In this document: positions 1 through 64,000 of the stretch, one piece after another
How the letters are laid out: each line of letters begins with the position of its first letter
Numbering within the stretch: the stretch's first letter is position 1
Origin: Scytolyngbya sp. HA4215-MV1
GTDB lineage: Bacteria > Cyanobacteriota > Cyanobacteriia > Leptolyngbyales > Leptolyngbyaceae
DNA: 64,000 bases
Assembly (NCBI GenBank): GCA_019359045.1
Contig: JAHHIA010000009.1
Span: 186,001 to 250,000, forward strand
Direction of reading: 5' to 3'
Program-made: the position numbers and the translations under genes
The notes under the pieces: model-generated
The model's database searches: none
What the model saw: the letters and a program-made list of their open reading frames with translations, nothing else
What the model was told of the DNA's origin: nothing

Positions 1-582
1 GGTCCGCTTGGCCTCTTCAAACACCTGAGGCGCATCATTCTTCGCATTCTCAGCATTGGCTTTTAAGTTGCGAATCCCTCGCTGAGTGCCTTGAGCAAAA
101 TCTTCTTTCAACTGTTCAGTTTTGTCACCTACATTTCTAGAAAACTCGCGGGCTTTTTCACCCAATGGGTTGTTTTTTTGAACATTTTCGACCACATCAC
201 CTGGGTTGGTGGCACGGTTTTTCAAATTCTTTTGCACCTGCTTAATTAGCTTTTGAGCGTCTGCTTGGGTGGCGTCTTTATCGTATCTTGCATCATCGTT
301 GTAGTTATTCATGCCCTTTTGGGGGCGTTGGGTCGTTTTGTACAAATCGGTTTGAGGACCTGTATCCTTGTCGTAAGGGTTGGTAGGATTCGCCGATTGT
401 AGCGGAGCCTTGCCAGCAGGAGGCATTTGGGCATCAGCTTTGGAACTACAAGCAGTGCTCATCAGCACAAAGACACCTGCTAAAGTAACCAGAAAAGCTT
501 GTTTCAATCGCAATTGCTTTGCCCAAACCAAAAGCGAGGCGATCGCACTAGAAATTGCGCCAAACAGTGAGTTGATCATCAT
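1..582 (-). CDS. Partial lipoprotein, low-temperature-induced-like (DUF6658-like)
   Basis: The frame is open from an ATG at 582 (a second ATG lies at 579) to the left edge of the window, so the C-terminus is missing. About 194 residues are visible. The N-terminus has a hydrophobic segment ending near ...VLMSTAC-SSK, a probable though imperfect lipobox. After it comes a low-complexity stretch rich in Asn, Asp, Lys and Pro (NPYDKDTG, NNYNDDARYDKD), then an amphipathic, charged helical region (LGEKAREFSRNVGDKTEQLK, QRGIRNLKANAENAK). This pattern fits the small cyanobacterial lipoproteins annotated as low-temperature-induced protein or DUF6658, whose function is unknown. The coding call is firm; the family name is from memory. 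Confidence 0.75.
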   Translation of the reverse strand, partial: MMINSLFGAISSAIASLLVWAKQLRLKQAFLVTLAGVFVLMSTACSSKADAQMPPAGKAPLQSANPTNPYDKDTGPQTDLYKTTQRPQKGMNNYNDDARYDKDATQADAQKLIKQVQKNLKNRATNPGDVVENVQKNNPLGEKAREFSRNVGDKTEQLKEDFAQGTQRGIRNLKANAENAKNDAPQVFEEAKRT

Positions 583-789
583 AATTCTCCACGTTGCCTG
601 ATGAGTAAGATCGCTCGGTTTAACCCGTGAAACGGCAAGCCTATCGCTCGTCTCTACGGGCAATTGAGCAGCATCCAAGTGTCAGAAACCCTGAATGCGT
701 TCCTAACAGTAACTGGCAGGTGAAAAGCGGCTCATCTGGCTAAAGTTGGATCGTTGAGAATTCCTAATTTTCGCGATCAATCTCCTCTT

Positions 790-1251
790 CTACATCGTCT
801 TTGGCGTATTGGCGGCTCGTAGCGCCTCTTGAATTAGCGGGTCATTTGCCTCCGATTGAAAGCCCAGCGCCACTAAAGCTTTACGAATTTGAGTTTTGGA
901 GGGGCGGCTTTTAGGCGCAGTGAATCCAATTTCTCTCGCCGTTGAGAATAATTCTCGCATCAGCATATCAAGAGAGTAGTCTTCCGCGTCTTCAGGCTGA
1001 GTTTCGATTCTACCTTCGTAGGCAAGGGTATAAAGCTCTAGGTGATGTTTCCCCATCACTCTTGCCAGCTTTCTCAAAGTCTCTGGTGTTGGGCAAGTGC
1101 CTTTAAAGCAGGCTCCTCGTAGACGCGGTTGGGGAATGCCCGAGAGTTCTGCCAGTCGGTTCATGCTAATCCCCACATCTTCCAAATATTGCAGGATTAG
1201 CTGCCCCAAAGGAGAGCAGTCTTCAAGTTTGATTTGCAACCTGGCTGGCAT
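790..1251 (-). CDS. XRE-type helix-turn-helix DNA-binding protein
   Basis: This is a 153-residue protein. Residues about 14-70 form an XRE/Cro-like helix-turn-helix: ILQYLEDVGISMNRLAELSG reads as helices 1-2 and the following IPQPRLRGACF as the recognition region. ETLRKLARVMG completes the usual five-helix fold. The C-terminal half (LDMLMRELFSTAREIGFTAP and onward) is helical and matches nothing I recognise. It ends in a repeated A/L-rich helix. It is probably a transcription regulator; target unknown. It lies downstream of the amylase gene on the same strand, 170 bp away with no clear terminator, so co-transcription is possible. Confidence 0.8.
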   Translation of the reverse strand: MPARLQIKLEDCSPLGQLILQYLEDVGISMNRLAELSGIPQPRLRGACFKGTCPTPETLRKLARVMGKHHLELYTLAYEGRIETQPEDAEDYSLDMLMRELFSTAREIGFTAPKSRPSKTQIRKALVALGFQSEANDPLIQEALRAANTPKTM

Positions 1252-1421
1252 TGTTGAATCTCAATAAGGGAGGGGCTATAACATTCCTAAGAATAAAACG
1301 GGTTTAAAGCAGGAAATATTTTGTATCTCTACTATACCAAAAACTTCGCTATGTGATATTGGTAACCGCAGGCTAACTCAGTAAGCCGATCGCTCCCTGA
1401 AACACCCCGATTCCCTGCTCT

Positions 1422-2813
1422 TTATCTCTTACCACACTCTCGTGTCGATATTTTGACGAGAAACAGCGCATCTTGTCCAGGAATCTGCATCCCACTGCGG
1501 GTATTGTTGCCCCAGCGCGTGATGTATTTTTGTCCATCCTGGTTTTGTTGAATCGTGACGGTAAAGCCGTGGTGCAGTTCCCGGTAGCAGCCTGTTGCCA
1601 AGCCTGGGGTGTGGGCAATGGACACATCAAAAGGTTCTGCGGCTTTGTTAAAGATGGCAAGTCCCCGATCTCCCCGCTCAATGAACAAGAGATTGGCAGA
1701 ATCGGCGCCGGGAGAAATTTCTTGACCTGAACGAAAAAATTGAGGCTGATTCGCCATGCGGCGGTGAAATGCCACACCTGACTGGGTGAGGGGGTCTTTT
1801 GCATCTTCAAAATAGATGAAAGGCAGCCCTGTCTGTTGCGCCAGCACAAAAGCATTTGCCAGTTGCTGATCCGGTGCTGAGGCAAACTGTAGCCCCAGTT
1901 GACCCGCTTTCAAATCATGATTATTGGCAAAGACGATCGCCTGAATGCCAGGGAGCGCCTGTTGATGAGCCACTGGATTGATGAGCGATCGCAAATCCCC
2001 CCCAACGCTGAAAGCAGTAATCATCGTGCGTAACAAATGAAAATCGGTGATGGGAAAAATTCCGGTATATTCGTTGCTTTCTGCCAGCGTCTCTCCAATC
2101 ACTTCGCCATAGACCAATTTTGGGGTAGGAACAACCGGCAGGATGGCTTTGAAGTAGTCTGGTTCAATATGTTTAGCGGCATCAAACCGAAACCCATCAA
2201 CGCCCAGAGCTAATAACTTCTTGAGATAATTTTTAGCTTCTTGCCGAACATAGACGGAACTCGTATCCAGGTCGGGCAGGTCACAGTTGAGCCAACCCCG
2301 TGTCACCGATCGCCGATCGTGATAGTCAATACAGCTTTGGGGATGAAAGTCTTGGGCTGAAAAGCGAGGATAGTGGAGGGTTTTGGACAAATCTGCATAA
2401 TTCGCCATGTGATTTAAGACGACATCGACCACAATTTTGAGGTGCTGCCGATGAGCCGCACGGGTCAGTGACCGCAAGGAGCGCTCATCGCCCAGGGGAC
2501 TTTGCAGAATAGTGTGGTCGATCGGCTGGTAGCGTGCCCACCAGTTTTCGGCAGGGTGGCTTTTTTGCGGGGGCGAAACCTGAATGTAGGTATAGCCTTG
2601 TTGCTTTAACTCAGGCAATTGGGCTTTCACCCGATCAAATGGCAAGTTAAATGCCTGGTAAATCACATCGGCTGGGTTCACCGCTGAAGGTACGAATGCG
2701 CGTGAACCCTGACCCGCGAACCGAGCAGAAATGGAGCAGGCAGTCAACCAAAAAAAAGCAATCACCACACCCAGACCCAGGAGCGATCGCACTCTTTTAC
2801 CAAAGCGTCTCAT
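1422..2813 (-). CDS. Alpha-amylase family (GH13) lipoprotein
   Basis: The protein is a glycoside hydrolase family 13 enzyme acting on alpha-glucans. The four GH13 signature regions are visible: DVVLNH (residues 130-135), GFRFDAAKH with the nucleophile Asp, VYGEVIGE with the acid/base Glu, and FANNHD with the transition-state-stabilising Asp. I chose the ATG at 2813 because it is followed by a classic signal, MRRFGKRVRSLLG..., with lipobox WLTAC (Cys26). The frame stays open upstream to 2930, but that would bury the signal. The product (463 residues) should be a membrane-anchored extracytoplasmic enzyme. It is short for a multi-domain amylase and shows no starch-binding module. Substrate (starch, maltodextrin or another glucan) cannot be told from sequence. 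Confidence 0.9.
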   Translation of the reverse strand: MRRFGKRVRSLLGLGVVIAFFWLTACSISARFAGQGSRAFVPSAVNPADVIYQAFNLPFDRVKAQLPELKQQGYTYIQVSPPQKSHPAENWWARYQPIDHTILQSPLGDERSLRSLTRAAHRQHLKIVVDVVLNHMANYADLSKTLHYPRFSAQDFHPQSCIDYHDRRSVTRGWLNCDLPDLDTSSVYVRQEAKNYLKKLLALGVDGFRFDAAKHIEPDYFKAILPVVPTPKLVYGEVIGETLAESNEYTGIFPITDFHLLRTMITAFSVGGDLRSLINPVAHQQALPGIQAIVFANNHDLKAGQLGLQFASAPDQQLANAFVLAQQTGLPFIYFEDAKDPLTQSGVAFHRRMANQPQFFRSGQEISPGADSANLLFIERGDRGLAIFNKAAEPFDVSIAHTPGLATGCYRELHHGFTVTIQQNQDGQKYITRWGNNTRSGMQIPGQDALFLVKISTRECGKR

Positions 2814-2981
2814 GACAAATTGCACGCAGGACGAGATAAATCCGAAATGGAAGTGAGCATTAGGAATTGTAGATGCGTGCTCAATATCACTCTGGGATCG
2901 ATCGCCCGAGATCCCGATGGATCGACCCATCCGAATCTAGGCGCGTATCTTTCAGGCAATGGAGCGGAGCTGCCGGTGCGA

Positions 2982-3584
2982 TTAATCCACCCAGCCCAAA
3001 TCGTTGTCTGATAACAAAGTCCCTGACTGAGTGGGACGCGGTTCGTAGTGATCCGTCATCCGACGGACGGCTAGCTGGTTTGCCTGATTAACCGATGAAT
3101 GGACAGGGGTCGGCAGAAGCGCTTTGGACACAGATGGATCAGCTTTGGGCGTAGTTTGGGCGGCTTGGTTGGCTGCCGAAAGCTTCAGTGCCAATTGCTT
3201 TGCCTCTTCCAGTTCCACCTTCACCTGCTCAAATTTCTCTAGTTCTTTCTGCAAAGACTGGTTGTTGGATTTCTCTGTCTGAAGCTCCGTTTGCAAACGA
3301 GCGACCTGCTCTTGTGAAGCGTCTAGAGCTGTCTGCAATTCTGTCACTTGCTGTTTTAGTTGGGTCACGGCTTCACTCTCATTGCTGGGGTCTGTCACGA
3401 TCGTTTCCTCCGACTTCGCGGCTTCAGAGCGGGTCGCACTCGATCCGCTGGTGGGACGACGCGACGCTGTTTTAGCGGCTGGTTTATCTGCTTTCACTTC
3501 TGTCTCCTGCGCTTCTGGTTCAGCAGCGTCGGGTAAATTGCCAGCCTCTTCGCGCAGCATGTCCGACAATCGTTTCCTCGCCAT
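2982..3584 (-). CDS. mcdB: McdB-like coiled-coil partner of the adjacent ParA ATPase
   Basis: This 200-residue protein has three parts. The charged N-terminus begins MARKRLSDMLREEAGNL. A disordered Pro/Ala/Ser/Glu-rich stretch follows. The central coiled coil (about residues 70-140) is rich in Gln, Glu and Leu (VTQLKQQVTELQTALDASQE). The tail ends ...DNDLGWVD, with a tryptophan three residues from the C-terminus. To my knowledge a KRLSDLLREE-like start, a Gln-rich central coiled coil and a near-terminal Trp are hallmarks of type 2 McdB, the adaptor that links carboxysomes to McdA gradients on the nucleoid. It starts 75 bp after the ParA-like gene on the same strand. The alternative is a generic ParB-like adaptor for another cargo. 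Confidence 0.65.
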   Translation of the reverse strand: MARKRLSDMLREEAGNLPDAAEPEAQETEVKADKPAAKTASRRPTSGSSATRSEAAKSEETIVTDPSNESEAVTQLKQQVTELQTALDASQEQVARLQTELQTEKSNNQSLQKELEKFEQVKVELEEAKQLALKLSAANQAAQTTPKADPSVSKALLPTPVHSSVNQANQLAVRRMTDHYEPRPTQSGTLLSDNDLGWVD

Positions 3585-3659
3585 CGTTTTTCCTCAATCT
3601 CACGATCAACTTGTTTTTGGATTATCTAGTGAGCGAACCGCCAAGCTCACGACTCTGCC

Positions 3660-4301
3660 TCATGCGCGAACCACCAGCCAATCTCGCTCCAACTCATCTA
3701 ATACCCGACGATAGTCTGCTTCAGCTTCGCGAGCATTTTTGCCATGGCACTGAGTGATTGGGACGCCCTCCAAAGCGGCTCGTTCATGCGCTTTGTAAGC
3801 CCGGATGAAGGCATGACAGGCAGGTACACCCATTGCCATCAGCGTGCTTTGAGCGTCCAGAGCTTCTGCCAAACTGCGCGGGTCTACCCGGGTAAGCAAT
3901 ACCCGATGTGCGACCTGCGTTGGAACCACGACTTCTTTGACCGTCTCAATCAACACGGTTAAATCCATGGGGGCGGGTGGGGTTGGCAAAACGAGGTAAT
4001 TTGCCGCTCCAATCACTGCCTTCAGGGCTTCGGAACGCAGGGCAGGTGGCGTATCCACCACTACTAGATCATACCCCTCAACGCTCTGTAAGCCACGTAA
4101 CAATTCTGCTTGGGTTTCTTGTGCCAGATCGAACCCCATCCGGTTTTGGCTGCGATCGACCCACCAGGTCGAGGAAGCTTGCGGATCGGCATCAACCAGT
4201 AGCACGCGCTGTTTTTCGGCAAGGGTGGCTGCCAGATTGATGGCGGTGGTAGTTTTTCCGACTCCCCCTTTACCGTTGACGATCGCAACCACTCTTGGCA
4301 C
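3660..4301 (-). CDS. mcdA: ParA/MinD-family ATPase, McdA-like
   Basis: This is a 213-residue ParA-family ATPase. It has the deviant Walker A motif GKGGVGKTT (residues 10-18, with signature Lys11), the switch I motif LLVDADPQASSTWW (about 34-47) and a Walker B segment YDLVVVDTPPAL. It is small and lacks an N-terminal HTH, so it is an orphan partition ATPase of the kind that positions cargo rather than a plasmid ParA. Such ATPases dimerise on ATP, bind nonspecific DNA and are released by a partner, here probably the coiled-coil protein just downstream. The start is GTG (4299-4301); nothing better lies upstream. No carboxysome genes are nearby, which is usual for type 2 mcdAB but leaves the cargo unproven. 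Confidence 0.7.
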   Translation of the reverse strand: MPRVVAIVNGKGGVGKTTTAINLAATLAEKQRVLLVDADPQASSTWWVDRSQNRMGFDLAQETQAELLRGLQSVEGYDLVVVDTPPALRSEALKAVIGAANYLVLPTPPAPMDLTVLIETVKEVVVPTQVAHRVLLTRVDPRSLAEALDAQSTLMAMGVPACHAFIRAYKAHERAALEGVPITQCHGKNAREAEADYRRVLDELERDWLVVRA

Positions 4302-4577
4302 CGAATAGCCTCGCTATAAAATAATACAGACGCATTCGTCGATGGTTAGACCATTTTGGAGTTTGGATTTGGGATTTTGGCAACCTCACCCCATGGGAAT
4401 TCCAGCCATTCATCTGCCAGGTTGTCCATTGAAATCGCTATCACATCTCTGCAAAGCCTACGTCCTGAATCTAAACCGTTATCGTACAGCAGATACGGCA
4501 AGAATGCAGGCGCTAGAAGGTAGATCCTAAAATTTCCCAACTCCCGATTCCTGCTCTTGACTCCTGACTCCTACTCC
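4302..4577. other. Intergenic spacer with degenerate repeats, no gene
   Basis: This 276-bp spacer separates the ParA-like gene from the upstream solute-binding-protein gene, both on the minus strand. It starts with a degenerate TTTGGATTT-type tract (about 4357-4381) and ends in the CTCCTGA-type tandem listed separately. Short frames on both strands have no family signature or convincing ribosome-binding site. Confidence 0.6.
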
Positions 4578-4590
4578 TCATTCCTCCCTC
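4536..4590. repeat. CTCCTGA-type short tandem repeat
   Basis: The tract holds degenerate heptamers of the ACTCCTG/ACTCCTA kind (ctcttgactcctgactcctactcctcattcctccctcaa in pieces). It overlaps the stop codon and the last codons (ELREE) of the adjacent solute-binding protein, so the repeat may have reshaped that C-terminus. Similar tracts occur at 12820-12852 and about 35097-35155. Confidence 0.6.
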
Positions 4591-6362
4591 AACTCATACA
4601 AATTCCACACAATGCCACGCCGATCGACCCCAGAGAATTTCACATTCTGAATGCGATCGCGGACGACTGCCAGCGCTGTGGTGGTGATCAGGTGAATCGA
4701 GGGCAATTCTTCCTGCACAATTTGTTGATATTGGGCATAGAGGGCTTTGCGCTTGGCAGGATCGAACTCGCGGGCTGCTGCGATGAAAAGGCGATCGATT
4801 TCCTGCTCCCACTCGGAAACCTGCCAGCCTTGAATGGGGGGTTCACCCGGTTGGGGACCCTGATTAAACGAGTGCAATCCACCTTTGCTAGTCCAAATGT
4901 TTGCCCCATCATTCGGTTCCACGCCGCCAGTAAAGCCGAGTAAATAACACTCCCAATCGCGAGTACTGGAGAGTTTTTCGGTCAGGGTGTTGAAGCTAAT
5001 CGGGTTGAAATCGACCTGTATCCCTAACTTTTGCAAGTCTTGTTTGATCTGGGCTGCCATGGCAACACGGGTTTTATTTTCCGAGTTGGTGATCAAGGTA
5101 AACTGGACACGGTTGTCTAAGGCATCAAGAAGTTGTCCCTGGCGGTTGTATTGAAAGCCCGCTGATCGCAGCAAGTTTTTGGCTTTTTCCAGGTTGTGGT
5201 CATAAACTTTTAGTCCTTCGGCAGGCGACAGGTAAAAGGAGCTTTGTACGGATACAGGCGAGTCTTGCAATGCACCAATGCCTTGGAAAACGTTGTTGAG
5301 TAGTTTAGGGCGATCGATGGCATAAGCAACGGCCTGCCGAAAAGCTTTGTTGTTGAACCAGCGCGATTTTATCGGATCGACCAAAGGTTTTCCCTGGGAA
5401 TTGCGTGCTCGATTCAGGTTAAAGGAGATAAAGTTGGTGCCCGATCGAGGTCCACCTTCGTAGATGGTGTACTTGCCCAACTTTTCGCCTCGTTTGAGTA
5501 GGGAAAAGTCGTTTGGCGAGAGGCGATCGAGTCCATCCATGTCGCCTGAGCGAAATTTGAGCAGTTGGGTATCGGTGCTTTCGACAATTTGCCAGACAAT
5601 GCGATCGAAATAGGGCAGCGATTTACCTTGACTATCTTTACGCCAGTAGTGGGGGTTACGACGAAAAATGACCCGCTGGCTGGGGACATATTGGGCGATC
5701 GTGTAAGGTCCCGCGACTACAATTTTTTGCGGATCGGTATCGGTGCCCCAGGTGGAAAGAAACTTGAGGTTGCCCTTCTCATCTTTGGTTTGTACCGATT
5801 CTTGCAAACTGTGGGCGGGCAAAATTGCGGCATCTGACAGGGAACTGAGAAAGGGCGAGAAGGGTTCGGGTAAAGTGAACTCGATGCGGCGATCGTCCAG
5901 TGCTTTGACGGTGGGCAATGCTCTGCTCACTCCAATCTTGAGACCATCCTGGATATCGGTAGGGATAGCAGCGTTGAGATAAATATCCTGAAAGGTGAAC
6001 ACCACATCTGCGGCAGTCAACGGTTGCCCATCTGACCATTTCAAACCCGGACGCAGAGTGAAGATAACGTGCTTTTTGTTTTCAGAAAATTGCCAGGACT
6101 CTGCCAATTCCGGCTCCAGTTCGGCAGTGACCCCATTTTGATTCACTAACCCTTCGTGGGTGAAGATGAAAACGTTGGGAAATTCTTGATTGAAGGCGAA
6201 GTTGAAGGTTTTGGGGTTGCCCAGGGTGCTAATGACGAATTGCGATCCTTGCGCTGCTTCGGTTCTGAACTGGTGGAAGTTGCAGGCAGACAGGGCGATC
6301 GTGAGGATCAAACCCAAAAATACAAGCCACCTACGACGAAGCACAACAGGAAAAGGAAGCAT
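4578..6362 (-). CDS. ABC transporter solute-binding lipoprotein (SBP_bac_5, peptide/nickel type)
   Basis: This 594-residue family 5 extracellular solute-binding protein resembles DppA/OppA. It has a signal peptide with lipobox LSAC (Cys27). Family landmarks follow: FTLRPGLKWSDGQPLTAADV and DIYLNAAIPTD in lobe I, GPYTIAQYVPSQRVIFRRNP, then FRQAVAYAIDRPKLLNNVFQ. It should sit on the outer face of the plasma membrane and deliver oligopeptides or similar compounds to an ABC permease. No permease or ATPase gene lies in the window, so it must use one encoded elsewhere. It is strongly homologous along its length to the protein at 10442-12256. The stop lies within a short tandem repeat. Confidence 0.92.
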   Translation of the reverse strand: MLPFPVVLRRRWLVFLGLILTIALSACNFHQFRTEAAQGSQFVISTLGNPKTFNFAFNQEFPNVFIFTHEGLVNQNGVTAELEPELAESWQFSENKKHVIFTLRPGLKWSDGQPLTAADVVFTFQDIYLNAAIPTDIQDGLKIGVSRALPTVKALDDRRIEFTLPEPFSPFLSSLSDAAILPAHSLQESVQTKDEKGNLKFLSTWGTDTDPQKIVVAGPYTIAQYVPSQRVIFRRNPHYWRKDSQGKSLPYFDRIVWQIVESTDTQLLKFRSGDMDGLDRLSPNDFSLLKRGEKLGKYTIYEGGPRSGTNFISFNLNRARNSQGKPLVDPIKSRWFNNKAFRQAVAYAIDRPKLLNNVFQGIGALQDSPVSVQSSFYLSPAEGLKVYDHNLEKAKNLLRSAGFQYNRQGQLLDALDNRVQFTLITNSENKTRVAMAAQIKQDLQKLGIQVDFNPISFNTLTEKLSSTRDWECYLLGFTGGVEPNDGANIWTSKGGLHSFNQGPQPGEPPIQGWQVSEWEQEIDRLFIAAAREFDPAKRKALYAQYQQIVQEELPSIHLITTTALAVVRDRIQNVKFSGVDRRGIVWNLYELREE

Positions 6363-6441
6363 TCAATCAATTTTCTTGATAACAATTGAACTTGATAGAC
6401 TTGACTAGCGATTCTTGTCGCTATTTTATCCAGCATTTATC

Positions 6442-7020
6442 TCAACCATTTATCTCAACATCTTCGTAGAGATCAAGCAGTTTAATCTGCGCTTCAAAAG
6501 TGCTTAAAGATAATACGAAATTGGGATCATCATATTCAGACAACAACCACTGATTTGCAGCAGTTTTGACATAATGTTCGATATGAATTCGGTACTGATC
6601 AATGAGTAAATATTCGTGAAAGCTATCAATGGTGCGATAGGCGGAAAATTTTTCACCGTGGTCATAATCTTGGGTTGATTTAGAGAGCACTTCTGCAATA
6701 AAGCAGGGGTTTAACACAGTATCGATGCGCCCTGTTTGAAGTTGTAAGGGCTTTTCGATCACCATAATATCGGGATAGGTATAGAGATTGCGCTCAGGTA
6801 TCCAAAGCCGTTGATCGGTGATGAATATTCGGTAGGGTTTGCTTTTCAAAAGTAATTTTAGAATCACTAAAAGGTTACTTGTGATGTCATTGTGATCGGG
6901 TGTTCCTCCAGGCATCAACCGAATTTCTCCGTTCAAATATTCATGACGATCTTCTGAATTAATTTCAAATTCTAAATATTCTTCATGAGTATAGGTACGT
7001 TGTTCCAGTGCCTGTGTCAT
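6442..7020 (-). CDS. Uma2-family (DUF820) PD-(D/E)XK nuclease-fold protein
   Basis: The 192-residue protein shows the Uma2 layout: an N-terminal YTHEEYLEFE segment, HEYLNGEIRLMPGG, IPERNLYTYPDIMVIEKPL, CFIAEVLSKSTQDYDHGEKF, and a C-terminal EYLLIDQ. The Asp of YPDIMV and Glu of IAEVLS are the expected catalytic acids of the restriction-endonuclease fold, but the usual Glu-x-Lys is not obvious (EVLSKS). This family is greatly expanded in cyanobacteria and its role is unsettled; mobile-element or defence functions have been suggested. It starts the accessory patch between two solute-binding-protein genes. Confidence 0.88.
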   Translation of the reverse strand: MTQALEQRTYTHEEYLEFEINSEDRHEYLNGEIRLMPGGTPDHNDITSNLLVILKLLLKSKPYRIFITDQRLWIPERNLYTYPDIMVIEKPLQLQTGRIDTVLNPCFIAEVLSKSTQDYDHGEKFSAYRTIDSFHEYLLIDQYRIHIEHYVKTAANQWLLSEYDDPNFVLSLSTFEAQIKLLDLYEDVEING

Positions 7021-7050
7021 GGTGTCATTTCAATGTTTTATAAGTTATTT

Positions 7051-7082
7051 GTAGGATGAGCTAGCGTTAGGATAACCCATGG
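7051..7082. repeat. GTAGGATGRGYTAGCG-type dispersed repeat, copy 1
   Basis: The core reads gtaggatgagctagcgttag followed by gataacccatgg. It is the same unit as at 7223-7254 with a few changes, and contains an imperfect palindrome (GGATGRGYTA / TAACCCAT). Repeats of this form are scattered through many cyanobacterial genomes. Confidence 0.65.
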
Positions 7083-7220
7083 GGGCATCGTTTTTGGTAT
7101 CTCAACTGAATCTCTGAACATCTAAATTTTATTGATCATACTCGATCGCCATCCTCAACCGGTTTTGAACCTGGTACACCCTCTAAACGTCCGCCCAAGT
7201 AAGTAGGTAGGTTGATTTAA

Positions 7221-7290
7221 ATGTAGGATGGGTTAGCGTTAGCGTAACCCATGCGGGCGTTGGGTTTCGTACCTCAACCCAACCTACGCA
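7221..7290. repeat. GTAGGATGGGTTAGCG-type dispersed repeat, copy 2, with GTAGGTTGGGTTGAGG arm
   Basis: The first half (gtaggatgggttagcgttag then cgtaacccatgc) repeats copy 1. The second half, read on the minus strand, is the widely seen cyanobacterial repeat starting CGTAGGTTGGGTTGAGGTAC and continuing GAAACCCAACGC. Both halves are self-complementary (GGGTT / AACCC). Confidence 0.65.
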
Positions 7291-7363
7291 AGTGTGGTAT
7301 TTTATTGCACCCAGCTACTTAATACAGCGCAATATTTGGTATCAAGCACGATTAGAGGGTGAT

Positions 7364-7576
7364 TCATGTCCACTCATCTCTCATTTGCTGCTGAAAATCA
7401 AGGGGATCACCCGTTAGCTGAATGACTCCAGCATATTCAGCCAATGCTGGTGCGATGTCTTGCTGTTGGTGGGTTTCCAGAATTTTTTCGATCGCCTGCC
7501 AATCTTGATAGTCAATCAAAACAGCAACAGGATGCATGGATTCATCAGTCACAATTTGCTTTTTAATGAGCTTCAC
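7364..7576 (-). CDS. Small antitoxin-like protein (Phd/YefM-like), orphan
   Basis: This 70-residue protein begins MKLIKKQIVTDESMHPVAVL (GTG start with AGGAA a few bases upstream) and contains VLIDYQDWQAIEKILE. That N-terminal strand-turn-helix pattern is typical of small cyanobacterial antitoxin-type proteins of Phd/YefM character. The C-terminus is acidic and ends DEWT. No toxin frame (PIN, RelE or similar) follows within the 340 bp downstream on the minus strand, which is filled with repeats. It is therefore a solitary antitoxin, a remnant, or a partner acting in trans. The family call is tentative. Confidence 0.6.
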   Translation of the reverse strand: MKLIKKQIVTDESMHPVAVLIDYQDWQAIEKILETHQQQDIAPALAEYAGVIQLTGDPLDFQQQMRDEWT

Positions 7577-7656
7577 CTTTTATTCCTGCATTTAGTTTTA
7601 CTAACTGAGCTAAGTATTCAGTAAAGGCTCAATCATTTCGTATGGATGATTCCCTT

Positions 7657-9945
7657 TCAGTTTTCACTCTCCATCGATTTCCTCACCCGCTCCACCTGCT
7701 TCGGTGCACCCATCTCACTAAACAACCGAATCGCCTCTTGAAAATTTTCGTTACTTTTCTCAATTTTATTGATCGCTTGATAAGTCAACCCACGCTGATA
7801 AAATGCTTCAGCTAAATTATATTTAGCTCCTATTTTTTCTAAAATCTCTATAGCTTTTGAATGATGTAATAAAGCTACTTCAAAATCTTCTCTCATTCGA
7901 TAAAGCTCTGACATTCCACTTAGTGCTTCAGCTTTAATCTGAGCGTAATGACTTTTAGTAGCGAAGGAAATGGCTGTTTGGAACATTCTAAATGACTCTT
8001 CAATATTTTCTAAATTCTTAAAAGTTAACCCCAAAAAAATAAATCCATATCCCTTTCTCCAGGGAGATAAATCAGTTCTTGTCACAAGAGAATCAAACGT
8101 ATTTTTAGCAAAATAGAGAGCTTTATCTTTTGACTTTTCTTCAGCAAAACATGAATTTAGAAAAGCAAGACAGAAATAATAAGTTACAACATAGCTCTGT
8201 GAGCCTTCTTGTTCCGCCATGACAAGAGTTTCTTCAAAAATTTTTGTCGCTTCTTCCAATTCTAACAAGGCTATTTTAACAAGACCAAGATTCTGCAAAG
8301 CGACCATTTGAAGCCATTTGTTATTATTTTTGAATGCTATTTCCTGGATTTTTCCACAACATATTATGGCTTCTTTGGCATTACCCGTTAATCGGTAAAC
8401 ACCACTTAATAAATAATATAATTTTCCTAAAAGAATTCCATCATCTAAATTATTAATTACTCGATTTATAGCAGAAATAGTTGTTTGTAATAAGCTCAAC
8501 CTGTAGAGTGAACGTCCTAAGTGCTCTCCCCTTTCCCACTCATTATCTCGCCGACCAACAATTACTTTACCTGCACTCTTAAAATCATCGATCACAATGT
8601 AATGATGAAAAGCTTCAAAAGCTCTTAAAGCATCTTCTAGTGTTGCAACAGTGTGGATACTATTTGTCCAAAAATCTGCCGTTTGATAATTTGCTGTCTC
8701 CCAATGCGAATCAGCTTTTAATTGTGTTATGGCTTCCTCTCTTATCACCGGATGCAACCAGAATTCTCCATCTGAAAAATCGACCAACGATCGATCCTGT
8801 AACGACTTAATCACACGGCGATGGCGATTTTCGGGCACATCCCAGAGCAAGCAAAACAATCCTTCAATCGGCACCGTTGGCACATCCTGATAGCGATAAC
8901 AGCCCATGCGGCAAAGCAAATTGTAAGCATCAGGGTCAAGCTGCCGTAGCCGATCGAACTGCTGTGTCACCAGATCTTCCAAATCGCGTTCAATCAGCAA
9001 ATCATCCTGATTTGCCTGCCAATACGCCTCCACATTGCCCGAAAAATCTTCCAAAATCGCGCCACTGATGATGTCCATCGCTTTGGCATTGCCGCCATAG
9101 GCATGGTGTAACGCCCTCAGCGCCGCCATTGGGGTTGCCAGGTTGCGATTCTGGAAAAACTGCTCCCAGGCAGTGATGTCCAAGCTTCTCAAGGCATAGT
9201 GTTGCACCGTCACGCTGGACTCGCGCAAGTGTTCGCGACTGGTAATCAGCGTCACCGATCGCACCATCGGATCTGCCAGGACTCGCAATAGCTCCACATA
9301 GCGGCGATGCGGCTCAATGAAACGCCCTGCGGAGTCCAAGGCAGGCTCCAGGTTGTCGATCAGAATACCGATCGCCTCGGCTTGCAATTTGCGCTTCAGC
9401 CGATCGAGGGACACCAAAAACTCCCGCCCCGGTTCCTCTCCCAGTTGGCGCAGCTTTTCTTCCAGCAAGCCCTCGATCGAGGCAATATCCTTGGTTTCCT
9501 TGGCAATGGGAAACTCCAGAAACGTCGCAAACCGCTGATGCAGATACTTGCGCGCCAATGTGGTTTTGCCCACTCCACCCCGCGCCTGGATGACGATCGC
9601 CTTTGCTCCTTGCTCCACCAATCCATCCAGATCGGCGATCGCCCCTGCTCTGCCCACAAAGTTAGGATCGGGCGGTATCGGCGCAATTACCCTCATCCCT
9701 GATGCCTTTGAGGTCTCGCCGTCCCGCCCCGACTCCGCGATCGACTGCCACTCCAGTCCCAAAAACTCACAAATCTCAATGAAATTCAGCCGATCGATGG
9801 CTCTGCCATTGAGAAACTTGCGAATCGTATCGGTTGACTTGCCCAACTCTGTCGCCAACGCCTGCTGGCTGGGCAAGCCACTCCGCTGGTAAGCGAGTTT
9901 GACTCGCTCAACCTGAGTAGAGGCAACCTTGAGCGATCGGGACAT
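7657..9945 (-). CDS. HTH-STAND NTPase (NB-ARC type) with TPR repeats
   Basis: This 762-residue protein has three modules. Residues about 10-65 form an XRE-like HTH (LPSQQALATELGKSTDTIRK). Residues about 85-330 form an NB-ARC/STAND ATPase: NFVGRAGAIADLD, P-loop ARGGVGKTTLARK, Walker B-like AIGILIDNLEP, then a winged-helix-like region (VPTVPIEGLFCLLWDVPENR). From about residue 480 to the end there are several tetratricopeptide repeats (LGLVKIALLELEEATKIFEE, GLTYQAINKIEKSNENFQEA). Such proteins act as signal-dependent switches, either transcription regulators or defence sensors. The 3' TPR part is visibly more A+T-rich than the 5' part, so the repeats may have a separate origin. It is divergent from the NfeD-like gene. 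Confidence 0.88.
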   Translation of the reverse strand: MSRSLKVASTQVERVKLAYQRSGLPSQQALATELGKSTDTIRKFLNGRAIDRLNFIEICEFLGLEWQSIAESGRDGETSKASGMRVIAPIPPDPNFVGRAGAIADLDGLVEQGAKAIVIQARGGVGKTTLARKYLHQRFATFLEFPIAKETKDIASIEGLLEEKLRQLGEEPGREFLVSLDRLKRKLQAEAIGILIDNLEPALDSAGRFIEPHRRYVELLRVLADPMVRSVTLITSREHLRESSVTVQHYALRSLDITAWEQFFQNRNLATPMAALRALHHAYGGNAKAMDIISGAILEDFSGNVEAYWQANQDDLLIERDLEDLVTQQFDRLRQLDPDAYNLLCRMGCYRYQDVPTVPIEGLFCLLWDVPENRHRRVIKSLQDRSLVDFSDGEFWLHPVIREEAITQLKADSHWETANYQTADFWTNSIHTVATLEDALRAFEAFHHYIVIDDFKSAGKVIVGRRDNEWERGEHLGRSLYRLSLLQTTISAINRVINNLDDGILLGKLYYLLSGVYRLTGNAKEAIICCGKIQEIAFKNNNKWLQMVALQNLGLVKIALLELEEATKIFEETLVMAEQEGSQSYVVTYYFCLAFLNSCFAEEKSKDKALYFAKNTFDSLVTRTDLSPWRKGYGFIFLGLTFKNLENIEESFRMFQTAISFATKSHYAQIKAEALSGMSELYRMREDFEVALLHHSKAIEILEKIGAKYNLAEAFYQRGLTYQAINKIEKSNENFQEAIRLFSEMGAPKQVERVRKSMESEN

Positions 9946-10014
9946 GACGAGAGCCAGGAAATTGACTGAACAGAAAATTTGTTCATATCATAACGGGCTT
10001 CTCAGCAGAAAGTC

Positions 10015-10458
10015 ATGGGCAAGTCAGCCACAAGTCAGGCAGTCCACCGCTCCGAACAGCATCGACTGCCGCATTTGATGGAACCATGGAGTTCGGAGAT
10101 CCCCTTGATGCTAGACCTTAACTTTTTGCCCGTTGACCACGAAGCGATCGTCACCGCTACGATCCAGCCCCACCGCGATGGACAGGTGCGCTGCCAGGGT
10201 TCCTGGTGGCTTGCCCGCTGCGAACAACCGATCGTTCTGCCCCCCAATCGCCTCGTGCGGGTAGTCCGCATGGAAGGCATCAAACTGTGGGTCGAGCCGA
10301 TCATCTTTTCTGACCCTCATCCCTCCTCGGATTTTTTTACGTCTCCCCCAGTTACCCACTGTGGTGAGGCACCAGAGAAAGCAACTCAGATGGCGGGCGA
10401 TGTCGATCGGGAGCAGTTTTCCCTTGGCTCACATCCTGGCGTTAAGGCATGGCTTTGA
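10015..10458 (+). CDS. NfeD-like (OB-fold) domain protein
   Basis: The 147-residue product carries one recognisable domain at about residues 42-98. TIQPHRDGQVRCQGSWWLAR, then LPPNRLVRVVRMEGIKLWVE, matches the NfeD C-terminal OB-fold pattern (G-x-V...G-x-W-x-A...V-x-V...G-x-x-L-x-V-x-P). There are no membrane segments, so it is a soluble stand-alone domain. The rest is low complexity. The start may be any of the ATGs at 10015, 10078 or 10108; the last lies just before the conserved part. It is divergent from the STAND gene with a 69-bp gap, so the two probably share a regulatory region. Its last 17 bases overlap the convergent solute-binding-protein gene. Confidence 0.65.
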   Translation: MGKSATSQAVHRSEQHRLPHLMEPWSSEIPLMLDLNFLPVDHEAIVTATIQPHRDGQVRCQGSWWLARCEQPIVLPPNRLVRVVRMEGIKLWVEPIIFSDPHPSSDFFTSPPVTHCGEAPEKATQMAGDVDREQFSLGSHPGVKAWL

Positions 10459-12256
10459 CATTGAGTTCGTCCAGATTCCAAAGCGCTCCTCGTAGGTCTA
10501 ATCCCGAAAAGCGAACGCCTGTCACCCGATCGTGTACTGCCACCAGCGCATCCGGTTGCACCAGGTAAATCACAGGCACCTGCTCTTGCACCAGCGCTTG
10601 AAATGCGTGATAGATGGCTTGGCGTTTCGTTTCATCCAGTTCCTTTGCTCCCTGGAGCATCAGACGATCGATTTTCCGTTCCCAATTCGTCGCTTGCCAG
10701 TGGCGCAGCGGTGCTTCTCCCGGTTGCGCCGCCAGATTAAAGACATGCAGAAACCCTTGAATTCGCCAAACTGTACTGTCATCGTTAGGTTCGGGGCTTC
10801 CCGTTAACCCCATCAGTTGACACTCCCAGTCGCGACGATTGAGCACGCGATCGACCAACTCATTAAACGCCAAGGCTTCCACCTTGACCTGGATGCCAAT
10901 CTTCTGCAAATCCTGGGCAATGTGAGTTGCCATCTGTACTCTTGCATCGCTGCTGGCATTGGTCAGCAAAGTAAATTGCACTCGGTTGCCCGCTGCATCC
11001 AGTAATTGCCCTTGGGGACTGTAGCCAAATCCTGCCTGCTGGAGCAAAGTTTTGGCACGATCGGGGGCATAGTCGTAGGTTGGCAATCCCTGTTCTGGCG
11101 ATCGGTAGTAGGGACTGTAAACCGACACGGGCGAGTTTTGCGGCTGCGCCATGCCCTGAAACACCTCGCGCACGAGAGCAGGACGATCGATCGCATGGGC
11201 AACGGCTTGCCGAAACGCCAAGGTATTGAACCAACCCGACTTGATCGGATCGACCAAAGGCGCATTGTCTGTGCCCAATGCCCGGTTCAGATTGAAGGTG
11301 AGGAAAGTGCTACCCGATTGCACCCCCCCATTCTGAATCGTAAATTTATCGGTCGGCTGCAAAGGCTTAAGCAACGCGGCATGATCAGGAGTGAACGACA
11401 GCATATCCAACTGACCTGCCCGGAACTGCGCCACCTGCTCTTCGACGTTAGGCAACAATCGCCAGAGGATGCGATCGAGATAGGGCAGTGGCTTTCCGGC
11501 TGCATCCTTGCGCCAATAGTAAGGGTTGCGCCGAAATACGACCTGTCGATTCAAATCATAGCGATCGATTTGATAAGGTCCATTCACAATCACCTGGTTG
11601 GGAGGGGTATGGGTGTCCCAGGTCGAGAGAAATTTGGGCGTACCCGATCGATCAACTGTTACCACGGACTTTCGCAAGGCATGGGCAGGTAAAATCGCCA
11701 CATTGGTACTGCGGAGAAAGGGGGCAAAGGACTCCGGCAAGGTAAACTCTACCCGCAGGTTATCGAGCTGGCGCACGGTCGGCAAGGCACCACGATCGCC
11801 GATCCGAAACCCATCTCTAACATCCGTCGGGATTTTGGGATTGAAATAAATATCTCGATAGGTAAACACCACATCTTCTGCCGTCAACGGCTGCCCATCC
11901 GACCACTTCAGCCCTCGCCTTAATGTAAAGACCACGCGCCTACCCGTGGATGCAATCTGCCAGGATTCTGCCAGATCCGGCTCGATCGCGGCGGTCATGC
12001 CGTTTTGTTTCACCAATCCGCTGTAGGTAAACAGTGAGATGTCTGGGTATTGATGACTCAGCGCTACATTAAAGGTCTGGATCTCGACCAAGGAGCTGGA
12101 AACCACGAACTGAGAAGCAGGGGTGGACTGGACTGGCAGCCCCTGAAGCGTTGACAAAACGAGGACGATCGCGATCGCCCAACCGAACCGAATCCACGCC
12201 CAACGATGTGGGCAGAAATTGACGAAATGAATGAACGATTGGGAACGACGCAGCAT
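10442..12256 (-). CDS. ABC transporter solute-binding protein (SBP_bac_5), paralogue of 4578-6362
   Basis: This second family 5 binding protein (605 residues from the ATG at 12256) aligns with the first along its length: FTLRRGLKWSDGQPLTAEDV, DIYFNPKIPTDVRDG, VVFRRNPYYWRKDAAGKPLP, FRQAVAHAIDRPALV. The hydrophobic segment WAIAIVLVLSTLQGLPV is not followed by a lipobox Cys, so unlike its paralogue it should be a soluble periplasmic or signal-anchored protein. The frame stays open upstream to 12358, but that start would overlap ispF; 12256 is preferred because it precedes the signal sequence. No permease genes are adjacent. Confidence 0.9.
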   Translation of the reverse strand: MLRRSQSFIHFVNFCPHRWAWIRFGWAIAIVLVLSTLQGLPVQSTPASQFVVSSSLVEIQTFNVALSHQYPDISLFTYSGLVKQNGMTAAIEPDLAESWQIASTGRRVVFTLRRGLKWSDGQPLTAEDVVFTYRDIYFNPKIPTDVRDGFRIGDRGALPTVRQLDNLRVEFTLPESFAPFLRSTNVAILPAHALRKSVVTVDRSGTPKFLSTWDTHTPPNQVIVNGPYQIDRYDLNRQVVFRRNPYYWRKDAAGKPLPYLDRILWRLLPNVEEQVAQFRAGQLDMLSFTPDHAALLKPLQPTDKFTIQNGGVQSGSTFLTFNLNRALGTDNAPLVDPIKSGWFNTLAFRQAVAHAIDRPALVREVFQGMAQPQNSPVSVYSPYYRSPEQGLPTYDYAPDRAKTLLQQAGFGYSPQGQLLDAAGNRVQFTLLTNASSDARVQMATHIAQDLQKIGIQVKVEALAFNELVDRVLNRRDWECQLMGLTGSPEPNDDSTVWRIQGFLHVFNLAAQPGEAPLRHWQATNWERKIDRLMLQGAKELDETKRQAIYHAFQALVQEQVPVIYLVQPDALVAVHDRVTGVRFSGLDLRGALWNLDELNVKAMP

Positions 12257-12293
12257 TTTGACTAACAAACAGGCTTTGCCCCATGATTGTGGC

Positions 12294-12779
12294 TCAAACG
12301 CTGAGTTGTAGCAAAACAACTGCATAGGCACAGATGCCCTCTTCTCGCCCCGTGGCATCCAATTTTTCGTTGGTAGTTGCTTTAATACCCACCTGGTCAG
12401 GTTGCAGATTCAGCACCGTTGCCAGCCGATCGCGCATTGCCTTGATGTGAGGCTTTAGCTTGGGGCGTTCTGCCACCACCACCGAATCGATGTTACCAAT
12501 CTGCCAACCCTGCGCCTGGACTAACTCATGCACCTGCGCCAACAGCACCAAACTATCTGCCCCTGCCCATTTGGGATCAGTCGGAGGAAAATAATGCCCA
12601 ATATCTCCCAGGCTGAGTGCGCCTAGCATTGCATCCATAATCGCGTGAGTTAGGACATCGGCATCACTATGTCCCAATAAACCCAGTTTATGGGCAATCT
12701 TGACCCCACCCAAAATCAGGGGGCGATCGGGCACCAGCCGATGAATGTCATACCCATTGCCAATCCGAATTGCAGTCAT
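12294..12779 (-). CDS. ispF: 2-C-methyl-D-erythritol 2,4-cyclodiphosphate synthase
   Basis: This 161-residue enzyme of the MEP isoprenoid pathway converts CDP-methylerythritol phosphate to the cyclic diphosphate. Diagnostic segments are present: [19 protein letters not shown] (metal-binding Asp and His), [39 protein letters not shown] and [19 protein letters not shown]. Length is normal for the family. It acts in the cytoplasm as a trimer. It lies 37 bp upstream of the solute-binding-protein start on the same strand. Confidence 0.97.
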
Positions 12780-12819
12780 TCCCTCTTTGCCTATTTGCTT
12801 TCGCTTTTAGATTATAGGG

Positions 12820-12852
12820 TGGAGGTAGGAGTCAGGAGGCGGGAGTCGAGGG
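12820..12852. repeat. Short tandem repeat (GGAGTCAGGAG type)
   Basis: The tract gtggaggtaggagtcaggag plus gcgggagtcgagg lies between the DUF1517 gene and ispF. It is the reverse complement of the CTCCTGA-type tract at 4536-4590. Confidence 0.5.
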
Positions 12853-12853
12853 G

Positions 12854-13957
12854 TTAAAGCTGCACCATGTCAGAATATTCCGTCAGCAACTCGTCATAGG
12901 TCAGGCTGTCGGTCGCTTCTTGAGGACTCCACAGCAACGCGAATACCATTAAATAGTCTGCTGGCAATGCCGCAATTTTTTCCAGTGCCGCCTGAAGGTC
13001 TTCGGTGGTTCGGATCGAGTCGAACAGTGGTTGGTCATGGGCAGTGCCCACCAACAGCGTCACTACAATATAGGATGCGGGCGCTTCATCAGGGTCGAGT
13101 TGCACCTGCTGACGGCTAATTTTTCCTCCCACGCGCACCAGCGATTCAACGCTGAACTTGCTGCGTTCTTCGATCGCCAATTGATTGAACAATTCCTCTG
13201 CCGACTCGCGATCCTTAACCACCTGAGAACTTGCCAAGACATGTGTCCAGTTTTCAGGGGTTCGCAGCAGCGCCAGCGCACTTTCCTGAAGCTGTTGCAG
13301 TAACCCTTCTGGCGTGTTGGGATCGTAGTTTTCAATCAAGTTTGAAAGCTCAGATTGAATTTGACGGGCTTGTGCCAGCAGTGCAACTTGCACTTTACTG
13401 ACTGTCACCGTGTCGTTTTCCAGTACGTTTTCGGGAGCGGCAGCTCCCCGTAGTTTGCGGAAGGCAATAAAGAGGACGATCGCTGTGGGAATCCCCAGCA
13501 ATAATGACCAAAGCAACCAATTGGGTTGGGCAGCTGATTGATTGGCAACACCGCTATTGGCCCGATTGGGCACTGTACCTGTACCCGGCACTGGGATCAC
13601 GACCGTTCCACCCCCAGGCCGATTGTAGTAAGGATCGTTGTAAGGACGATTGTAGTAAGGATCGTTGTAAGGACGGTTGTTATTGAACTGAGAAGAGTTT
13701 GTCCGCTTTTTTTGAGGTGGTTGTTGAGTCGGTGAATCGGACTGGGAGCGATTGGGAGAACTAGGCTGACCGGGAGACCTGGGCTTGGTTCTAAAGGAAC
13801 CACCCTGACTGCGTCCCCCACTGCTTTTTGCGAGAACGACCTTGCCCAGATTGAAGCTAGAGGCAAGAGAACTGGCGCGAGGGGTCACTTCTACCAAGCT
13901 GAAGAGCAAAAGTGGTACGGCAGCGGTTAAAAAAAGTTTGAGTGGTCGTGTGTGCAT
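12854..13957 (-). CDS. DUF1517 domain membrane protein
   Basis: The protein (367 residues from the ATG at 13957) starts with a signal or anchor segment (LKLFLTAAVPLLLFSLVEV). A Ser/Pro/Asn-rich region follows, holding two copies of RPYNDPYYN that are encoded by a 36-bp tandem repeat. A single membrane helix (WLLWSLLLGIPTAIVLFIAF) comes next, and then the DUF1517 region (VTVSKVQVALLAQARQIQSE ... SLVRVGGKISR ... EAPASYIVVTLLVGTA). DUF1517 proteins are widespread in cyanobacteria and plastids; their function is not established. The open frame extends 15 codons upstream of the chosen ATG, which I prefer because it begins directly before the signal. Confidence 0.9.
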   Translation of the reverse strand: MHTRPLKLFLTAAVPLLLFSLVEVTPRASSLASSFNLGKVVLAKSSGGRSQGGSFRTKPRSPGQPSSPNRSQSDSPTQQPPQKKRTNSSQFNNNRPYNDPYYNRPYNDPYYNRPGGGTVVIPVPGTGTVPNRANSGVANQSAAQPNWLLWSLLLGIPTAIVLFIAFRKLRGAAAPENVLENDTVTVSKVQVALLAQARQIQSELSNLIENYDPNTPEGLLQQLQESALALLRTPENWTHVLASSQVVKDRESAEELFNQLAIEERSKFSVESLVRVGGKISRQQVQLDPDEAPASYIVVTLLVGTAHDQPLFDSIRTTEDLQAALEKIAALPADYLMVFALLWSPQEATDSLTYDELLTEYSDMVQL

Positions 13958-14188
13958 TATCTTGTCATATCCGGGTAGTGGCTCAATTTCAAACAGCCCC
14001 AAGACCCATTATTTCAATTCCGGTGTTTCAAAAGGGCAGTGGGTAGAGTTGAAACACCCTGCGATTCATCATTCAGAATTTACCCTCTATCTCTAGTGTG
14101 CCAGAATGCTTTCCAAATGAAACAGAGACCCGATCATTCTGGTTGCTGAGGTGCTGTATCCGAGTAGTGAGTTATCCTCAAGAGGGAG

Positions 14189-14902
14189 CTAGTCTGGTAC
14201 AGGTTTTGGGCTATTTTTGCTGTGCAGCCAGGCTTGATACAAATCGGGACGACGATCGCGCGTCCGTTGGATTTGCTGTTCTTGTCGCCAATCGGCGATC
14301 GCAGCATGGTTACCCGATAACAACACCTCTGGCACCGACCATTCCCGAAAAATAGGAGGACGAGTGTACTGGGGGTAGTCCAACAACCCTTCCTCAAAGC
14401 TTTCTGCCTTTAAGGATGCCTCTTTGCCAACTGTTCCCGGCAACAACCGGACCACTCCATTCAGCAACGCCAAAGCGGGAATTTCGCCACAAGTGAGCAC
14501 AAAATCACCCAGTGAAATTTCTCGCGTCACTAAATTGAGTACTCGATCGTCCACACCTTCGTAATGTCCACAAATAATCACAAGTTGGTCATGAGCGATC
14601 GCCAAGTCCTTCAGCAGTGCCTGATTCAACGGCTCCCCCTGAGGCGTGGTCAGAACCACCGATCGACGAGATAACACAGGCAATGATTCTACCGCAGCAA
14701 AAATCGGCTCTGGCTTCATCAGCATCCCCACGCCACCGCCATACGGCTCGTCATCAACCCGGTGATGCTTGTCCGTAGTAAAGTCGCGCGGATTGGTCAA
14801 GTGGACTGCGGCAATCCCTTTATCTAAGGCTTTGCCCAATAACCCTGAGCATAAGGGAGAGGTGAAGAAATCGGGGAAGAGGGTGATGATATCGAAACGC
14901 AC
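14189..14902 (-). CDS. trmD: tRNA (guanine-N1-)-methyltransferase
   Basis: TrmD methylates G37 next to the anticodon of tRNAs, using S-adenosylmethionine bound in a trefoil knot. Visible motifs are RFDIITLFPDFFTSPL at the start, DDEPYGGGVGMLMKPEPIFA, VVLTTPQGEPLNQ, IICGHYEGVDDRVL and ISLGDFVLTCGEIPAL. I chose the GTG at 14902 because TrmD proteins usually begin (M/V)RFDIITLFP. A TTG at 14929 would add nine residues. The usual rpsP-rimM-trmD-rplS cluster is absent, as is normal in cyanobacteria. Confidence 0.96.
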   Translation of the reverse strand: MRFDIITLFPDFFTSPLCSGLLGKALDKGIAAVHLTNPRDFTTDKHHRVDDEPYGGGVGMLMKPEPIFAAVESLPVLSRRSVVLTTPQGEPLNQALLKDLAIAHDQLVIICGHYEGVDDRVLNLVTREISLGDFVLTCGEIPALALLNGVVRLLPGTVGKEASLKAESFEEGLLDYPQYTRPPIFREWSVPEVLLSGNHAAIADWRQEQQIQRTRDRRPDLYQAWLHSKNSPKPVPD

Positions 14903-15356
14903 GAGAAGGAGGGAGGGGTAGAGGAGCAAAAGGGGGGAGGCGAAGTGACGGTTACTGCGGCATCACCCGTTGGTATCACGGAGAAGTCGGGCAATCTGAT
15001 GAGGAACTGTACCGATCGGATTCTATAGTTGCCTTAATTATGTTTAAATGATTTGAACATCGTGTAAAACAGTCACACTTTCGGAGTGTATTCTCCATCA
15101 CTGATCTAGACTCAGGTCAGTGAGAAAAATGTCCTGGTAGATACCAGATCCTACAGTATGACTGAACAATGAGATTGGTATACGCGGATAGACTGTCCTT
15201 GAAGCATCCCAACTCTGAATCGGAGAACACAGACCATTGAGTAGAAACCTAGATAAATCAGAACCCTATCTTCTGAGCAAGCTGCGATCGCTGGCTGGTT
15301 TGACCAACCGCAGCAGCGAGTTTTTGCAAATTGATTCTCAATACCTTGAACAAACA
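14903..15356. other. Divergent intergenic region between trmD and cphB
   Basis: This 450-bp spacer has no credible small gene. It contains an inverted repeat at about 15098-15124 (TCACTGA ... TCAGTGA, enclosing TCTAGA) that could be an operator or a weak hairpin upstream of cphB. I looked for a GTAN8TAC NtcA site and did not find one. The frame of cphB is open from a TTG at 15237, but the family start is at 15357. Confidence 0.5.
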
Positions 15357-16175
15357 ATGCCTCGTTCGATTAAAACTGCAATCATGGTGATTGGTGGCGC
15401 AGAGGATAAAGTTCACGGACGAGAGATTTTATGGGATTTCTACTGGCGGGCTGGTTCGACCGATGCTCGAATTGCCATCATTCCCTCTGCCTCGCGAGAA
15501 CCTGCCATCATTGGTGAGCGCTACCATACCATTTTTACGGAAATGGGGGCGAAGGAAATTGAGGTTCTTGATATTAGCGATCGCGAACAGTGCGAAGATC
15601 CGCTGTTCCAAAAATATGTCACCGACTGCACAGGCGTTTTTCTGACTGGCGGCGACCAGCTACGGCTGTGTGGCTTGCTTGCCGATACCCCACTGATGGA
15701 AACTGTACGGCGGCGGGCACAACGAGGCGAGGTGACTTTGGCAGGCACCAGCGCCGGGGCAGCTGTAATGGGGCATCACATGATTGCGGGCGGCAGTAGT
15801 GGCGAATGCCCCAATCGTTCTCTAGTGGATATGACGATCGGTCTGGGCATTATTCCGGAAGTGATTGTGGATCAGCATTTTCATAACCGCAACCGCATGG
15901 CTCGACTGATGAGCGCGATCTCCGCTTATCCCGATCGCCTAGGCATTGGCATTGATGAAGACACCTGCGCTTTATTTGAGGGCGATGGACTGCTGGAAGT
16001 AATCGGCAAAGGCTCAGTGACCATTGTTGATCCGGCAGATCTGTCCTATACCAACCAGCCTGTGGTTGGCGCAACCGATCCCTTAAGCGTCTACAACTTG
16101 CGAGTGCATATTCTGTGTCATGGCGATCGCTACAATTTGCGCACTCGCACTCCGCTGTTACCCGATCGCGCCTGA
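15357..16175 (+). CDS. cphB: Cyanophycinase
   Basis: This 272-residue peptidase of family S51 degrades cyanophycin (multi-L-arginyl-poly-L-aspartate) to beta-Asp-Arg dipeptides in the cytoplasm. Motifs are AIMVIGGAEDKVHGREIL at the N-terminus, GVFLTGGDQLRL, the nucleophile Ser in LAGTSAGAAVMG, VDQHFHNRNRMARL and GIGIDEDTCALFEG. Start chosen at ATG 15357, which gives the usual MPxSxKTAIMVIGGAEDK opening; a TTG 40 codons upstream is unlikely. In many cyanobacteria cphA (cyanophycin synthetase) follows directly. Here more than 1 kb of non-coding sequence follows instead. Confidence 0.95.
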   Translation: MPRSIKTAIMVIGGAEDKVHGREILWDFYWRAGSTDARIAIIPSASREPAIIGERYHTIFTEMGAKEIEVLDISDREQCEDPLFQKYVTDCTGVFLTGGDQLRLCGLLADTPLMETVRRRAQRGEVTLAGTSAGAAVMGHHMIAGGSSGECPNRSLVDMTIGLGIIPEVIVDQHFHNRNRMARLMSAISAYPDRLGIGIDEDTCALFEGDGLLEVIGKGSVTIVDPADLSYTNQPVVGATDPLSVYNLRVHILCHGDRYNLRTRTPLLPDRA

Positions 16176-16258
16176 TTCGGTGGAAGTGCTTTCGTCAACA
16201 AGCCTCCGCTGAACTTACTCACCGTAAACCTGTGATCGTAATTCTGGAGCAGAATTCA

Positions 16259-16290
16259 GCCCTCCGATCTCTTGAAGAGACCGGAGGGTT
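16259..16290 (+). terminator. Hairpin downstream of cphB
   Basis: The arms CCCTCCGATCTCTT and AAGAGACCGGAGGG pair with one mismatch around a one-base loop, 84 bp after the cphB stop. No clear T-tract follows, so it may be a factor-assisted terminator or an mRNA-stabilising stem. Confidence 0.5.
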
Positions 16291-16304
16291 GGCTATAGGG
16301 ATGC

Positions 16305-16345
16305 AGGGGGTACACCCCTCGCTAGGGGCAAAGCCCCTATGCCCA
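16305..16345. repeat. Adjacent GC-rich palindromes
   Basis: Two short palindromes lie side by side: GGGGT-AC-ACCCC (16307-16318) and TAGGGGC-AAA-GCCCCTA (16323-16339). Palindromes with a TAGGGGC/GCCCCTA core are common interspersed elements in cyanobacteria; another is inside the element at 26488-26584. Confidence 0.5.
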
Positions 16346-16412
16346 GTTTTGATGCTAATGTTTTAAGCTTGCCTAACAGCTCTATCGAAGTTGATTCTGA
16401 GGTTGATCGAGC

Positions 16413-16453
16413 CGGTTATGTTCTAGACATATTGTTGGTATTTTTGAAACGCT
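16413..16453. repeat. Palindromic dispersed repeat, copy 1 (left arm only)
   Basis: The stretch from ggttatgttctagacatatt to ttttgaaacgct matches 41968-42007 at about 34 of 40 positions. Only the left arm TTGTTGGTATTTTTGAAA is present here; the right arm is lost. Confidence 0.6.
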
Positions 16454-17458
16454 ACTGATCGGGCCATTCTTTTGGCTGTGATTTTGGCTGAGATCGAAAT
16501 GCGGCGATAGAGAGATACAATAACCGAGCTGCGTCGGTGAAAATGAGTCTGTATGGGCGATTGTTGCTCAGCCCGTGCTGTTTTAGTGAGGCTACGAATG
16601 CAGACAATTGATTGATTTCGTCGTTCTCAGTCGAGGAAGTCAAGAAAACGATAGAGATAAAAAGACGTAACTTCACCGGCGGATTGCGATCACGTTGCAA
16701 TCAAAATTGGCTACTTTCACCACTCAATTTTTGCCCACTTCTGTGGGAGCGATCTCTCCTCTGAAAAGACAGGTTCTGTCGAGACTCCGTCATCCTTATC
16801 TATTACAGAGAGGACTCAATCGGCACTTAAAACACCCTATTTTTTGTCAACTATTTTGCTTAATTCCGATTCGCTTGAGAATCCCGAACAAACATATTGT
16901 CAGTAATGTTTGCATCCAGTTTCTTAACGTCAAAAAACATTCGGAATTGCTATCTCTAGCCTCTATTTACGTCAGCAAATTTAAACAATCTACATAAAAT
17001 CTACATTCTGTAGTATAATCTTGAATAATCACATTTAGTCGAAAACTGAAAGCAACTCAAATTCTTGTATTTGTGGTTTTTCTTGTTTGTGTTGCTGGCA
17101 GTTTGGCGATTCCTGAAGGATAGACCGCATAAGTGGTGTTGAGTGCGTTTGTCTTACTCGGTTTGTCTTCCGCAATTGCGTCGAGGGCGCAGAGTTATGT
17201 GATCGAGATGTCTATCTAGAGTTTACCTTTGATGTCATTTTGAAGTAGTTACGATCGTGGAAACTGCTGATTTCAGCAGGTTTCTGTCGAGCCTAAAGCT
17301 TAACGTGTGTTCTCAATTTGTGTACATTCATTCTTGCGAATGATGTAAATTTCGGCTTGGCTTTATATCCTGAAAATCGACCGAGACAGCGGAACAGAAG
17401 TTCTTTCTATTCTCCTGATTCGCTTTCACTGTTGTTGAATTCTGGGACGGGCAAAACT

Positions 17459-18733
17459 ATGTTCTCTTTAGGTCAAAAACGCATTGCGCTGATTTCGGTT
17501 CATGGTGATCCTGCTGTTGAAATTGGTAAAGAAGAAGCGGGTGGACAAAATGTTTACGTGCGCAATGTGGGTGAAGCATTGGCTTGTCAGGGATGGCAAG
17601 TTGATATGTTTACTCGACGGGCAAACGCTGAACAACCTGCGATCGTGGAACACAGTTCAAATTGTCGGACAATCCGCTTAACCGCAGGTCCACAAGAGTT
17701 TGTGCCACGAGATGAAATTTTTGATTACGCACCGGAATTTGTCCAAGCATTGCTGAATTTTCAACAGCAACTTAACTACCAATATCCTTTAGTTCATACG
17801 AATTATTGGATTTCGTCTTGGGTAGGTATGGAACTGAAAAAACGACAACCGCGACTTAAGCAAGTGCATACTTATCACTCGTTAGGAGCCGTGAAGTACA
17901 AATCGGTTCCGACGATTCCGATGATTGCCCGGACGCGATTGGCAGTGGAGAAGAACGTTCTAGAAACAGCTGACCGAATTGTGGCAACAAGTCCCCAAGA
18001 AAAAGAGCATATGCGATCGCTGGTCTCATCTCAGGGTCAGATCGATGTTATTCCCTGTGGTACGGATATTCGCCGCTTTGGGTCGATCGATCGTTCAGAA
18101 GCGCGCCAAATCCTAGGCATTGCCCCAGACACCAAAGTTGTGCTCTATGTGGGGCGTTTTGACCCCCGCAAAGGCATTGAAACGGCGGTCCGTGCCTTTG
18201 GTCAATCTGCCTTGCAGGATCAAGCTAATATGCTCTTGATCATCGGTGGTGGTAGCCGTCCTGGTCAGAGCGATGGCTTGGAACGAGAACGCATTGAAGA
18301 GATCGTTCAGGAACTCGATTTGCAAGACATCACCCGATTTCCCGGTCGGTTAGGGGATCAGGATCTGCCAATTTATTATGCTGCGGCAGATGTTTGTGTG
18401 GTGCCCAGCCATTACGAACCCTTTGGTCTCGTCGCCATTGAAGCAATGGCATGTCAGACCCCCGTGATAGCTAGCGATGTAGGCGGACTACAGTTTACCG
18501 TCTTACATGAGCAGACAGGCTTGCTGGTACCGCCAAAAGACGATGCTGCGTTTGCCTTGGCGATCGATCGCGTCTTGCTCAATGAGCCATGGCGCGACCA
18601 GTTGGGACAAACTGCCAGACAGCGCGTTGAGACCCAATTTAGTTGGAACGGGGTGGCTTCTCAACTGAGCAACCTCTATTCGCAGCTACTAGAAGAAAAA
18701 GCCGTCAAGAAAGAACTGGCTCAGGTGTCTTAA
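17459..18733 (+). CDS. Glycosyltransferase family 1/4 (sucrose-synthase-like group)
   Basis: This 424-residue GT-B glycosyltransferase begins MFSLGQKRIALISVHGDP. The N-domain has GGQNVYVRNVGEALACQGW and VHTNYWISSWVG. The C-domain has VLYVGRFDPRKGIETAVRAF, then HYEPFGLVAIEAMACQTPVI with the EX7E motif that binds the sugar nucleotide, and ASDVGGLQFTVLHEQTGLLV. Its overall pattern resembles sucrose-phosphate-synthase, sucrose-synthase and MshA-type enzymes. It should be cytoplasmic, with an NDP-sugar donor and unknown acceptor. The frame is open for 47 codons upstream, but those residues are unlike the family. The leader is long and a strong terminator follows. Confidence 0.88.
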   Translation: MFSLGQKRIALISVHGDPAVEIGKEEAGGQNVYVRNVGEALACQGWQVDMFTRRANAEQPAIVEHSSNCRTIRLTAGPQEFVPRDEIFDYAPEFVQALLNFQQQLNYQYPLVHTNYWISSWVGMELKKRQPRLKQVHTYHSLGAVKYKSVPTIPMIARTRLAVEKNVLETADRIVATSPQEKEHMRSLVSSQGQIDVIPCGTDIRRFGSIDRSEARQILGIAPDTKVVLYVGRFDPRKGIETAVRAFGQSALQDQANMLLIIGGGSRPGQSDGLERERIEEIVQELDLQDITRFPGRLGDQDLPIYYAAADVCVVPSHYEPFGLVAIEAMACQTPVIASDVGGLQFTVLHEQTGLLVPPKDDAAFALAIDRVLLNEPWRDQLGQTARQRVETQFSWNGVASQLSNLYSQLLEEKAVKKELAQVS

Positions 18734-18761
18734 CCATCCTGATCACAGTGAAGCAACTGAG

Positions 18762-18791
18762 CCTCCAGAGAAGTGACGCTTCTCTGGAGGT
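18762..18791. terminator. Bidirectional intrinsic terminator
   Basis: CCTCCAGAGAAG-tgacg-CTTCTCTGGAGG is a 12-bp perfect stem, followed by TTT on the plus strand. It lies between the convergent glycosyltransferase and mgtC-family genes. Confidence 0.8.
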
Positions 18792-18809
18792 TTCAGTGAT
18801 CGCCTGCTT

Positions 18810-19283
18810 TTACATATTCTCACTTTCATTAAATAGCCCAGTTTTTTCTAGGCGCTTGACCAGACTCAGCACTAATAGGGTGAAGAAAGCCCCGACCAGA
18901 CTCAACTGCCAGAGTCCGCATCCTGCTGCAATACCGAGGGCAGCTGCGACCCAAACCGCAGCGGCTGACGTGAGGCCTACCACCCTGGGTTGACTGGTTT
19001 CTTGTCGCGATCGATGCAGAATTTCACCAGCGCCCAGAAAACCAACGCCTGTTGCAATGCCCTGAATCGCGCGGCTGAGGGCTTCACTCGATCGCGGTTC
19101 AATTTGTAATGGCACCAGCACAAACAGGGCAGACCCTAAACTGACCAGCATATAAGTTCGCAATCCGGCTGCTTTGTTATGCAATTGGCGATTCCAGCCA
19201 ATTACGCCCCCCGCACAAAGCGAGAGGGTCAAGCGACCTATTAAGACACCCCAATTATTTGCATCTATAAAAACAGAACTCAT
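18810..19283 (-). CDS. MgtC/SapB-family membrane protein
   Basis: This 157-residue protein has four to five membrane segments and MgtC-family landmarks: LSLCAGGVIGWNRQLHNKAA, GLRTYMLVSLGSALFVLVPL, GIATGVGFLGAGEILHRSR and GLTSAAAVWVAAALGIAAGC. It lacks the long C-terminal soluble domain of Salmonella MgtC. In other bacteria the family helps growth in low Mg2+ and modulates F-type ATP synthase; the exact role here is unknown. Confidence 0.92.
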   Translation of the reverse strand: MSSVFIDANNWGVLIGRLTLSLCAGGVIGWNRQLHNKAAGLRTYMLVSLGSALFVLVPLQIEPRSSEALSRAIQGIATGVGFLGAGEILHRSRQETSQPRVVGLTSAAAVWVAAALGIAAGCGLWQLSLVGAFFTLLVLSLVKRLEKTGLFNESENM

Positions 19284-20151
19284 AAATTAAAATTTTGGTT
19301 GACCAAACTTCTCGATTCCCAGAGTCAGTTTAGGGGATGTGCTGTGCCTCCCACAACGACCAACCACCCGCTTCAAGGCTGGTGTAGGGGAGTAAAAATG
19401 TGTCTGACGATACGCTTCTATCCCTCGCTCAAACCAGCTTACTACTTTCTTTCAATATTAAATTTTCCTATCATAACCCTATCTGATTTAAGACCTGCCA
19501 AGCCAAGCCAAGCAAGCGATCGAAAAGGCTGTCCAAGTCGGACTTTTTAACGTTTCAGAGCAGAATTGATCAGTCATTTCGATGACTATTTTGGGATAAC
19601 TGAACGACTTCAGTTGGGATTTTAGACTATTACCTCTCGTTACTCGTTGGCAGAGCAATTGAGGAACAGGGATTGAAGTGAAAGCACTCTCAAGCCCAAT
19701 ATCTAGTGTCCTTCAGCTCGACTTCAGCAAATTATTTTTTTACATAAATCGGTTACCTCCTCTGCGATTGCAAATAATCAATCACTTATGAATTTCTGTC
19801 TTTAGAATGAAGGGAAGTTCTGCCTTTAGGAAGAGTCAAAATTCCCCTTAAAAGTCTCTAAGGAATGACTCCTAATTGCAACAAAAATTCAAAAAAACCT
19901 TTTGGTGTGACCCTTCTAGTGATTTCAAAGCAGGAGATGAAGTGCTTGCAAGCGATTGGGGTTTTAACTAGTTAAAGTTGGCACTCGAAAGTCCATTTGC
20001 TTTCAGTAGGTCTGCCGATTCCTGCGATCTCCACCCTATTGAATTGATCCCCGATTTGTTCTATTCTTGAAATTAAGAAAGTCTTAGAAACGTTTTAAAT
20101 TTTATTAAGTTTCGACCTGTTTGTTGCATTCAGATTGGGTTAAAAAACATT
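19284..20151. other. A+T-rich spacer without recognisable gene
   Basis: This 868-bp region lies between the mgtC-family gene (minus) and the small zinc-ribbon gene (plus). I see only short unsupported frames. The last 150 bp are very A+T-rich and probably hold the promoter of the downstream small gene. Confidence 0.5.
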
Positions 20152-20334
20152 ATGAACGAGTGTCCTTGCTGCTCCGAACAATTATTAAGACATGCCCGTC
20201 ATAGTGGGGTTTATTGGTTCTGTCCTCACTGCTGGGAAGAAATGCCAAATTTAGATTCCGACTTGGCTCGTAATCGTCATCAAACTCAGGTGCTGAATCG
20301 TTCCATTACTGCCTTAGTTTTAACAGCCCACTAA
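20152..20334 (+). CDS. Small zinc-ribbon protein (60 aa), conserved in cyanobacteria
   Basis: The 60-residue protein opens MNECPCCSEQLLRHARHSGV and continues YWFCPHCWEEMPNL. Two CxxC pairs (Cys4/Cys7 region and Cys24/Cys27) would bind one zinc ion as a ribbon. The C-terminus (ARNRHQTQVLNRSITALVLT) is helical. I recall similar small cyanobacterial proteins with no assigned function. It has its own strong terminator 147 bp downstream, so it is a monocistronic unit. It could be a nucleic-acid or protein-binding accessory factor. Confidence 0.75.
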   Translation: MNECPCCSEQLLRHARHSGVYWFCPHCWEEMPNLDSDLARNRHQTQVLNRSITALVLTAH

Positions 20335-20480
20335 CGCTAAACATTGCTTGATTTCGTAACACCACTCTCTTGAGTGAAAAGAACAATTCTTTAGTTTTTT
20401 TTAAGCTTTCATTGGTGTGATTTTTGCCTCTGAATCTCCTAGGAGATCAGGGTTGTCGGCAAAGATTTTCTCAAACCGCT

Positions 20481-20508
20481 GCAAGGTGAACTTTCACCTT
20501 GCTTTTTT
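20481..20508 (+). terminator. Intrinsic terminator
   Basis: GCAAGGTGAA-ct-TTCACCTTGC is a perfect 10-bp stem followed by six T residues. It lies between the small zinc-ribbon gene and the GH116 gene. Confidence 0.88.
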
Positions 20509-20594
20509 ATGGGTCTGTAACCCTTTTGACTACTGCGATCGTGCGCCGTTCCTGGTAGTCTGCCAATGAGAGGACTACTACTTACAATTGGGGA

Positions 20595-23312
20595 ATGCAA
20601 AGTCAACGCCTTTCTATTGAAATTCCGGCTTGTGCCTGGAGCCGTCCATTCGGTTTGGGCTGGGAAACACCCTACACCGTTCGTTATTCCAGCAATCTGG
20701 ATGATGGTCCCTGGCATGGGATGCCCTTAGGTGGTTTTGGAGCAGGCTGTATTGGACGATCTCCTCGTGGGGAGTTTAACCTCTGGCATCTAGATGGCGG
20801 AGAACATTGTTTTAAGACGCTGCCTGCTTGCCAGTTCAGTGTGTTTGAACAAGGGGGCGATCGCAATCAAGCCTACGCCCTCTGTACGCAACTACCGGAA
20901 GATGGCAGCTTGAGCACCTGGCAGTGGTATCCCGTGAGTGTTGGCAGAGACGCGGGGACGCGGGAACACAGCGGCACGGAGACGCAGGGAGAGGAAAGAG
21001 ATGGGGAGGACAGCGGAGAGGAAGAAGTAGAGTCCAAAATCCAAAATCCAAAATCCAAAATCACTACGGGGACTTATCACGCGCTCTATCCCCGCAGTTG
21101 GTTTACTTACGAGAATGTTTTGCAAGCCCAGTTAACTTGCGAACAGTTCTCGCCCATCTGGGCACACAGCTATCAAGAATCGAGTTATCCAGTGGCAGTT
21201 TTTCTCTGGACTGCCTATAACCCGACCGATCGCCCCCTCACTCTCAGCATTTTGTTGACCTGGCAAAATCTGGCGGGCTGGTTTACCAACGCGCTTAAGT
21301 CGCCCGATGTGAAAGTGCGCGATGATGGGAGTCCCGTTTACGCATACCAGGCAAAGTGGGGGAAAAGCCAGGGCAACTTTAATCGCTTGACCGGGGATGA
21401 GCAGCGGTTAGGGATTATGTTGGGTAAGCAGATGGGAGCGCAGTCGGCAGAGGGTCGTCCGGCTGAGGGGGATGGGCAATGGACGATCGCGACGCCACTC
21501 AATCCCCATCTGGCGGAAGTGTTCTACCACACGCGCTGGAACCCCGCGGGAGATGGCGCAGACTTGTGGAGCCAATTTGCTCAGGATGGCTCGATCGCGA
21601 ATGTGGATGATGAAACTCCGGCAGCAATAGACGAACAGATCGGCGGTGCGATCTCGGTGCGTTTTACTTTGAAACCAGGACAGACACGGCAAATTCCCTT
21701 CATTCTGGCATGGGATTTGCCAGTGACTGAATTTGCCGCAGGGGTAGAATACTTTCGTCGCTATACCGACTTTTTTGGGCGTACAGGCGACAATGCCTGG
21801 ACGATTGCTCGCACTGCCTTGAAACATCACACCACCTGGCGAGAAAAGATTTGCACCTGGCAACAACCGATCCTCGATCGGCAGGATTTGCCCGACTGGT
21901 TCAAGATGGCGCTGTTCAACGAACTGTACCTGCTAACGGATGGCGGTGCGCTCTGGAGTGCCGCCGATGAACGCGATCCAGTGGGGCAATTTGCTGTGCT
22001 GGAGTGTATCGACTACCGTTGGTACGAAAGTTTGGATGTCCGGCTTTACGGGTCGTTTGGCTTGTTGATGCTATTTCCCGAATTGGAAAAAGCAGTGATC
22101 CGAGCCTTCGCCAGGGCGATTCCAGTCAGGGACGATACGCCGCGCGTAGTGGGCTACTATTACACGATCGGGGCAGAAAGCCCCCTAGCGGTTCGCAAGG
22201 TTGCCGGAGCCACCCCTCATGACCTGGGTGCCCCCAATGAGCATGTTTGGGAAAAGACTAACTACACCAGCTATCAGGACTGCAACCTCTGGAAAGACCT
22301 GCCTAGCGATTTTGTTTTGCAGGTCTATCGCAACTATTTGCTGACTGGCGCCACCGATGAGGTGTTTCTGGCAGAGTGCTGGGATGCGATCGTCCAAACC
22401 CTTGCCTACCTCAAAACCTTTGACTGTGATGGGGATGGCATCCCCGAAAATTCGGGTGCTCCCGACCAAACCTTTGACGACTGGAAACTGCAAGGCGTCA
22501 GTGCCTACTGCGGGGGACTGTGGATCGCGGCATTGGAAGCAGCGATCGCGATCGGGCAAATCTTAGTGAACCGCACCTCCCTGGGAGAACAGGAAGCACC
22601 TGATTTTCTTCAAGCTCCAGCGTCCCTTATGCCGCAATACCAGTCATGGTTAGAGCAATCTCGTCCCATTTACCAGGAAAAGCTCTGGAATGGTCAGTAC
22701 TATCGTCTAGATAGTGACAGTGGCTCAGATGTAGTGATGGCAGATCAACTCTGCGGCCAGTTCTATGCCCGTTTGTTGAACCTACCCGATGTGGTACCGA
22801 TCGACTGTGCCCAGTCAGCATTGCAAACGGTATACGACAGTTGCTTTGTCAAATTCAACCAATATCTAGCATCGGGTGCTCTGCAAACCCAAACTTTTAC
22901 CTCCGTGCAGCAAGCCAGAGCTGCAGAACAACAGAGTGGCCCCCCCCAAAAAAGTCCACAATCCTCCAGCGAAGTAGCGCAGCTCCCTCACCAAAATCAA
23001 AAATCTACCGTCCCGATCGGGGCTGCCAACGGCGTCCGTCCCAATGGTGTCCCCGAAAACCCCAATGCCACCCATCCTCTCGAAGTCTGGACGGGGATCA
23101 ATTTTGGTTTAGCCGCATTCCTGATGCAAATGGGACTGCAGGCGGAAGCGTGGCAGCTAACCGAGGCGGTTGTTCGTCAAATCTATGAGAATGGGCTACA
23201 ATTCCGCACACCGGAAGCAATCACGGCAAGCGGCACCTTCCGCGCCTGTCACTATCTACGGGCAATGGCAATTTGGGCAATTTACGGCGTATTGATTAAT
23301 TTCGATCGCTGA
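20595..23312 (+). CDS. GH116 beta-glucosidase / glucosylceramidase-like protein
   Basis: This 905-residue protein belongs to glycoside hydrolase family 116 (bile-acid beta-glucosidase, GBA2, and bacterial beta-glucosidases). The N-domain has PLGGFGAGCIGRSPRGEFNL and WHLDGGEHCFKTLPACQFSV. The (alpha/alpha)6 catalytic domain has LYLLTDGGALWS, VLECIDYRWYESLDVRLYGS with the expected nucleophile Glu, and SGAPDQTFDDWKLQGVSAYC with the acid/base Asp. No signal peptide is seen, so it is cytoplasmic. Residues about 115-157 are an insertion encoded by a purine-rich repeat (see separate entry). A second low-complexity insertion lies at about residues 775-820 (PPQKSPQSSS, PHQNQKS). Substrate is unknown. 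Confidence 0.92.
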   Translation: MQSQRLSIEIPACAWSRPFGLGWETPYTVRYSSNLDDGPWHGMPLGGFGAGCIGRSPRGEFNLWHLDGGEHCFKTLPACQFSVFEQGGDRNQAYALCTQLPEDGSLSTWQWYPVSVGRDAGTREHSGTETQGEERDGEDSGEEEVESKIQNPKSKITTGTYHALYPRSWFTYENVLQAQLTCEQFSPIWAHSYQESSYPVAVFLWTAYNPTDRPLTLSILLTWQNLAGWFTNALKSPDVKVRDDGSPVYAYQAKWGKSQGNFNRLTGDEQRLGIMLGKQMGAQSAEGRPAEGDGQWTIATPLNPHLAEVFYHTRWNPAGDGADLWSQFAQDGSIANVDDETPAAIDEQIGGAISVRFTLKPGQTRQIPFILAWDLPVTEFAAGVEYFRRYTDFFGRTGDNAWTIARTALKHHTTWREKICTWQQPILDRQDLPDWFKMALFNELYLLTDGGALWSAADERDPVGQFAVLECIDYRWYESLDVRLYGSFGLLMLFPELEKAVIRAFARAIPVRDDTPRVVGYYYTIGAESPLAVRKVAGATPHDLGAPNEHVWEKTNYTSYQDCNLWKDLPSDFVLQVYRNYLLTGATDEVFLAECWDAIVQTLAYLKTFDCDGDGIPENSGAPDQTFDDWKLQGVSAYCGGLWIAALEAAIAIGQILVNRTSLGEQEAPDFLQAPASLMPQYQSWLEQSRPIYQEKLWNGQYYRLDSDSGSDVVMADQLCGQFYARLLNLPDVVPIDCAQSALQTVYDSCFVKFNQYLASGALQTQTFTSVQQARAAEQQSGPPQKSPQSSSEVAQLPHQNQKSTVPIGAANGVRPNGVPENPNATHPLEVWTGINFGLAAFLMQMGLQAEAWQLTEAVVRQIYENGLQFRTPEAITASGTFRACHYLRAMAIWAIYGVLINFDR
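20938..21063 (+). repeat. Repeat-derived in-frame insertion within GH116 gene
   Basis: A purine-rich tract (gcagagacgcggggacgcgg onward) is followed by four TCCAAAA-type units at 21033-21062, which encode ESKIQNPKSKI. The reading frame is kept. The same composite (purine-rich tract, then TCCAAAAT units) occurs inside recJ at 47319-47447. Confidence 0.75.
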
Positions 23313-23389
23313 AAAGCCCTAAATTAGTTAAAAATCAGGGGAGCAGTATTGCTCCTACGGAGTTCCTTTTTGGTTCGATTCTTACTCGG

Positions 23390-26335
23390 ATGAAAAAAAT
23401 ACTGCTTTGCTTCGCTTTTTTGCTGGGGATAGGGATTGCGCTCGGTAGCGGCACGGTTCATACCACGCAGGTTCATGCCACACAGTCCCCGCATGCATCG
23501 ACGATGACACCGCTCTCTAGCCCCACGATCGCGCCGATCGCTTTACCCTCAGTTGCAGGGTCCCGTGACTCTCAATCCCAGCAATTGGCTGCTGCCCCTA
23601 CGGCCAAGGCAAGCCCAGATGCTGCCGACCCAGACGCGCCTAAGTTTGAAGACTTTGACAAAGTCGTGAAAGGGGCACGGAAGCTGAATGGGCTGTTTAC
23701 GCTTTACTACAAGGCAAATTCGGGCAAGCTGTATTTAGAAATTCAACCCACCCAATTGAACCGTAACTTTTTGGGCGTCATGACGCTGGAATCGGGAGTG
23801 GGCGAGTTTGGACTCTATCGAGGAATGCCGATCGGCGACTTTCTGTTTACCCTGCAGCGGATCAAGAACAATATTCAGTTTGTCATCCCCAATGTTTATT
23901 TCCGCACTCGCCTGGGTGACCCCACCCCACGCGCACTCAGTCATTCCTTCAGTGACTCTACACTCTACACACTGCCGATTAAGAGCATCCATCCCCAACG
24001 CAAAACCTTATTGGTGGATCTAGAGACTGTACTGTTGAGTGATTCGCCAGGACTAACGACGCTTTTTTCCAGTTTGGCAAAACAGTCTTATAAGGTAGAT
24101 GCAGAAAAAGCTTACTTTGGCACCCCTAAAGCCTTTCCCAAAAATATTGAATTAGAGTCAGTTTTTGGGTTTGTTTACAACGGTGGAACCGAACCCCTGG
24201 ATCTGGAAAGCTTGCCAGATAATCGTGCCTTTAGCTTGAGTGTGCGCTACAGCCTATCGGAATTGCCAGAAAACAACGGCTATCGCCCTCGAATGGCAGA
24301 CGATCGCGTCGGTTACTTCATCACCGCTTACCAAAATTTTTCAGATGATGAGGATCGTGACCCCTTTGTCCGCTACATCAATCGCTGGCATCTAGAAAAG
24401 CAAAATCCTCAGGCAGAGCTATCCCCCCCCAAAAAACCGATCGTCTTCTGGATCGAAAACACAGTTCCCGTCGAATACCGCGATGCAGTGCGTGAAGGTA
24501 TTTTGCTGTGGAACAAAGCCTTTGCCAAAATTGGCTTTCAGGATGCGATTCAGGTCAAGCAAATGCCCCCCAATGCCGATTGGGACCCGGCCGATGTTCG
24601 CTACAATACGATTCGCTGGTTTAGCGCCGTAGATGCAGGGTTTGCCGTGGGTCCTTCGCGTGTTAATCCACTGACCGGAGAAATTCTGGATGCCGATATC
24701 CTCGTCGATTCGGGCTTTACGCGCTACACCAAGCAAGAATATCGTACGCTGGTTGAACCCGAACAGGTGGCAATGATGCCACTTTGGCTGCGCCTCACTG
24801 GCAATCCCAATTTGTGTACTCCAGAGGGCGTTTCCCAATATTTGCGGCACCATGCCAATCAATTAACCACTGCTTTACCCCAGCAAGACAGCAGGGTTCA
24901 AGATAGTAAGATTTTAGAGACGAAGGCGATCGAATCCGATCGCTGCTATCACTTAGCCGCCGCCCAACAATTTGCGATCGGGTCTATGGCACTGTCAACC
25001 TTTCAGAATGTTTTGCCTAGCAGTGCCGAACAACAAGCGTATGTGCATCAATTTCTGCGTCACCTGATTGCCCACGAAGTAGGTCATACCTTGGGACTTC
25101 GGCACAACTTTCACGCCAGTTCCATGTTGCGACCAGAGGAGTTAAATAATACTGAAATTACCCACGATCGTGGCTTAGTCGCTTCTGTGATGGACTATGC
25201 CCCCGTCAATCTTGCACCCGCAGGCACTCAGCAAGGCGATTATTACACCACGCTCGTCGGTCCTTATGACGAATGGGCGATCGCTTATGGCTACCAGCCC
25301 AGCAATAGCCTAGTCCCCCAGGCAGAGCTACCCAAACTGAATCAACTCGCTGCTCGTGCGCCCGAACCCGACTTGAGCTATGGCACCGATGAAGACTTCT
25401 TCAGTGCGATCGATCCCATGATCAACGTCTTCGACCTGAGCGCCGACTTGTTGACCTACGGACAGTGGCAAATGAACAATGCCAATCAACTGTGGGATCG
25501 GCTGGACAAACGCTATCCCACCAAAGGTGAGCGATACAACGATGTCCGGATTATGTTCGACACGGTCTTTGGCTACTACGCCAATTACGCTTCGTTTATC
25601 GTCAACTACATTGGTGGACAGTCTTTTAATCGATTTCGTGCAGGTGACGCCGCCGACCGACTCCCCTTTGAACCAGTCCCCGTTGAGAAACAACGCGAGG
25701 CACTCGCAGTCCTGCAAAAGAACGTGTTTGAAGACACCCACTTTCACTTTTCTCCTAAGTTGCTGAACAAACTCGCGCCTTCTCGCTGGCTGCACTGGGG
25801 ATCGCTACCCCGATTTTCGGAGTTAGACTACCCTATCCACGAACGGGTGCTGTTCTTACAAAGTCTGGTACTAAGCGATCTCTTGTCCTCCCAGCGACTC
25901 AATCGCCTACGTAACACTGAACTCAAAACGGCACCGGGTGAGGCTCTCACCCTCCCAGAACTCTTTGAGAATTTGCAATCGGGGATCTGGCGCGAAGTTT
26001 TGCAATCTGACCAAAAGCCCTTGCAGATCTCCAGTTTTCGACGGGCACTGCAACGTCAATACATGAACACACTGATTAATCTGGCGCTGCGTAATAGCAA
26101 CGCCGCCATTCAAAATGCTCAGACATTGCCAGACTTGATTTTGGCAATGGAAACGGCCGATGCCCCCGAAGATGCCCGCACCTTGGCATGGTATGAGCTA
26201 CGCCAACTACACGATGTCTTGCGATCGACCATACGAAAACAACACAGCAAACTGGATACTTACACGCGGGCACATCTTGAAGAAGCCTACGATCGCATTG
26301 GCAAAGCCCTGGATGCCAATTTGCAATCCCAGTAA
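23390..26335 (+). CDS. Exported zinc metalloprotease (DUF5117/DUF4953 type)
   Basis: This 981-residue protein starts with a signal peptide (MKKILLCFAFLLGIGIALGSG) and a Thr/Ser/Pro-rich linker. The DUF5117 region follows from about residue 90 (KLNGLFTLYYKANSGKLYLE). The zinc site is IAHEVGHTLGLRHNFHASS with His562, Glu563, His566 and His572, an HExxHxxGxxH metzincin pattern; VMDYAP downstream is the Met-turn. It should act outside the plasma membrane. Length and domain order match the large zinc-dependent metalloproteases seen in cyanobacteria and Bacteroidetes, whose substrates are not known. It starts 77 bp after the GH116 gene and may be read from the same transcript. Confidence 0.9.
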   Translation: MKKILLCFAFLLGIGIALGSGTVHTTQVHATQSPHASTMTPLSSPTIAPIALPSVAGSRDSQSQQLAAAPTAKASPDAADPDAPKFEDFDKVVKGARKLNGLFTLYYKANSGKLYLEIQPTQLNRNFLGVMTLESGVGEFGLYRGMPIGDFLFTLQRIKNNIQFVIPNVYFRTRLGDPTPRALSHSFSDSTLYTLPIKSIHPQRKTLLVDLETVLLSDSPGLTTLFSSLAKQSYKVDAEKAYFGTPKAFPKNIELESVFGFVYNGGTEPLDLESLPDNRAFSLSVRYSLSELPENNGYRPRMADDRVGYFITAYQNFSDDEDRDPFVRYINRWHLEKQNPQAELSPPKKPIVFWIENTVPVEYRDAVREGILLWNKAFAKIGFQDAIQVKQMPPNADWDPADVRYNTIRWFSAVDAGFAVGPSRVNPLTGEILDADILVDSGFTRYTKQEYRTLVEPEQVAMMPLWLRLTGNPNLCTPEGVSQYLRHHANQLTTALPQQDSRVQDSKILETKAIESDRCYHLAAAQQFAIGSMALSTFQNVLPSSAEQQAYVHQFLRHLIAHEVGHTLGLRHNFHASSMLRPEELNNTEITHDRGLVASVMDYAPVNLAPAGTQQGDYYTTLVGPYDEWAIAYGYQPSNSLVPQAELPKLNQLAARAPEPDLSYGTDEDFFSAIDPMINVFDLSADLLTYGQWQMNNANQLWDRLDKRYPTKGERYNDVRIMFDTVFGYYANYASFIVNYIGGQSFNRFRAGDAADRLPFEPVPVEKQREALAVLQKNVFEDTHFHFSPKLLNKLAPSRWLHWGSLPRFSELDYPIHERVLFLQSLVLSDLLSSQRLNRLRNTELKTAPGEALTLPELFENLQSGIWREVLQSDQKPLQISSFRRALQRQYMNTLINLALRNSNAAIQNAQTLPDLILAMETADAPEDARTLAWYELRQLHDVLRSTIRKQHSKLDTYTRAHLEEAYDRIGKALDANLQSQ

Positions 26336-26487
26336 GCCAAATCAAGCTTGCATAATTTTCGGCTCAAAGAACAGCAAACGACAAGTTTGATCGATTGTCT
26401 TTTGACAACTGTCATCCCTTAGAGAAAAAAATATGGATCAGTCCACATGGGCTGATCCAGGTTGCAACCCTATCCACCACGCATCTA

Positions 26488-26584
26488 ATACCAATTCTAA
26501 GAGATGGCACTACAGAACCTCGTAGGGGCATACAGCCGTACGGCCCCTACGAGGTTCTGTAAATGGAATTGAGAGAATTGGTAT
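26488..26584. repeat. MITE-like nested palindromic element (97 bp)
   Basis: Terminal inverted repeats ATACCAATTCT / AGAATTGGTAT bound the element. Inside is a long palindrome, ACAGAACCTCGTAGGGGC ... GCCCCTACGAGGTTCTGT, with an 18-bp perfect stem and a 13-nt loop. The ends start and stop with TA, as expected for a TA-target MITE. It could also act as a terminator for the metalloprotease mRNA. Confidence 0.7.
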
Positions 26585-26915
26585 AAAACATGTACCTGCA
26601 CCCAGAAACTGCGCTGCTGCGGTTGGAAGCGACCAAATTTCCGGACTTTTAGGACAAAAATGAGGTTTTCAACGCTAGTTGGGCAGGTACCAATTGAGAT
26701 AAAGTCTCAACTGAACTCCTCTATCTAAGCCACTATGCTTTGTCTTGAGTGAGTGGAAAGGCTTAACAGCTTAGGATTACAGCGAGAATCTCGTCTAAAA
26801 TAAATGAAAAATTTACTTGACAAGGTTAGGCAGTCCCGTTGTATATATTGTCTTGAGTCAAGCTTGCAAAATATTCAGGGTCAACTCGCTTTTTGCAGGC
26901 AATTGATGCGCCGAC

Positions 26916-26942
26916 TAATGAGAATAATTCTGATTCTCATTA
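26916..26942 (+). promoter_or_regulatory. Fur-like operator 1 upstream of the iron-uptake porin
   Basis: TAATGAGAAT-AATTCTG-ATTCTCATTA is a perfect 10-bp inverted repeat with a 7-nt spacer, centred about 85 bp before the porin ATG. TGAGAATAATTCTGA within it fits the 7-1-7 Fur motif TGATAATnATTATCA at 11 of 14 fixed positions by my count, and a second, weaker 7-1-7 match is offset by 6 bp, the usual Fur arrangement. Confidence 0.65.
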
Positions 26943-26960
26943 GAGATCCAACTTTTAAAC

Positions 26961-26986
26961 TAATGACAAAAATTCTGATTCTCAAA
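26961..26986 (+). promoter_or_regulatory. Fur-like operator 2 (partial copy)
   Basis: TAATGACAAA-AATTCTGATT-CTCAAA repeats the core AATTCTGATTCTCA of operator 1 exactly, 45 bp further on. The left half is degenerate. Two sites may allow cooperative iron-dependent repression. Confidence 0.5.
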
Positions 26987-27014
26987 TCATGCACGGTGTG
27001 AGGATAGCTTAACC

Positions 27015-28739
27015 ATGACGAATATTTTTTGGAGTTCTGTGTTTCTCAGTCCGATCGTCCTGGCAACCACTTTGTTGGGTTCTACCACCGCGATCGCAAC
27101 TGAAGCACAACCAGATTCCGATTCCGAATTTTCTAGAGCGGCAACGCTCTCCCTGCCAACTCAACTCACGCATTTAAAGACGGCTGCCACGCCCATCCTC
27201 CTCGCCGGATTTCCCGCCAATCGCTCTATTGCTCCATTCTCAGCGGCAAGTTTATCAGCCACTTCGGGAGAGAAGGACAATCAGGGTACGATGGGACAGG
27301 TCACTTCCGTGTCTCAGCTCTCGGATGTACAGCCGACCGATTGGGCATTTCAGGCATTGCAGTCCCTGGTCGAGCGCTATGGTTGCATTGCTGGCTACCC
27401 AGATGGCACCTTTAAGGGCAATCGGGCGTTGACTCGTTACGAGTTTGCGGCGGGAGTCAATGCCTGCCTCGATCGCGTCAACGAACTGATTGCTGCAGGC
27501 ACCACGGGTTTGGCAACTAAAGAAGATCTGGCAACCCTCAAAAAACTTCAGGAAGAATTTGCCGCTGAGTTAGCCACCCTGCGCGGACGCGTCGATGCGT
27601 TGGAAGTTCGCACCACTGAGTTAGAGAAAAATCAATTTTCGACGACGACGACGCTGAATGCTGAAGTGATTTTTGCGGTTGCAGGCGTTGCTTCCGGCGA
27701 CACGGTCAATGGCAACGAAGTTGAAAAGAACACGGTGTTAGGCGATCGCGTGCGACTGAATTTCGACACCAGCTTCACGGGCAAAGATTTGCTGAGAACC
27801 CGTCTCCAGGCATCCAACCTCGATCCCTTCTCTGCGGATGCCACATTTACTCCTCAGGGAGATCTCCGCTTTGCCGCCGGCAACGATGGAAATGACATCA
27901 GTCTGGATGCCTTGTTATACCAGTTTCCGATTGGTGAGAAAGCAACCGTCATATTGGAAGCCAATGCAGGCGCAGCGGATGACTTTACCAATACTGTCAA
28001 TCCTTTTCTGGATGGCGATGGGGGAAGCGGTGCCCTGACCCACTTTGGTAGTCGCAACTCCATTTATTATCTATTGGATGGAATTGGAGTTGGTTTCAAA
28101 TATCAATTCAGCAAGAGCCTGGAACTTAGCCTTGGCTACCTAACTGACGATGGCAATGACCCAAGTACCAAAAAGGGATTGTTTAATGGGTCCTATGGGG
28201 CGATCGCTCAACTGACTTTCACCCCCGGTGAACAGTTTGCTGTCGGGTTAACTTATATCCACTCTTACAAAACTGATTTTCTCACTAATGGCAGCGTGGG
28301 TAGCAATAATGCCAACCTCTCAAACCTGGGTCTCCCCTTTGATAATGATGCCTTCGGGTTAGAAGCCTCCTTTCGCATCAGTCCCAAAATTGTTGTCAAT
28401 GGCTCGGTTGGCTATACCCGTGCCAGTGTGCTAACGGGGCTAGAGGGAGATGTAGATATCTGGAACTATTCAGTTGGATTAGCATTCCCCGATCTATTTA
28501 AGAAAGGCAGTGTAGGGGGCATTATTGTGGGCATGGAGCCGAAAGTGACTAACGCCAGCAGTCAATTGAATTTCCTGGAGGATGACGATACGGCGCTGCA
28601 CATTGAGGGCTTCTATCAGTATCAATTAACCGATAATATCGCCATCACTCCTGGTCTTATCTGGATCACAGCACCCGATCATAACAACAACAATGACGAT
28701 TTGGTGATTGGCACGATTCGCACTACGTTTACCTTCTAG
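27015..28739 (+). CDS. SLH-domain OprB-type iron uptake porin
   Basis: This 574-residue outer-membrane porin has a signal region (FLSPIVLATTLLGSTTAIAT), an Ala/Ser/Thr-rich linker and one SLH domain at about residues 100-150 (VSQLSDVQPTDWAFQALQSL, GCIAGYPDGTFKGNRALTRY). The SLH domain anchors it to the cell wall. A short coiled coil (EDLATLKKLQEEFAAELATL) comes next, then an OprB beta-barrel with alternating strands. The C-terminus ends in aromatic Phe (IRTTFTF), typical of outer-membrane proteins. Cyanobacterial members are annotated as iron uptake porins; the two Fur-like operators upstream support that role here. A strong terminator follows. Confidence 0.9.
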   Translation: MTNIFWSSVFLSPIVLATTLLGSTTAIATEAQPDSDSEFSRAATLSLPTQLTHLKTAATPILLAGFPANRSIAPFSAASLSATSGEKDNQGTMGQVTSVSQLSDVQPTDWAFQALQSLVERYGCIAGYPDGTFKGNRALTRYEFAAGVNACLDRVNELIAAGTTGLATKEDLATLKKLQEEFAAELATLRGRVDALEVRTTELEKNQFSTTTTLNAEVIFAVAGVASGDTVNGNEVEKNTVLGDRVRLNFDTSFTGKDLLRTRLQASNLDPFSADATFTPQGDLRFAAGNDGNDISLDALLYQFPIGEKATVILEANAGAADDFTNTVNPFLDGDGGSGALTHFGSRNSIYYLLDGIGVGFKYQFSKSLELSLGYLTDDGNDPSTKKGLFNGSYGAIAQLTFTPGEQFAVGLTYIHSYKTDFLTNGSVGSNNANLSNLGLPFDNDAFGLEASFRISPKIVVNGSVGYTRASVLTGLEGDVDIWNYSVGLAFPDLFKKGSVGGIIVGMEPKVTNASSQLNFLEDDDTALHIEGFYQYQLTDNIAITPGLIWITAPDHNNNNDDLVIGTIRTTFTF

Positions 28740-29081
28740 CGTGTCAGAACGGTGAGCCTGAAATTGAGTTTCTTTCATTGAACCCATTTCAGTTTTCTCT
28801 ATAGAAGAATCCGTTTTTTGGCAGAGCATTTTAGGAGTATTTAATCCCCTCTAGAGAAACGAAATCTTTCATCTCTCTAGAGGGGATTGACATTGCTAAT
28901 CTTACGAATTGAATCGGTTCCAAATCCCATTTTTCCGGGTGGCACAAACCGCTAGGCAGAATGGAGAGCGTTTTTTTAAGCAACTGCAAGCTGAGTCGCA
29001 GCGATCGCTTATGCCCCAGGGGAGATGCTTTCAATCCATTAGAACCGGATCGTAGAGGATAATTGTGATTCGGTTTTTCCT
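28740..29081. other. Spacer between porin and aldo/keto reductase genes
   Basis: This 342-bp spacer holds the long hairpin at 28843-28888 and then the presumed promoter region of the reductase. No gene is seen. Confidence 0.5.
28843..28888 (+). terminator. Long perfect stem-loop after the porin gene
   Basis: AATCCCCTCTAGAGA and TCTCTAGAGGGGATT form a 15-bp perfect stem around a 16-nt loop, about 100 bp after the stop. The T-tract is weak, so it may stop transcription or protect the porin mRNA 3' end. Confidence 0.65.
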
Positions 29082-30221
29082 ATGAGTTCTCAGCAAAATG
29101 AAGCGAGTAGAAATCCATTTTCTTTAGCGTTAAATCGACGACAATTTATTCGGGGGATTGGTTTTGTCGGCACTAGCGCGGGGGCTGTTTTTGCTGATCA
29201 CATCCTCCAGCCCAATGGTTCCGTTCAAGCGGCTGAAATTAGGAACCCTGCTGCCCTGACTGTCGCCCAGTCAACCACTCCAACCATTCAAAATAGATCG
29301 GGCGAAATTCCCCGTCGGCTTTTAGGCAAAACTGGAGTAGAAGTATCCGCGATCGGCTTGGGGGGAGCCTCTTTAGGACAGGCAAAAAGTTTAGAAGAAG
29401 CCATTCGCATTACCCATGAAGCGATCGATCACGGGATTACTTTCATGGACAATGCCTGGGAATACAACAATCACCGTAGTGAAGATTGGATGGGGCAAGC
29501 GTTGCAAGGGCGACGCGACAAGGTGTTTCTAATGACCAAAGTTTGCACCCACGGGCGCGATCGCAAAGTTGCGATGCAGCAACTTGAGGAATCTCTACGC
29601 CGCTTAAAAACTGATCACCTGGACTTGTGGCAACTCCACGAAGTCATCTATTACAACGACCCAGAACTGATCTTTCGTTCCAATGGTGCGATCGAAGCGC
29701 TCGATCAAGCCAAAAAAGAAGGCAAAGTCCGATTCGTGGGCTTCACCGGGCACAAAGACCCCGCCATTCATCTAGAAATGCTCTCTCACAATTACCCCTT
29801 TGATACGGTGCAAATGCCTATCAACTGTTTCGATGCCAGTTTCAAGAGTTTTCAACAGCAGGTTCTGCCTGAAGCCAATCGGCGTGGCATCGCAGCGATC
29901 GGGATGAAAAGCTTGAGCGGCGGTGGGGAAGCAGTGAAGCAGGGCATCATTACACCGCAAGAGGCGATTCGCTATGCCATGAGCCTGCCCATTGCAACGC
30001 TCGTCAGCGGCATCGATTCTTTGGAGGTGCTGCGGCAAAATCTGGCGATCGCCCAAAATTTTCAACCTATGCCGACTGCAGAAATGCAGGCGTTACGAGA
30101 TCGCGTGGTTCAGTATGCGCTGGATGGACGGTTTGAGCTTTTTAAATCATCCAAGAAATACGATGCGGATGTTGGCAGACTGCAACACGGGTTTCCGTCT
30201 CAGCAACAAATGGCAACCTGA
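29082..30221 (+). CDS. Aldo/keto reductase with twin-arginine-like signal
   Basis: This is a 379-residue NAD(P)H-dependent aldo/keto reductase. The core shows the catalytic tetrad: Asp and Tyr in FMDNAWEYNNHRSEDWMG, Lys in VFLMTKVCTHGRD, and His in DLWQLHEVIYYND. The N-terminus has NRRQFIRGIGFVGTSAGAVF, a twin-arginine motif and hydrophobic segment, so a folded, cofactor-loaded enzyme may be exported by Tat. The motif is followed by a typical AKR start (RLLGKTGVEVSAIGLGG) at about residue 85. A tatA-type gene lies 9 kb away. Substrate is unknown; closest resemblance is to the YdbC/YajO-like general AKRs. Confidence 0.88.
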   Translation: MSSQQNEASRNPFSLALNRRQFIRGIGFVGTSAGAVFADHILQPNGSVQAAEIRNPAALTVAQSTTPTIQNRSGEIPRRLLGKTGVEVSAIGLGGASLGQAKSLEEAIRITHEAIDHGITFMDNAWEYNNHRSEDWMGQALQGRRDKVFLMTKVCTHGRDRKVAMQQLEESLRRLKTDHLDLWQLHEVIYYNDPELIFRSNGAIEALDQAKKEGKVRFVGFTGHKDPAIHLEMLSHNYPFDTVQMPINCFDASFKSFQQQVLPEANRRGIAAIGMKSLSGGGEAVKQGIITPQEAIRYAMSLPIATLVSGIDSLEVLRQNLAIAQNFQPMPTAEMQALRDRVVQYALDGRFELFKSSKKYDADVGRLQHGFPSQQQMAT

Positions 30222-30296
30222 GAGCAAGCCGACAGGACAGCCAAAGGATAATCCCTCGCCCTAGGTTGCCTAAATTTTTCTATTCACGGAGCTGAA

Positions 30297-31577
30297 TTAA
30301 ACTAAAGATTGAGTTAACACGACTTGGACTGTCTCGCCCACCGCAATCTGCGTTTGTCCAACCGATAACCGTGCCAAACTGTTGGTTTGCGCTAGATTGA
30401 TCAGATTGCCCGAGCTATGATTGCCACCCGCTGGGGAAAATTCATAGATCCCATTCTCCAGAGAAACGCTTCCCCAGAGATAGGTCTCGCGTTTGCCATC
30501 CGATCTCAGCACCTGACGCGATCGGGCATCCACGAATGCAGGTTGCCATGCTTGCGCCAAACCTGACAATTTTCGCAAGGCAGGCAGCACTAATCGCCAA
30601 AACGTAACGAGCGCAGAGACCGGATTGCCCGGTAACCCAAAGTAAAGGGTGGGGGATACAGGAGAAGGATTGGGCTCGCTACTGGCGAATTGCCGATCGC
30701 TCAAAGTTGCCACTGTCAAAGGTTTTCCCGGTTTCATGGCAACGGCACGGATGGCAATGTCTGCGCCCAACTCTTCTAGGATATCGTCTACATAGTCGTA
30801 ATCTCCCACAGAGACTCCCCCCGACGAGAGCACGATATCCGCTGTGGTAATGGCATGGACGATCGCGGCTCTTAACTGGTCTGGCTCATCGGGCACTCGC
30901 CCCAAGCACAAAGGTTCTGCCCCAGCCTGAGCAACCAATGCTGCCAAAGCATACTGATTCGAATCCACAATCTGCCCTGCTTGCAACGGTTGTTCAACTC
31001 CCACCAGCTCGCTCCCCGTCGAGAGAATTGCCACTCGCGGACGACGATACACCTTCACGCTGGCACACTGAGCCGCAGCCAGGACAGCTATCTCGGGTGC
31101 GCCTAGCATGATGCCCGCTGGCAACAAAACCGCTCCAGCTCGATAAAATTCCCCTTGGTGACGCACAAATGCCTGAGGCTTTGGTGTGGTTAGAATCCAC
31201 ACCCGTTCATCCTGTCGCCGAGTATCTTCCTGCATTACCACGGTATCTGCGCCCGATGGCATGACTGATCCCGTTAAAATGCGAGCTGCTTGCCCGGGTT
31301 GAATCGTGTGCTGAGGTTGGTAGCCTGCCGGGATTTCTTCCACAATCTCTAACTCAATCGGCTGATCTGGGCGACAGGTCTGCACATCTGCAAACCGCAC
31401 GGCGTAACCATCCATCGCCGAATTGTCCCAGTGAGGAAAATCCAGTTGGCTGATGATAGGAGCCGCTAACACCCGATCGCAGGCTTTTAACAAATCCAGG
31501 ACTTCGACATCATGGTCTGGATTAAAGGGGTGAACGAGGCTAAGGATGAGCTGTTCGGCTTGGTGAACTGGCAGCAT
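30297..31577 (-). CDS. moeA: Molybdopterin molybdotransferase
   Basis: MoeA (426 residues) inserts molybdate into adenylated molybdopterin to form the molybdenum cofactor. Motifs are FPHWDNSAMDGYAVRF, ARILTGSVMPSGADTVVMQE, VAILSTGSELV, SSGGVSVGDYDYVDDILEEL, MKPGKPLTVA and FGLPGNPVSALVTFWRLVLP. It is cytoplasmic. No other Mo-cofactor gene is adjacent. It converges with the aldo/keto reductase gene. Confidence 0.95.
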   Translation of the reverse strand: MLPVHQAEQLILSLVHPFNPDHDVEVLDLLKACDRVLAAPIISQLDFPHWDNSAMDGYAVRFADVQTCRPDQPIELEIVEEIPAGYQPQHTIQPGQAARILTGSVMPSGADTVVMQEDTRRQDERVWILTTPKPQAFVRHQGEFYRAGAVLLPAGIMLGAPEIAVLAAAQCASVKVYRRPRVAILSTGSELVGVEQPLQAGQIVDSNQYALAALVAQAGAEPLCLGRVPDEPDQLRAAIVHAITTADIVLSSGGVSVGDYDYVDDILEELGADIAIRAVAMKPGKPLTVATLSDRQFASSEPNPSPVSPTLYFGLPGNPVSALVTFWRLVLPALRKLSGLAQAWQPAFVDARSRQVLRSDGKRETYLWGSVSLENGIYEFSPAGGNHSSGNLINLAQTNSLARLSVGQTQIAVGETVQVVLTQSLV

Positions 31578-31709
31578 GGGTGGGGAGTTTGAAGGGGTGG
31601 AAGGGATAGAAGAGATTTAAGGAAGGCTGAAAGCCAGGGGGGTAAACTACTGACCACTCCTCCTTAACAGCCTAATATTAAGAAAAGGCTTTAACAATTC
31701 CTACTGTTC

Positions 31710-32234
31710 ATGCGTAATGATGTGATTGTGCGGCGATTCCGTAAGGTGCCGATCGAACGGCGGGTTGCGGCTTTTCTGATTGATTTTGGCTCGATTGCTC
31801 TGCTCAGTACCCTAGGAGGCAGTGCAGCATTCATCCCGCTCTTCATCTTTTTGTGGGTGGGGTTACGGGTGCTTTTGGTGGTCAAAAATCAGGGTCAGAG
31901 TTTGGGACGCTGGGCACTGGATATTAAGGTCAGCGATGCTAAATACACTGCAACGCCTTTGTTGCCTGAGTTGTTGAAACGGGAAACTCTGGTTGGCTTA
32001 GGCAGTTTGATGGTGATGATTGGGTTAGCAAACTTGAGTCCCAGTACAGGCGGGGTCGTTTTGCTGTTCATTCCCCTGGCGATCGACTGTAGCTTTGCCT
32101 TTGCTGATGAGGAGAATCAGCAAGCCTTTCACGATCGCCTCGCCAGAACGATCGTTGCCCAAACCCAACGGGGTTACTCACTGGACCTTAAAGTAAAAAG
32201 ACTATTTGCCCAAGTGAACCGTCGTGTGAAATAA
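31710..32234 (+). CDS. RDD-family membrane protein
   Basis: This 174-residue protein has the RDD signature: RRVAAFLIDFGSIAL in TM1, GQSLGRWALDIKVSDAK, and FHDRLARTIVAQTQ at the end of the domain. Three hydrophobic segments are visible. RDD proteins are poorly understood; some act as Na+(Li+)/H+ antiporters. It is 45 bp upstream of rpmG and may be the first gene of a transcript with the ribosomal genes. Confidence 0.85.
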   Translation: MRNDVIVRRFRKVPIERRVAAFLIDFGSIALLSTLGGSAAFIPLFIFLWVGLRVLLVVKNQGQSLGRWALDIKVSDAKYTATPLLPELLKRETLVGLGSLMVMIGLANLSPSTGGVVLLFIPLAIDCSFAFADEENQQAFHDRLARTIVAQTQRGYSLDLKVKRLFAQVNRRVK

Positions 32235-32279
32235 TAGATATCCGTGTTAATTGTGCCTGAGCACTGAACTTGTAGAGTT

Positions 32280-32474
32280 ATGGCTAAAAATAAGGGCGTC
32301 CGTCTGGTTATTACATTGGAATGTACCGAGTGCCGCACCAATCCCGATAAGCGGTCTCCAGGGGTGTCTCGTTACACCACCACCAAAAATCGTCGCAATA
32401 CTACTGCACGGTTGGAACTGAACAAGTTTTGCCCCCATTGCAACAAGCATACGGTGCATAAAGAAATCAAATAG
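32280..32474 (+). CDS. rpmG: 50S ribosomal protein L33
   Basis: This 64-residue protein reads [20 protein letters not shown], then [20 protein letters not shown] and [16 protein letters not shown]. It has two CxxC pairs and therefore the zinc-binding form of L33. rpsR follows 121 bp downstream, the usual cyanobacterial and plastid order. Confidence 0.97.
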
Positions 32475-32595
32475 GTTTTGCTAGCGATTCTGTCCGAGTC
32501 CCTATCTTGAGCCGACTCAACAAGGCAGCCGTACTCATTACTAGCTGCTACTGACTGCTCGACACTGACCATTAACCACTGATTAACCACTGTCC

Positions 32596-32811
32596 ATGGC
32601 ATACTATCGTCGCCGCGTTTCACCCATCAAACCCGAAGAACCGATCGACTACAAAGATGTTGATCTGCTGCGCAAATTTATTACGGAAAGAGGCAAAATT
32701 TTGCCCCGCCGGATTACTGGATTGACAGCCAAACAACAACGCGATTTGACTCAGGCAATTAAGCGTGCCCGAATTGTTGCTTTGTTACCTTTCATTAACC
32801 AGGAAGGCTAA
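32596..32811 (+). CDS. rpsR: 30S ribosomal protein S18
   Basis: This 71-residue protein has [20 protein letters not shown] and [20 protein letters not shown], the S18 signature. The conserved C-terminus [10 protein letters not shown] is intact. A strong terminator follows its stop. Confidence 0.97.
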
Positions 32812-32819
32812 TTTCTGGC

Positions 32820-32867
32820 AAAAAGAAAAGCTGCTCATGATCGAGATCGTGAGCAGCTTTTCTTTTT
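32820..32867 (+). terminator. Intrinsic terminator after rpsR
   Basis: The sequence from AAAAAGAAAAGCTGCTCA to TGAGCAGCTTTTCTTTTT forms a stem of about 23 bp with one wobble and a two-base loop, with A and T flanks. It would work in both directions and separates rpsR from the RNase gene. Confidence 0.9.
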
Positions 32868-32995
32868 GCTGCAATTCTCGATATTGTTAACTCAAGCAAT
32901 GCTATTCTGACTTTCGTATTATCCGCTGCCACAAGCGAATGATGGATGATTCATGACAAACAGCTACCGCTGATCGCTAATCACGCATCGCTGCT

Positions 32996-35005
32996 ATGGA
33001 AAAAGGGACCCTGATCGAATTTCGACTACATGGCGATCGTCGCCTTGCCGTGGCAGAACGTCCAGAAGGTAAAAAACACTGGATTGTGATAGATGAACGG
33101 GGGCAGTCCCACACGCTTCATCCCCGACAGATCACTTACCAGGTGTCAGGCGAAGTCTACAAAGCTTCGGACATCACTCGGTTTTTGCAAGAAGTACAAC
33201 CCTACCTGGATCCCTCCAGCCTGGAAGTTGCTTGGGAATTTTTAATTGAGGAAGGCACCTCCATCACCCCCCATGGAATGGCACTCTTGCTTTTTTCTGA
33301 CCAAAGCCCGCCGCTATGCTACGCTGCATACACGCTACTTTCAGAAGATAAACTGTATTTCAAACAAAAGGGAGATAGCTACGAACCTCGCCCCCCTAGC
33401 CAGGTGAATGAACTCAAGCACCAGCTAGAAATGGAGGCACAACGACAGCAAGAATGGCGGGACTTTTTGGCAAAAGTCGAGCAAGCGCTGGCAAAAAATC
33501 CGGTGGAATGGCAAGGTAGCGATCGAACTCGTCTTGATGCTTTAGAACGATTTGCTACGCTGGGAGAAGAAGCGTCGTACCGTACGCCTGCTTTAGAGAC
33601 TCTTGCAACCCTCCATCGGTCAGAGACCCCCCAGGGAGCCTTACAACTCCTGGTCGATCTGGGCTTATGGAATCTCCATGAGAATCTTTTTCTACGACGT
33701 AGCCAGATCCCGGTTGAATTCCCCTCAAAGGTTCTAGAAGTGGCGCAACACTGCCTGAATTCTCCTCCTCCTGACTTGGAGTCAAATCGTTTAGATTTGA
33801 CCTACCTTAAGGTATATACCATTGACGATGAAAGTACCGCTGAAATCGATGATGGAATCAGTGTAGAGTCCCTATCAGAAGGTCAACAACGTCTCTGGAT
33901 TCACATCGCTGATCCAACCCGGTGGCTTCTCCCAGGAGATGAACTGGATCTAGAAGCTCGTCGCCGCAGCACCACCCTCTACCTGCCAACCGGGATGATT
34001 CCCATGTTCCCATCAGAATTGGCAACAGGTCCCATGAGTCTGGTGCAAGGGCAGGTTTGCAATGCACTCAGCTTCGGCGTCGTACTGAATGAAGCTGGAG
34101 CCGTGCAGGAGTATACCATTGGTTCCAGCTTGATCAAACCAACCTATCGGCTAACTTACGATGATGTCGATGAGATGATTGAATTAGGGGTTCAGGCAGA
34201 ACCCGAAATTTTGAGCATTGCAACCTGGGCAAAGCGTAGACAGGCTTGGCGGCAATCTCAAGGCGCAATTAGCATCCATATGCCTGAGTCTTCCATTAAG
34301 GTGAATGGAGACGATATCACCATTAATGTTCTGGATGATTCGATCGCTCGGCAACTGGTAGCTGAAATGATGATTTTGGCAGGGGAAGTCGCCGGACGCT
34401 ATGGACAGACCCATAATCTGATCTTGCCTTTTCGGATTCAGACTCAACCGGAACTTCCTTCGGACGAAGAATTGTTGCAATTGCCCGCTGGTCCCGTGCG
34501 CGATTGTGCGATTCGTCGTTGCATGCCCCGCAGCGAGATGAGCACCATTCCTGCTCGTCATGCCAGCTTAGGGCTGGAAACCTATACGCAAGTTACCTCT
34601 CCGATCCGTCGCTATAGTGATTTGTTGGCACATTTCCAGATCAAAGCCCATCTGCGAGGCGATCCTTTGCCTTTCTCGATCGATGAAATGAAAGAGTTGA
34701 CGCAAACCATCAGCACAACGATTCAGGAAGCCACGATTGTTGAGCGGCAAACCAATCGCTACTGGGGTCTGGAGTTTTTGCGTCGCAATCCCCATGAAGT
34801 TTGGCAGGCTTTGATGTTGCGCTGGCTACGAGAACATGAAAACCTGGGTCTGGTGCTGCTAGAAGAGTTAGGGCTGGAACTGGCAATGCGCTTTAGCCGC
34901 CCTATCGAACCGGGCGATCGCTTGGATCTCAAAGTCGTCCATGCCGATCCTCGCCAAGATGTGATCCAGTTTCAGGAAGTGGCTTATCAGGAAGCGCAGC
35001 ACTAG
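32996..35005 (+). CDS. RNase II/RNase R-family exoribonuclease (Zam-like)
   Basis: This 669-residue 3'-5' exoribonuclease of the RNB superfamily has the catalytic region YTIDDESTAEIDDGISVESL, where the metal-binding acidic cluster is present but one canonical Asp is Glu (AEIDD rather than xDxDD). The RNB signature VTSPIRRYSDLLAHFQIKAH and the C-terminal S1-like region (LELAMRFSRPIEPGDRLDLK) follow. N-terminal cold-shock-like sequence is divergent. It fits the cyanobacterial zam/rnr-like group, which often follows rpmG-rpsR. It should degrade structured RNA in the cytoplasm. Confidence 0.92.
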   Translation: MEKGTLIEFRLHGDRRLAVAERPEGKKHWIVIDERGQSHTLHPRQITYQVSGEVYKASDITRFLQEVQPYLDPSSLEVAWEFLIEEGTSITPHGMALLLFSDQSPPLCYAAYTLLSEDKLYFKQKGDSYEPRPPSQVNELKHQLEMEAQRQQEWRDFLAKVEQALAKNPVEWQGSDRTRLDALERFATLGEEASYRTPALETLATLHRSETPQGALQLLVDLGLWNLHENLFLRRSQIPVEFPSKVLEVAQHCLNSPPPDLESNRLDLTYLKVYTIDDESTAEIDDGISVESLSEGQQRLWIHIADPTRWLLPGDELDLEARRRSTTLYLPTGMIPMFPSELATGPMSLVQGQVCNALSFGVVLNEAGAVQEYTIGSSLIKPTYRLTYDDVDEMIELGVQAEPEILSIATWAKRRQAWRQSQGAISIHMPESSIKVNGDDITINVLDDSIARQLVAEMMILAGEVAGRYGQTHNLILPFRIQTQPELPSDEELLQLPAGPVRDCAIRRCMPRSEMSTIPARHASLGLETYTQVTSPIRRYSDLLAHFQIKAHLRGDPLPFSIDEMKELTQTISTTIQEATIVERQTNRYWGLEFLRRNPHEVWQALMLRWLREHENLGLVLLEELGLELAMRFSRPIEPGDRLDLKVVHADPRQDVIQFQEVAYQEAQH

Positions 35006-35200
35006 CGCTGGAGGAAAGTCCGCTGTTCAGCGCCTCCGACTTCCGCTGATAGCGGTTGACTTTTTCACAATTCGAGAAATCGTAATCCGGTATATCAGAA
35101 ACCAGGAGTCAAAAGTCAGACTGATGGAACCCCTCCTGAATTCTAACTCCTGAACTCTTGCCAGCGGTTGCATCGGAGTAGGATTACAGCTGGTTGGAAA

Positions 35201-35758
35201 TTAGCTATGAGTGCTATTTTCCAAGGAATCTACTTGCTCAGAACAACCCACCATAAAGACCTCTACCTGAATGGAGCTAAAACCAATTAAATCTCCATCT
35301 TTCAGTGGGCGTCGTTCTAATGGGGACAACTTGCGTCGATTGACGAACGTGCTGTTGCTACTTCCCACATCCGTGATGTAGAAACCGCCTGTCTCAGACC
35401 GACCAATTACGGCATGACAACGCGATATCAAAGGATTAGAAATGCAAATCGCACAATTGGGGCTCCGCCCAATCAACCAACTTGTCGCAATTTCCGTTAC
35501 CTGAACTTCGTCAACATTGTGGAGATTGGTGGTTAAAAAAGTGGTTCTCCCAGCAGTCACTGCTTGAATATAGTATGGAGTCAACCCTCCCAGCTTAGGA
35601 GCTTCCAGATCCAAATCCAGACCCGAACCAATGAAAGTTTCGATGCGATCGAGATCAGGTTGTCGATCGGCAAACAAAGATTCGCGCAGAGAAGGATTCT
35701 GCTTCAAAAATTCTAGGGTGCGGGGATCTGAATTGCTTGCAGTTTTCAGGTGCAACAT
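35201..35758 (-). CDS. FHA-domain protein
   Basis: This 185-residue protein has a forkhead-associated domain at about residues 90-165: SWLIGRSPNCAICISNPLIS, RCHAVIG, YITDVGSSNSTFVNRRKLSP and LKDGDLIGFSSIQVEVFMVG. FHA domains bind phosphothreonine peptides, so this is probably an adaptor in Ser/Thr-kinase signalling. The N-terminal 80 residues (LEFLKQNPSLRESLF, IETFIGSGLDLDLE) look helical and are not recognised. No kinase gene lies in the window. Confidence 0.9.
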   Translation of the reverse strand: MLHLKTASNSDPRTLEFLKQNPSLRESLFADRQPDLDRIETFIGSGLDLDLEAPKLGGLTPYYIQAVTAGRTTFLTTNLHNVDEVQVTEIATSWLIGRSPNCAICISNPLISRCHAVIGRSETGGFYITDVGSSNSTFVNRRKLSPLERRPLKDGDLIGFSSIQVEVFMVGCSEQVDSLENSTHS

Positions 35759-36775
35759 AACGATTTAACCGAAAATTACTTTTGTGCAAAACGCAGATGG
35801 GGCAAAACGCTAAACCCTCGAACCCTGATGGATATCAAGCTGGAAACACACGGATGTAGAAGTTGAGCGATTGAAGTTAAGCAATAACAAACCGGAGCCT
35901 TGATGAGCCTTTAGATGGATGCCACTTGCAGTCATCAGAGAATCGATCAGAATTTCTCAAGTATTCTTCCCGATCACTTATCCCCCAAAAGGGTGATGAC
36001 TCAAGCGAGATTACGTAGAGTAAACTTCCTAATTTGTCTAGCTGCAACCGTGAACCCGTTGAACTTCGTAAAAGCTTTAATCAATTTCAGCTTTTTTGTT
36101 TTTTCAGCAATACAGGGAACTCTTCAGTTCTGGGAAAAAAGTCTCTCCAACCGGTTCATGTAAACTTTAAGATCAGAGAATTTGAGTTCTAGCAACCCCT
36201 TTCATCCAGAGTTCACTTCGTGATCACCGTTTTGTATCACCGGATCGATAGCAATGCTTGGACAACTTTCTCAATAGCAAGCGCCTTCCAACAAGGGGCT
36301 TACGCGCTTTACTCATTGCTCAGCAGCAGGATTGCAAAACCGCTGGTATGGGGAGGGATTGGGAGCAAAGAATTCTTGCGAAATCTTCTTTCCTGATCGA
36401 GAGGGCAACGTGATAAACGCAGATAAATAAATTATGAAGATAATTTATTTTTAACAAGTTTGGGAGTTATTTTTTACAAAAAATAATGACATCCTCATAT
36501 CATCTATGAAAAAGAATTGCGGCTTGTTATTGTTCAATAGAACTTTAACCAGCGTAATGTTACGCTCTGGAACAGGTTGTCCTTGAATCACGTTAAGCAG
36601 CGGAATTCTTCCAAAAACTGCACTCCCAATGCGTTTAAATGCTTGGCAGGCATTGGGAAAATATTATTATACAGATTAAATCGGTCTGTTTTGAGATTGA
36701 CAGATTTTATCTGGGTGAACTGCTGAGACCTGCTTTACCTGAATCTTTCTTTCTACTTAATCATCTACCGTCACT
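35759..36775. other. 1-kb regulatory-looking spacer with AT palindromes
   Basis: No convincing gene is present; an 82-codon frame at 35915-36163 has no family features. Two perfect A+T palindromes lie 20 bp apart: AAATAAATTA-tgaaga-TAATTTATTT (36425-36450) and TTATTTTTT-ac-AAAAAATAA (36467-36486). They are about 300 bp upstream of the DUF4231-peptidase gene and could be operators or terminators for an unseen transcript. The following 290 bp is a long leader. Confidence 0.5.
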
Positions 36776-38533
36776 ATGGCTAAAAGACGCTCCTACCCAG
36801 AAATTCTCCGACAAGAAATGGGTGAACTGATCGACCAATTAGATTTGCCAAAGCTTTATAAACAGTCCATGGAGCGCCGCTGGCTCGACCAAGTTCTATG
36901 GATGGAGAAAAAAGCTAGTCAGTGTCAACGTTGGCACAATCGACTGCGCTTAACGGCAGTTGTAGGAGGGGTGATTCTACCTGCTCTCGTAGGCGTGAAT
37001 TTTCTAGATAACACCAACAAAACACTGAAATTGTGGTTTCCGTATGTGACGTTTGGGCTGAGTCAGGCGATCGCAGTCAGTGTGGCGGTGGAAGAGTTTT
37101 GTCGATATGGCGATCGCTGGCGGCAGTATCGCCAAACAGCTGAAAATCTCAAAACAGAAGGCTGGCAATATTTTCAATTAAGTGGTCAATACGAACAGGC
37201 AAAAAACCACGCCAATGCCTATCCTCTATTTGCTGCCCACGTCGAGAGCGTGATTCAGAATGATGTGAAAAACTATATTACTGAACTCGTCAAACAAAAG
37301 GAAAAGGAACAAGAAGACGTTGATAAGGTGGTTGAGGTGGCACGCGGAGTGCAGTTACCGACCCAGGCATTTGTCGAATCGACACCCATTCAGCCGATGT
37401 TTGCCCAGTCTGGCGTAGCCGACATGCCCTATGCCAGTAGTTTGGCTTCTGAAGCGATCGCGACCGTTTCGAGTAGTCCAGAAGTTGTTACAGCAGCGAT
37501 GCCAACCGGGAGTCCGAGCGTCGTGGCTTCGTCGCTTACTAGCAATGGCACCCCGCTCGACGCTCCCATCGCAACGCCCCTGTCAACTTCCACGACAGCC
37601 CCTAAGGCGGTTCCCATGGCAACCTCTTTGACTGCCTCAACACCTGCTGCGGCATCCACTGCTCCAGCCCCAACTACTCCGGTGCCACAAGTCGTCAAAG
37701 GGAACGCTGGAATTTTGCGGCTCCGACAAGACAGTGTATTTAAACTGAGTCCCAAACCCGCAGAATCTTTGTCAGAGAATGAAAAAATTTTAGTGAAAGG
37801 AGGCAGTGCTTACGGGTTGCATTCCTATTCGTTTGCTGACAACAATCACTTGCGGGTGGCATTGGCACAAGTAGGGCTAGGTCCTGACAAACGCAACACC
37901 TGGTTTTTGTTTGCGCCTCATGCAGAAATCGAAGGAATTTCTGGTAAGCTGATGCCGACTAGTAACCCTGCTGCCTCAGAGTCGCAGCCCAAATCGACCA
38001 ATCAAGACATCCACCTGAAAGTTCCCTACTTTTCTCAGGTTGACAACAAGTTTGAACCCAATCGCACCTGCAACACCTCAAGCTGCGCCATGGTGGCAAA
38101 GTTTTTGGGTGCCAATATTTCAGGGGATGATGCCTACTATCAATACGTGATTAAGTATGGGGATACAACAGATCACGGTGTCCAAACTCAAGCGTTAGAA
38201 GATCTGGGGATTAAATCAACCTGGAATACAGATCTCGATTTTTCTGATCTAGATAAATCGCTGGAAACTGGGTTGCCGATCGTTATCGGGATTATGCATC
38301 GGGGTTCCCTGGAAAATCCCACCGGCGGGCATATGATTGTTGTCGTGGGTCGCACTCCAGAACGAGATTACATCTGTAATGACCCCTATGGAAGTGTTCT
38401 GGATGGTTATACCTCTGATCCAAGCAATGGCAAGGGAGTTGTTTATCCGCGCAATATGTTGCGCTATCGCTGGCTGGAACATAACACCCCGAAAACGGGA
38501 TGGGGCAGACTCTTCTATGGCAATAAGGTTTGA
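36776..38533 (+). CDS. DUF4231 (SLATT-like) two-TM protein fused to SH3-like and C39-type peptidase domains
   Basis: This 585-residue protein has four parts. Residues 1-145 match DUF4231: an amphipathic helix, TM1 (LRLTAVVGGVILPALVGVNF), TM2 (YVTFGLSQAIAVSVAVEEF), then a long helix with WRQYRQTAENLKTEGWQYF. To my knowledge DUF4231 belongs to the SLATT group of predicted pore-forming effectors. Residues about 205-315 are an Ala/Thr/Ser/Pro linker. Residues about 317-388 are an SH3-like domain (VFKLSPKPAESL ... NTWFLFAPHAEIEG). Residues about 410-560 are a papain-like C39-family peptidase with Cys437 (NTSSCAMVAKFLG), His519 (GGHMIVVVG) and Asp536 (CNDPYG). The next gene encodes a lysozyme with a similar SH3-like domain. 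Which side of the membrane the peptidase faces is unclear. Confidence 0.8.
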   Translation: MAKRRSYPEILRQEMGELIDQLDLPKLYKQSMERRWLDQVLWMEKKASQCQRWHNRLRLTAVVGGVILPALVGVNFLDNTNKTLKLWFPYVTFGLSQAIAVSVAVEEFCRYGDRWRQYRQTAENLKTEGWQYFQLSGQYEQAKNHANAYPLFAAHVESVIQNDVKNYITELVKQKEKEQEDVDKVVEVARGVQLPTQAFVESTPIQPMFAQSGVADMPYASSLASEAIATVSSSPEVVTAAMPTGSPSVVASSLTSNGTPLDAPIATPLSTSTTAPKAVPMATSLTASTPAAASTAPAPTTPVPQVVKGNAGILRLRQDSVFKLSPKPAESLSENEKILVKGGSAYGLHSYSFADNNHLRVALAQVGLGPDKRNTWFLFAPHAEIEGISGKLMPTSNPAASESQPKSTNQDIHLKVPYFSQVDNKFEPNRTCNTSSCAMVAKFLGANISGDDAYYQYVIKYGDTTDHGVQTQALEDLGIKSTWNTDLDFSDLDKSLETGLPIVIGIMHRGSLENPTGGHMIVVVGRTPERDYICNDPYGSVLDGYTSDPSNGKGVVYPRNMLRYRWLEHNTPKTGWGRLFYGNKV

Positions 38534-38565
38534 GTAAATCCAGAAGTGACTGAAAGGAAACTGCA

Positions 38566-39351
38566 ATGGTACAAACTTTGACTCGTCCAGTTTTAAGAAT
38601 TACACAGTACACCGTCTTGAAGCGTCATCCTGCCAAGCTGGAAGACCTCACTTTCACTGACAAGGTGGCGATCAGCCCATTAGAAGTGCCACTCAAGTCC
38701 TATGCAACGACGATCGCTGGGCAGGACTTACTGGGGCATATCAAGGTCGAATTTGAAGAAAGCTGCCACGGCTCGACCGTCTGGTATATCGACAGTGCGC
38801 ATGGTTATGTCGCGCAGGCAACGGTGACACCCAGTCCTAAACCTGATGGGGAACACACCGGAGGAGGGCAAACTGGGAATGGGCAAGCTGGTAACCCAAC
38901 CAAACCTGCCAGCCCGACCAACAATCAAATGAATGAGGCAGGACGGAATCTGCTGAAGGAGTTTGAGGGGTTACGGTTGGATGCTTACCTCTGCCCGGCA
39001 GGCGTTTGGACGATCGGCTATGGTTCCACTTTTGGGGTACATCCAGGCGATCATATTACTCCAGGAGAAGCTGAATCCCGCCTGATCAAAGACCTCGACC
39101 AGTTCGAGAAAGGGGTTGCCAAACTGGTCAAGGTACCCCTGACTTCCAATCAATTCAGTGCCCTGGTCAGCTTTGCCTACAACTTGGGTCTGGGAGCATT
39201 AGAGGAATCCACCTTGCTCCGAGTGCTCAATAAAGGCGATTATCAGGCAGCGGCCAATGAATTGTTACGGTGGGATAAAGCCAATGGGGTACCGTTGGCT
39301 GGCTTAACCCGACGACGTAAGGCAGAAAAAGAACTGTTTTTGAAGCCGTAG
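38566..39351 (+). CDS. GH24 phage-type lysozyme with N-terminal SH3-like domain
   Basis: This 261-residue muramidase should cleave the glycan backbone of peptidoglycan. Residues about 12-85 form an SH3-like domain (YTVLKRHPAKLEDLTFTDKV ... TVWYIDSAHGYVA) that resembles residues 317-388 of the preceding protein. A Gly/Pro/Asn-rich linker follows, then the GH24 domain (about 124-261). The catalytic Glu is Glu134 in EFEGLRLDAY and the Thr is Thr149 in GVWTIGYG. The canonical Asp of the Glu-8x-Asp-5x-Thr triad is Cys143, a known natural variant; the equivalent D20C in T4 lysozyme is active. There is no signal peptide. It starts 32 bp after the upstream gene behind GAAAGGAAA, so the two are probably one operon. 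Confidence 0.88.
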   Translation: MVQTLTRPVLRITQYTVLKRHPAKLEDLTFTDKVAISPLEVPLKSYATTIAGQDLLGHIKVEFEESCHGSTVWYIDSAHGYVAQATVTPSPKPDGEHTGGGQTGNGQAGNPTKPASPTNNQMNEAGRNLLKEFEGLRLDAYLCPAGVWTIGYGSTFGVHPGDHITPGEAESRLIKDLDQFEKGVAKLVKVPLTSNQFSALVSFAYNLGLGALEESTLLRVLNKGDYQAAANELLRWDKANGVPLAGLTRRRKAEKELFLKP

Positions 39352-39436
39352 CTGCTTTCCACTCCGTAATCGGTCTGGGTGCTCAAGCCACACCTAACAC
39401 CCTATAGTTAGGGAAGAACGGTTGTGGGAAACAGTT

Positions 39437-39613
39437 ATGTTTGGTTTGGGTTGGCCCGAAGTTATTATCATTTTGGTCGTTGCTGTGCTCTTTTTCGGTC
39501 CTAAGAAAATTCCTGAGCTAGGCAGTACACTCGGTAAAACCTTGCGCGGTTTTAAGGAAGAAATTAAAAAGTCGGATGAAGATGAGGATGGCTTCGATCG
39601 GGATGACCCTTGA
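39437..39613 (+). CDS. tatA: Twin-arginine translocase subunit TatA/E
   Basis: This 58-residue protein starts MFGLGWPEVIIILVVAVLFF, one membrane helix, followed by the hinge FGPKKIPELG and an amphipathic helix STLGKTLRGFKEEIKK, ending in an acidic tail. It forms the Tat pore for folded proteins. I chose the ATG at 39437 rather than a TTG 15 bp upstream because it precedes the family start. It may export proteins such as the aldo/keto reductase at 29082-30221. Confidence 0.93.
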   Translation: MFGLGWPEVIIILVVAVLFFGPKKIPELGSTLGKTLRGFKEEIKKSDEDEDGFDRDDP

Positions 39614-39625
39614 ACCATCCTCCCT

Positions 39626-40210
39626 CTACAACACAATCTCCTTCCCCCGCTCAGTGAAGCGCACCCTATTGATCTTCCACTGAGCATTGCTGGTTAGGGT
39701 TTTGCGCAAACTGCCAAATAAGGCAAGTTGTTCACAACTCGAGAGCGAAGTCATGCCCCGTTTGGAACCTGGAGCAAGGCGAAAATCGATCGTCGCGATA
39801 CCGTTGGTTTTATCCAGGCTCACTCGATAGCCGGATAGATTGAAGTCGGTATTGCTTTGCTGTGCCAAGATTTTTTCGACTGCGGCTTCTACAGGGCGAT
39901 CGGCAGAAACCGAAATTTTTTCAGCGATTAGTTCTGAACACTGGCTATCCACCTGGTAAAGATCGACAGCAACCCTGCTTCCCCCACTCTCCTTTCCGTC
40001 CAGAGTCGGCGAAGAAGTAGGGCTACTCGGGGATACAGCCATTCGTGCGGCAGCTGTGGGCTGGGGTGAAATTTGGGGACTCCTCACCGTCTTGGTCGGG
40101 GATGGACTGCAACTTACCAGGCTCAAGGAAACCCCTGTAAGGACCGCTAGCCATCGCTGCGGTGTTTTCTCACACCTACGATGTACAGACGACTTGTGTC
40201 GGGTGAGCAT
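39626..40210 (-). CDS. GerMN-domain lipoprotein
   Basis: The protein (194 residues from the ATG at 40210; in-frame starts also lie at 40246, 40270 and a GTG at 40285) has a hydrophobic signal with lipobox SLVSC-SPS, a Ser/Pro/Thr-rich linker and a GerMN domain: VAVDLYQVDSQCSELIAEKI, ADRPVEAAVEKILAQQSNTD, GIATIDFRLAPGSKRG and SLRKTLTSNAQWKINRVRF. In spore formers GerMN binds germination factors; in cyanobacteria the role is unknown and probably envelope-related. It converges with tatA, 12 bp apart. Confidence 0.82.
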   Translation of the reverse strand: MLTRHKSSVHRRCEKTPQRWLAVLTGVSLSLVSCSPSPTKTVRSPQISPQPTAAARMAVSPSSPTSSPTLDGKESGGSRVAVDLYQVDSQCSELIAEKISVSADRPVEAAVEKILAQQSNTDFNLSGYRVSLDKTNGIATIDFRLAPGSKRGMTSLSSCEQLALFGSLRKTLTSNAQWKINRVRFTERGKEIVL

Positions 40211-40500
40211 CGCGTTGGAGCAACCCAGGGAGTTCAACGGATTCATGCAAGATGCCTGAATTGGATGCATGGTTTTGCAGCTCACTCTCTAAATTTACGG
40301 TAGAGTATCCATCTTTACATTGTGAATTCGCGATCGGAAGGGTAGCATAGACCTAGCGGCGCTCGTTACAAATTGCTAACAGTCGCCGATGTCGAATTTT
40401 GAACATTCCATGGACCAAAGTCCATCCCCTGACAGTCATAGTTGCTCCTGAACCCTGGTGAGACCTGGTCTCCCAGCGTGAGGGAGATTGAGGAGGTTTT

Positions 40501-41859
40501 ATGCTCACCCAGGAAGTTCGCACTTCACTGTCGGACATTACCGACTTGAATCAGCTCAAGTTAGAACTGAACCATCTGCCCGCTGTTGATGTGGGTGATT
40601 ATATTGCCGATTTGCCTGCTCCCCAGCAGGCGATCGCATTCCGTTTGTTGCAAAAGAATCAGGCAAGAGATGTTTTCGAGTATTTACCTCCCTATGTTCA
40701 AGAAGATTTAATCGAGTCCTTACAGGATAGCTACATTCAGCATGTGTTGGAATCCATGCGTCCGGACGATCGGGCAGAGCTGTTTGATGAACTGCCTGCC
40801 CGGGTGGTGAAGCGCCTATTGCAACACCTCAGCCCAGAAGAACGCCACGCCACCGCCACTATTTTGGGCTACCCGGAAGACACCGCCGGGCGGGTTATGA
40901 CCACCAAATATGTACGGTTGCGGCAGGGACTCACCGTTGCAGAAGCACTGAGCAAGATTCGGTTAAACGATCGCGACAAAGAAACGATCTACTACGCTTA
41001 TGTCACCGATGACAAACGCAAGTTGGTACAGGTCGTGTCTTTGCGACAATTGGTCTTTTCTTTGCCCGATGCTTTGATCAAAGACATCGCCAGCGATCGT
41101 GTAATCAAAGCCTATACTGAAATGCCTCAGGAAGAAGTGGCGCAACTGATGAAGCGCTATGACTTACTGGCACTGCCCGTCGTCGATCGAGAAGACCGTC
41201 TGGTCGGCATCATTACCATCGATGACGTCGTAGACATTTTGGAAGAAGAAGCCACGGAAGACATCCAGCGATTAGCCGGGGTAGGTGGCGGCGAAGAATC
41301 TTCGCTCTCTTCTCCGCTTACCAAACTGCGCAACCGTCTACCCTGGCTGTTGGGCATTATGGCTCTGTATGTTGGGGCTTCCAGCGCGATCGCCCCTTTT
41401 CAGAAAACGATCGCAGCAGTGCCTGTGTTAGCGGTGATTATGCCGTTGTTTTCTAACACAGGGGGCACTGTTGGCATTCAAGCACTCACCGTGACCATCC
41501 GTAGCCTGGGAGTGGGTGAGGTGACCTCCAAAGATACGTTCAAGATTCTTTGCAAAGAATTTTTGGCGGGAATTGGTACTGCCGTTGCGCTCGGGCTGAC
41601 CATGATTACCCTGGCACTGATTTGGACACCTGCGAATGTGCGCTGGGTGACAATCGTGGCAGGGTTAGTCATGGCAACTAATACGCTAGTTGCCGTCACA
41701 CTGGGCACCCTATTGCCCATGGGACTCAAGCGGCTTAAGCTCGATCCGGCATTGGTCAGTGGACCCCTCGTCACTACCCTACTCGATACGATCGGGTTTG
41801 TTCTGTTCTTGTCACTGATTACGTTCAGCCTTAATATTCTCAAGCTGCCCTCAACTTGA
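40501..41859 (+). CDS. mgtE: Magnesium transporter MgtE
   Basis: This 452-residue protein shows full MgtE architecture: an N-terminal helical MgtE_N domain (ARDVFEYLPPYVQEDLIES, RPDDRAELFDELPARVVKRL), two CBS domains (EDTAGRVMTTKYVRLR; KRYDLLALPVVDREDRLVGI, TIDDVVDILEEEATEDI) and five membrane helices (TKLRNRLPWLLGIMALYVGA; NTGGTVGIQALTVTIRSL). The cytosolic domains sense Mg2+ and gate the channel. A good SD, GAGGAGG, precedes the ATG. I found no Mg2+ riboswitch in the 215 bp upstream. Confidence 0.95.
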   Translation: MLTQEVRTSLSDITDLNQLKLELNHLPAVDVGDYIADLPAPQQAIAFRLLQKNQARDVFEYLPPYVQEDLIESLQDSYIQHVLESMRPDDRAELFDELPARVVKRLLQHLSPEERHATATILGYPEDTAGRVMTTKYVRLRQGLTVAEALSKIRLNDRDKETIYYAYVTDDKRKLVQVVSLRQLVFSLPDALIKDIASDRVIKAYTEMPQEEVAQLMKRYDLLALPVVDREDRLVGIITIDDVVDILEEEATEDIQRLAGVGGGEESSLSSPLTKLRNRLPWLLGIMALYVGASSAIAPFQKTIAAVPVLAVIMPLFSNTGGTVGIQALTVTIRSLGVGEVTSKDTFKILCKEFLAGIGTAVALGLTMITLALIWTPANVRWVTIVAGLVMATNTLVAVTLGTLLPMGLKRLKLDPALVSGPLVTTLLDTIGFVLFLSLITFSLNILKLPST

Positions 41860-41967
41860 AGACATATCGAACTTCAGACTGTGGACGATGAGCACTGGGA
41901 CGGTGGACGATCGCTCATCGTCTAGGAATTCATCAATCAGGAACTCAACAACCTCCAAGTGCAAATT

Positions 41968-42038
41968 GGTTACGTTCTGAACATGTTGTTGGTATTTTTA
42001 AAGGCTTTGCTGAGTAAAACTTTTAAAAAAACTAACAA
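41968..42038. repeat. Palindromic dispersed repeat, copy 2 (complete)
   Basis: The palindrome spans 41986-42038: left arm TTGTTGGTATTTTTAAAGG and right arm CTTTTAAAAAAACTAACAA pair imperfectly around GCTGAGT. The flank from 41968 (ggttacgttctgaacatg) also matches copy 1 at 16413. Confidence 0.65.
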
Positions 42039-42064
42039 TACCGCGGGTCACCGACAAAGTTCAA

Positions 42065-42151
42065 AGCCTCCAGATCTTGGGTTCCCTGGTTCTGCCAAGG
42101 AAGACCAACTGGAGGCTCTACCCTGCCTTCTCAAATCGAGAAGCACAGGGT
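42065..42151 (+). terminator. Pair of nested stem-loops downstream of mgtE
   Basis: Stem 1 pairs AGCCTCCAG (42065-42073) with CTGGAGGCT (42109-42117) and has an inner stem CTTGG / CCAAG. Stem 2 pairs ACCCTG (42120-42125) with CAGGGT (42146-42151) and has inner CTTCTC / GAGAAG. No T-tract follows, so this may be a structured RNA or repeat rather than a simple terminator. Confidence 0.5.
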
Positions 42152-42188
42152 CATGACGGAACCCATGATTGTATTTTTGAAATACCAC

Positions 42189-42458
42189 TCAAGATGCAGG
42201 TTTGGTGACCAAGCCCCAGATAAAAATTGCGATCATGGCACCAAGCACAGCAACGACAATACCACCAGGACTCAGTGATGCACCCACTAGCTGCAATGAG
42301 CGGGTTGTCAAAAAGGTATATAAGGTGCCGCCGAGAAAAGCCCCGACAATGCCCAGTGCCATCGTTGCGAGAATGCCGCCGCCCTGCCGTCCCGGATAAA
42401 TGAGTTTCGCGATCGCGCCAGCAATCAGTCCCAAAATAATCCATGAAATGATGCCCAT
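42189..42458 (-). CDS. GlsB/YeaQ/YmgE-family stress-response membrane protein
   Basis: This 89-residue protein has three hydrophobic helices and the family motif MGIISWIILGLIAGAIAKLI, YPGRQGGGILATMALGIVGA, FLGGTLY. It was formerly called transglycosylase-associated protein. Members are induced by general stress in other bacteria; the molecular function is unknown. Single gene. Confidence 0.93.
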   Translation of the reverse strand: MGIISWIILGLIAGAIAKLIYPGRQGGGILATMALGIVGAFLGGTLYTFLTTRSLQLVGASLSPGGIVVAVLGAMIAIFIWGLVTKPAS

Positions 42459-42666
42459 GATTCTCTCCTCGTGGTGCAGACAGAATACCCGTCAGAATTT
42501 ACTAACTGATTAAGGACCTCTCACATCCATCAATTACTGATGTAATGGACGCTACAGATACCTTATAGGTAAATCCCTCTGGCAGCATCCTACACTGCAA
42601 CGTCCCATTCCCATGCGCTTATTCAAAAAAATAAGCATTGCGATCGTAGGTCGGGTTGCAGGGACA

Positions 42667-42717
42667 TGATTAATATTTTGGAAACCTTGCTGAGCAAAGC
42701 TTCCAAGAATATCAACA
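42667..42717. repeat. Palindromic dispersed repeat, copy 3
   Basis: TGATTAATATTTTGGAAACC and GCTTCCAAGAATATCAACA form the arms around TTGCTGAGCAA. The centre GCTGAG and the arm pattern (T-rich, GGAA, CTTTG) match copy 2 at 41986-42038 in degenerate form. Confidence 0.6.
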
Positions 42718-42752
42718 GCCTATCTAGCACAGACTCTCGATCGTCAACAACT

Positions 42753-43325
42753 TCAGGTTGGGCTGGCTTGCGGATTGGTTTCGCTCCCATTCTGAGGGGT
42801 GGGAGCACTTCCACCTTGTAGCGGAAGAATTTTGAGCACGCGATTGAGTGTGTAAGTTACCACCACATCTTGCTTAGCGCGAAACGATCTGGAGGCTTCC
42901 CGATAGGTCTGGGCATCGGTCAGCAGCTCACCGACATCACAGGTCAATTGATATTTCACCGATTTTTGCAATTGGGGAGGATCATTCTGTTCACCAGTTT
43001 TGCGGTTGGCATCCACTTCATCAGGCGTGGGTTTGGTGGGCAGCCCTGCCCACCAAACCCCATCGTTGTCGGGTCCATACTTTGCCCCTGCTGGACTGTC
43101 GCCATTGATGTTGGTCAAAGTGTTGCTTTCGAACGATTGCGTTCGCTGACTATTGTTGCCTCCACTGGTTTTGTTGAGTGAGTAGTCTACTTCCCAGGTT
43201 TGGGTAGCGATCGCGGTGGCTTGGTGACAGGGTGTTTTGCTGATGGGTTCACCCTCCGGTGTGCAGCTTCCAAGCACCCAACAAGAGACCCCGACGAGAA
43301 GTAAGCTGGAAAGTTGAAGTTTCAT
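42753..43325 (-). CDS. Uncharacterised lipoprotein
   Basis: This 190-residue protein has a clear signal and lipobox (MKLQLSSLLLVGVSCWVLGS, then C-TPEGEP). The mature part has KTPCHQATAIATQTWEVDYS, DGVWWAGLPTKPTPDEVDAN and KSVKYQLTCDVGELLTDAQT, with three Cys after the lipid Cys region. The C-terminus is Pro/Gln/Asn-rich. I do not recognise a domain. It is probably a periplasmic-side lipoprotein found in related cyanobacteria. Confidence 0.75.
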   Translation of the reverse strand: MKLQLSSLLLVGVSCWVLGSCTPEGEPISKTPCHQATAIATQTWEVDYSLNKTSGGNNSQRTQSFESNTLTNINGDSPAGAKYGPDNDGVWWAGLPTKPTPDEVDANRKTGEQNDPPQLQKSVKYQLTCDVGELLTDAQTYREASRSFRAKQDVVVTYTLNRVLKILPLQGGSAPTPQNGSETNPQASPT

Positions 43326-43463
43326 CGTAACGACACCCGTAAGATTTTGGATTTTGGATAGCGCTCTGCGCCGTTTTACTAGAGGATTTTGGATTTTAAG
43401 TGTTCCACGGCTAAAGCCTCATGTTCCATGTCTAAGAATTCGATTCTAAACGCTGTTCGATGT

Positions 43464-44006
43464 TCAAATAGCCAAGACGAAGCTATCTCTTCGGTGGAAG
43501 TCGGCATCTGTGCCGGGATGGGTGAGTGCCCAATAAGTGATTACATCAGTTTGGGTTTGAATGACAGCAGTGATAGCAACTTCAAGGGGGTGGTCTACAG
43601 GGACGATCGCTGCCAGATCCAAAGCGATCACAAGCGATAAGCGATCGGTACCTAACTCCACCTGAAACGGGAGGGTGGTAAACGCGAGTTCTTCTTGCAT
43701 TCCTTGCCGATAGCCATCAAACCGATAGGCGTTCCAGTGTCCGGCGGGAGAAAGGTTGAATTCCCAATAGTGATCGCGACTGGGAATGCCCAGGAAAAAC
43801 TCAAAACAGGTGGTTTGCCAGAGGTTGTGCTGACGGGTAGGGTAAGGTTCAGGGATCGAAATCGAGATCGCTGCCAGTTGCCCCTGCAAACAATAACTCA
43901 TCGTCAAGATTGAGGATTGACGATTGATTGTCCCGGTTAGGCTGAGATCGGTAGGCTTTTCTGTGTCTATGGGAAACGGAACCAAAACAAAAGACGATTG
44001 ACTCAT
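43464..44006 (-). CDS. DOMON-like domain protein
   Basis: The 180-residue product (ATG at 44006) is a beta-rich DOMON-like protein: TMSYCLQGQLAAISISIPEP, RQHNLWQTTCFEFFLGIPSR, YWEFNLSPAGHWNAYRFDGY and YWALTHPGTDADFHRRDSFV. DOMON folds bind haem or sugars; the ligand here is unknown. Its start overlaps the stop of the upstream kinase gene by four bases (ATGA), so the two are translationally coupled and probably function together. Confidence 0.85.
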   Translation of the reverse strand: MSQSSFVLVPFPIDTEKPTDLSLTGTINRQSSILTMSYCLQGQLAAISISIPEPYPTRQHNLWQTTCFEFFLGIPSRDHYWEFNLSPAGHWNAYRFDGYRQGMQEELAFTTLPFQVELGTDRLSLVIALDLAAIVPVDHPLEVAITAVIQTQTDVITYWALTHPGTDADFHRRDSFVLAI

Positions 44007-45127
44007 TGCAAGTCTTGAATGAGACGGCAAAGGGTGGCTTCTTGCGCTTCAATACTTTTGGTGAGCTTAAATTGCACCAGTGCCCGAGCAAGATTATGTT
44101 CTGGATGCTTAACTTTGAAATAGACATTTCCTGCCAGGTAATCGGTCAAAAATCGCAACCCCAGCTCGAAGGCAATCAGCCGAATGGCATCATAAAGATA
44201 GGCGTAATCGTTTTCAGTCAGAAAGCGATTGGCAATCGAGAGATAGCCCTGCAAAATCCCCTGACAAAGATCGGGCTCGAAATAAACGGTTTGCCAGTCC
44301 TGGGTTTCTTCTCCAGCAGGGTTACAACCCGATCGCAAACAATCCCCAATGTCGTAATGCACCAATCCCGGCTTGACCGTGTCCAAATCGACGACGCTGA
44401 CGGCTTTCCCAGTCTGGCAATCGAACATGACATTATTCACCTTAGGATCGCCATGCATCAAGCGCAGGGGAAGTTTACCCTGAGCTTTGGCATGTTCGAG
44501 CACCGATGCCCAAGTTTCGCGATCGCGCACAAACTGTAAACAATAGGACAATTCTGGTGATGATGCCACACAAGTGGTGGCGAGCATTGTGTGGTAGTGC
44601 TGCAAATAGAGCGGGGTGATGTGGAAGCCCACCAGGGTATCGGCGAGTTTTGCTGGCGGTAAATCGCTGATCAGGTGGTGAAACATGCCGAGGGCATACC
44701 CCACTTCTTGAGCACAACCGATATCCTGCAAAGTATCAAACGATTCCGAGTGGGTAATGAAGCTAATGGCTCGCCAGATAGAGCCTTCGGTATCTTGCCA
44801 GTAATCTTGTTGGTGCTGGGTCAGGCAGACACGGGGCGATTCCCAACGACGATCAGGGGGAGCAAATTGCAGGCGTTGATGCACATGCTCGGTCAAGGTT
44901 CGCATGTTTTGCATGACTAGATGTGGCTGGCGAAAGACCTGGGTGTTGATGCGTTGCAACACGAAGCAGCTATCTGTGGGATCTGCCAGATCAACCAGGA
45001 ACGTATCGTTAATATTGCCATTGCCAAAAGCACGGATGCCTGTCACTTGAGAGCGATGAGCAAACTGTTGAGCGATCGTCCGCAATGTTGCAGTGGGATC
45101 GCTGACCGGAAGTAGGGTATTGGTCAT
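44003..45127 (-). CDS. Phosphotransferase (APH fold), N-acetylhexosamine-kinase-like
   Basis: This 374-residue small-molecule kinase has an aminoglycoside-phosphotransferase fold. Seen are GNGNINDTFLVDL (phosphate loop), VLQRINTQVF (Lys-equivalent region), LMHGDPKVNNVMFDC (catalytic HGDxxxxN) and SVVDLDTVKPGLVHYDIGDC (metal-binding Asp). The combination GNINDTF, INTQVF and DLDT-KPG is that of the N-acetylhexosamine 1-kinase (NahK)-like group, so a sugar substrate is more likely than an antibiotic. A GTG two codons upstream (45133) is an alternative start. It is coupled to the DOMON-like gene. Confidence 0.85.
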   Translation of the reverse strand: MTNTLLPVSDPTATLRTIAQQFAHRSQVTGIRAFGNGNINDTFLVDLADPTDSCFVLQRINTQVFRQPHLVMQNMRTLTEHVHQRLQFAPPDRRWESPRVCLTQHQQDYWQDTEGSIWRAISFITHSESFDTLQDIGCAQEVGYALGMFHHLISDLPPAKLADTLVGFHITPLYLQHYHTMLATTCVASSPELSYCLQFVRDRETWASVLEHAKAQGKLPLRLMHGDPKVNNVMFDCQTGKAVSVVDLDTVKPGLVHYDIGDCLRSGCNPAGEETQDWQTVYFEPDLCQGILQGYLSIANRFLTENDYAYLYDAIRLIAFELGLRFLTDYLAGNVYFKVKHPEHNLARALVQFKLTKSIEAQEATLCRLIQDLQ

Positions 45128-45427
45128 TTCCACACACCATCTAATTTCACAAATTTTCTCAGTCGGAATTGAGGGTCATTATCCACCGACTGATGGCGCA
45201 TCGCATCCGTTACAAGGTCTCGTTTGTTGCAGTTTCAATGCAATTCCTTTCCTTACTACGAGTGCAGTCGCCAGTATCCGGGATGCTTGTGTTACCCTGA
45301 TAGCATCAAGATCCTGTCTGAATGGTGAAGAAACTTTCTGAAAGAACTTTTCTCCAGGAATTGCTTTTCTTTCAAGCGATCGGGGATTTCGAGATAAACT
45401 TATCAATTTAGTTCACATTGACTCATT

Positions 45428-45441
45428 GGGAGGAACCGATT
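45428..45441 (+). promoter_or_regulatory. Shine-Dalgarno and AUU start of infC-like gene
   Basis: GGGAGG (45428-45433) is followed five bases later by ATT (45439-45441) in the IF-3 frame. No in-frame ATG or GTG exists upstream of the conserved region. AUU initiation is the classic IF-3 autoregulatory start. ATC at 45442, eight bases from the SD, is the next candidate. Confidence 0.65.
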
Positions 45442-45930
45442 ATCGCAGCTCAAAAACAACTCATCAATCGTCAAATCAGGTCAGCACAAGTCTTGCTGAT
45501 TGACCACGAAAATACAAATCGGGGACTAACCGATACGTCTGAAGCACTCAGACTGGCAGAGAGTATTGGTTTAGATCTGGTTGTGGTTGGAGAAGGAAAG
45601 GAAACGCCTGTTGCCAAAATCGTGGATTATGGCAAACTTCAATACCAACAAAAGAAGCGCCAGAAACAAAGCTCCAGACCCACGGTTAAAGAAGTTAAGC
45701 TCCGCCCCAATATCGGCGCGGCTGATTACCAACTGCGCATCGATCGCGCGATCGAGTGGTTGGGGAAAGGAGATTCGGTCAAATTTCTGATTCGGTTAAG
45801 AGGTCGAGAACACCAGCATCGGGATCTGGCTGTCGAACTGTTAGATCGCGTTGCGAATGATCTCAGTCAGGCAGGGAAGGTGCAATCGCTGGATAAGCGA
45901 TCGCTGATTGTTCAACTCACACCTTCGTAA
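45439..45930 (+). CDS. infC: Translation initiation factor IF-3-like protein
   Basis: About 163 residues with both IF-3 domains. The N-domain has INRQIRSAQVLLID and VDYGKLQYQQKKRQKQSS (IF-3 signature DYGKF/L). The C-domain has VKEVKLRPNIGAADYQLRID and LRGREHQHRDLAVELLDRV. It binds the 30S subunit and checks start codons. The sequence is divergent from the main cyanobacterial IF-3 as I remember it (GEGKETPVAKIVDYG rather than PPVCRIMDYGKF), so it may be a second IF-3. The start is probably ATT at 45439; a TTG at 45418 is in frame but would lie before the SD. A terminator follows. Confidence 0.88.
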   Translation: MIAAQKQLINRQIRSAQVLLIDHENTNRGLTDTSEALRLAESIGLDLVVVGEGKETPVAKIVDYGKLQYQQKKRQKQSSRPTVKEVKLRPNIGAADYQLRIDRAIEWLGKGDSVKFLIRLRGREHQHRDLAVELLDRVANDLSQAGKVQSLDKRSLIVQLTPS

Positions 45931-46052
45931 TCCAATCCAGTTCCAATGTTCTATCAGGAAAATTTTGTTGGTCGGAGACTCTCAAAATTAAACCCCTCAT
46001 TCAATTTGTCGTGTTTGACGACTTGTCAAATTTAATTTGACCTGTTACTAGG

Positions 46053-46099
46053 AGGATGTCTAAACGGTGCAATCGTCTCCCCGCTTAGACATCCTTTTT
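46053..46099 (+). terminator. Intrinsic terminator after infC-like gene
   Basis: AGGATGTCTAA (46053-46063) pairs with TTAGACATCCT (46085-46095), followed by TTTT. The 21-nt loop is long. It ends 20 bp before the recJ start. Confidence 0.75.
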
Positions 46100-46118
46100 G
46101 ACGTTTTGGGCTGCCTGC

Positions 46119-48596
46119 ATGTCTCAATTGCTCCCTCAATGGCAAGTGCGATCGTCGGTTCAGCCACCCGATTGGCTGGTTGCGGCAATTCATCAACACT
46201 CGCCAGACCTAGTTGGGCTATATGCTGCCCAACTGTTGTGGCAGCGCGGAATTTGTGCCCCTGACCAAATTGCAGGTTTTCTTGATCCCCAATACTACCA
46301 GCCAGCCAGCCCATTTGAGTTTGGGCAAGAGATGGACTGGGCGATCGATCGCTTGCAACGAGCACAGGTAAACCAGGAAATCATCGCGATTTGGGGGGAT
46401 TTTGATGCGGATGGGGTCACTGCCACGGCTGTTTTGTGGGATGGGTTAGGACAATTTTTCACCCCAAATCAACAGCTTTTCTACTACATCCCCAATCGTA
46501 TTACCGAATCCCACGGCTTATCGATCACTGGATTACACCGTCTGAAACAACAGGGTTGTTCGCTCATTGTGACCTGCGATACGGGCAGCAGCAATTGGGC
46601 AGAAATTCAACTGGCAAGCCGCCTGGGCATGGATGTGATTGTGACCGATCACCATACTTTACCGGACGATCGCCCCCCCGTGGTTGCTATTCTCAATCCC
46701 CGCTATTTGCCAGCCACACATCCCCTAGCTACCCTATCAGGCGTTGCCGTTGCCTATAAGCTCATAGAAGCCTTGTACCAGGCTGCACCGACTCCTCCCA
46801 CGAAACCACTGGAACACCTCCTCGATCTGGTTGCCATTGGGCTAATTGCTGATTTGGTAGAGTTGCGAGGCGATTGTCGCTATTTGGCACAACGAGGCAT
46901 CGATCGCTTGCAGCAACAGTTATCCCCAGACCGACAAACTCGTCCTGGTATCGCTCGTCTACTGGAGTTGTGCAAACGCAGTGGCGATCGTCCTACCGAT
47001 ATCTCCTTTGGCTTGGGACCCCGCATCAATGCAGTCAGCCGTATTCAGGGCGATGCTCATTTTTGCGTTGAGCTACTGACTAGTCAGGATGCAGCGCGCT
47101 GTCGAGAATTGGCAGAAGCCACGGAACTGGCAAACACTCGTCGCAAAGCTCTGCAACGGAATGTGTACCAGCAAGCTGTCGCTAAACTAGCACAATTGGA
47201 TCTCTCTACGACTCGTGTCATTGTGCTGGTCGATGCCCAATGGGCAGTCGGTGTGTTGGGTTTGGTCGCAGGGCAGATCGCTCAAGAATATGGCTGTCCA
47301 ACAATTTTGTTGAGTACGGAGGGAGGAGAGGAGATACAAGGAGTCAGAGAACCTGCAGAAACATTGGGAGAGCAGACAGGTGAAGCAAGAGATGGGGAGA
47401 ATGCGGCAGATGGGGGAATCCAATCCAAAATTCAAAATCCAAAATTTCCTGTTCTGGCACGAGGATCAGCGCGATCGGTGAACCAGATTGACCTTTACCA
47501 ACTGGTGCAGGAGCAGGCACATTTATTGCATCGATTTGGTGGACATCCGTTTGCGGCAGGGTTGAGTTTGCCTGTTGAGAATATTGCTTTGTTTACAGAA
47601 GCAGTGAATCAAAAACTGCGACGGTTGACAGAGGGCGAGCGGGTATCGTCGGTGCAGGCAGATTTGGTGGTCACAGTTTCGGAGTTAGGCAAGCGATTGT
47701 TTCAGGAATTGAAGCTGCTAGAACCTTGTGGAATGGGCAATCCAGTACCCAGGTTGTTGGTTCAAAACGGTTGGTTTGAGCGAGTCTGGAACCGCAATAT
47801 CGAAGATTGGAAGGGTGGTAAGCAGCGCTATATTCAGACAGAGTTTGTATTACGGGATGATTCTGACTCGGCAGGGTTTGCGGGGGTTTGGTGGGGACAT
47901 TACAAGGATGAGATTCCTGTCGATCGTTGTGATGTGATCGTCGAGTTAGACAGTAACTCCTACAAAAAACGCTATGAGGTACGGCTCATTGCAGTCCGGA
48001 CCGCAGCGGCGATGCAGTCGGTGCAATCCGCCGCAACACTCGATTGGTTGATCGATTTGCGCCCCGAAAAGGCGATTGCAACCCAGACAGTTGAATCCTC
48101 CCACGCTACTCGCCCCTCTCCCCCCCCGGAAGCGCTGGTTCTGCAACAATGCCCAACCAGTTGGAGCGAATTGCAAATCTGGTTTCGTCGTGCCGTCCAG
48201 GAGCAGCGATCGTTGGCGATCGCCTACCCCGCCCCAGTCAGCCGTTCTCCGATCTCAATCTGGCAACAACTCGCCGGGATTGCCAAGTACCTCAGCCGCA
48301 CAGGCAACACTGCCACCCGTTCACAACTCTACGACAAGTTGGGAATTGGCGATCGTCCGCTGCAACTGGGCTTTTATGCGCTGAGACTGGCAGGCTTTGC
48401 TGTGACTTATGAAGGGCAGGCGTTTCACCTCACTTGGCAACCTGATCCCTCAATACTAGCCACTGATCTCACATTGACCGAGGCGATCGAGCAATTTTTG
48501 ACCGCAATTCGAGAAGAACACTTTCGACGACAATATTTTTACCAAATGCCTTTGGCAACCATGCAGGCATTGGCAAGGCAAACGGTGACACAATAG
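46119..48596 (+). CDS. recJ: Single-stranded-DNA-specific exonuclease RecJ
   Basis: RecJ (825 residues) degrades single-stranded DNA 5'-3' in recombination and repair. Motifs of the DHH phosphoesterase are WGDFDADGVTATA, VTCDTGSSNW, DVIVTDHHTLPDDRPPVVAI, and LVAIGLIADLVELRGDCRYL. DHHA1 follows with RFGGHPFAAGLSLP (GG-HxxAAG). I chose the ATG at 46119; a TTG 21 bp earlier falls inside the terminator. Residues about 400-443 are an in-frame repeat-derived insertion (see separate entry) between LLS-type and ARGSARS motifs. The protein has a long C-terminal extension (from about 640) often seen in cyanobacterial RecJ. Confidence 0.94.
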   Translation: MSQLLPQWQVRSSVQPPDWLVAAIHQHSPDLVGLYAAQLLWQRGICAPDQIAGFLDPQYYQPASPFEFGQEMDWAIDRLQRAQVNQEIIAIWGDFDADGVTATAVLWDGLGQFFTPNQQLFYYIPNRITESHGLSITGLHRLKQQGCSLIVTCDTGSSNWAEIQLASRLGMDVIVTDHHTLPDDRPPVVAILNPRYLPATHPLATLSGVAVAYKLIEALYQAAPTPPTKPLEHLLDLVAIGLIADLVELRGDCRYLAQRGIDRLQQQLSPDRQTRPGIARLLELCKRSGDRPTDISFGLGPRINAVSRIQGDAHFCVELLTSQDAARCRELAEATELANTRRKALQRNVYQQAVAKLAQLDLSTTRVIVLVDAQWAVGVLGLVAGQIAQEYGCPTILLSTEGGEEIQGVREPAETLGEQTGEARDGENAADGGIQSKIQNPKFPVLARGSARSVNQIDLYQLVQEQAHLLHRFGGHPFAAGLSLPVENIALFTEAVNQKLRRLTEGERVSSVQADLVVTVSELGKRLFQELKLLEPCGMGNPVPRLLVQNGWFERVWNRNIEDWKGGKQRYIQTEFVLRDDSDSAGFAGVWWGHYKDEIPVDRCDVIVELDSNSYKKRYEVRLIAVRTAAAMQSVQSAATLDWLIDLRPEKAIATQTVESSHATRPSPPPEALVLQQCPTSWSELQIWFRRAVQEQRSLAIAYPAPVSRSPISIWQQLAGIAKYLSRTGNTATRSQLYDKLGIGDRPLQLGFYALRLAGFAVTYEGQAFHLTWQPDPSILATDLTLTEAIEQFLTAIREEHFRRQYFYQMPLATMQALARQTVTQ
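47319..47447 (+). repeat. Repeat-derived in-frame insertion within recJ
   Basis: A purine-rich tract (gagggaggagaggagatac onward) runs into TCCAAAATTCAAAATCCAAAAT, encoding SKIQNPK. It is the same composite as at 20938-21063 in the GH116 gene, about 129 bp (43 codons), and keeps the frame. It lies between ILLS and ARGSARS, a surface loop in known RecJ structures. Confidence 0.7.
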
Positions 48597-48639
48597 AGCG
48601 AATGTTCAATCCTCTCTCGTTGGCTGGTGGGTGTCTCTG

Positions 48640-49584
48640 ATGTCGAGTGAAAAACGACGATGGTTTCAGTTAGCTCTGCAATTACGTGGCTCGGTGGTGC
48701 TCAGTGTGTTACCCCGATCGCTCTTTTGCGGAGCCTTTGGGCTACTGATTTCACTCCTTCATGCTTATGGCGCACCTGTCAATCTGCCATTTCTGGCAAG
48801 TTTGATTCCTAATATTGTGTTGGGCTTGTTACTGGTGTTCCGCACCAACACTGCCTACGATCGCTATTGGGAAGGGCGCAAGTTTTGGGGATCGATCGTC
48901 AATACCGTGCGCAATCTGGCACGACAAATTTGGATCGCAGTGGAAGAAAAACAACCCGACGATCGCACCACTAAAATCAAAGCCCTGCGTCTATTAGTCG
49001 CATTCGCCGTTGCCACTAAACTCCATCTCCGCCAAGAACCGCTCGACGAAGAGCTGCGAGTTTTGCTTCCTTCCGACCAGCACTACATCACCCTCAAAGA
49101 CATGAACCATCCGCCGCTAGAAGTTGCCTTCTGGTTAGGCGATTATTTTCAACGTCAACATCAACGCCAGTGTCTCAACACTTATCAACTGGCAGCTTTG
49201 CATAAATTGCTGGATCTTTTGGTCGATTGTTTGGGGGGTTGTGAGCGCATCCTTCGCACCCCTATGCCACTTGCCTATGCCATTCACCTGAAGCAATTAT
49301 TGTTGCTCTATTGTTTGTCGTTGCCGTTTCAGATGGTGGGTAATTTGGGCTGGTGGACGGCACTGATCGTGGTGCTGATTAGCTTTACCCTGTTTGGCAT
49401 TGAAGAAATTGGGGTAGAAATTGAAAATCCATTTGGGCATGATCCCAACGATTTGCCTCTGGATACGATTTGCGCCACCATGCTCCGCAATATCGAAGAC
49501 TTGATTACCCTCGCCCCTAGCCAACGATCGTGGCTTGATACCCCAGGCAAAGTCACCGATGCAACCATAGAAATTGACTTTTAA
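48640..49584 (+). CDS. Bestrophin-family anion channel
   Basis: This 314-residue bestrophin-like (UPF0187) membrane protein has FRTNTAYDRYWEGRKFWGSI, the family hallmark, and an N-terminal region LRGSVVLSVLPRSLFCGAFG. Further segments are PLAYAIHLKQLLLLYCLSLP and GIEEIGVEIENPFGHDPNDL, the conserved acidic Ca2+-clasp-like region. Family members form pentameric chloride/anion channels; plant thylakoid relatives tune the proton motive force. ATG 48640 is preferred over GTG 48631. It is 43 bp after recJ and may be co-transcribed. Confidence 0.9.
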   Translation: MSSEKRRWFQLALQLRGSVVLSVLPRSLFCGAFGLLISLLHAYGAPVNLPFLASLIPNIVLGLLLVFRTNTAYDRYWEGRKFWGSIVNTVRNLARQIWIAVEEKQPDDRTTKIKALRLLVAFAVATKLHLRQEPLDEELRVLLPSDQHYITLKDMNHPPLEVAFWLGDYFQRQHQRQCLNTYQLAALHKLLDLLVDCLGGCERILRTPMPLAYAIHLKQLLLLYCLSLPFQMVGNLGWWTALIVVLISFTLFGIEEIGVEIENPFGHDPNDLPLDTICATMLRNIEDLITLAPSQRSWLDTPGKVTDATIEIDF

Positions 49585-49773
49585 GCAACTGACCAGGGCA
49601 ATTTCTTATGCCATTCGTCACCAGTTTGATGCTTTAGACAGATGAACAAAATACTTGATAGTGGAACGCTTAGAGGCATCCCAACACTTGTAAGTTTGCA
49701 ACTTGATACAATGCAACGCTGCTTACAGGAGGTGTTGTTTGCGATCTCATCTATTTAAATCAGGAGAAAATTT

Positions 49774-50145
49774 ATGATTCAGCGTGGTTCTAAAGTTCGT
49801 ATTTTGCGAAAAGAATCTTACTGGTACAAAGATGTAGGAACGGTAGCATCCCTAGACCAGAGTGGCATTAAATACCCGGTGATCGTGCGCTTTGAGCGGC
49901 TGAACTATGCAGGGGTGAACACGAATAATTTTGCAACGGCAGAACTGGAGGAGGTCGCTGGACCGACTGCAAAAGGTAAAACCACACCGACTGCTTCAGG
50001 CGGCAAGCAAACCCCCCTCGAACCCTCAGTGCGTAAAACAGGCGGGTCGCCCTCCACAATGGCAAAAACTACCGCGGAAGGTGATACCCCAGGAGGCAAT
50101 CCCGAGGTAGAGGGGGATCCGAATCAGGGGACTGAAGCGCGTTAG
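49774..50145 (+). CDS. psaE: Photosystem I subunit IV (PsaE) with long C-terminal tail
   Basis: Residues 1-66 are a typical PsaE SH3-like fold: [60 protein letters not shown]. PsaE sits on the stromal/cytoplasmic face of PSI, helps ferredoxin dock and supports cyclic electron flow. The usual length is about 70-75 residues. Here a tail of about 55 residues rich in Gly, Thr, Pro and Lys ([20 protein letters not shown]) extends it to 123. No frameshift is needed. Upstream spacing and SD (AGGAG at 49761-49765) are normal. Confidence 0.95.
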
Positions 50146-50160
50146 TGGTCTGTCAAGACT

Positions 50161-50188
50161 GTTTTGAGGGGGTGAAAACCCTCAAAAC
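50161..50188 (+). terminator. Hairpin after psaE
   Basis: GTTTTGAGGG-ggtgaaaa-CCCTCAAAAC is a perfect 10-bp stem 15 bp after the psaE stop. A second stem AGATTTGAG / CTCAAATCT lies at about 50209-50232. Confidence 0.7.
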
Positions 50189-50310
50189 ATCTCAAAAATG
50201 GTTTTTGTAGATTTGAGTGACTCCTCAAATCTATCCTGATGGACTACTAGGTTGTGTGATGGACTGGCTGGACTGACGATCGCCTGAATCTCGCAAATGC
50301 CTGAACAAAA

Positions 50311-50351
50311 AGGGATTGAGGGCACGCTATTCGATCGTACCCTCAATCCCT
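50311..50351 (-). terminator. Hairpin between psaE and the small basic protein gene
   Basis: AGGGATTGAGGG and CCCTCAATCCCT form a 12-bp perfect stem. On the minus strand a TTTTTG tract follows, so it fits as the terminator of the gene at 50374-50700. Confidence 0.75.
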
Positions 50352-50373
50352 CTTCAGGTTCATTCGCTGTAAT

Positions 50374-50700
50374 CTAAGCGTCTGCGGCTGTCTCTGCCCC
50401 AGCTTCCTCAGCCGAGGTTTCCTCAGCCGCTTCAGCCGCGACAGATTCCTCAGCCTCTCCTTCGGTGCTGGCTTCCGGTTCGGGCGCTTCTACCTTGGGT
50501 TGGGGTTTAGGTCCTCGCATCAGGGCAAGAGGAACTGCGGGCACTTTCTCTTCACGATCGTCCTTTCCTTTGCCCCGACCTGATTTGCGACCTTTACCAC
50601 TGCGTTCTGGGCGATCGTTCTTCCGTTCTTGGCGATTCTCTTGTTCGACTTCACTACTGCGCTCGACGCGCTCAGATTTTTTAATGGGTCGCTCAACCAT
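50374..50700 (-). CDS. Small charged low-complexity protein
   Basis: This 108-residue protein has an N-terminal Lys/Arg/Glu-rich half (MVERPIKKSERVERSSEVEQ, RSGKGRKSGRGKGKDDREEK), a short conserved-looking core VPLALMRGPKPQPK, and an acidic Ala/Glu C-terminus. It is probably disordered. I recall similar small basic cyanobacterial proteins with a PLALMRGP-type core; function unknown. RNA or DNA binding is possible from the charge pattern but is only a guess. Confidence 0.65.
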   Translation of the reverse strand: MVERPIKKSERVERSSEVEQENRQERKNDRPERSGKGRKSGRGKGKDDREEKVPAVPLALMRGPKPQPKVEAPEPEASTEGEAEESVAAEAAEETSAEEAGAETAADA

Positions 50701-50799
50701 GTCTTCATCTTCCTTAATGCCTTGCCAATCCTACCCTAGAAAGATGGCAGTCGTGTTCTAAATGGTCGTTCAATCTGTGAACCTCGCAGCATCCTGATT

Positions 50800-50840
50800 A
50801 AAAAGTAAAAGCTCTGGAGCTTCGGAAATCCCAGAGCTTG
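50800..50840 (-). terminator. Intrinsic terminator after opcA
   Basis: Read on the minus strand, AAGCTCTGG and CCAGAGCTT form the stem, followed by TTACTTTTTA. It lies 26 bp after the opcA stop and ends the fbp-tal-zwf-opcA block. Confidence 0.8.
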
Positions 50841-50865
50841 AGACAGTTCAGTTACGATCGTCCAG

Positions 50866-52200
50866 TTACTTCCGCAACTTTAAAATATCGACCACGACTG
50901 CCAGACTTTCTTCATACAGCACATCATGTCCCCAGCGTTGCAGTTGTTGACTGAGTAGGAATTCTGCTTTTTGGTCAGAAAGGGCGCTCACTTGCTCAGT
51001 GCGACATGCCTGCGCGCTTCCCCCCGCTTCCATACGCATACACCCAGTAGACTCTGAACAGAGAATCGTGCAGCAATCTGCCTGGAGATTGGTTGAGGTG
51101 ACTCGAATCCCGACCAAGTCGCCCAAAATCTCTCCCCAATCGGCAGTCGGGATGGCTGCCAATTCGGCTTCAATTTCGCGTTGGTTGGGACTTTTGAACT
51201 TCACATGCTTGAGGTCATAGTCACCTCCGGTTTCGATGTATTCGATCGGCTGCCAATTTAATCGACTGGCAATCCATCCCAAATACATCAGCGCCTGGGC
51301 CGCATTGCCTTTTTCGTAGTCAATGGCGATGCGATCGACCTCACACAATGCAGCTCGCCGTTCCGGCGGATCAAATGCCGCTGCCATGAGTTCTTGCCAA
51401 GGTGACAAGCGATGCCAATTGAGATCGGCAATATAAGATTCGTCATCAATCAAGCTATGGATCTTGATAAATTCTGATTCGGGATCGCTAAAGTAGCAAG
51501 AGTCAAGAATTAAACAGTGACAAAATTCAGCCAGCGTTTTGAAGAGTTCTTGCTCTGGGTTGGGGGTCGCTTTCCACCAAACAAACCGGGGTAAATCGGG
51601 GATCATCAAAGAAGTGACCAATTCCCCCACCCGGTTGAGAGCAGCTTTGGTGCCTCGCAAGGTAATATATTCGCAGCAAATCAAGTTGCCACTATCTCCA
51701 CTTTTCTGCACAGGGCAGTAAGCTGAGACCTGAGCGGTGACCCCTTCATCTTTACCGAGCGTGGGACAGAGGGTAATGATGCGGCAAGGGTTTTGTACCG
51801 CGATCGCATCGCTCATACTAAATCCCCGCAGATTGGGGTTAGAGATTTGGGTGCGTTCTAGAGGTTGTTTAGCAAATTCAGATCGCAACCGTTCTAGAGT
51901 AATGGGATCAACGCGCCCTGTGGTAATCAGTCCGTAAGCCTTTTGTGCCGCTTGTACAGCCCCCTTCGTCAGAGGTCCATGAATCCCATCGATCGGACCA
52001 TCATAAAAGCCCAACGCCGCTAGCAATTGCTGGAATTCTTCTGGCTCGTAGACCACCATGCTAAACGTAGAAGCACGTTTGGCAACCGGAGTAGCGCGAT
52101 CGCCACTCTGGCTGTACCAGATGCTATTGAGTTCTGCCTCAATCTCGTCCAGAGAGATGTCTTTCGGTCTCTGTAGTGCAACAAGGGGGGTAGTCGTCAT
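50866..52200 (-). CDS. opcA: Glucose-6-phosphate dehydrogenase assembly protein OpcA
   Basis: OpcA (444 residues) is the redox-responsive activator and assembly factor of cyanobacterial G6PDH. The start has TTPLVALQRPKDISLDEIEA and the C-part has PDLPRFVWWKATPNPEQELF and YLGWIASRLNWQPIEYIETG. Residues about 52-110 (EPEEFQQLLAALGFYDGPID, GPLTKGAVQAAQKAYGL) form a peptidoglycan-binding-like module, as in other cyanobacterial OpcA. Several cysteines near NPCRIITLCPTLG and CCTILCSEST could serve thioredoxin control. It lies 113 bp after zwf on the same strand. Confidence 0.95.
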   Translation of the reverse strand: MTTTPLVALQRPKDISLDEIEAELNSIWYSQSGDRATPVAKRASTFSMVVYEPEEFQQLLAALGFYDGPIDGIHGPLTKGAVQAAQKAYGLITTGRVDPITLERLRSEFAKQPLERTQISNPNLRGFSMSDAIAVQNPCRIITLCPTLGKDEGVTAQVSAYCPVQKSGDSGNLICCEYITLRGTKAALNRVGELVTSLMIPDLPRFVWWKATPNPEQELFKTLAEFCHCLILDSCYFSDPESEFIKIHSLIDDESYIADLNWHRLSPWQELMAAAFDPPERRAALCEVDRIAIDYEKGNAAQALMYLGWIASRLNWQPIEYIETGGDYDLKHVKFKSPNQREIEAELAAIPTADWGEILGDLVGIRVTSTNLQADCCTILCSESTGCMRMEAGGSAQACRTEQVSALSDQKAEFLLSQQLQRWGHDVLYEESLAVVVDILKLRK

Positions 52201-52313
52201 AGTCTGTGGGTATGATTCGTAGGTGGTGTTCGGTTCAAGGTTTGAGTTTGCGGTGTTGAGTTTTGAGTAAATTTTGCTCAGAACTCGTCACCCGTTCCTC
52301 ATCGCATCTGAAT

Positions 52314-53843
52314 CTACAGCCTTCGCCAGTTACGGTTATCTCGATTCAGCAACAACTCGGATTCAACGGGTCCCCAGGTTCCTGCTTCGTAGAGTGAAAT
52401 GGCTTCGGGTGCGGCAGGTGCATCCCAAACTTCCAACAGCGGTGTGAGAATTCGCCAGGAGGCTTCGACTTCATCACCCCGAGTGAATAGTGTCTGATCG
52501 CCCAACATACAGTCAATCAGCAGACGACTATAGGCGTCTGTATTCGCTTGACCAAAAGCAGTGGCATATCGGAAATCCATATCCACCGATCGAGTTCTGA
52601 GAGACGTTCCCGGTGTTTTCACTTCAAATCGCATCGAAATCCCTTCATCGGGCTGAATGCGCAGTGCCAGAACGTTAGGGTTGGCTTGCTTAGCCGCTGA
52701 CTGGAACATCAGAAACGGTACTTCCCGAAACTGGATCGCGATTTCTGACATTCGCTTGGGCATGCGCTTGCCAGTTCGCAAATAGAATGGCACGCCTTTC
52801 CAGCGCCAGTTGTCAATTTGTAGCTTCAAAGCCGCGTAAGTTGGGGTAGTGGAACCCGGCGCAGCCCCTTCTTCCGATCGGTAAGCGGGCACTTGTTTAC
52901 CCTTCATCCAGCCAGCCGTATATTGTCCGCGAATTGCTGAAAAATCAAGATTTTCCAGGTCAGCTAAACGACTTGCCTGGAGTATTTTTACTTTTTCATT
53001 GCGGATACTGTCTGCTTCCAAGGAGTTGGGAGGCTCCATTGCTGTCAGACAAAAGAGTTGCATTAAGTGGTTTTGCACCATGTCTCGTAATGCACCTGAT
53101 GTCTCGTAATATCCGGCGCGTCCCTCTAAGCCCACCGTTTCAGCAACCGTGATCTGAACGTGATCAACAAACTGACGATTCCACAACGGTTCAAAGATGG
53201 CATTAGCAAACCGGAAAACCATCAGGTTTTGCACGGTTTCTTTCCCCAGGTAGTGGTCAATCCGGTAGATTTGCTCTTCATTGCAAACCTGTCGCACCAC
53301 TCGATTGAGGATCTGGGCGGAGCCAATATCCCGACCAAAGGGTTTTTCAATCACCAATCGCTGCTTGCGGGGGTCTTCGATCATCTTGGCTGCCCCCAGT
53401 TGCTGCACCGCTTCACCAAAAAATTTGGGGGCAACAGAAAGATAAAAAACTCGATTGCCGCGTGTTCCTCGCTGCGTATCTAATTCACTGAGAAAGATCT
53501 TAAGCTTTTGATAGCTTTCAGGATTATCGATGTCACCAGGGCAATAGTACAAGCCTCTGGCAAAATCATCCCAAATGGCAGGCGCACCAATCCCGCCACC
53601 AAACTCTTCGACGCCTTCGCGCATGTGTTCCCGGAAGAAGTCGTGGCTCCAATCTCGACGGGCGACTCCAACGATCGTCAATTCGGGCGGCAACCTTCGT
53701 TCGCGCTTCATCTGATAAATAGCCGGGACAAGCTTCCGTTGAGTCAGGTCACCGGAGGCACCAAAAATGACTAGAATTTGAGGTTCTGGAATGCGATCTT
53801 GTTGTAAGCCAACGCGCAGTGGGTTTTCAAGCAGAGTGACCAT
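52314..53843 (-). CDS. zwf: Glucose-6-phosphate 1-dehydrogenase
   Basis: G6PDH (509 residues from ATG 53843) catalyses the first step of the oxidative pentose phosphate pathway, making NADPH in the dark. Visible are the NADP site [20 protein letters not shown], the active-site motif [20 protein letters not shown], and [14 protein letters not shown]. The C-terminal region is complete ([20 protein letters not shown]). The frame stays open for ten codons upstream from a TTG, but [20 protein letters not shown] is the family start. It is followed by opcA. Confidence 0.97.
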
Positions 53844-53946
53844 AGGCAGTAGGGGAGAAGAGAGTGCGGGCAATAGGGCAGTAGACTAGAAAGAGATTTT
53901 CGGGTAAAGCATGGCTGTGAAACAACGCTGCCTTACCCGCAACGGT

Positions 53947-55098
53947 CTAAACAGTTGCCAATTGTTTAGCTTTGTCTTCGAGCGATCGCATCAAAGATTC
54001 AAAGGGTTGAACGAACTTATCGATACCTTCATCGAGTAACTCGTCCATGACTCGATCAAGATTGATGTCAATATCGGCATCTTTCAAGCTTTCGATCAAG
54101 GTATAGGCATTGTCGAGGTTCGATTCAAGCCGATCGGCAACATCGCAATGGTCAGCGCAAGCTTCGATCGTCGCAGGAGGCAGGGTATTGACGGTATCGG
54201 CTCCAACCAGTTCATCCACATACATCACATCGTTGTAGTTAGGATTTTTGGTGCTGGTGCTTGCCCACAACAGCCGCTGCACTTTAGCCTTGTGAGGGAC
54301 TAAAGCTTGCCAGCGATCGCTTTCGACAATTTTCTTGTATTCCTGGTAAGCAATCTTGGCATTGGCAATGGCAACTTTTCCTTGAATGGCAGCAAGCTTG
54401 GCTGAAACTTCAGGGGTGGAGATGCCTTTACTTCGTAACAGTTCTATACGATCGTCAATTTTGCTATCGATGCGGCTGAGGAAAAAGCTCGCAACGGAGG
54501 CAATGTTGTGGATGGGTTGCCCCTTGGCGACGCGCTGCTCCAGCCCTCGGATATATGCCCAGGCAGCGTCAATGTAGCTTTTTACAGAGAATAGTAACGT
54601 GACATTCACGTTAATGCCTTCGCTGATGACTTGTTCTACTGCGGGCAAGCCTTCCGGTGTACCAGGAATCTTGATCATCACATTCTCTCGCTCGATCGCT
54701 TGGAAGTAGCGCCGTGCCTCGGAGATCGTTTTTTCGGTATCCCGGGCAATGATGGGAGGGACTTCGATACTGATGTAGCCATCCAGTCCGTTGGATGCCT
54801 CATAAACTGGACGAAAGATATCGCAAGCCTGGCGAATATCCTCAAAGATCAGCGTTTCGTAGATCTCGAGCAGGGGTTTCCCGGCTCTGATCCCGGCTTC
54901 GATCGCCGCGTCGTAGATTTGGTTACCGACGATCGCTTTTTCGAAAATAGCTGGATTGGAGGTGATCCCGCGCAATCCTCGCGTTTCAATCAGACGCTTG
55001 AGTTCGCCAGACTCAATCAAATCGCGGGTCAAATTATCCATCCAGATACTCTGACCCAGTGCAGCGATTTCTAAAAGAGGGTTTTGTGTGACAGTCAT
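53947..55098 (-). CDS. tal: Transaldolase
   Basis: Transaldolase (383 residues, the long TalB-like form) transfers dihydroxyacetone units between sugar phosphates. Motifs are GLRGITSNPAIFEKAIVGNQ, NVTLLFSVKSYIDAAWAYI, and LLWASTSTKNPNYNDVMYVD with the Schiff-base Lys. The C-terminus LDEGIDKFVQPFESLM is intact. It sits between fbp (64 bp upstream) and zwf (103 bp downstream) on the same strand. Confidence 0.96.
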   Translation of the reverse strand: MTVTQNPLLEIAALGQSIWMDNLTRDLIESGELKRLIETRGLRGITSNPAIFEKAIVGNQIYDAAIEAGIRAGKPLLEIYETLIFEDIRQACDIFRPVYEASNGLDGYISIEVPPIIARDTEKTISEARRYFQAIERENVMIKIPGTPEGLPAVEQVISEGINVNVTLLFSVKSYIDAAWAYIRGLEQRVAKGQPIHNIASVASFFLSRIDSKIDDRIELLRSKGISTPEVSAKLAAIQGKVAIANAKIAYQEYKKIVESDRWQALVPHKAKVQRLLWASTSTKNPNYNDVMYVDELVGADTVNTLPPATIEACADHCDVADRLESNLDNAYTLIESLKDADIDINLDRVMDELLDEGIDKFVQPFESLMRSLEDKAKQLATV

Positions 55099-55162
55099 GC
55101 TTAATCGCTCCTGGTGGTTTATCCTTCGCCATTCTTGACCGATGACAAGTGGCGATCGTCCA

Positions 55163-56227
55163 TCAGCGTTTCATCGCCAACTTGTCTTCTTCTTCGCGCT
55201 TCTGTTCATGAATGAAGGACTCGACCAGCGACACATCCTCTTTGCTACCGATTACGAGCGGCGTCCGAGCGTGCAGCTTTTCTGGCAATACATCCAGAAT
55301 GTCTTGGGTGCCAGTACTGGCACGTCCTCCAGCTTGCTCCATCAAAAAAGCTAAGGGAGCAGATTCATAAAGCAGGCGCAGTTTGCCTTCTGGCTTTTTC
55401 ACCGTACCCGGATAGAGAAACACCCCTCCCTGAAACAGAATGCGGTGGAAATCTCCCACTAAAGCACCACTGTAGCGAGCGGTATATCCTTCATGGCGGT
55501 GTACGTAGCGGGTGTAATCTCGAATCGATTCGTCCCATTGCCAGAAGTTGCCTTCATTGACACTGTAGATGGGACCATGCTCCGGGACTTGAATATTCTC
55601 GTTGGAAAGAATGAATTCCCCTAAGCTGGGATCAAGGGTGAAGGCGTGTACCCCTCGCCCAATGGAATACACCAGCATGGTGCTGGGTCCATACAGGATA
55701 TATCCCGCTGCAATCTGTTTACGTCCGCTTTGAAGTAGATCTTGAGCGGAGCCATCCACATCGGTGCCTTCTTGTTGCCGGATGGCAAAAATAGAGCCGA
55801 CGTTGATATTGGTATCAATGTTGGAAGAGCCGTCGATCGGGTCATAGAGCAAGGTATATCGACCGATCGGGCAGTTTTCTGGAATGTAGTAAGGTTGCTC
55901 CATTTCTTCAGAAGCTAACCGACAGACCAATCCGCTCTGCTGAAAGACAGAAATAAACACCTCATTGGCATAAACATCCATCTTTTTGACCGACTCGCCC
56001 TGAACATTCACATCGCCTGTGAATCCCAAAACGCCTTCCATTAAGCCCGCACGGCTGAGCCGGCGAGCAATCAGCTTGCCAGCCAAGGCGATCCGGTTCA
56101 TCAGAGCACTTAAGTCCTGAGCATCGGCAGAGAAACTTTGTAGTTGTTGCAAAACATGACGAGAAAGGGTCATGCAGTCACGATCCAGTGCGCGATCGCG
56201 ATCCTGAGGTTGGTAGGCATCAACCAT
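55163..56227 (-). CDS. fbp: Fructose-1,6-bisphosphatase class 1
   Basis: FBPase class I (354 residues) converts fructose 1,6-bisphosphate to fructose 6-phosphate in gluconeogenesis. Motifs are [49 protein letters not shown] (metal site) and [20 protein letters not shown]. It is the first gene of the fbp-tal-zwf-opcA block. A cyanobacterial dual-function FBP/SBPase (class II-type) would be encoded elsewhere. The AKR/ndh genes nearby are not part of this unit. Confidence 0.96.
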
Positions 56228-56468
56228 TTTTGTATCCTCCCTGTAGCGTAGGGCTGAACCCAGAGGTTTCTAGGTTACAGATGCCTTAACACCTCCTATC
56301 TTAGGGAGGGTTTCTCAAAACGACAGGGAACTTTAGGTCATCTATAGAAATGGACTGCTTGTGTGTGCTGGCATACACCTGGTTTAACCCACCGTCCGCC
56401 GAGCAAAGACTTGACGATCGCGTCACATTTCTGCACGCTAAGGGGCATACACCACTCAGAGCAACTAT

Positions 56469-57788
56469 ATGAGCGAATCAGAACATGGGTCAGGGCATGG
56501 GCTTCGGCTTTTTGGTAAAACCATCCCTCTTTACGTCCAAATCCTGATTGCCCTGTTGCTTGGGGTTGGATTGGGAATTTTGTTAGGGGCGGGTCAACCT
56601 AGCCCCCAGGCTGCCTTAATTGCTAAAGATCTGGCAATTCCCTGTAGCTTGGTGCTCAAAGCATTGCGTGCACTTGCTACCCCTCTGATTTTGCTGGCAG
56701 TGTTGCACTCCTTTCTTACCACCAACATTCCCGGTCGAGCTGGACGGCGACTGGCAGTGCTGTTGCTGACAAACACTCTAGCAGCGATTTTGATCGGTCT
56801 TTTGGTTGCCAACGTGTTGCAACCAGGGAAATGGGAGCGCCTTACCCTACCCGCCGATGCAGAGACGGTGACAAAAAGCTTTGACCCCTGGGGGTTGCTG
56901 GAAAGTAGTGTGCCAGAAGCGGTACTCAAACCCTTAGTCGATAACAACGTCATTCAGTTGATTGTCCTGGCGCTAGCATTTGGCATCGTCTTGCGGGGGC
57001 TGAAAAATAAACAGATTGCTGAGGGCAAGACCGACTATGTGGCAGTTGAACAGTTTGTCACCATCTTTTTTGAGGCAGTGATCCGCATCTTGATGTGGGT
57101 GATCCTGTTGGTGCCAGTGGCGGTCTTCGGAATTGTGGCGAAAACAGTGACGCTCCAGGGTTTCAGTCCATTCAAAGCCTTGGGTGCATTCATCATTGCT
57201 GTACTGCTGGCATTGTTTCTACAAGGCTGCTACTACCTCGTGCGGGTCAAGCTGGGTTCGTGGATCACGCCCAAACGGTTTCTAACGGGAGGTTCAGATG
57301 CGCTCTTGACTGCTTTTTCGACTGCATCCTCAACCGCCACGATGCCTGTCACTTTTCGGGGTCTCCTGGAGAAAGTGGGATTGCGCGAATCGTCTGCATC
57401 TCTGGGCGCGTTGGTTGGCAGCAACTTCAACAATGATGGCACGGCACTCTACGAAGCGATGTCGGCTCTGTTCATCGGTCAAGTGCTGGGGTTGAACCTG
57501 AATCTAGAACAGCAGTTGGTTGTAATTTTGACTTCCATTTTTGCTTCGGTCGGTGCAGCAGGGATCCCCGAAGCAGGATTAGTCACGATGACTCTGGTGT
57601 TCACCGCGGTGGGTTTACCTACGCAGTATATTGCCTTGTTGATTACGGTCGATTGGTTTCTCGATCGCTGTCGCACTGCGCTCAACGTCATGGGCGACAT
57701 GACAGTCAGTTGTCTGTTGGATGGGAAGGAGCGCAAGCAAGAACTAGAACCTGGGTTAGAAGAGGTTTTGATGCCAGAAGTAGATTAG
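56469..57788 (+). CDS. Dicarboxylate/amino-acid:cation symporter (DAACS)
   Basis: This 439-residue symporter has eight membrane helices and two re-entrant hairpins. Motifs are LFGKTIPLYVQILIALLLGV in TM1, LKALRALATPLILLAVLHSF, AFSTASSTATMPVTFRGLLE (HP1 serine-rich loop) and GALVGSNFNNDGTALYEAMS, the TM7 NxDGT motif with Asn in place of the usual Met. HP2 is IFASVGAAGIPEAGLVTMTL, and TM8 ends RTALNVMGDMTVSCLL. Transports Glu/Asp or C4-dicarboxylates with Na+ or H+. Divergent from fbp. Confidence 0.93.
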   Translation: MSESEHGSGHGLRLFGKTIPLYVQILIALLLGVGLGILLGAGQPSPQAALIAKDLAIPCSLVLKALRALATPLILLAVLHSFLTTNIPGRAGRRLAVLLLTNTLAAILIGLLVANVLQPGKWERLTLPADAETVTKSFDPWGLLESSVPEAVLKPLVDNNVIQLIVLALAFGIVLRGLKNKQIAEGKTDYVAVEQFVTIFFEAVIRILMWVILLVPVAVFGIVAKTVTLQGFSPFKALGAFIIAVLLALFLQGCYYLVRVKLGSWITPKRFLTGGSDALLTAFSTASSTATMPVTFRGLLEKVGLRESSASLGALVGSNFNNDGTALYEAMSALFIGQVLGLNLNLEQQLVVILTSIFASVGAAGIPEAGLVTMTLVFTAVGLPTQYIALLITVDWFLDRCRTALNVMGDMTVSCLLDGKERKQELEPGLEEVLMPEVD

Positions 57789-57931
57789 TCAAGCAGGAAG
57801 GAGGAGGCAATGGGAAAAGGAATTTCAACTCAAAACTCGAAACTTTCTCTGCTCCCTGATTCCTCCCACCACGTATTAACAGGCTTGCTATCCTGAAGGA
57901 AGTTGCCCTGCCGGATCTTGTGAGTGAATCT

Positions 57932-59122
57932 ATGAGCCAACAACCTACCCGTATCTGCATTCTTGGTGGAGGCTTTGGGGGGCTTTATACGGCACTTCGT
58001 CTCAGTCAGTTGCCCTGGTCTAGCACAGAGAAGCCTGAAATCGTTTTGATTGACCAAAAAGATCGCTTTCTCTTCACGCCCTTGCTTTATGAATTGGTGA
58101 CGGGAGAACTGCAAACTTGGGAAATTGCCCCGCCATTTGAAGAAGTTTTGGCAAATACGGGGGTGAGGTTTTTTCAAGCAGCAGTGGCAGCGATCGACAT
58201 CGAGGCAAAGCGAGTCCATTTTTGCGATCACCCTGATCTGACCTACGATCGCCTGGTATTGGCAATGGGTGGCGAAACACCGCTGGATCAGGTGCCAGGG
58301 GCACAGTCTTATGCTATTCCCTTTCGGACGATCGCCGATGCCTACCGCCTGGAAGAACAGTTGCGAATTTTGGAAGAGTCCGATCGCGAAAAAATCCGAA
58401 TTGCGATCGTCGGGGCAGGCTATAGCGGCGTAGAACTGGCGTGCAAACTCGCCGATCGCCTCAAAAACCGAGGACGGATTCGTCTGGTCGAACTCTCCAA
58501 CCAAATCCTCAAAAACTCGCCAGAGTTTAATCGTCAGGCTGCTAGCCAAGCCCTGTCCGATCGAGGCGTTTGGCTCGATTTAGAAACGGCTGTAGAAGCA
58601 ATTTCAGTCGAAAGCATTTCTTTGCTCTATAAAGCCAAAGTAGATACGATCCCGGTCGATCTGGTGCTATGGACAGTGGGTACTCAGGTGGCTGAAGCAA
58701 TGCGCTCGCTGCCGCTCAAGCAAAATCCGCGCCATCAAATTGTCGTGAACCCCACCTTGCAATCCCTCGATGATCCCAACATTTTTGCCCTGGGCGATCT
58801 GGCAGACTGCAAAGATGCTGATGGCAAACAAGTTGCCACCACAGCCCAAGTCGCCATGCAACAGGCCGACTATGTGGGATGGAACCTTTGGGCATCGCTG
58901 ACCGATCGTCCCCTCCTGCCCTTCCGCTACGAGCATTTGGGCGAAATGATGGCACTCGGCATCGATAATGCCACCCTGACCGGGATGGGGGTGAAGCTCG
59001 ATGGATCACTCGCTTATGTGGCGCGTCGCCTCGCCTATCTCTATCGGATGCCTACCCTGGAACATCAACTCAAAGTCGGGCTGAACTGGATCGCCCGTCC
59101 ACTGATGGACGCTTTGAATTAA
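57932..59122 (+). CDS. ndbB: NAD(P)H:quinone oxidoreductase, type II (NdbB-like)
   Basis: This 396-residue flavoprotein (ATG 57932; GTG at 57920 is an alternative) has two Rossmann motifs: ICILGGGFGGLYTALRLSQL (FAD) and IAIVGAGYSGVELACKLADR (NAD(P)H). Other landmarks are FLFTPLLYELVTGELQTWEI and NIFALGDLADCKDADGKQVA. It resembles Synechocystis Slr1743 (NdbB), a demethylphylloquinone reductase used in vitamin K1 (phylloquinone) synthesis. It is a peripheral membrane enzyme with no TM helices. Its stop overlaps the convergent cysS stop by four bases. Confidence 0.88.
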   Translation: MSQQPTRICILGGGFGGLYTALRLSQLPWSSTEKPEIVLIDQKDRFLFTPLLYELVTGELQTWEIAPPFEEVLANTGVRFFQAAVAAIDIEAKRVHFCDHPDLTYDRLVLAMGGETPLDQVPGAQSYAIPFRTIADAYRLEEQLRILEESDREKIRIAIVGAGYSGVELACKLADRLKNRGRIRLVELSNQILKNSPEFNRQAASQALSDRGVWLDLETAVEAISVESISLLYKAKVDTIPVDLVLWTVGTQVAEAMRSLPLKQNPRHQIVVNPTLQSLDDPNIFALGDLADCKDADGKQVATTAQVAMQQADYVGWNLWASLTDRPLLPFRYEHLGEMMALGIDNATLTGMGVKLDGSLAYVARRLAYLYRMPTLEHQLKVGLNWIARPLMDALN

Positions 59123-60579
59123 TCCCGATGCCAGAGGGTGACACCACCTGCTTTATCGATCAGCGTAATCCCTTGAGCTTTCAGTTCATCACGGATACGA
59201 TCGCCCTCTGCCCAATTCTTCGCCTGCCTCGCTTCTTTTCGCTGTTGAATCAGCGCTTCGATTTTGGCATCGGTAAAACCGATTGTTAGATCCCCGCTCA
59301 TTGAAGAATGAGCAACTATCTTGCCAGAAAGTGTTTCGAGTCCCAAAACTTTTGCAAGGCTAACAAAGGTTTGAAATTGAAGCTGTAGCTGCTCAATAGG
59401 CAGATCGAGCCGGCCCTGATGTACCAGTTGGTTACCCTCGCGACGCAGATCCTTTGCCAACTCAAACAGCACCGAGAGGGCGATCGGGGTATTGAAATCG
59501 TCATCCATTGCTTCGTTAAACCGATCGACGATCGCCTGATCCAACGCTTCCCCATCCGACCAACCCGGTAGCGCTTGGAACTTCGCTCCATACTGAAAAG
59601 CTTCTTGCATGGTTCTCCAACCACTTGCAGCCGCTTCTAATCCCTCAGCTGTAAAGTCGATCGGCTTACGGTAGTGCGCCTGAAGGACAAAGAGACGAAA
59701 TGCCATGGGGTCATATTCCTTTAGCAAATCGCGAGTCAGGCGAATATTGCCGATCGACTTCGACATTTTCTCGCCATCCATATTGACAAAACCGTTGTGC
59801 AACCAGTAGCGCGCCAGCGGCTTGCCCGTCACCGGTTCACTCTGAGCAATCTCATTCTCATGGTGAGGAAACTGCAAATCCATGCCCCCCGCATGGATAT
59901 CGATCGACTCGCCCAACTCCTGCCGTACCATTGCCGAGCACTCAATATGCCAACCCGGACGTCCCTTGCCCCAAGGCGACTCCCAGGCAGGCTCACCCGA
60001 TTTCGCAGCTTTCCATAGGGCAAAGTCAAACGGATCTTTTTTCTTCTCACCTTCCTCGTCGGTCTCGACCCGACCACTTGCTCCCGCCTGCATCTCGTCG
60101 AGCTTGCGTCCAGAGAGTTTGCCGTAGCCAGAGAATTTTCGTACCGAGTAGTACACATCTCCATCAGCAGCATAGGCATACTGACGCTGTTCCAACTCAT
60201 GAATCAGACGTTGAATCCCATCAATCGTATGAGTGGCTCTAGGATAAGAATCTGCGCGCAGGATATTCAGTCGATCGGCATCCTCAAAATAGGCGGCAAT
60301 AAAGCGATCGGCAACTGCTTGCATTGTCGAGCCTTCACTGACTGCCCGCTTCAGAATCTTGTCATCAATATCGGTGAAATTCTGCACATAGCGCACGTCA
60401 TAACCCAAATGCCTGAGGTAGCGCCGCACCACATCAAAAATGATGAAAACCCGGGCATTGCCCACATGAAAGTAGTTGTACGCCGTAATGCCGCACACAT
60501 ACATGCTCACCTTGCCAGGTGCCAGCGGCTCAAACAATTCCTTGCAGCGTGTCAGGGTGTTGTAAATCGTCAAAGGCAT
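59119..60579 (-). CDS. cysS: Cysteinyl-tRNA synthetase
   Basis: CysRS (486 residues from ATG 60579) is a class Ia synthetase. Visible are ITAYNYFHVGNARVFIIFDV (HIGH-like motif HVGN), the zinc site (CGITAYN, WHIECSAM and HHENEIAQSE), and GEKMSKSIGN (KMSKS). The C-terminus EGDRIRDELKAQGITLIDKA is typical. The frame is open for 50 more codons upstream, but those residues are unrelated to the family. Confidence 0.96.
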   Translation of the reverse strand: MPLTIYNTLTRCKELFEPLAPGKVSMYVCGITAYNYFHVGNARVFIIFDVVRRYLRHLGYDVRYVQNFTDIDDKILKRAVSEGSTMQAVADRFIAAYFEDADRLNILRADSYPRATHTIDGIQRLIHELEQRQYAYAADGDVYYSVRKFSGYGKLSGRKLDEMQAGASGRVETDEEGEKKKDPFDFALWKAAKSGEPAWESPWGKGRPGWHIECSAMVRQELGESIDIHAGGMDLQFPHHENEIAQSEPVTGKPLARYWLHNGFVNMDGEKMSKSIGNIRLTRDLLKEYDPMAFRLFVLQAHYRKPIDFTAEGLEAAASGWRTMQEAFQYGAKFQALPGWSDGEALDQAIVDRFNEAMDDDFNTPIALSVLFELAKDLRREGNQLVHQGRLDLPIEQLQLQFQTFVSLAKVLGLETLSGKIVAHSSMSGDLTIGFTDAKIEALIQQRKEARQAKNWAEGDRIRDELKAQGITLIDKAGGVTLWHRD

Positions 60580-60685
60580 GGCACAGGTCAATAAATCAGG
60601 GGTCGTGGTCGTACATGATTGCATATCACCCAAGCTTGATGCAGGCTGAGCAGCCAAGCAGAGTGATCTTAAATCCAGTCTGGAA

Positions 60686-60700
60686 TGATAATGAATCTCA
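60686..60700 (+). promoter_or_regulatory. Zur-like box upstream of COG0523 GTPase gene
   Basis: TGATAATGAATCTCA matches the cyanobacterial Zur consensus TGATAAnnATTATCA at 11 of 13 fixed positions. It lies 133 bp before the GTPase start, in the divergent cysS spacer. Single site, judged by eye. Confidence 0.45.
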
Positions 60701-60832
60701 AATTCACCATAATGGAAGAAGAAATGCACAAGATCCTATTCTATTGTTAGGATTTGATACAGGTTTCCGTTCCGATTATCCAAATCCCACTATCTTTCGA
60801 TCCCATTGTCTGACGTTATTGACAATCGCGCT

Positions 60833-62044
60833 ATGCAATCAGCCGTTACCTCTGCTTCGACTGGAATGGACGCACCCAAACACGGTTTACCCGTCACCAT
60901 CATTACGGGTTTTTTGGGCAGCGGCAAAACAACCCTCCTCAACCATATCCTGACTAACCAGCAAGGGCTAAAAACTGCGGTATTGGTCAACGAGTTTGGT
61001 GAGATTGGCATCGACAACGAGCTAATCATCACGACCGATGACGACAACATGGTGGAGCTAAGCAATGGTTGCATCTGCTGCACCATCAATAACGACCTCG
61101 TGGAAGCGGTCTACAAAGTGCTGGAGCGCTCAGACAAAATTGACTATCTCGTGGTGGAAACCACGGGACTCGCAGATCCCCTTCCCGTCGCTCTCACCTT
61201 TTTGGGTACCGAACTGCGTGACATGACTCGACTGGACTCGATCGTCACCGTGGTAGACTCCGAAAACTTCAGCCTGGATCTGTTCAATAGCGAAGCCGCT
61301 TACAACCAAATTGCTTACGGCGACATCATTCTCCTGAATAAAACAGATTTGGTCGATGAAGCCGATCTGGATGTTCTGGAAGTCCGCATTCGGGACATTA
61401 AAGAAGGCGCCAGAATTCTCAGAACGGTGAAAGGTCAAGTACCTTTAGCACTGCTATTGAGTGTGGGACTATTCGAGTCTGACCAGTACTTTGATGCAGA
61501 AACGACAACCCAAGCACGCGATCATGATCACGATCATGCCCATCATCATGCTGATCAGGCTCATCATGGGCATGACCACCTCGATCACGACCACGATCAT
61601 GACCACCATGAGCACGACCACCCCGATCATCATGGGCATGAAGATCATTCAGCTTGTGATCACGACCACGGACACTGCACCCACGACCACGACCACCACC
61701 ACTCCAATCACCTGGAAAATGATGGCTTCACTTCACTCTCTTTTCAGAGTGATAAACCCCTCGATATCCGAAAGTTCCAACATTTCCTAGATAACCAGCT
61801 TCCCCCCAGCATTTTCCGCGCAAAAGGCATTCTCTGGTTCACTGAAAGTCCCAAGCGCCATGTCTTCCACCTGAGTGGCAAGCGTTTTTCTCTGGATGAT
61901 GATGAGTGGAGAGGACAACCTAAAACTCAGCTGGTTTTCATTGGACAGGAATTGGACCACGAGACGCTACGATCGCAACTGGAAAAATGTGTTGCTATCC
62001 CCACGGTCAGTCGGGGCAAAGGATTTGGCAAATCATCGGGATGA
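60833..62044 (+). CDS. COG0523 (CobW/YjiA-type) GTPase with His-rich loop
   Basis: This 403-residue G3E GTPase (ATG 60833) has a Walker A ITGFLGSGKTTLLNHIL, the metal-binding CxCC motif NGCICCTI, the Walker B VVETTGLADPLPV and the guanine motif NKTD. Residues about 227-295 form a loop with dozens of His and Asp residues (DHDHDHAHHHADQAHHGHDH and similar). The C-terminal CobW_C domain follows (FHLSGKRFSLDDDEW). Such proteins are GTP-dependent metallochaperones or zinc-allocation factors (ZagA/ZNG-like). The His-rich loop and the Zur-like box point to zinc, not cobalt. Divergent from cysS. Confidence 0.9.
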   Translation: MQSAVTSASTGMDAPKHGLPVTIITGFLGSGKTTLLNHILTNQQGLKTAVLVNEFGEIGIDNELIITTDDDNMVELSNGCICCTINNDLVEAVYKVLERSDKIDYLVVETTGLADPLPVALTFLGTELRDMTRLDSIVTVVDSENFSLDLFNSEAAYNQIAYGDIILLNKTDLVDEADLDVLEVRIRDIKEGARILRTVKGQVPLALLLSVGLFESDQYFDAETTTQARDHDHDHAHHHADQAHHGHDHLDHDHDHDHHEHDHPDHHGHEDHSACDHDHGHCTHDHDHHHSNHLENDGFTSLSFQSDKPLDIRKFQHFLDNQLPPSIFRAKGILWFTESPKRHVFHLSGKRFSLDDDEWRGQPKTQLVFIGQELDHETLRSQLEKCVAIPTVSRGKGFGKSSG

Positions 62045-62070
62045 GTCAGAAAATCGCTTGAGGATACGTT

Positions 62071-62370
62071 TTGGAGTCTGCTCAAGAAGTTCTGGTCTGT
62101 CAGTACACGAACTGTTTAAATAACGGCTCTGCTGAGGTGCTGGCAGCATTTGTTGCTAACCCGGTAGCAGGGGTAACGGTGAGCGGCTGCGGGTGTCAGG
62201 GGCAATGTAATCTGGGACCCACTGTGCGTATCTTGCCCTCGAATGATTGGTATTGTCGGCTCAAACCTGACGATGTAGCTGCGATCGTTGAGCAACATCT
62301 CAAAGGCGGAAAACCTGTAACAGCTCTACTGCATCCTCGACTGCATCCGCAAGAGTTGCACCAAAGCTAA
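62071..62370 (+). CDS. Thioredoxin-like (2Fe-2S) ferredoxin-type protein
   Basis: This 99-residue protein has the thioredoxin-fold 2Fe-2S pattern: VLVCQYTNCLNNGSAEVLAA, then SGCGCQGQCNLGPTVRILPS, giving four cluster-type cysteines (Cys10/Cys15 and Cys40-Cys46 region). The start is TTG at 62071, supported by GAGGA seven bases upstream and by an in-frame stop just before it. It starts 26 bp after the GTPase gene, so the two probably form an operon. It may carry electrons or sense iron/redox state. Confidence 0.85.
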   Translation: MESAQEVLVCQYTNCLNNGSAEVLAAFVANPVAGVTVSGCGCQGQCNLGPTVRILPSNDWYCRLKPDDVAAIVEQHLKGGKPVTALLHPRLHPQELHQS

Positions 62371-62415
62371 GGAGAATCAGCAAAATCTTGATTTCATTTA
62401 GGGAATGACCCACGA

Positions 62416-62865
62416 ATGCGCGTGATTGCCCAACGAGTTCAATCTTCTCAGGTCATAGTCGAAGGTCGAATTGTGGGAAAAATCGGGCGAGGTCTCAATC
62501 TGCTGATAGGGATCGCAGCTACAGACACTGCAACAGAACTCGACTGGATCGCGCGAAAGTGTTTGGAATTAAGAGTCTTTCCAACCGAACAAGGCGATCG
62601 ATTTGACCAATCCGTGCAGGAGATTGGCGGTGGATTGCTCGTGATCAGCCAATTTACCCTGTATGGAGACTGTCGCAAGGGTCGTCGTCCCTCGTTCGAT
62701 CGGGCTGCCCCACCCGAGCTCGCAAAGCCGCTGTATGAATATTTTGTCAGTCAACTCCGATTGAGCGGTTTGCCAGTAGAAACCGGTATCTTTGGGGCAA
62801 AAATGCAGGTTGCGATCGAAAATGATGGTCCAGTCACCCTCCTATTAGAACGAGAAGCCCCCTGA
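62416..62865 (+). CDS. dtd: D-aminoacyl-tRNA deacylase
   Basis: Dtd (149 residues) removes D-amino acids and Gly mischarged on tRNA. Motifs are [40 protein letters not shown] (SQFTL motif) and [10 protein letters not shown] (Gly-cisPro motif). Length is normal. It lies 45 bp after the 2Fe-2S gene on the same strand. Confidence 0.96.
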
Positions 62866-62919
62866 ACTGAGAGTTAAATGTTCTTTCCGGATAGCTTCTC
62901 CTGTCGTTCGCTAAGGAAG

Positions 62920-63123
62920 TTAATCGACCACTCGGAGTCTACCAGCACGTAATAGATCGAAAATTCGGTTTAGTTGGCTCTGTTCAGCTTTGCCGATGGA
63001 ACTTTGCGATAGCAAAATCGACATAAAACGTTGCTGGTCAGCTCGATTGATTTTACCGCAAGCAAGAATATTTTCAATGATGATTTGAAGCTCAGAGTGA
63101 GACAGGTAAGCGTCGGTTTTCAT
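62920..63123 (-). CDS. Small conserved cyanobacterial protein (67 aa)
   Basis: The 67-residue product (ATG 63123; the frame extends to 63225) reads MKTDAYLSHSELQIIIENIL, then GKINRADQQRFMSILLSQSS, and ends NRIFDLLRAGRLRVVD. It is a helical, soluble protein. I recall cyanobacterial small proteins ending in IFDxLRxGRLRVVD, but not their function. Convergent with dtd, 54 bp apart. Confidence 0.7.
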   Translation of the reverse strand: MKTDAYLSHSELQIIIENILACGKINRADQQRFMSILLSQSSIGKAEQSQLNRIFDLLRAGRLRVVD

Positions 63124-63687
63124 AAGCAATACAGTACACGTAAAATGCCAGAATCGAATTTTTTTAGAGGTGCTGAAAATGTCATTTATTGATTGAAATC
63201 TCAAACATCTTGTGACACAAATCACAGATTTTCCAAATATCTAAAAATGACATCACTCACTACCGCAATATTCTAAACAATGACTCTTTTAAGTCATACG
63301 GGGATTCCCACGAGAAGAAAAATTACCTCTTCGAGTAGTCTGTATTCTTACTGAAAAAAAATTAATAGAATCGTAGAAAATTGCTTCTCGTTATTCGCAA
63401 ACCCTTTATTTATAAAGGAATAGAGGGTTTTATTAAAAGTAGCTTGATGCAAAGAGATTAAAATATGTTTTCAGTTTTACTCGAAAGAGCCAATCTCTTT
63501 TAATACCTTTTTGGTTTCTGTACGGTAAACCTCATCGTTTCTTTATGGAAACTCTTACCTACCTTTACGGAAAATCTCAGCTTCTTTTGTTTTTATAGAT
63601 ATAGGGGAACAAATCCATAGAGAAACTATCAAGGTTTCTGGATAGATAACCAATAGGCTGGATTTCACCAGCAAATGAGAGTTGTAA
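63124..63687. other. A+T-rich divergent regulatory region
   Basis: This 564-bp spacer holds no gene. It includes a palindrome ATGACT-ctttt-AAGTCAT near 63279-63296, a hairpin AAACCCTTTATT / AATAGAGGGTTT at about 63398-63434, and three helically spaced copies of TAYGGWAAA at 63521, 63544 and 63566. It must hold the promoters of both flanking genes. Confidence 0.5.
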
Positions 63688-64000
63688 ATGTATCAACCTG
63701 AACTCACTCTGGAAAGCAATCTACAATTCAAACAAAATCGTCTTGCGAATTGGCGGTTTGACCTGCTGCATCCTCTGCGCAACTGGCTTGAGGGCATCGA
63801 TGTGCGCAACCCCGAATTGGCAAGACTGATTTGCAAGTTGATTCCAGCGCAATGCCCTTTTGAGCAAGACATCGTTTTATTCGGTCGCACAGTAGCTCAT
63901 ATTCCGCCTATGTGCAAATTGAACCCCTTATATGACCAGTTCGTAGGTCTACGGTTTCGGGCTTTATGTTACCTGGTCGATGAGTGTGGCGAAGAAGTTG
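63688..64000 (+). CDS. Mo-dependent nitrogenase-like protein, partial
   Basis: The frame runs from ATG 63688 to the right edge of the window (104 codons). It contains WRFDLLHPLRNWLEGIDVRN, LARLICKLIPAQCPFEQDIV, LFGRTVAHIPPMCKLNPLYD and LRFRALCYLVDECGEEV, the pattern of the cyanobacterial family named Mo-dependent nitrogenase C-terminal domain. Despite the name, members are found in non-diazotrophs and their function is not proven. The C-terminus is missing. Confidence 0.88.
   Translation, partial: MYQPELTLESNLQFKQNRLANWRFDLLHPLRNWLEGIDVRNPELARLICKLIPAQCPFEQDIVLFGRTVAHIPPMCKLNPLYDQFVGLRFRALCYLVDECGEEV

Follow-up and report, generated by a model that had tools for sequence, protein, structure and literature searches.

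Background

The short tandemly repeated repetitive (STRR) heptamers of cyanobacteria are said to have been described by Mazel in 1990, and the small dispersed repeats (SDR) by Elhai in 2008, reportedly as elements of 21-27 nt that often lie in heptamers and have a hairpin structure. In passages of two papers, STRR are treated as dispersed 7-bp units of filamentous cyanobacteria (PMC2670836, PMC4692102), and the SDR work of Elhai 2008 is cited in a passage of PMC4390886. According to passages of PMC4692102, 68% of the GGGGA(C/T)T arrays in Nostoc 7120 are intergenic, so that some were already known to lie in genes; heptamer repeats are described there as underrepresented on the coding strand of ORFs.

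Passages of three papers describe Rickettsia palindromic elements (RPE) as one family that is located in frame in many unrelated proteins (PMC10969869, PMC3767692, PMC3733652). Intragenic GTAG/CGTC REPs are described in part of PMC3733652 as small in-gene repeats, many of which lie in genes for pseudouridine synthases or for the synthesis and repair of DNA. Further literature on such repeats includes passages of PMC2694212. Among the matches listed for the open-access literature there was no report of in-frame heptamer or SDR inserts recurring at loops of cyanobacterial proteins.

The current work concerns an insert in the recJ gene of Scytolyngbya sp. HA4215-MV1. The gene lies in a stretch of 64,000 nucleotides that was analyzed as a whole and is called the window below. 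The insert is probably an instance of protein-coding DNA made of cyanobacterial short repeats, namely heptamers (STRR) and small repeats nested in them, in permissive loops.

Results

The recJ gene and its insert

The recJ gene (46098..48596, plus strand) is an intact open ORF of 832 aa with DHH, DHHA1 and RecJ_OB domains. Its loop 1 (residues 407-453; 47316..47456, plus strand), which has as few as 5 residues in other RecJs, is a hot spot and holds a repeat composite. The 5' arm of the composite (47319..47421, plus strand) is purine- and G-rich and contains GGAGTCA and GAGATGGGGAG words. It is followed by a block of 3.4 copies of (AATCCAA)n with period 7 (47422..47445, plus strand; translation SKIQNPK). 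The ORF and its translation bear out the earlier note as to sequence, frame and position: TCCAAAATTCAAAATCCAAAAT stands at 47424-47445, after the purine-rich tract, and codes for ...GIQSKIQNPKF between PTILLS and ARGSARS. The insert is in frame and stop-free, and the gene is not broken.

With at most one mismatch, TCCAAAATCCAAAAT occurs 7 times in the window (0.05 expected), and there are 24 exact occurrences in the genome versus 0 for the reversed pattern. A purine-rich AGGAGTC tract, with CCAAAAT heptamers about 160 bp further on, is located at and past a gene end (4353..4585, minus strand). The window also has a 27-bp tandem repeat (13616-13680; 2.4 copies, 94% matches), whose period is a multiple of three and which overlaps the minus-strand ORF 12854-14002.

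In three alignments with solved RecJs the alignment stops at residue 405-408 and restarts at 453-454, with 1-5 residues between. A structural model built with 47 aligned RecJs has a mean pLDDT of 84.3; residues 410-446 have pLDDT below 50 and lie between DHHA1 strands 402-407 and 453-459. According to the model, the insert lies at the tip of a DHHA1 beta-hairpin, in a surface loop. Loop 2 (residues 651-685, borders set by alignment anchors; 48048..48152, plus strand) is a second variable loop with modeled pLDDT below 50 at 662-669, and heptamer arrays are located there in other cyanobacteria.

The RecJ loop across cyanobacteria

RecJ is present in 57 of 58 genomes, the own genome included; no member of the window's own genus is in the kinship lists. 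The choice of RecJ followed from the earlier note, which had pointed to it, and the other genomes were not selected in this way. We obtained the loop from 109 of 110 RecJ loci, and all 101 distinct loops, 6-77 codons long, are free of stops. A frameshifted copy would escape the extraction, which requires that the two flanks share a frame; only L069 failed. In the homology search, the matched stretch of some homologues contains one stop (e.g., L078 and L081, stretches ending at the loop).

Short loops such as TIDGEY look like the ground state. Many long loops consist of lineage-specific repeats (GEWGVGS, LSTQHSA, TQNSKLKTQN, SAVSGQQ, SKIQNPK); the repeats at this one site differ between lineages, and the loop peptides are not conserved. 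Tandem arrays with a unit of 6-10 bp were found in 41 of the 101 distinct loops, compared with 0-4 (mean 2.25) of 101 upstream RecJ segments of the same length and 0-4 codon-shuffled loops in 20 draws each. At least 23 changes between array and no array are needed on a tree made without the loop.

The density of arrays found by TRF (period 5-15, score at least 40) was compared in 80 named RecJ loci retrieved from the genomes. Per kb there are 6.9 arrays in the loop and 0.29 in the remainder of the RecJ ORF (taken from stop to stop, hence with loop 2 and the sequence upstream). Other ORFs have 0.13 per kb, and the figure outside ORFs is 1.3, where "outside" includes up to 60 nt from ORF ends. 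The loop has 45 such arrays in 30 loci. Arrays with period 7 number 25 in the loop, 32 in the rest of the RecJ ORF, 2 in other ORFs and 75 outside. Periods that are multiples of three make up 12 of 45 arrays in the loop versus 11 (or 12) of 130 outside ORFs (Fisher p = 0.004 with 11). The RecJ loop is a hot spot across cyanobacteria.

Array copy number is graded among the related Nostoc loops L096, L114, L130, L105 and L097. Another Nostoc loop (L110) is 8 codons longer than L138 and L152 and has a palindromic piece (GAGACGCGATTAATCGCGTCT) that is absent from both. A second RecJ paralogue (L248-L267; 20 regions picked from the homologue list, loop length by the measure of that script) has a short loop of 8-10 residues in 18 of 20 genomes, including the own genome, and loops of 29 and 37 residues in the other two. 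Therefore not every such loop tolerates inserts.

Comparison with the GH116 gene

The GH116 glucosidase gene of the window (20595..23312, plus strand; 905 aa) has a composite in its loop 1 (20934..21071, plus strand) with period-7 heptamers at 21033-21062. The flanks align to the solved homologue 9vmj, with a gap from 117 to 158. Loop 2 of this protein (22857..23018, plus strand) is a second variable loop, with composites in relatives.

The earlier note had taken the RecJ and GH116 inserts for the same composite, alike in length and order of parts, and had proposed a defined mobile or amplifying unit of 125-130 bp. The order of parts is indeed the same, and bases 61-127 of the 129-base recJ composite (67 bases) align to GH116 with 76% identity; the remaining bases are unmatched. 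The lengths are also alike (47 and 46 codons). As GH116 loop 1 varies from 3 to 61 codons over relatives and the RecJ loop varies as widely, the equal length looks like a coincidence, and we rejected it as a mark of one unit.

In the 6.6-Mb genome the best 40 of 68 candidates for the recJ composite were scored, so that all counts are lower bounds, and coding status was judged only where a match had a locus. A PMT-type gene (L049) is similar over bases 71-129 (59 bases, 71%). The other matches (46 in all) cover the heptamer tail only or, once, a short purine stretch. Among the best 40 of 68 candidates scored, no further match covers the first 60 bases of the 5' arm, and no second copy of the full 129 bp was found. 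The defined mobile composite was therefore not borne out, since no second full copy is among the genome matches scored. The recJ composite has decayed too far for assignment to any of the units A, B and C described below.

Sharing of repeats within genomes

In the 16 genomes that have both genes, the RecJ and GH116 loops within a genome have 123 9-mers in common versus 20.6 expected for mismatched genomes (permutation p <= 5e-5). Five genomes account for the signal (G012, 51; G003, 28; G005, 17; G019, 16; G000, 10); one genome has one shared 9-mer and ten have none. Two genomes that share nothing were kept in the test: G009, where L069 is without a usable loop, and G017, where GH116 loop 2 is uncovered. 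In G012, a stretch of 64 bp is identical in the RecJ and GH116 loops. Genes of one genome thus share repeats, strongly in five of the 16, though the repeats differ between lineages.

Heptamers and units A and B in the own genome

The heptamer is in frame in 12 genes of the own genome (38 rows examined). These encode RecJ, GH116, Mfd, NadE, a molybdopterin oxidoreductase, a glycosyl-transferase-3 enzyme, a solute-binding protein, an MFS-like protein (Pfam below the cut-off), a BPD transporter, a PMT-type protein, a GNAT protein and a pyruvyl transferase. For two of these, the BPD transporter and the pyruvyl transferase, the true start may be downstream of the heptamer, which lies close to the N terminus (noted for L020 and L045). 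Solved homologues were compared for four of the 12 genes. Besides RecJ and GH116, NadE has a gap (472 to 511) and the alignment of Mfd is broken over a wider stretch.

Two units of about 50-65 bp are dispersed in the same genome. Unit A was found in 6 places (all 15 candidates scored), five of them in genes, with two and three copies in two frames; the hosts are the molybdopterin oxidoreductase, the solute-binding protein, MetH, RecG and DnaG. Unit B has at least 7 places (best 40 of 51 candidates scored). Five are in genes, all in one frame (MutM, NadE, a pseudouridine synthase, MutS2 and a CLC/CBS/Usp protein), and two are outside, with a free-standing copy in the window at 43336..43396 (minus strand). 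Ten of the 13 places found for both units are thus inside conserved genes named by Pfam. The loci L034 and L237, with short ORFs of 95 and 137 aa, were excluded from coding counts. By raw count, replication and repair proteins make up 6 of the 19 named insert genes of the own genome (RecJ, Mfd, RecG, DnaG, MutM, MutS2).

Two side observations concern these loci. Replication and repair genes, together with the pseudouridine synthase, are prominent among the in-frame hosts (L004, L025, L239, L240, L242, L246, L245). A TCCAAAAT block ends 5-15 nt from a predicted ORF edge, often the start, in L005, L013, L014, L016, L017, L021, L043 and L044; near ORF edges the block may act in the ribosome-binding region or displace it.

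Unit C in a relative

In the relative G012, unit C consists of heptamers around a 24-nt piece. It has at least 37 matches, among them 16 near-full places (best 40 of 65 candidates scored; L212, a short locus, was skipped, L201 was counted with L198 as the same gene, and in L192, cut by the contig end, the core position was placed by hand). The information profile of the 16 copies shows a sharp core of about 50-60 bp that fades into variable arms. Fifteen of these places are in ORFs of 367-945 aa and one is outside.

In all 15 ORFs the unit has the same strand and frame and reads, apart from minor variation, IQNSKF-GSADSPEA-KIQNS. Since each copy has 2-4 open frames, the chance of a single frame is about 1.6e-7 under independence of the copies, an assumption that may not hold. 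By Pfam the hosts include RecJ, GH116, an LpxB-type protein, a subtilase, a LeuA-type synthase, an nSTAND protein, a sigma factor, an SIS-domain protein, an ABC ATPase, a histidine kinase, DnaX, MutM, an NQR2 protein and two TPR-type proteins (one below the Pfam cut-off). Partial copies are in a carbamoyltransferase, a GNAT protein, a decarboxylase, two histidine kinases and CobN- and CobB-type proteins. L202, L203, L205 and L206 (G012 contigs 79 and 108) are unit C variants in which the first piece contains another, nested one of about 24 nt as judged by eye.

None of 19 orthologue pairs has unit C in G022, which is of the same genus, and only heptamer matches were found in the G022 genome. 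Four orthologue sites are nearly empty (5, 10, 13 and 14 residues between conserved blocks), and others carry a different insert. The MutM genes of G012 and G022 have the same four heptamers, and G012 has two 24-nt pieces in addition. These stand in tandem, the first being read in another open frame. In MutM and other genes of G012 such pieces lie between ATTC and AAA; they are absent from the recJ of the window. The target duplication proposed for a mobile unit was not seen in the MutM pair, the one clean comparison, the other G012/G022 pairs being too diverged to define borders.

The MutM loop has at least 47 residues in 7 of 21 distinct genes parsed (22 loci parsed by a regular expression, 9 missed). 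In relatives, GH116 loops 1 and 2 and the MutM loop are hot spots like the RecJ loop. Altogether 25 of the 29 places found for units A, B and C are in long ORFs. Random insertion followed by a frame filter should leave relatively more copies outside ORFs, though this expectation is qualitative.

Order of arms and hairpins

G-skew is stronger in the 5' than in the 3' half of all 27 loops that are 36 codons or longer. A strict change from G to C was found in 21 of these 27 loops (codon-shuffle maximum 9 in 500), in 21 of 28 loops of 21-35 codons (maximum 11) and in 17 of 32 loops of 13-20 codons (maximum 11). There is no excess in loops of 6-12 codons (1 of 14 versus 1.3 expected). The recJ insert is an exception to the rule, as its 3' half is still slightly G-skewed (0.21). 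A G-then-C order is its own reverse complement and thus carries no orientation.

Two Nostoc loops fold as strong hairpins (z -5.2 and -5.0). The signal of the GH116 composite is weak (z -1.25), and no hairpin was found for the recJ composite (fold z = +0.79). A stretch of 35 nt that includes the 24-nt unit of G012 gave z = 0.18, with no clear sign of a hairpin. We therefore rejected a general hairpin, and hairpin formation lies outside the general explanation.

Discussion

The reading that we prefer for the recJ insert has two layers. The first would be arrays of 7-bp (also 8-9 bp) units at fixed surface loops, usually with a G-rich arm and then a C-rich or AC-rich arm, whose copy number and unit change between lineages, presumably by replication slippage. 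The second would be small dispersed units, either 24-nt pieces nested in heptamers or wholes of about 50-65 bp, which appear to be copied from place to place within one genome, including from gene to gene. The copying might proceed by recombination between heptamer arms or through an RNA or ssDNA intermediate. Judging from the sequence, the inserts would be translated, apparently without a conserved peptide function in RecJ, and would be near-neutral. They would survive because the loop is permissive, because arrays rarely hold stops and because the net length is a multiple of three; a heptamer array gives one 7-residue cycle in all three frames. The observations behind this reading are frame and openness, position in loops, recurrence of hot spots, sharing within genomes, the single frame of units B and C and the clean 24-nt difference in MutM.

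The data are consistent with repeats that tolerate coding loops or are even resident in them. As a tentative extension, the repeats could be coding-resident elements that spread from gene to gene and not from an intergenic pool, a short frame-neutral unit being copied between heptamer arms. Copying between the arms of loops would keep both strand and reading frame. Disordered loops would then possibly be the habitat of the element, and replication and repair proteins its favoured hosts.

Local replication slippage alone, with a low-complexity loop grown separately in each gene and no transfer from one gene to another, explains the graded array lengths in related Nostoc loops and agrees with the higher share of multiple-of-three periods in the RecJ loop than outside ORFs. 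For the recJ insert itself it stands. However, it fails to explain units common to several genes: it conflicts with the words shared within genomes and with the 64 bp identical in RecJ and GH116 of G012, and it is contradicted for units A, B and C, which are non-tandem and lie in many genes. We thus consider it unlikely, and the opinion of the earlier note that slippage alone does not suffice was right in view of the common repeat words and the dispersed units. The same note had set widely differing borders or gradual length change against a defined unit; graded copy number is indeed present in Nostoc, on top of the spread of units. Its amplifying unit survives in a wider sense, as dispersed units of about 50-65 bp in coding genes, and not as a composite of 125-130 bp. 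A single transposable composite of that size, with borders and a target duplication, would agree with the like length and order of parts in RecJ and GH116 and with the weak similarity of the PMT-type gene over both parts. It is very improbable given the lack of a second full copy among the scored matches of the 6.6-Mb genome, the core of only about 50-60 bp with variable arms in unit C, and the MutM pair without duplication.

Selection on the insert is the subject of a further alternative, which we regard as improbable: a functional linker, or a mutability switch in which 7-bp units in a repair gene cause reversible frameshifts and mutator cells. Six of 19 named insert genes of the own genome belong to replication and repair, and passages of PMC3733652 report a similar bias and a mutator idea for other repeats. 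Yet this share is a raw count, RecJ was the starting point, and only RecJ, DnaX and MutM of about 22 genes in G012 (partial matches included) belong to this class. Neither the stop-free state of all 101 RecJ loops nor their non-conserved peptides favor such a role, and the enriched periods are those that cannot shift the frame. Removal of the insert after transcription (an intron, an intein or translational bypass) would suit only its sudden, sequence-unrelated nature. It would not require 101 distinct loops to be stop-free and in frame, or unit C to keep one frame in 15 of 15 ORFs, and is extremely improbable.

If the preferred reading is true, cyanobacteria have their own equivalent of the palindromic elements of Rickettsia, with numerous insertions to count and isolates to study, and it becomes testable how small repeats without genes enter essential proteins and leave them unbroken. 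The reading would account for hypervariable loops in cyanobacterial RecJ, MutM and GH116, which might otherwise be taken for adaptive linkers or for errors of annotation, and would provide natural data on insertion-tolerant protein loops.

Each of the known systems resembles the inserts in part. Like STRR, they contain tandem 7-bp units (47422-47445 and 21033-21062) and are dispersed, with the 24 exact copies of the heptamer word in the genome. Unlike STRR, the arrays are found repeatedly, and in frame, at the same protein loops, where lineages differ in the unit, and the 5' arm is G-rich on the coding strand, as opposed to the strand bias described in passages of PMC4692102. The likeness to SDR, as these are reportedly described, lies in 24-nt units set in heptamers and nested in each other; the units found here differ in being inside conserved genes, mostly in one frame, and the fold of the 24-nt unit of G012 lends a hairpin no clear support. 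No target duplication in MutM of G012 and G022 and, by eye, no terminal repeats of unit C set them apart from MITEs. With GTAG/CGTC REPs they have in common the location in repair and replication genes and a pseudouridine synthase, whereas units A-C have no GTAG or CGTC tag at their ends. RPE, compared by description, are similar in being in frame in unrelated ORFs (unit C, 15 of 16 places; A, 5 of 6; B, 5 of 7). Unlike RPE, the inserts are heptamer arrays and 24-nt pieces with a core of about 50-60 bp, not a palindrome of 100-150 bp, and the recJ composite shows no such fold; furthermore, orthologues of the same genus often differ at the site, with another insert or next to nothing there.
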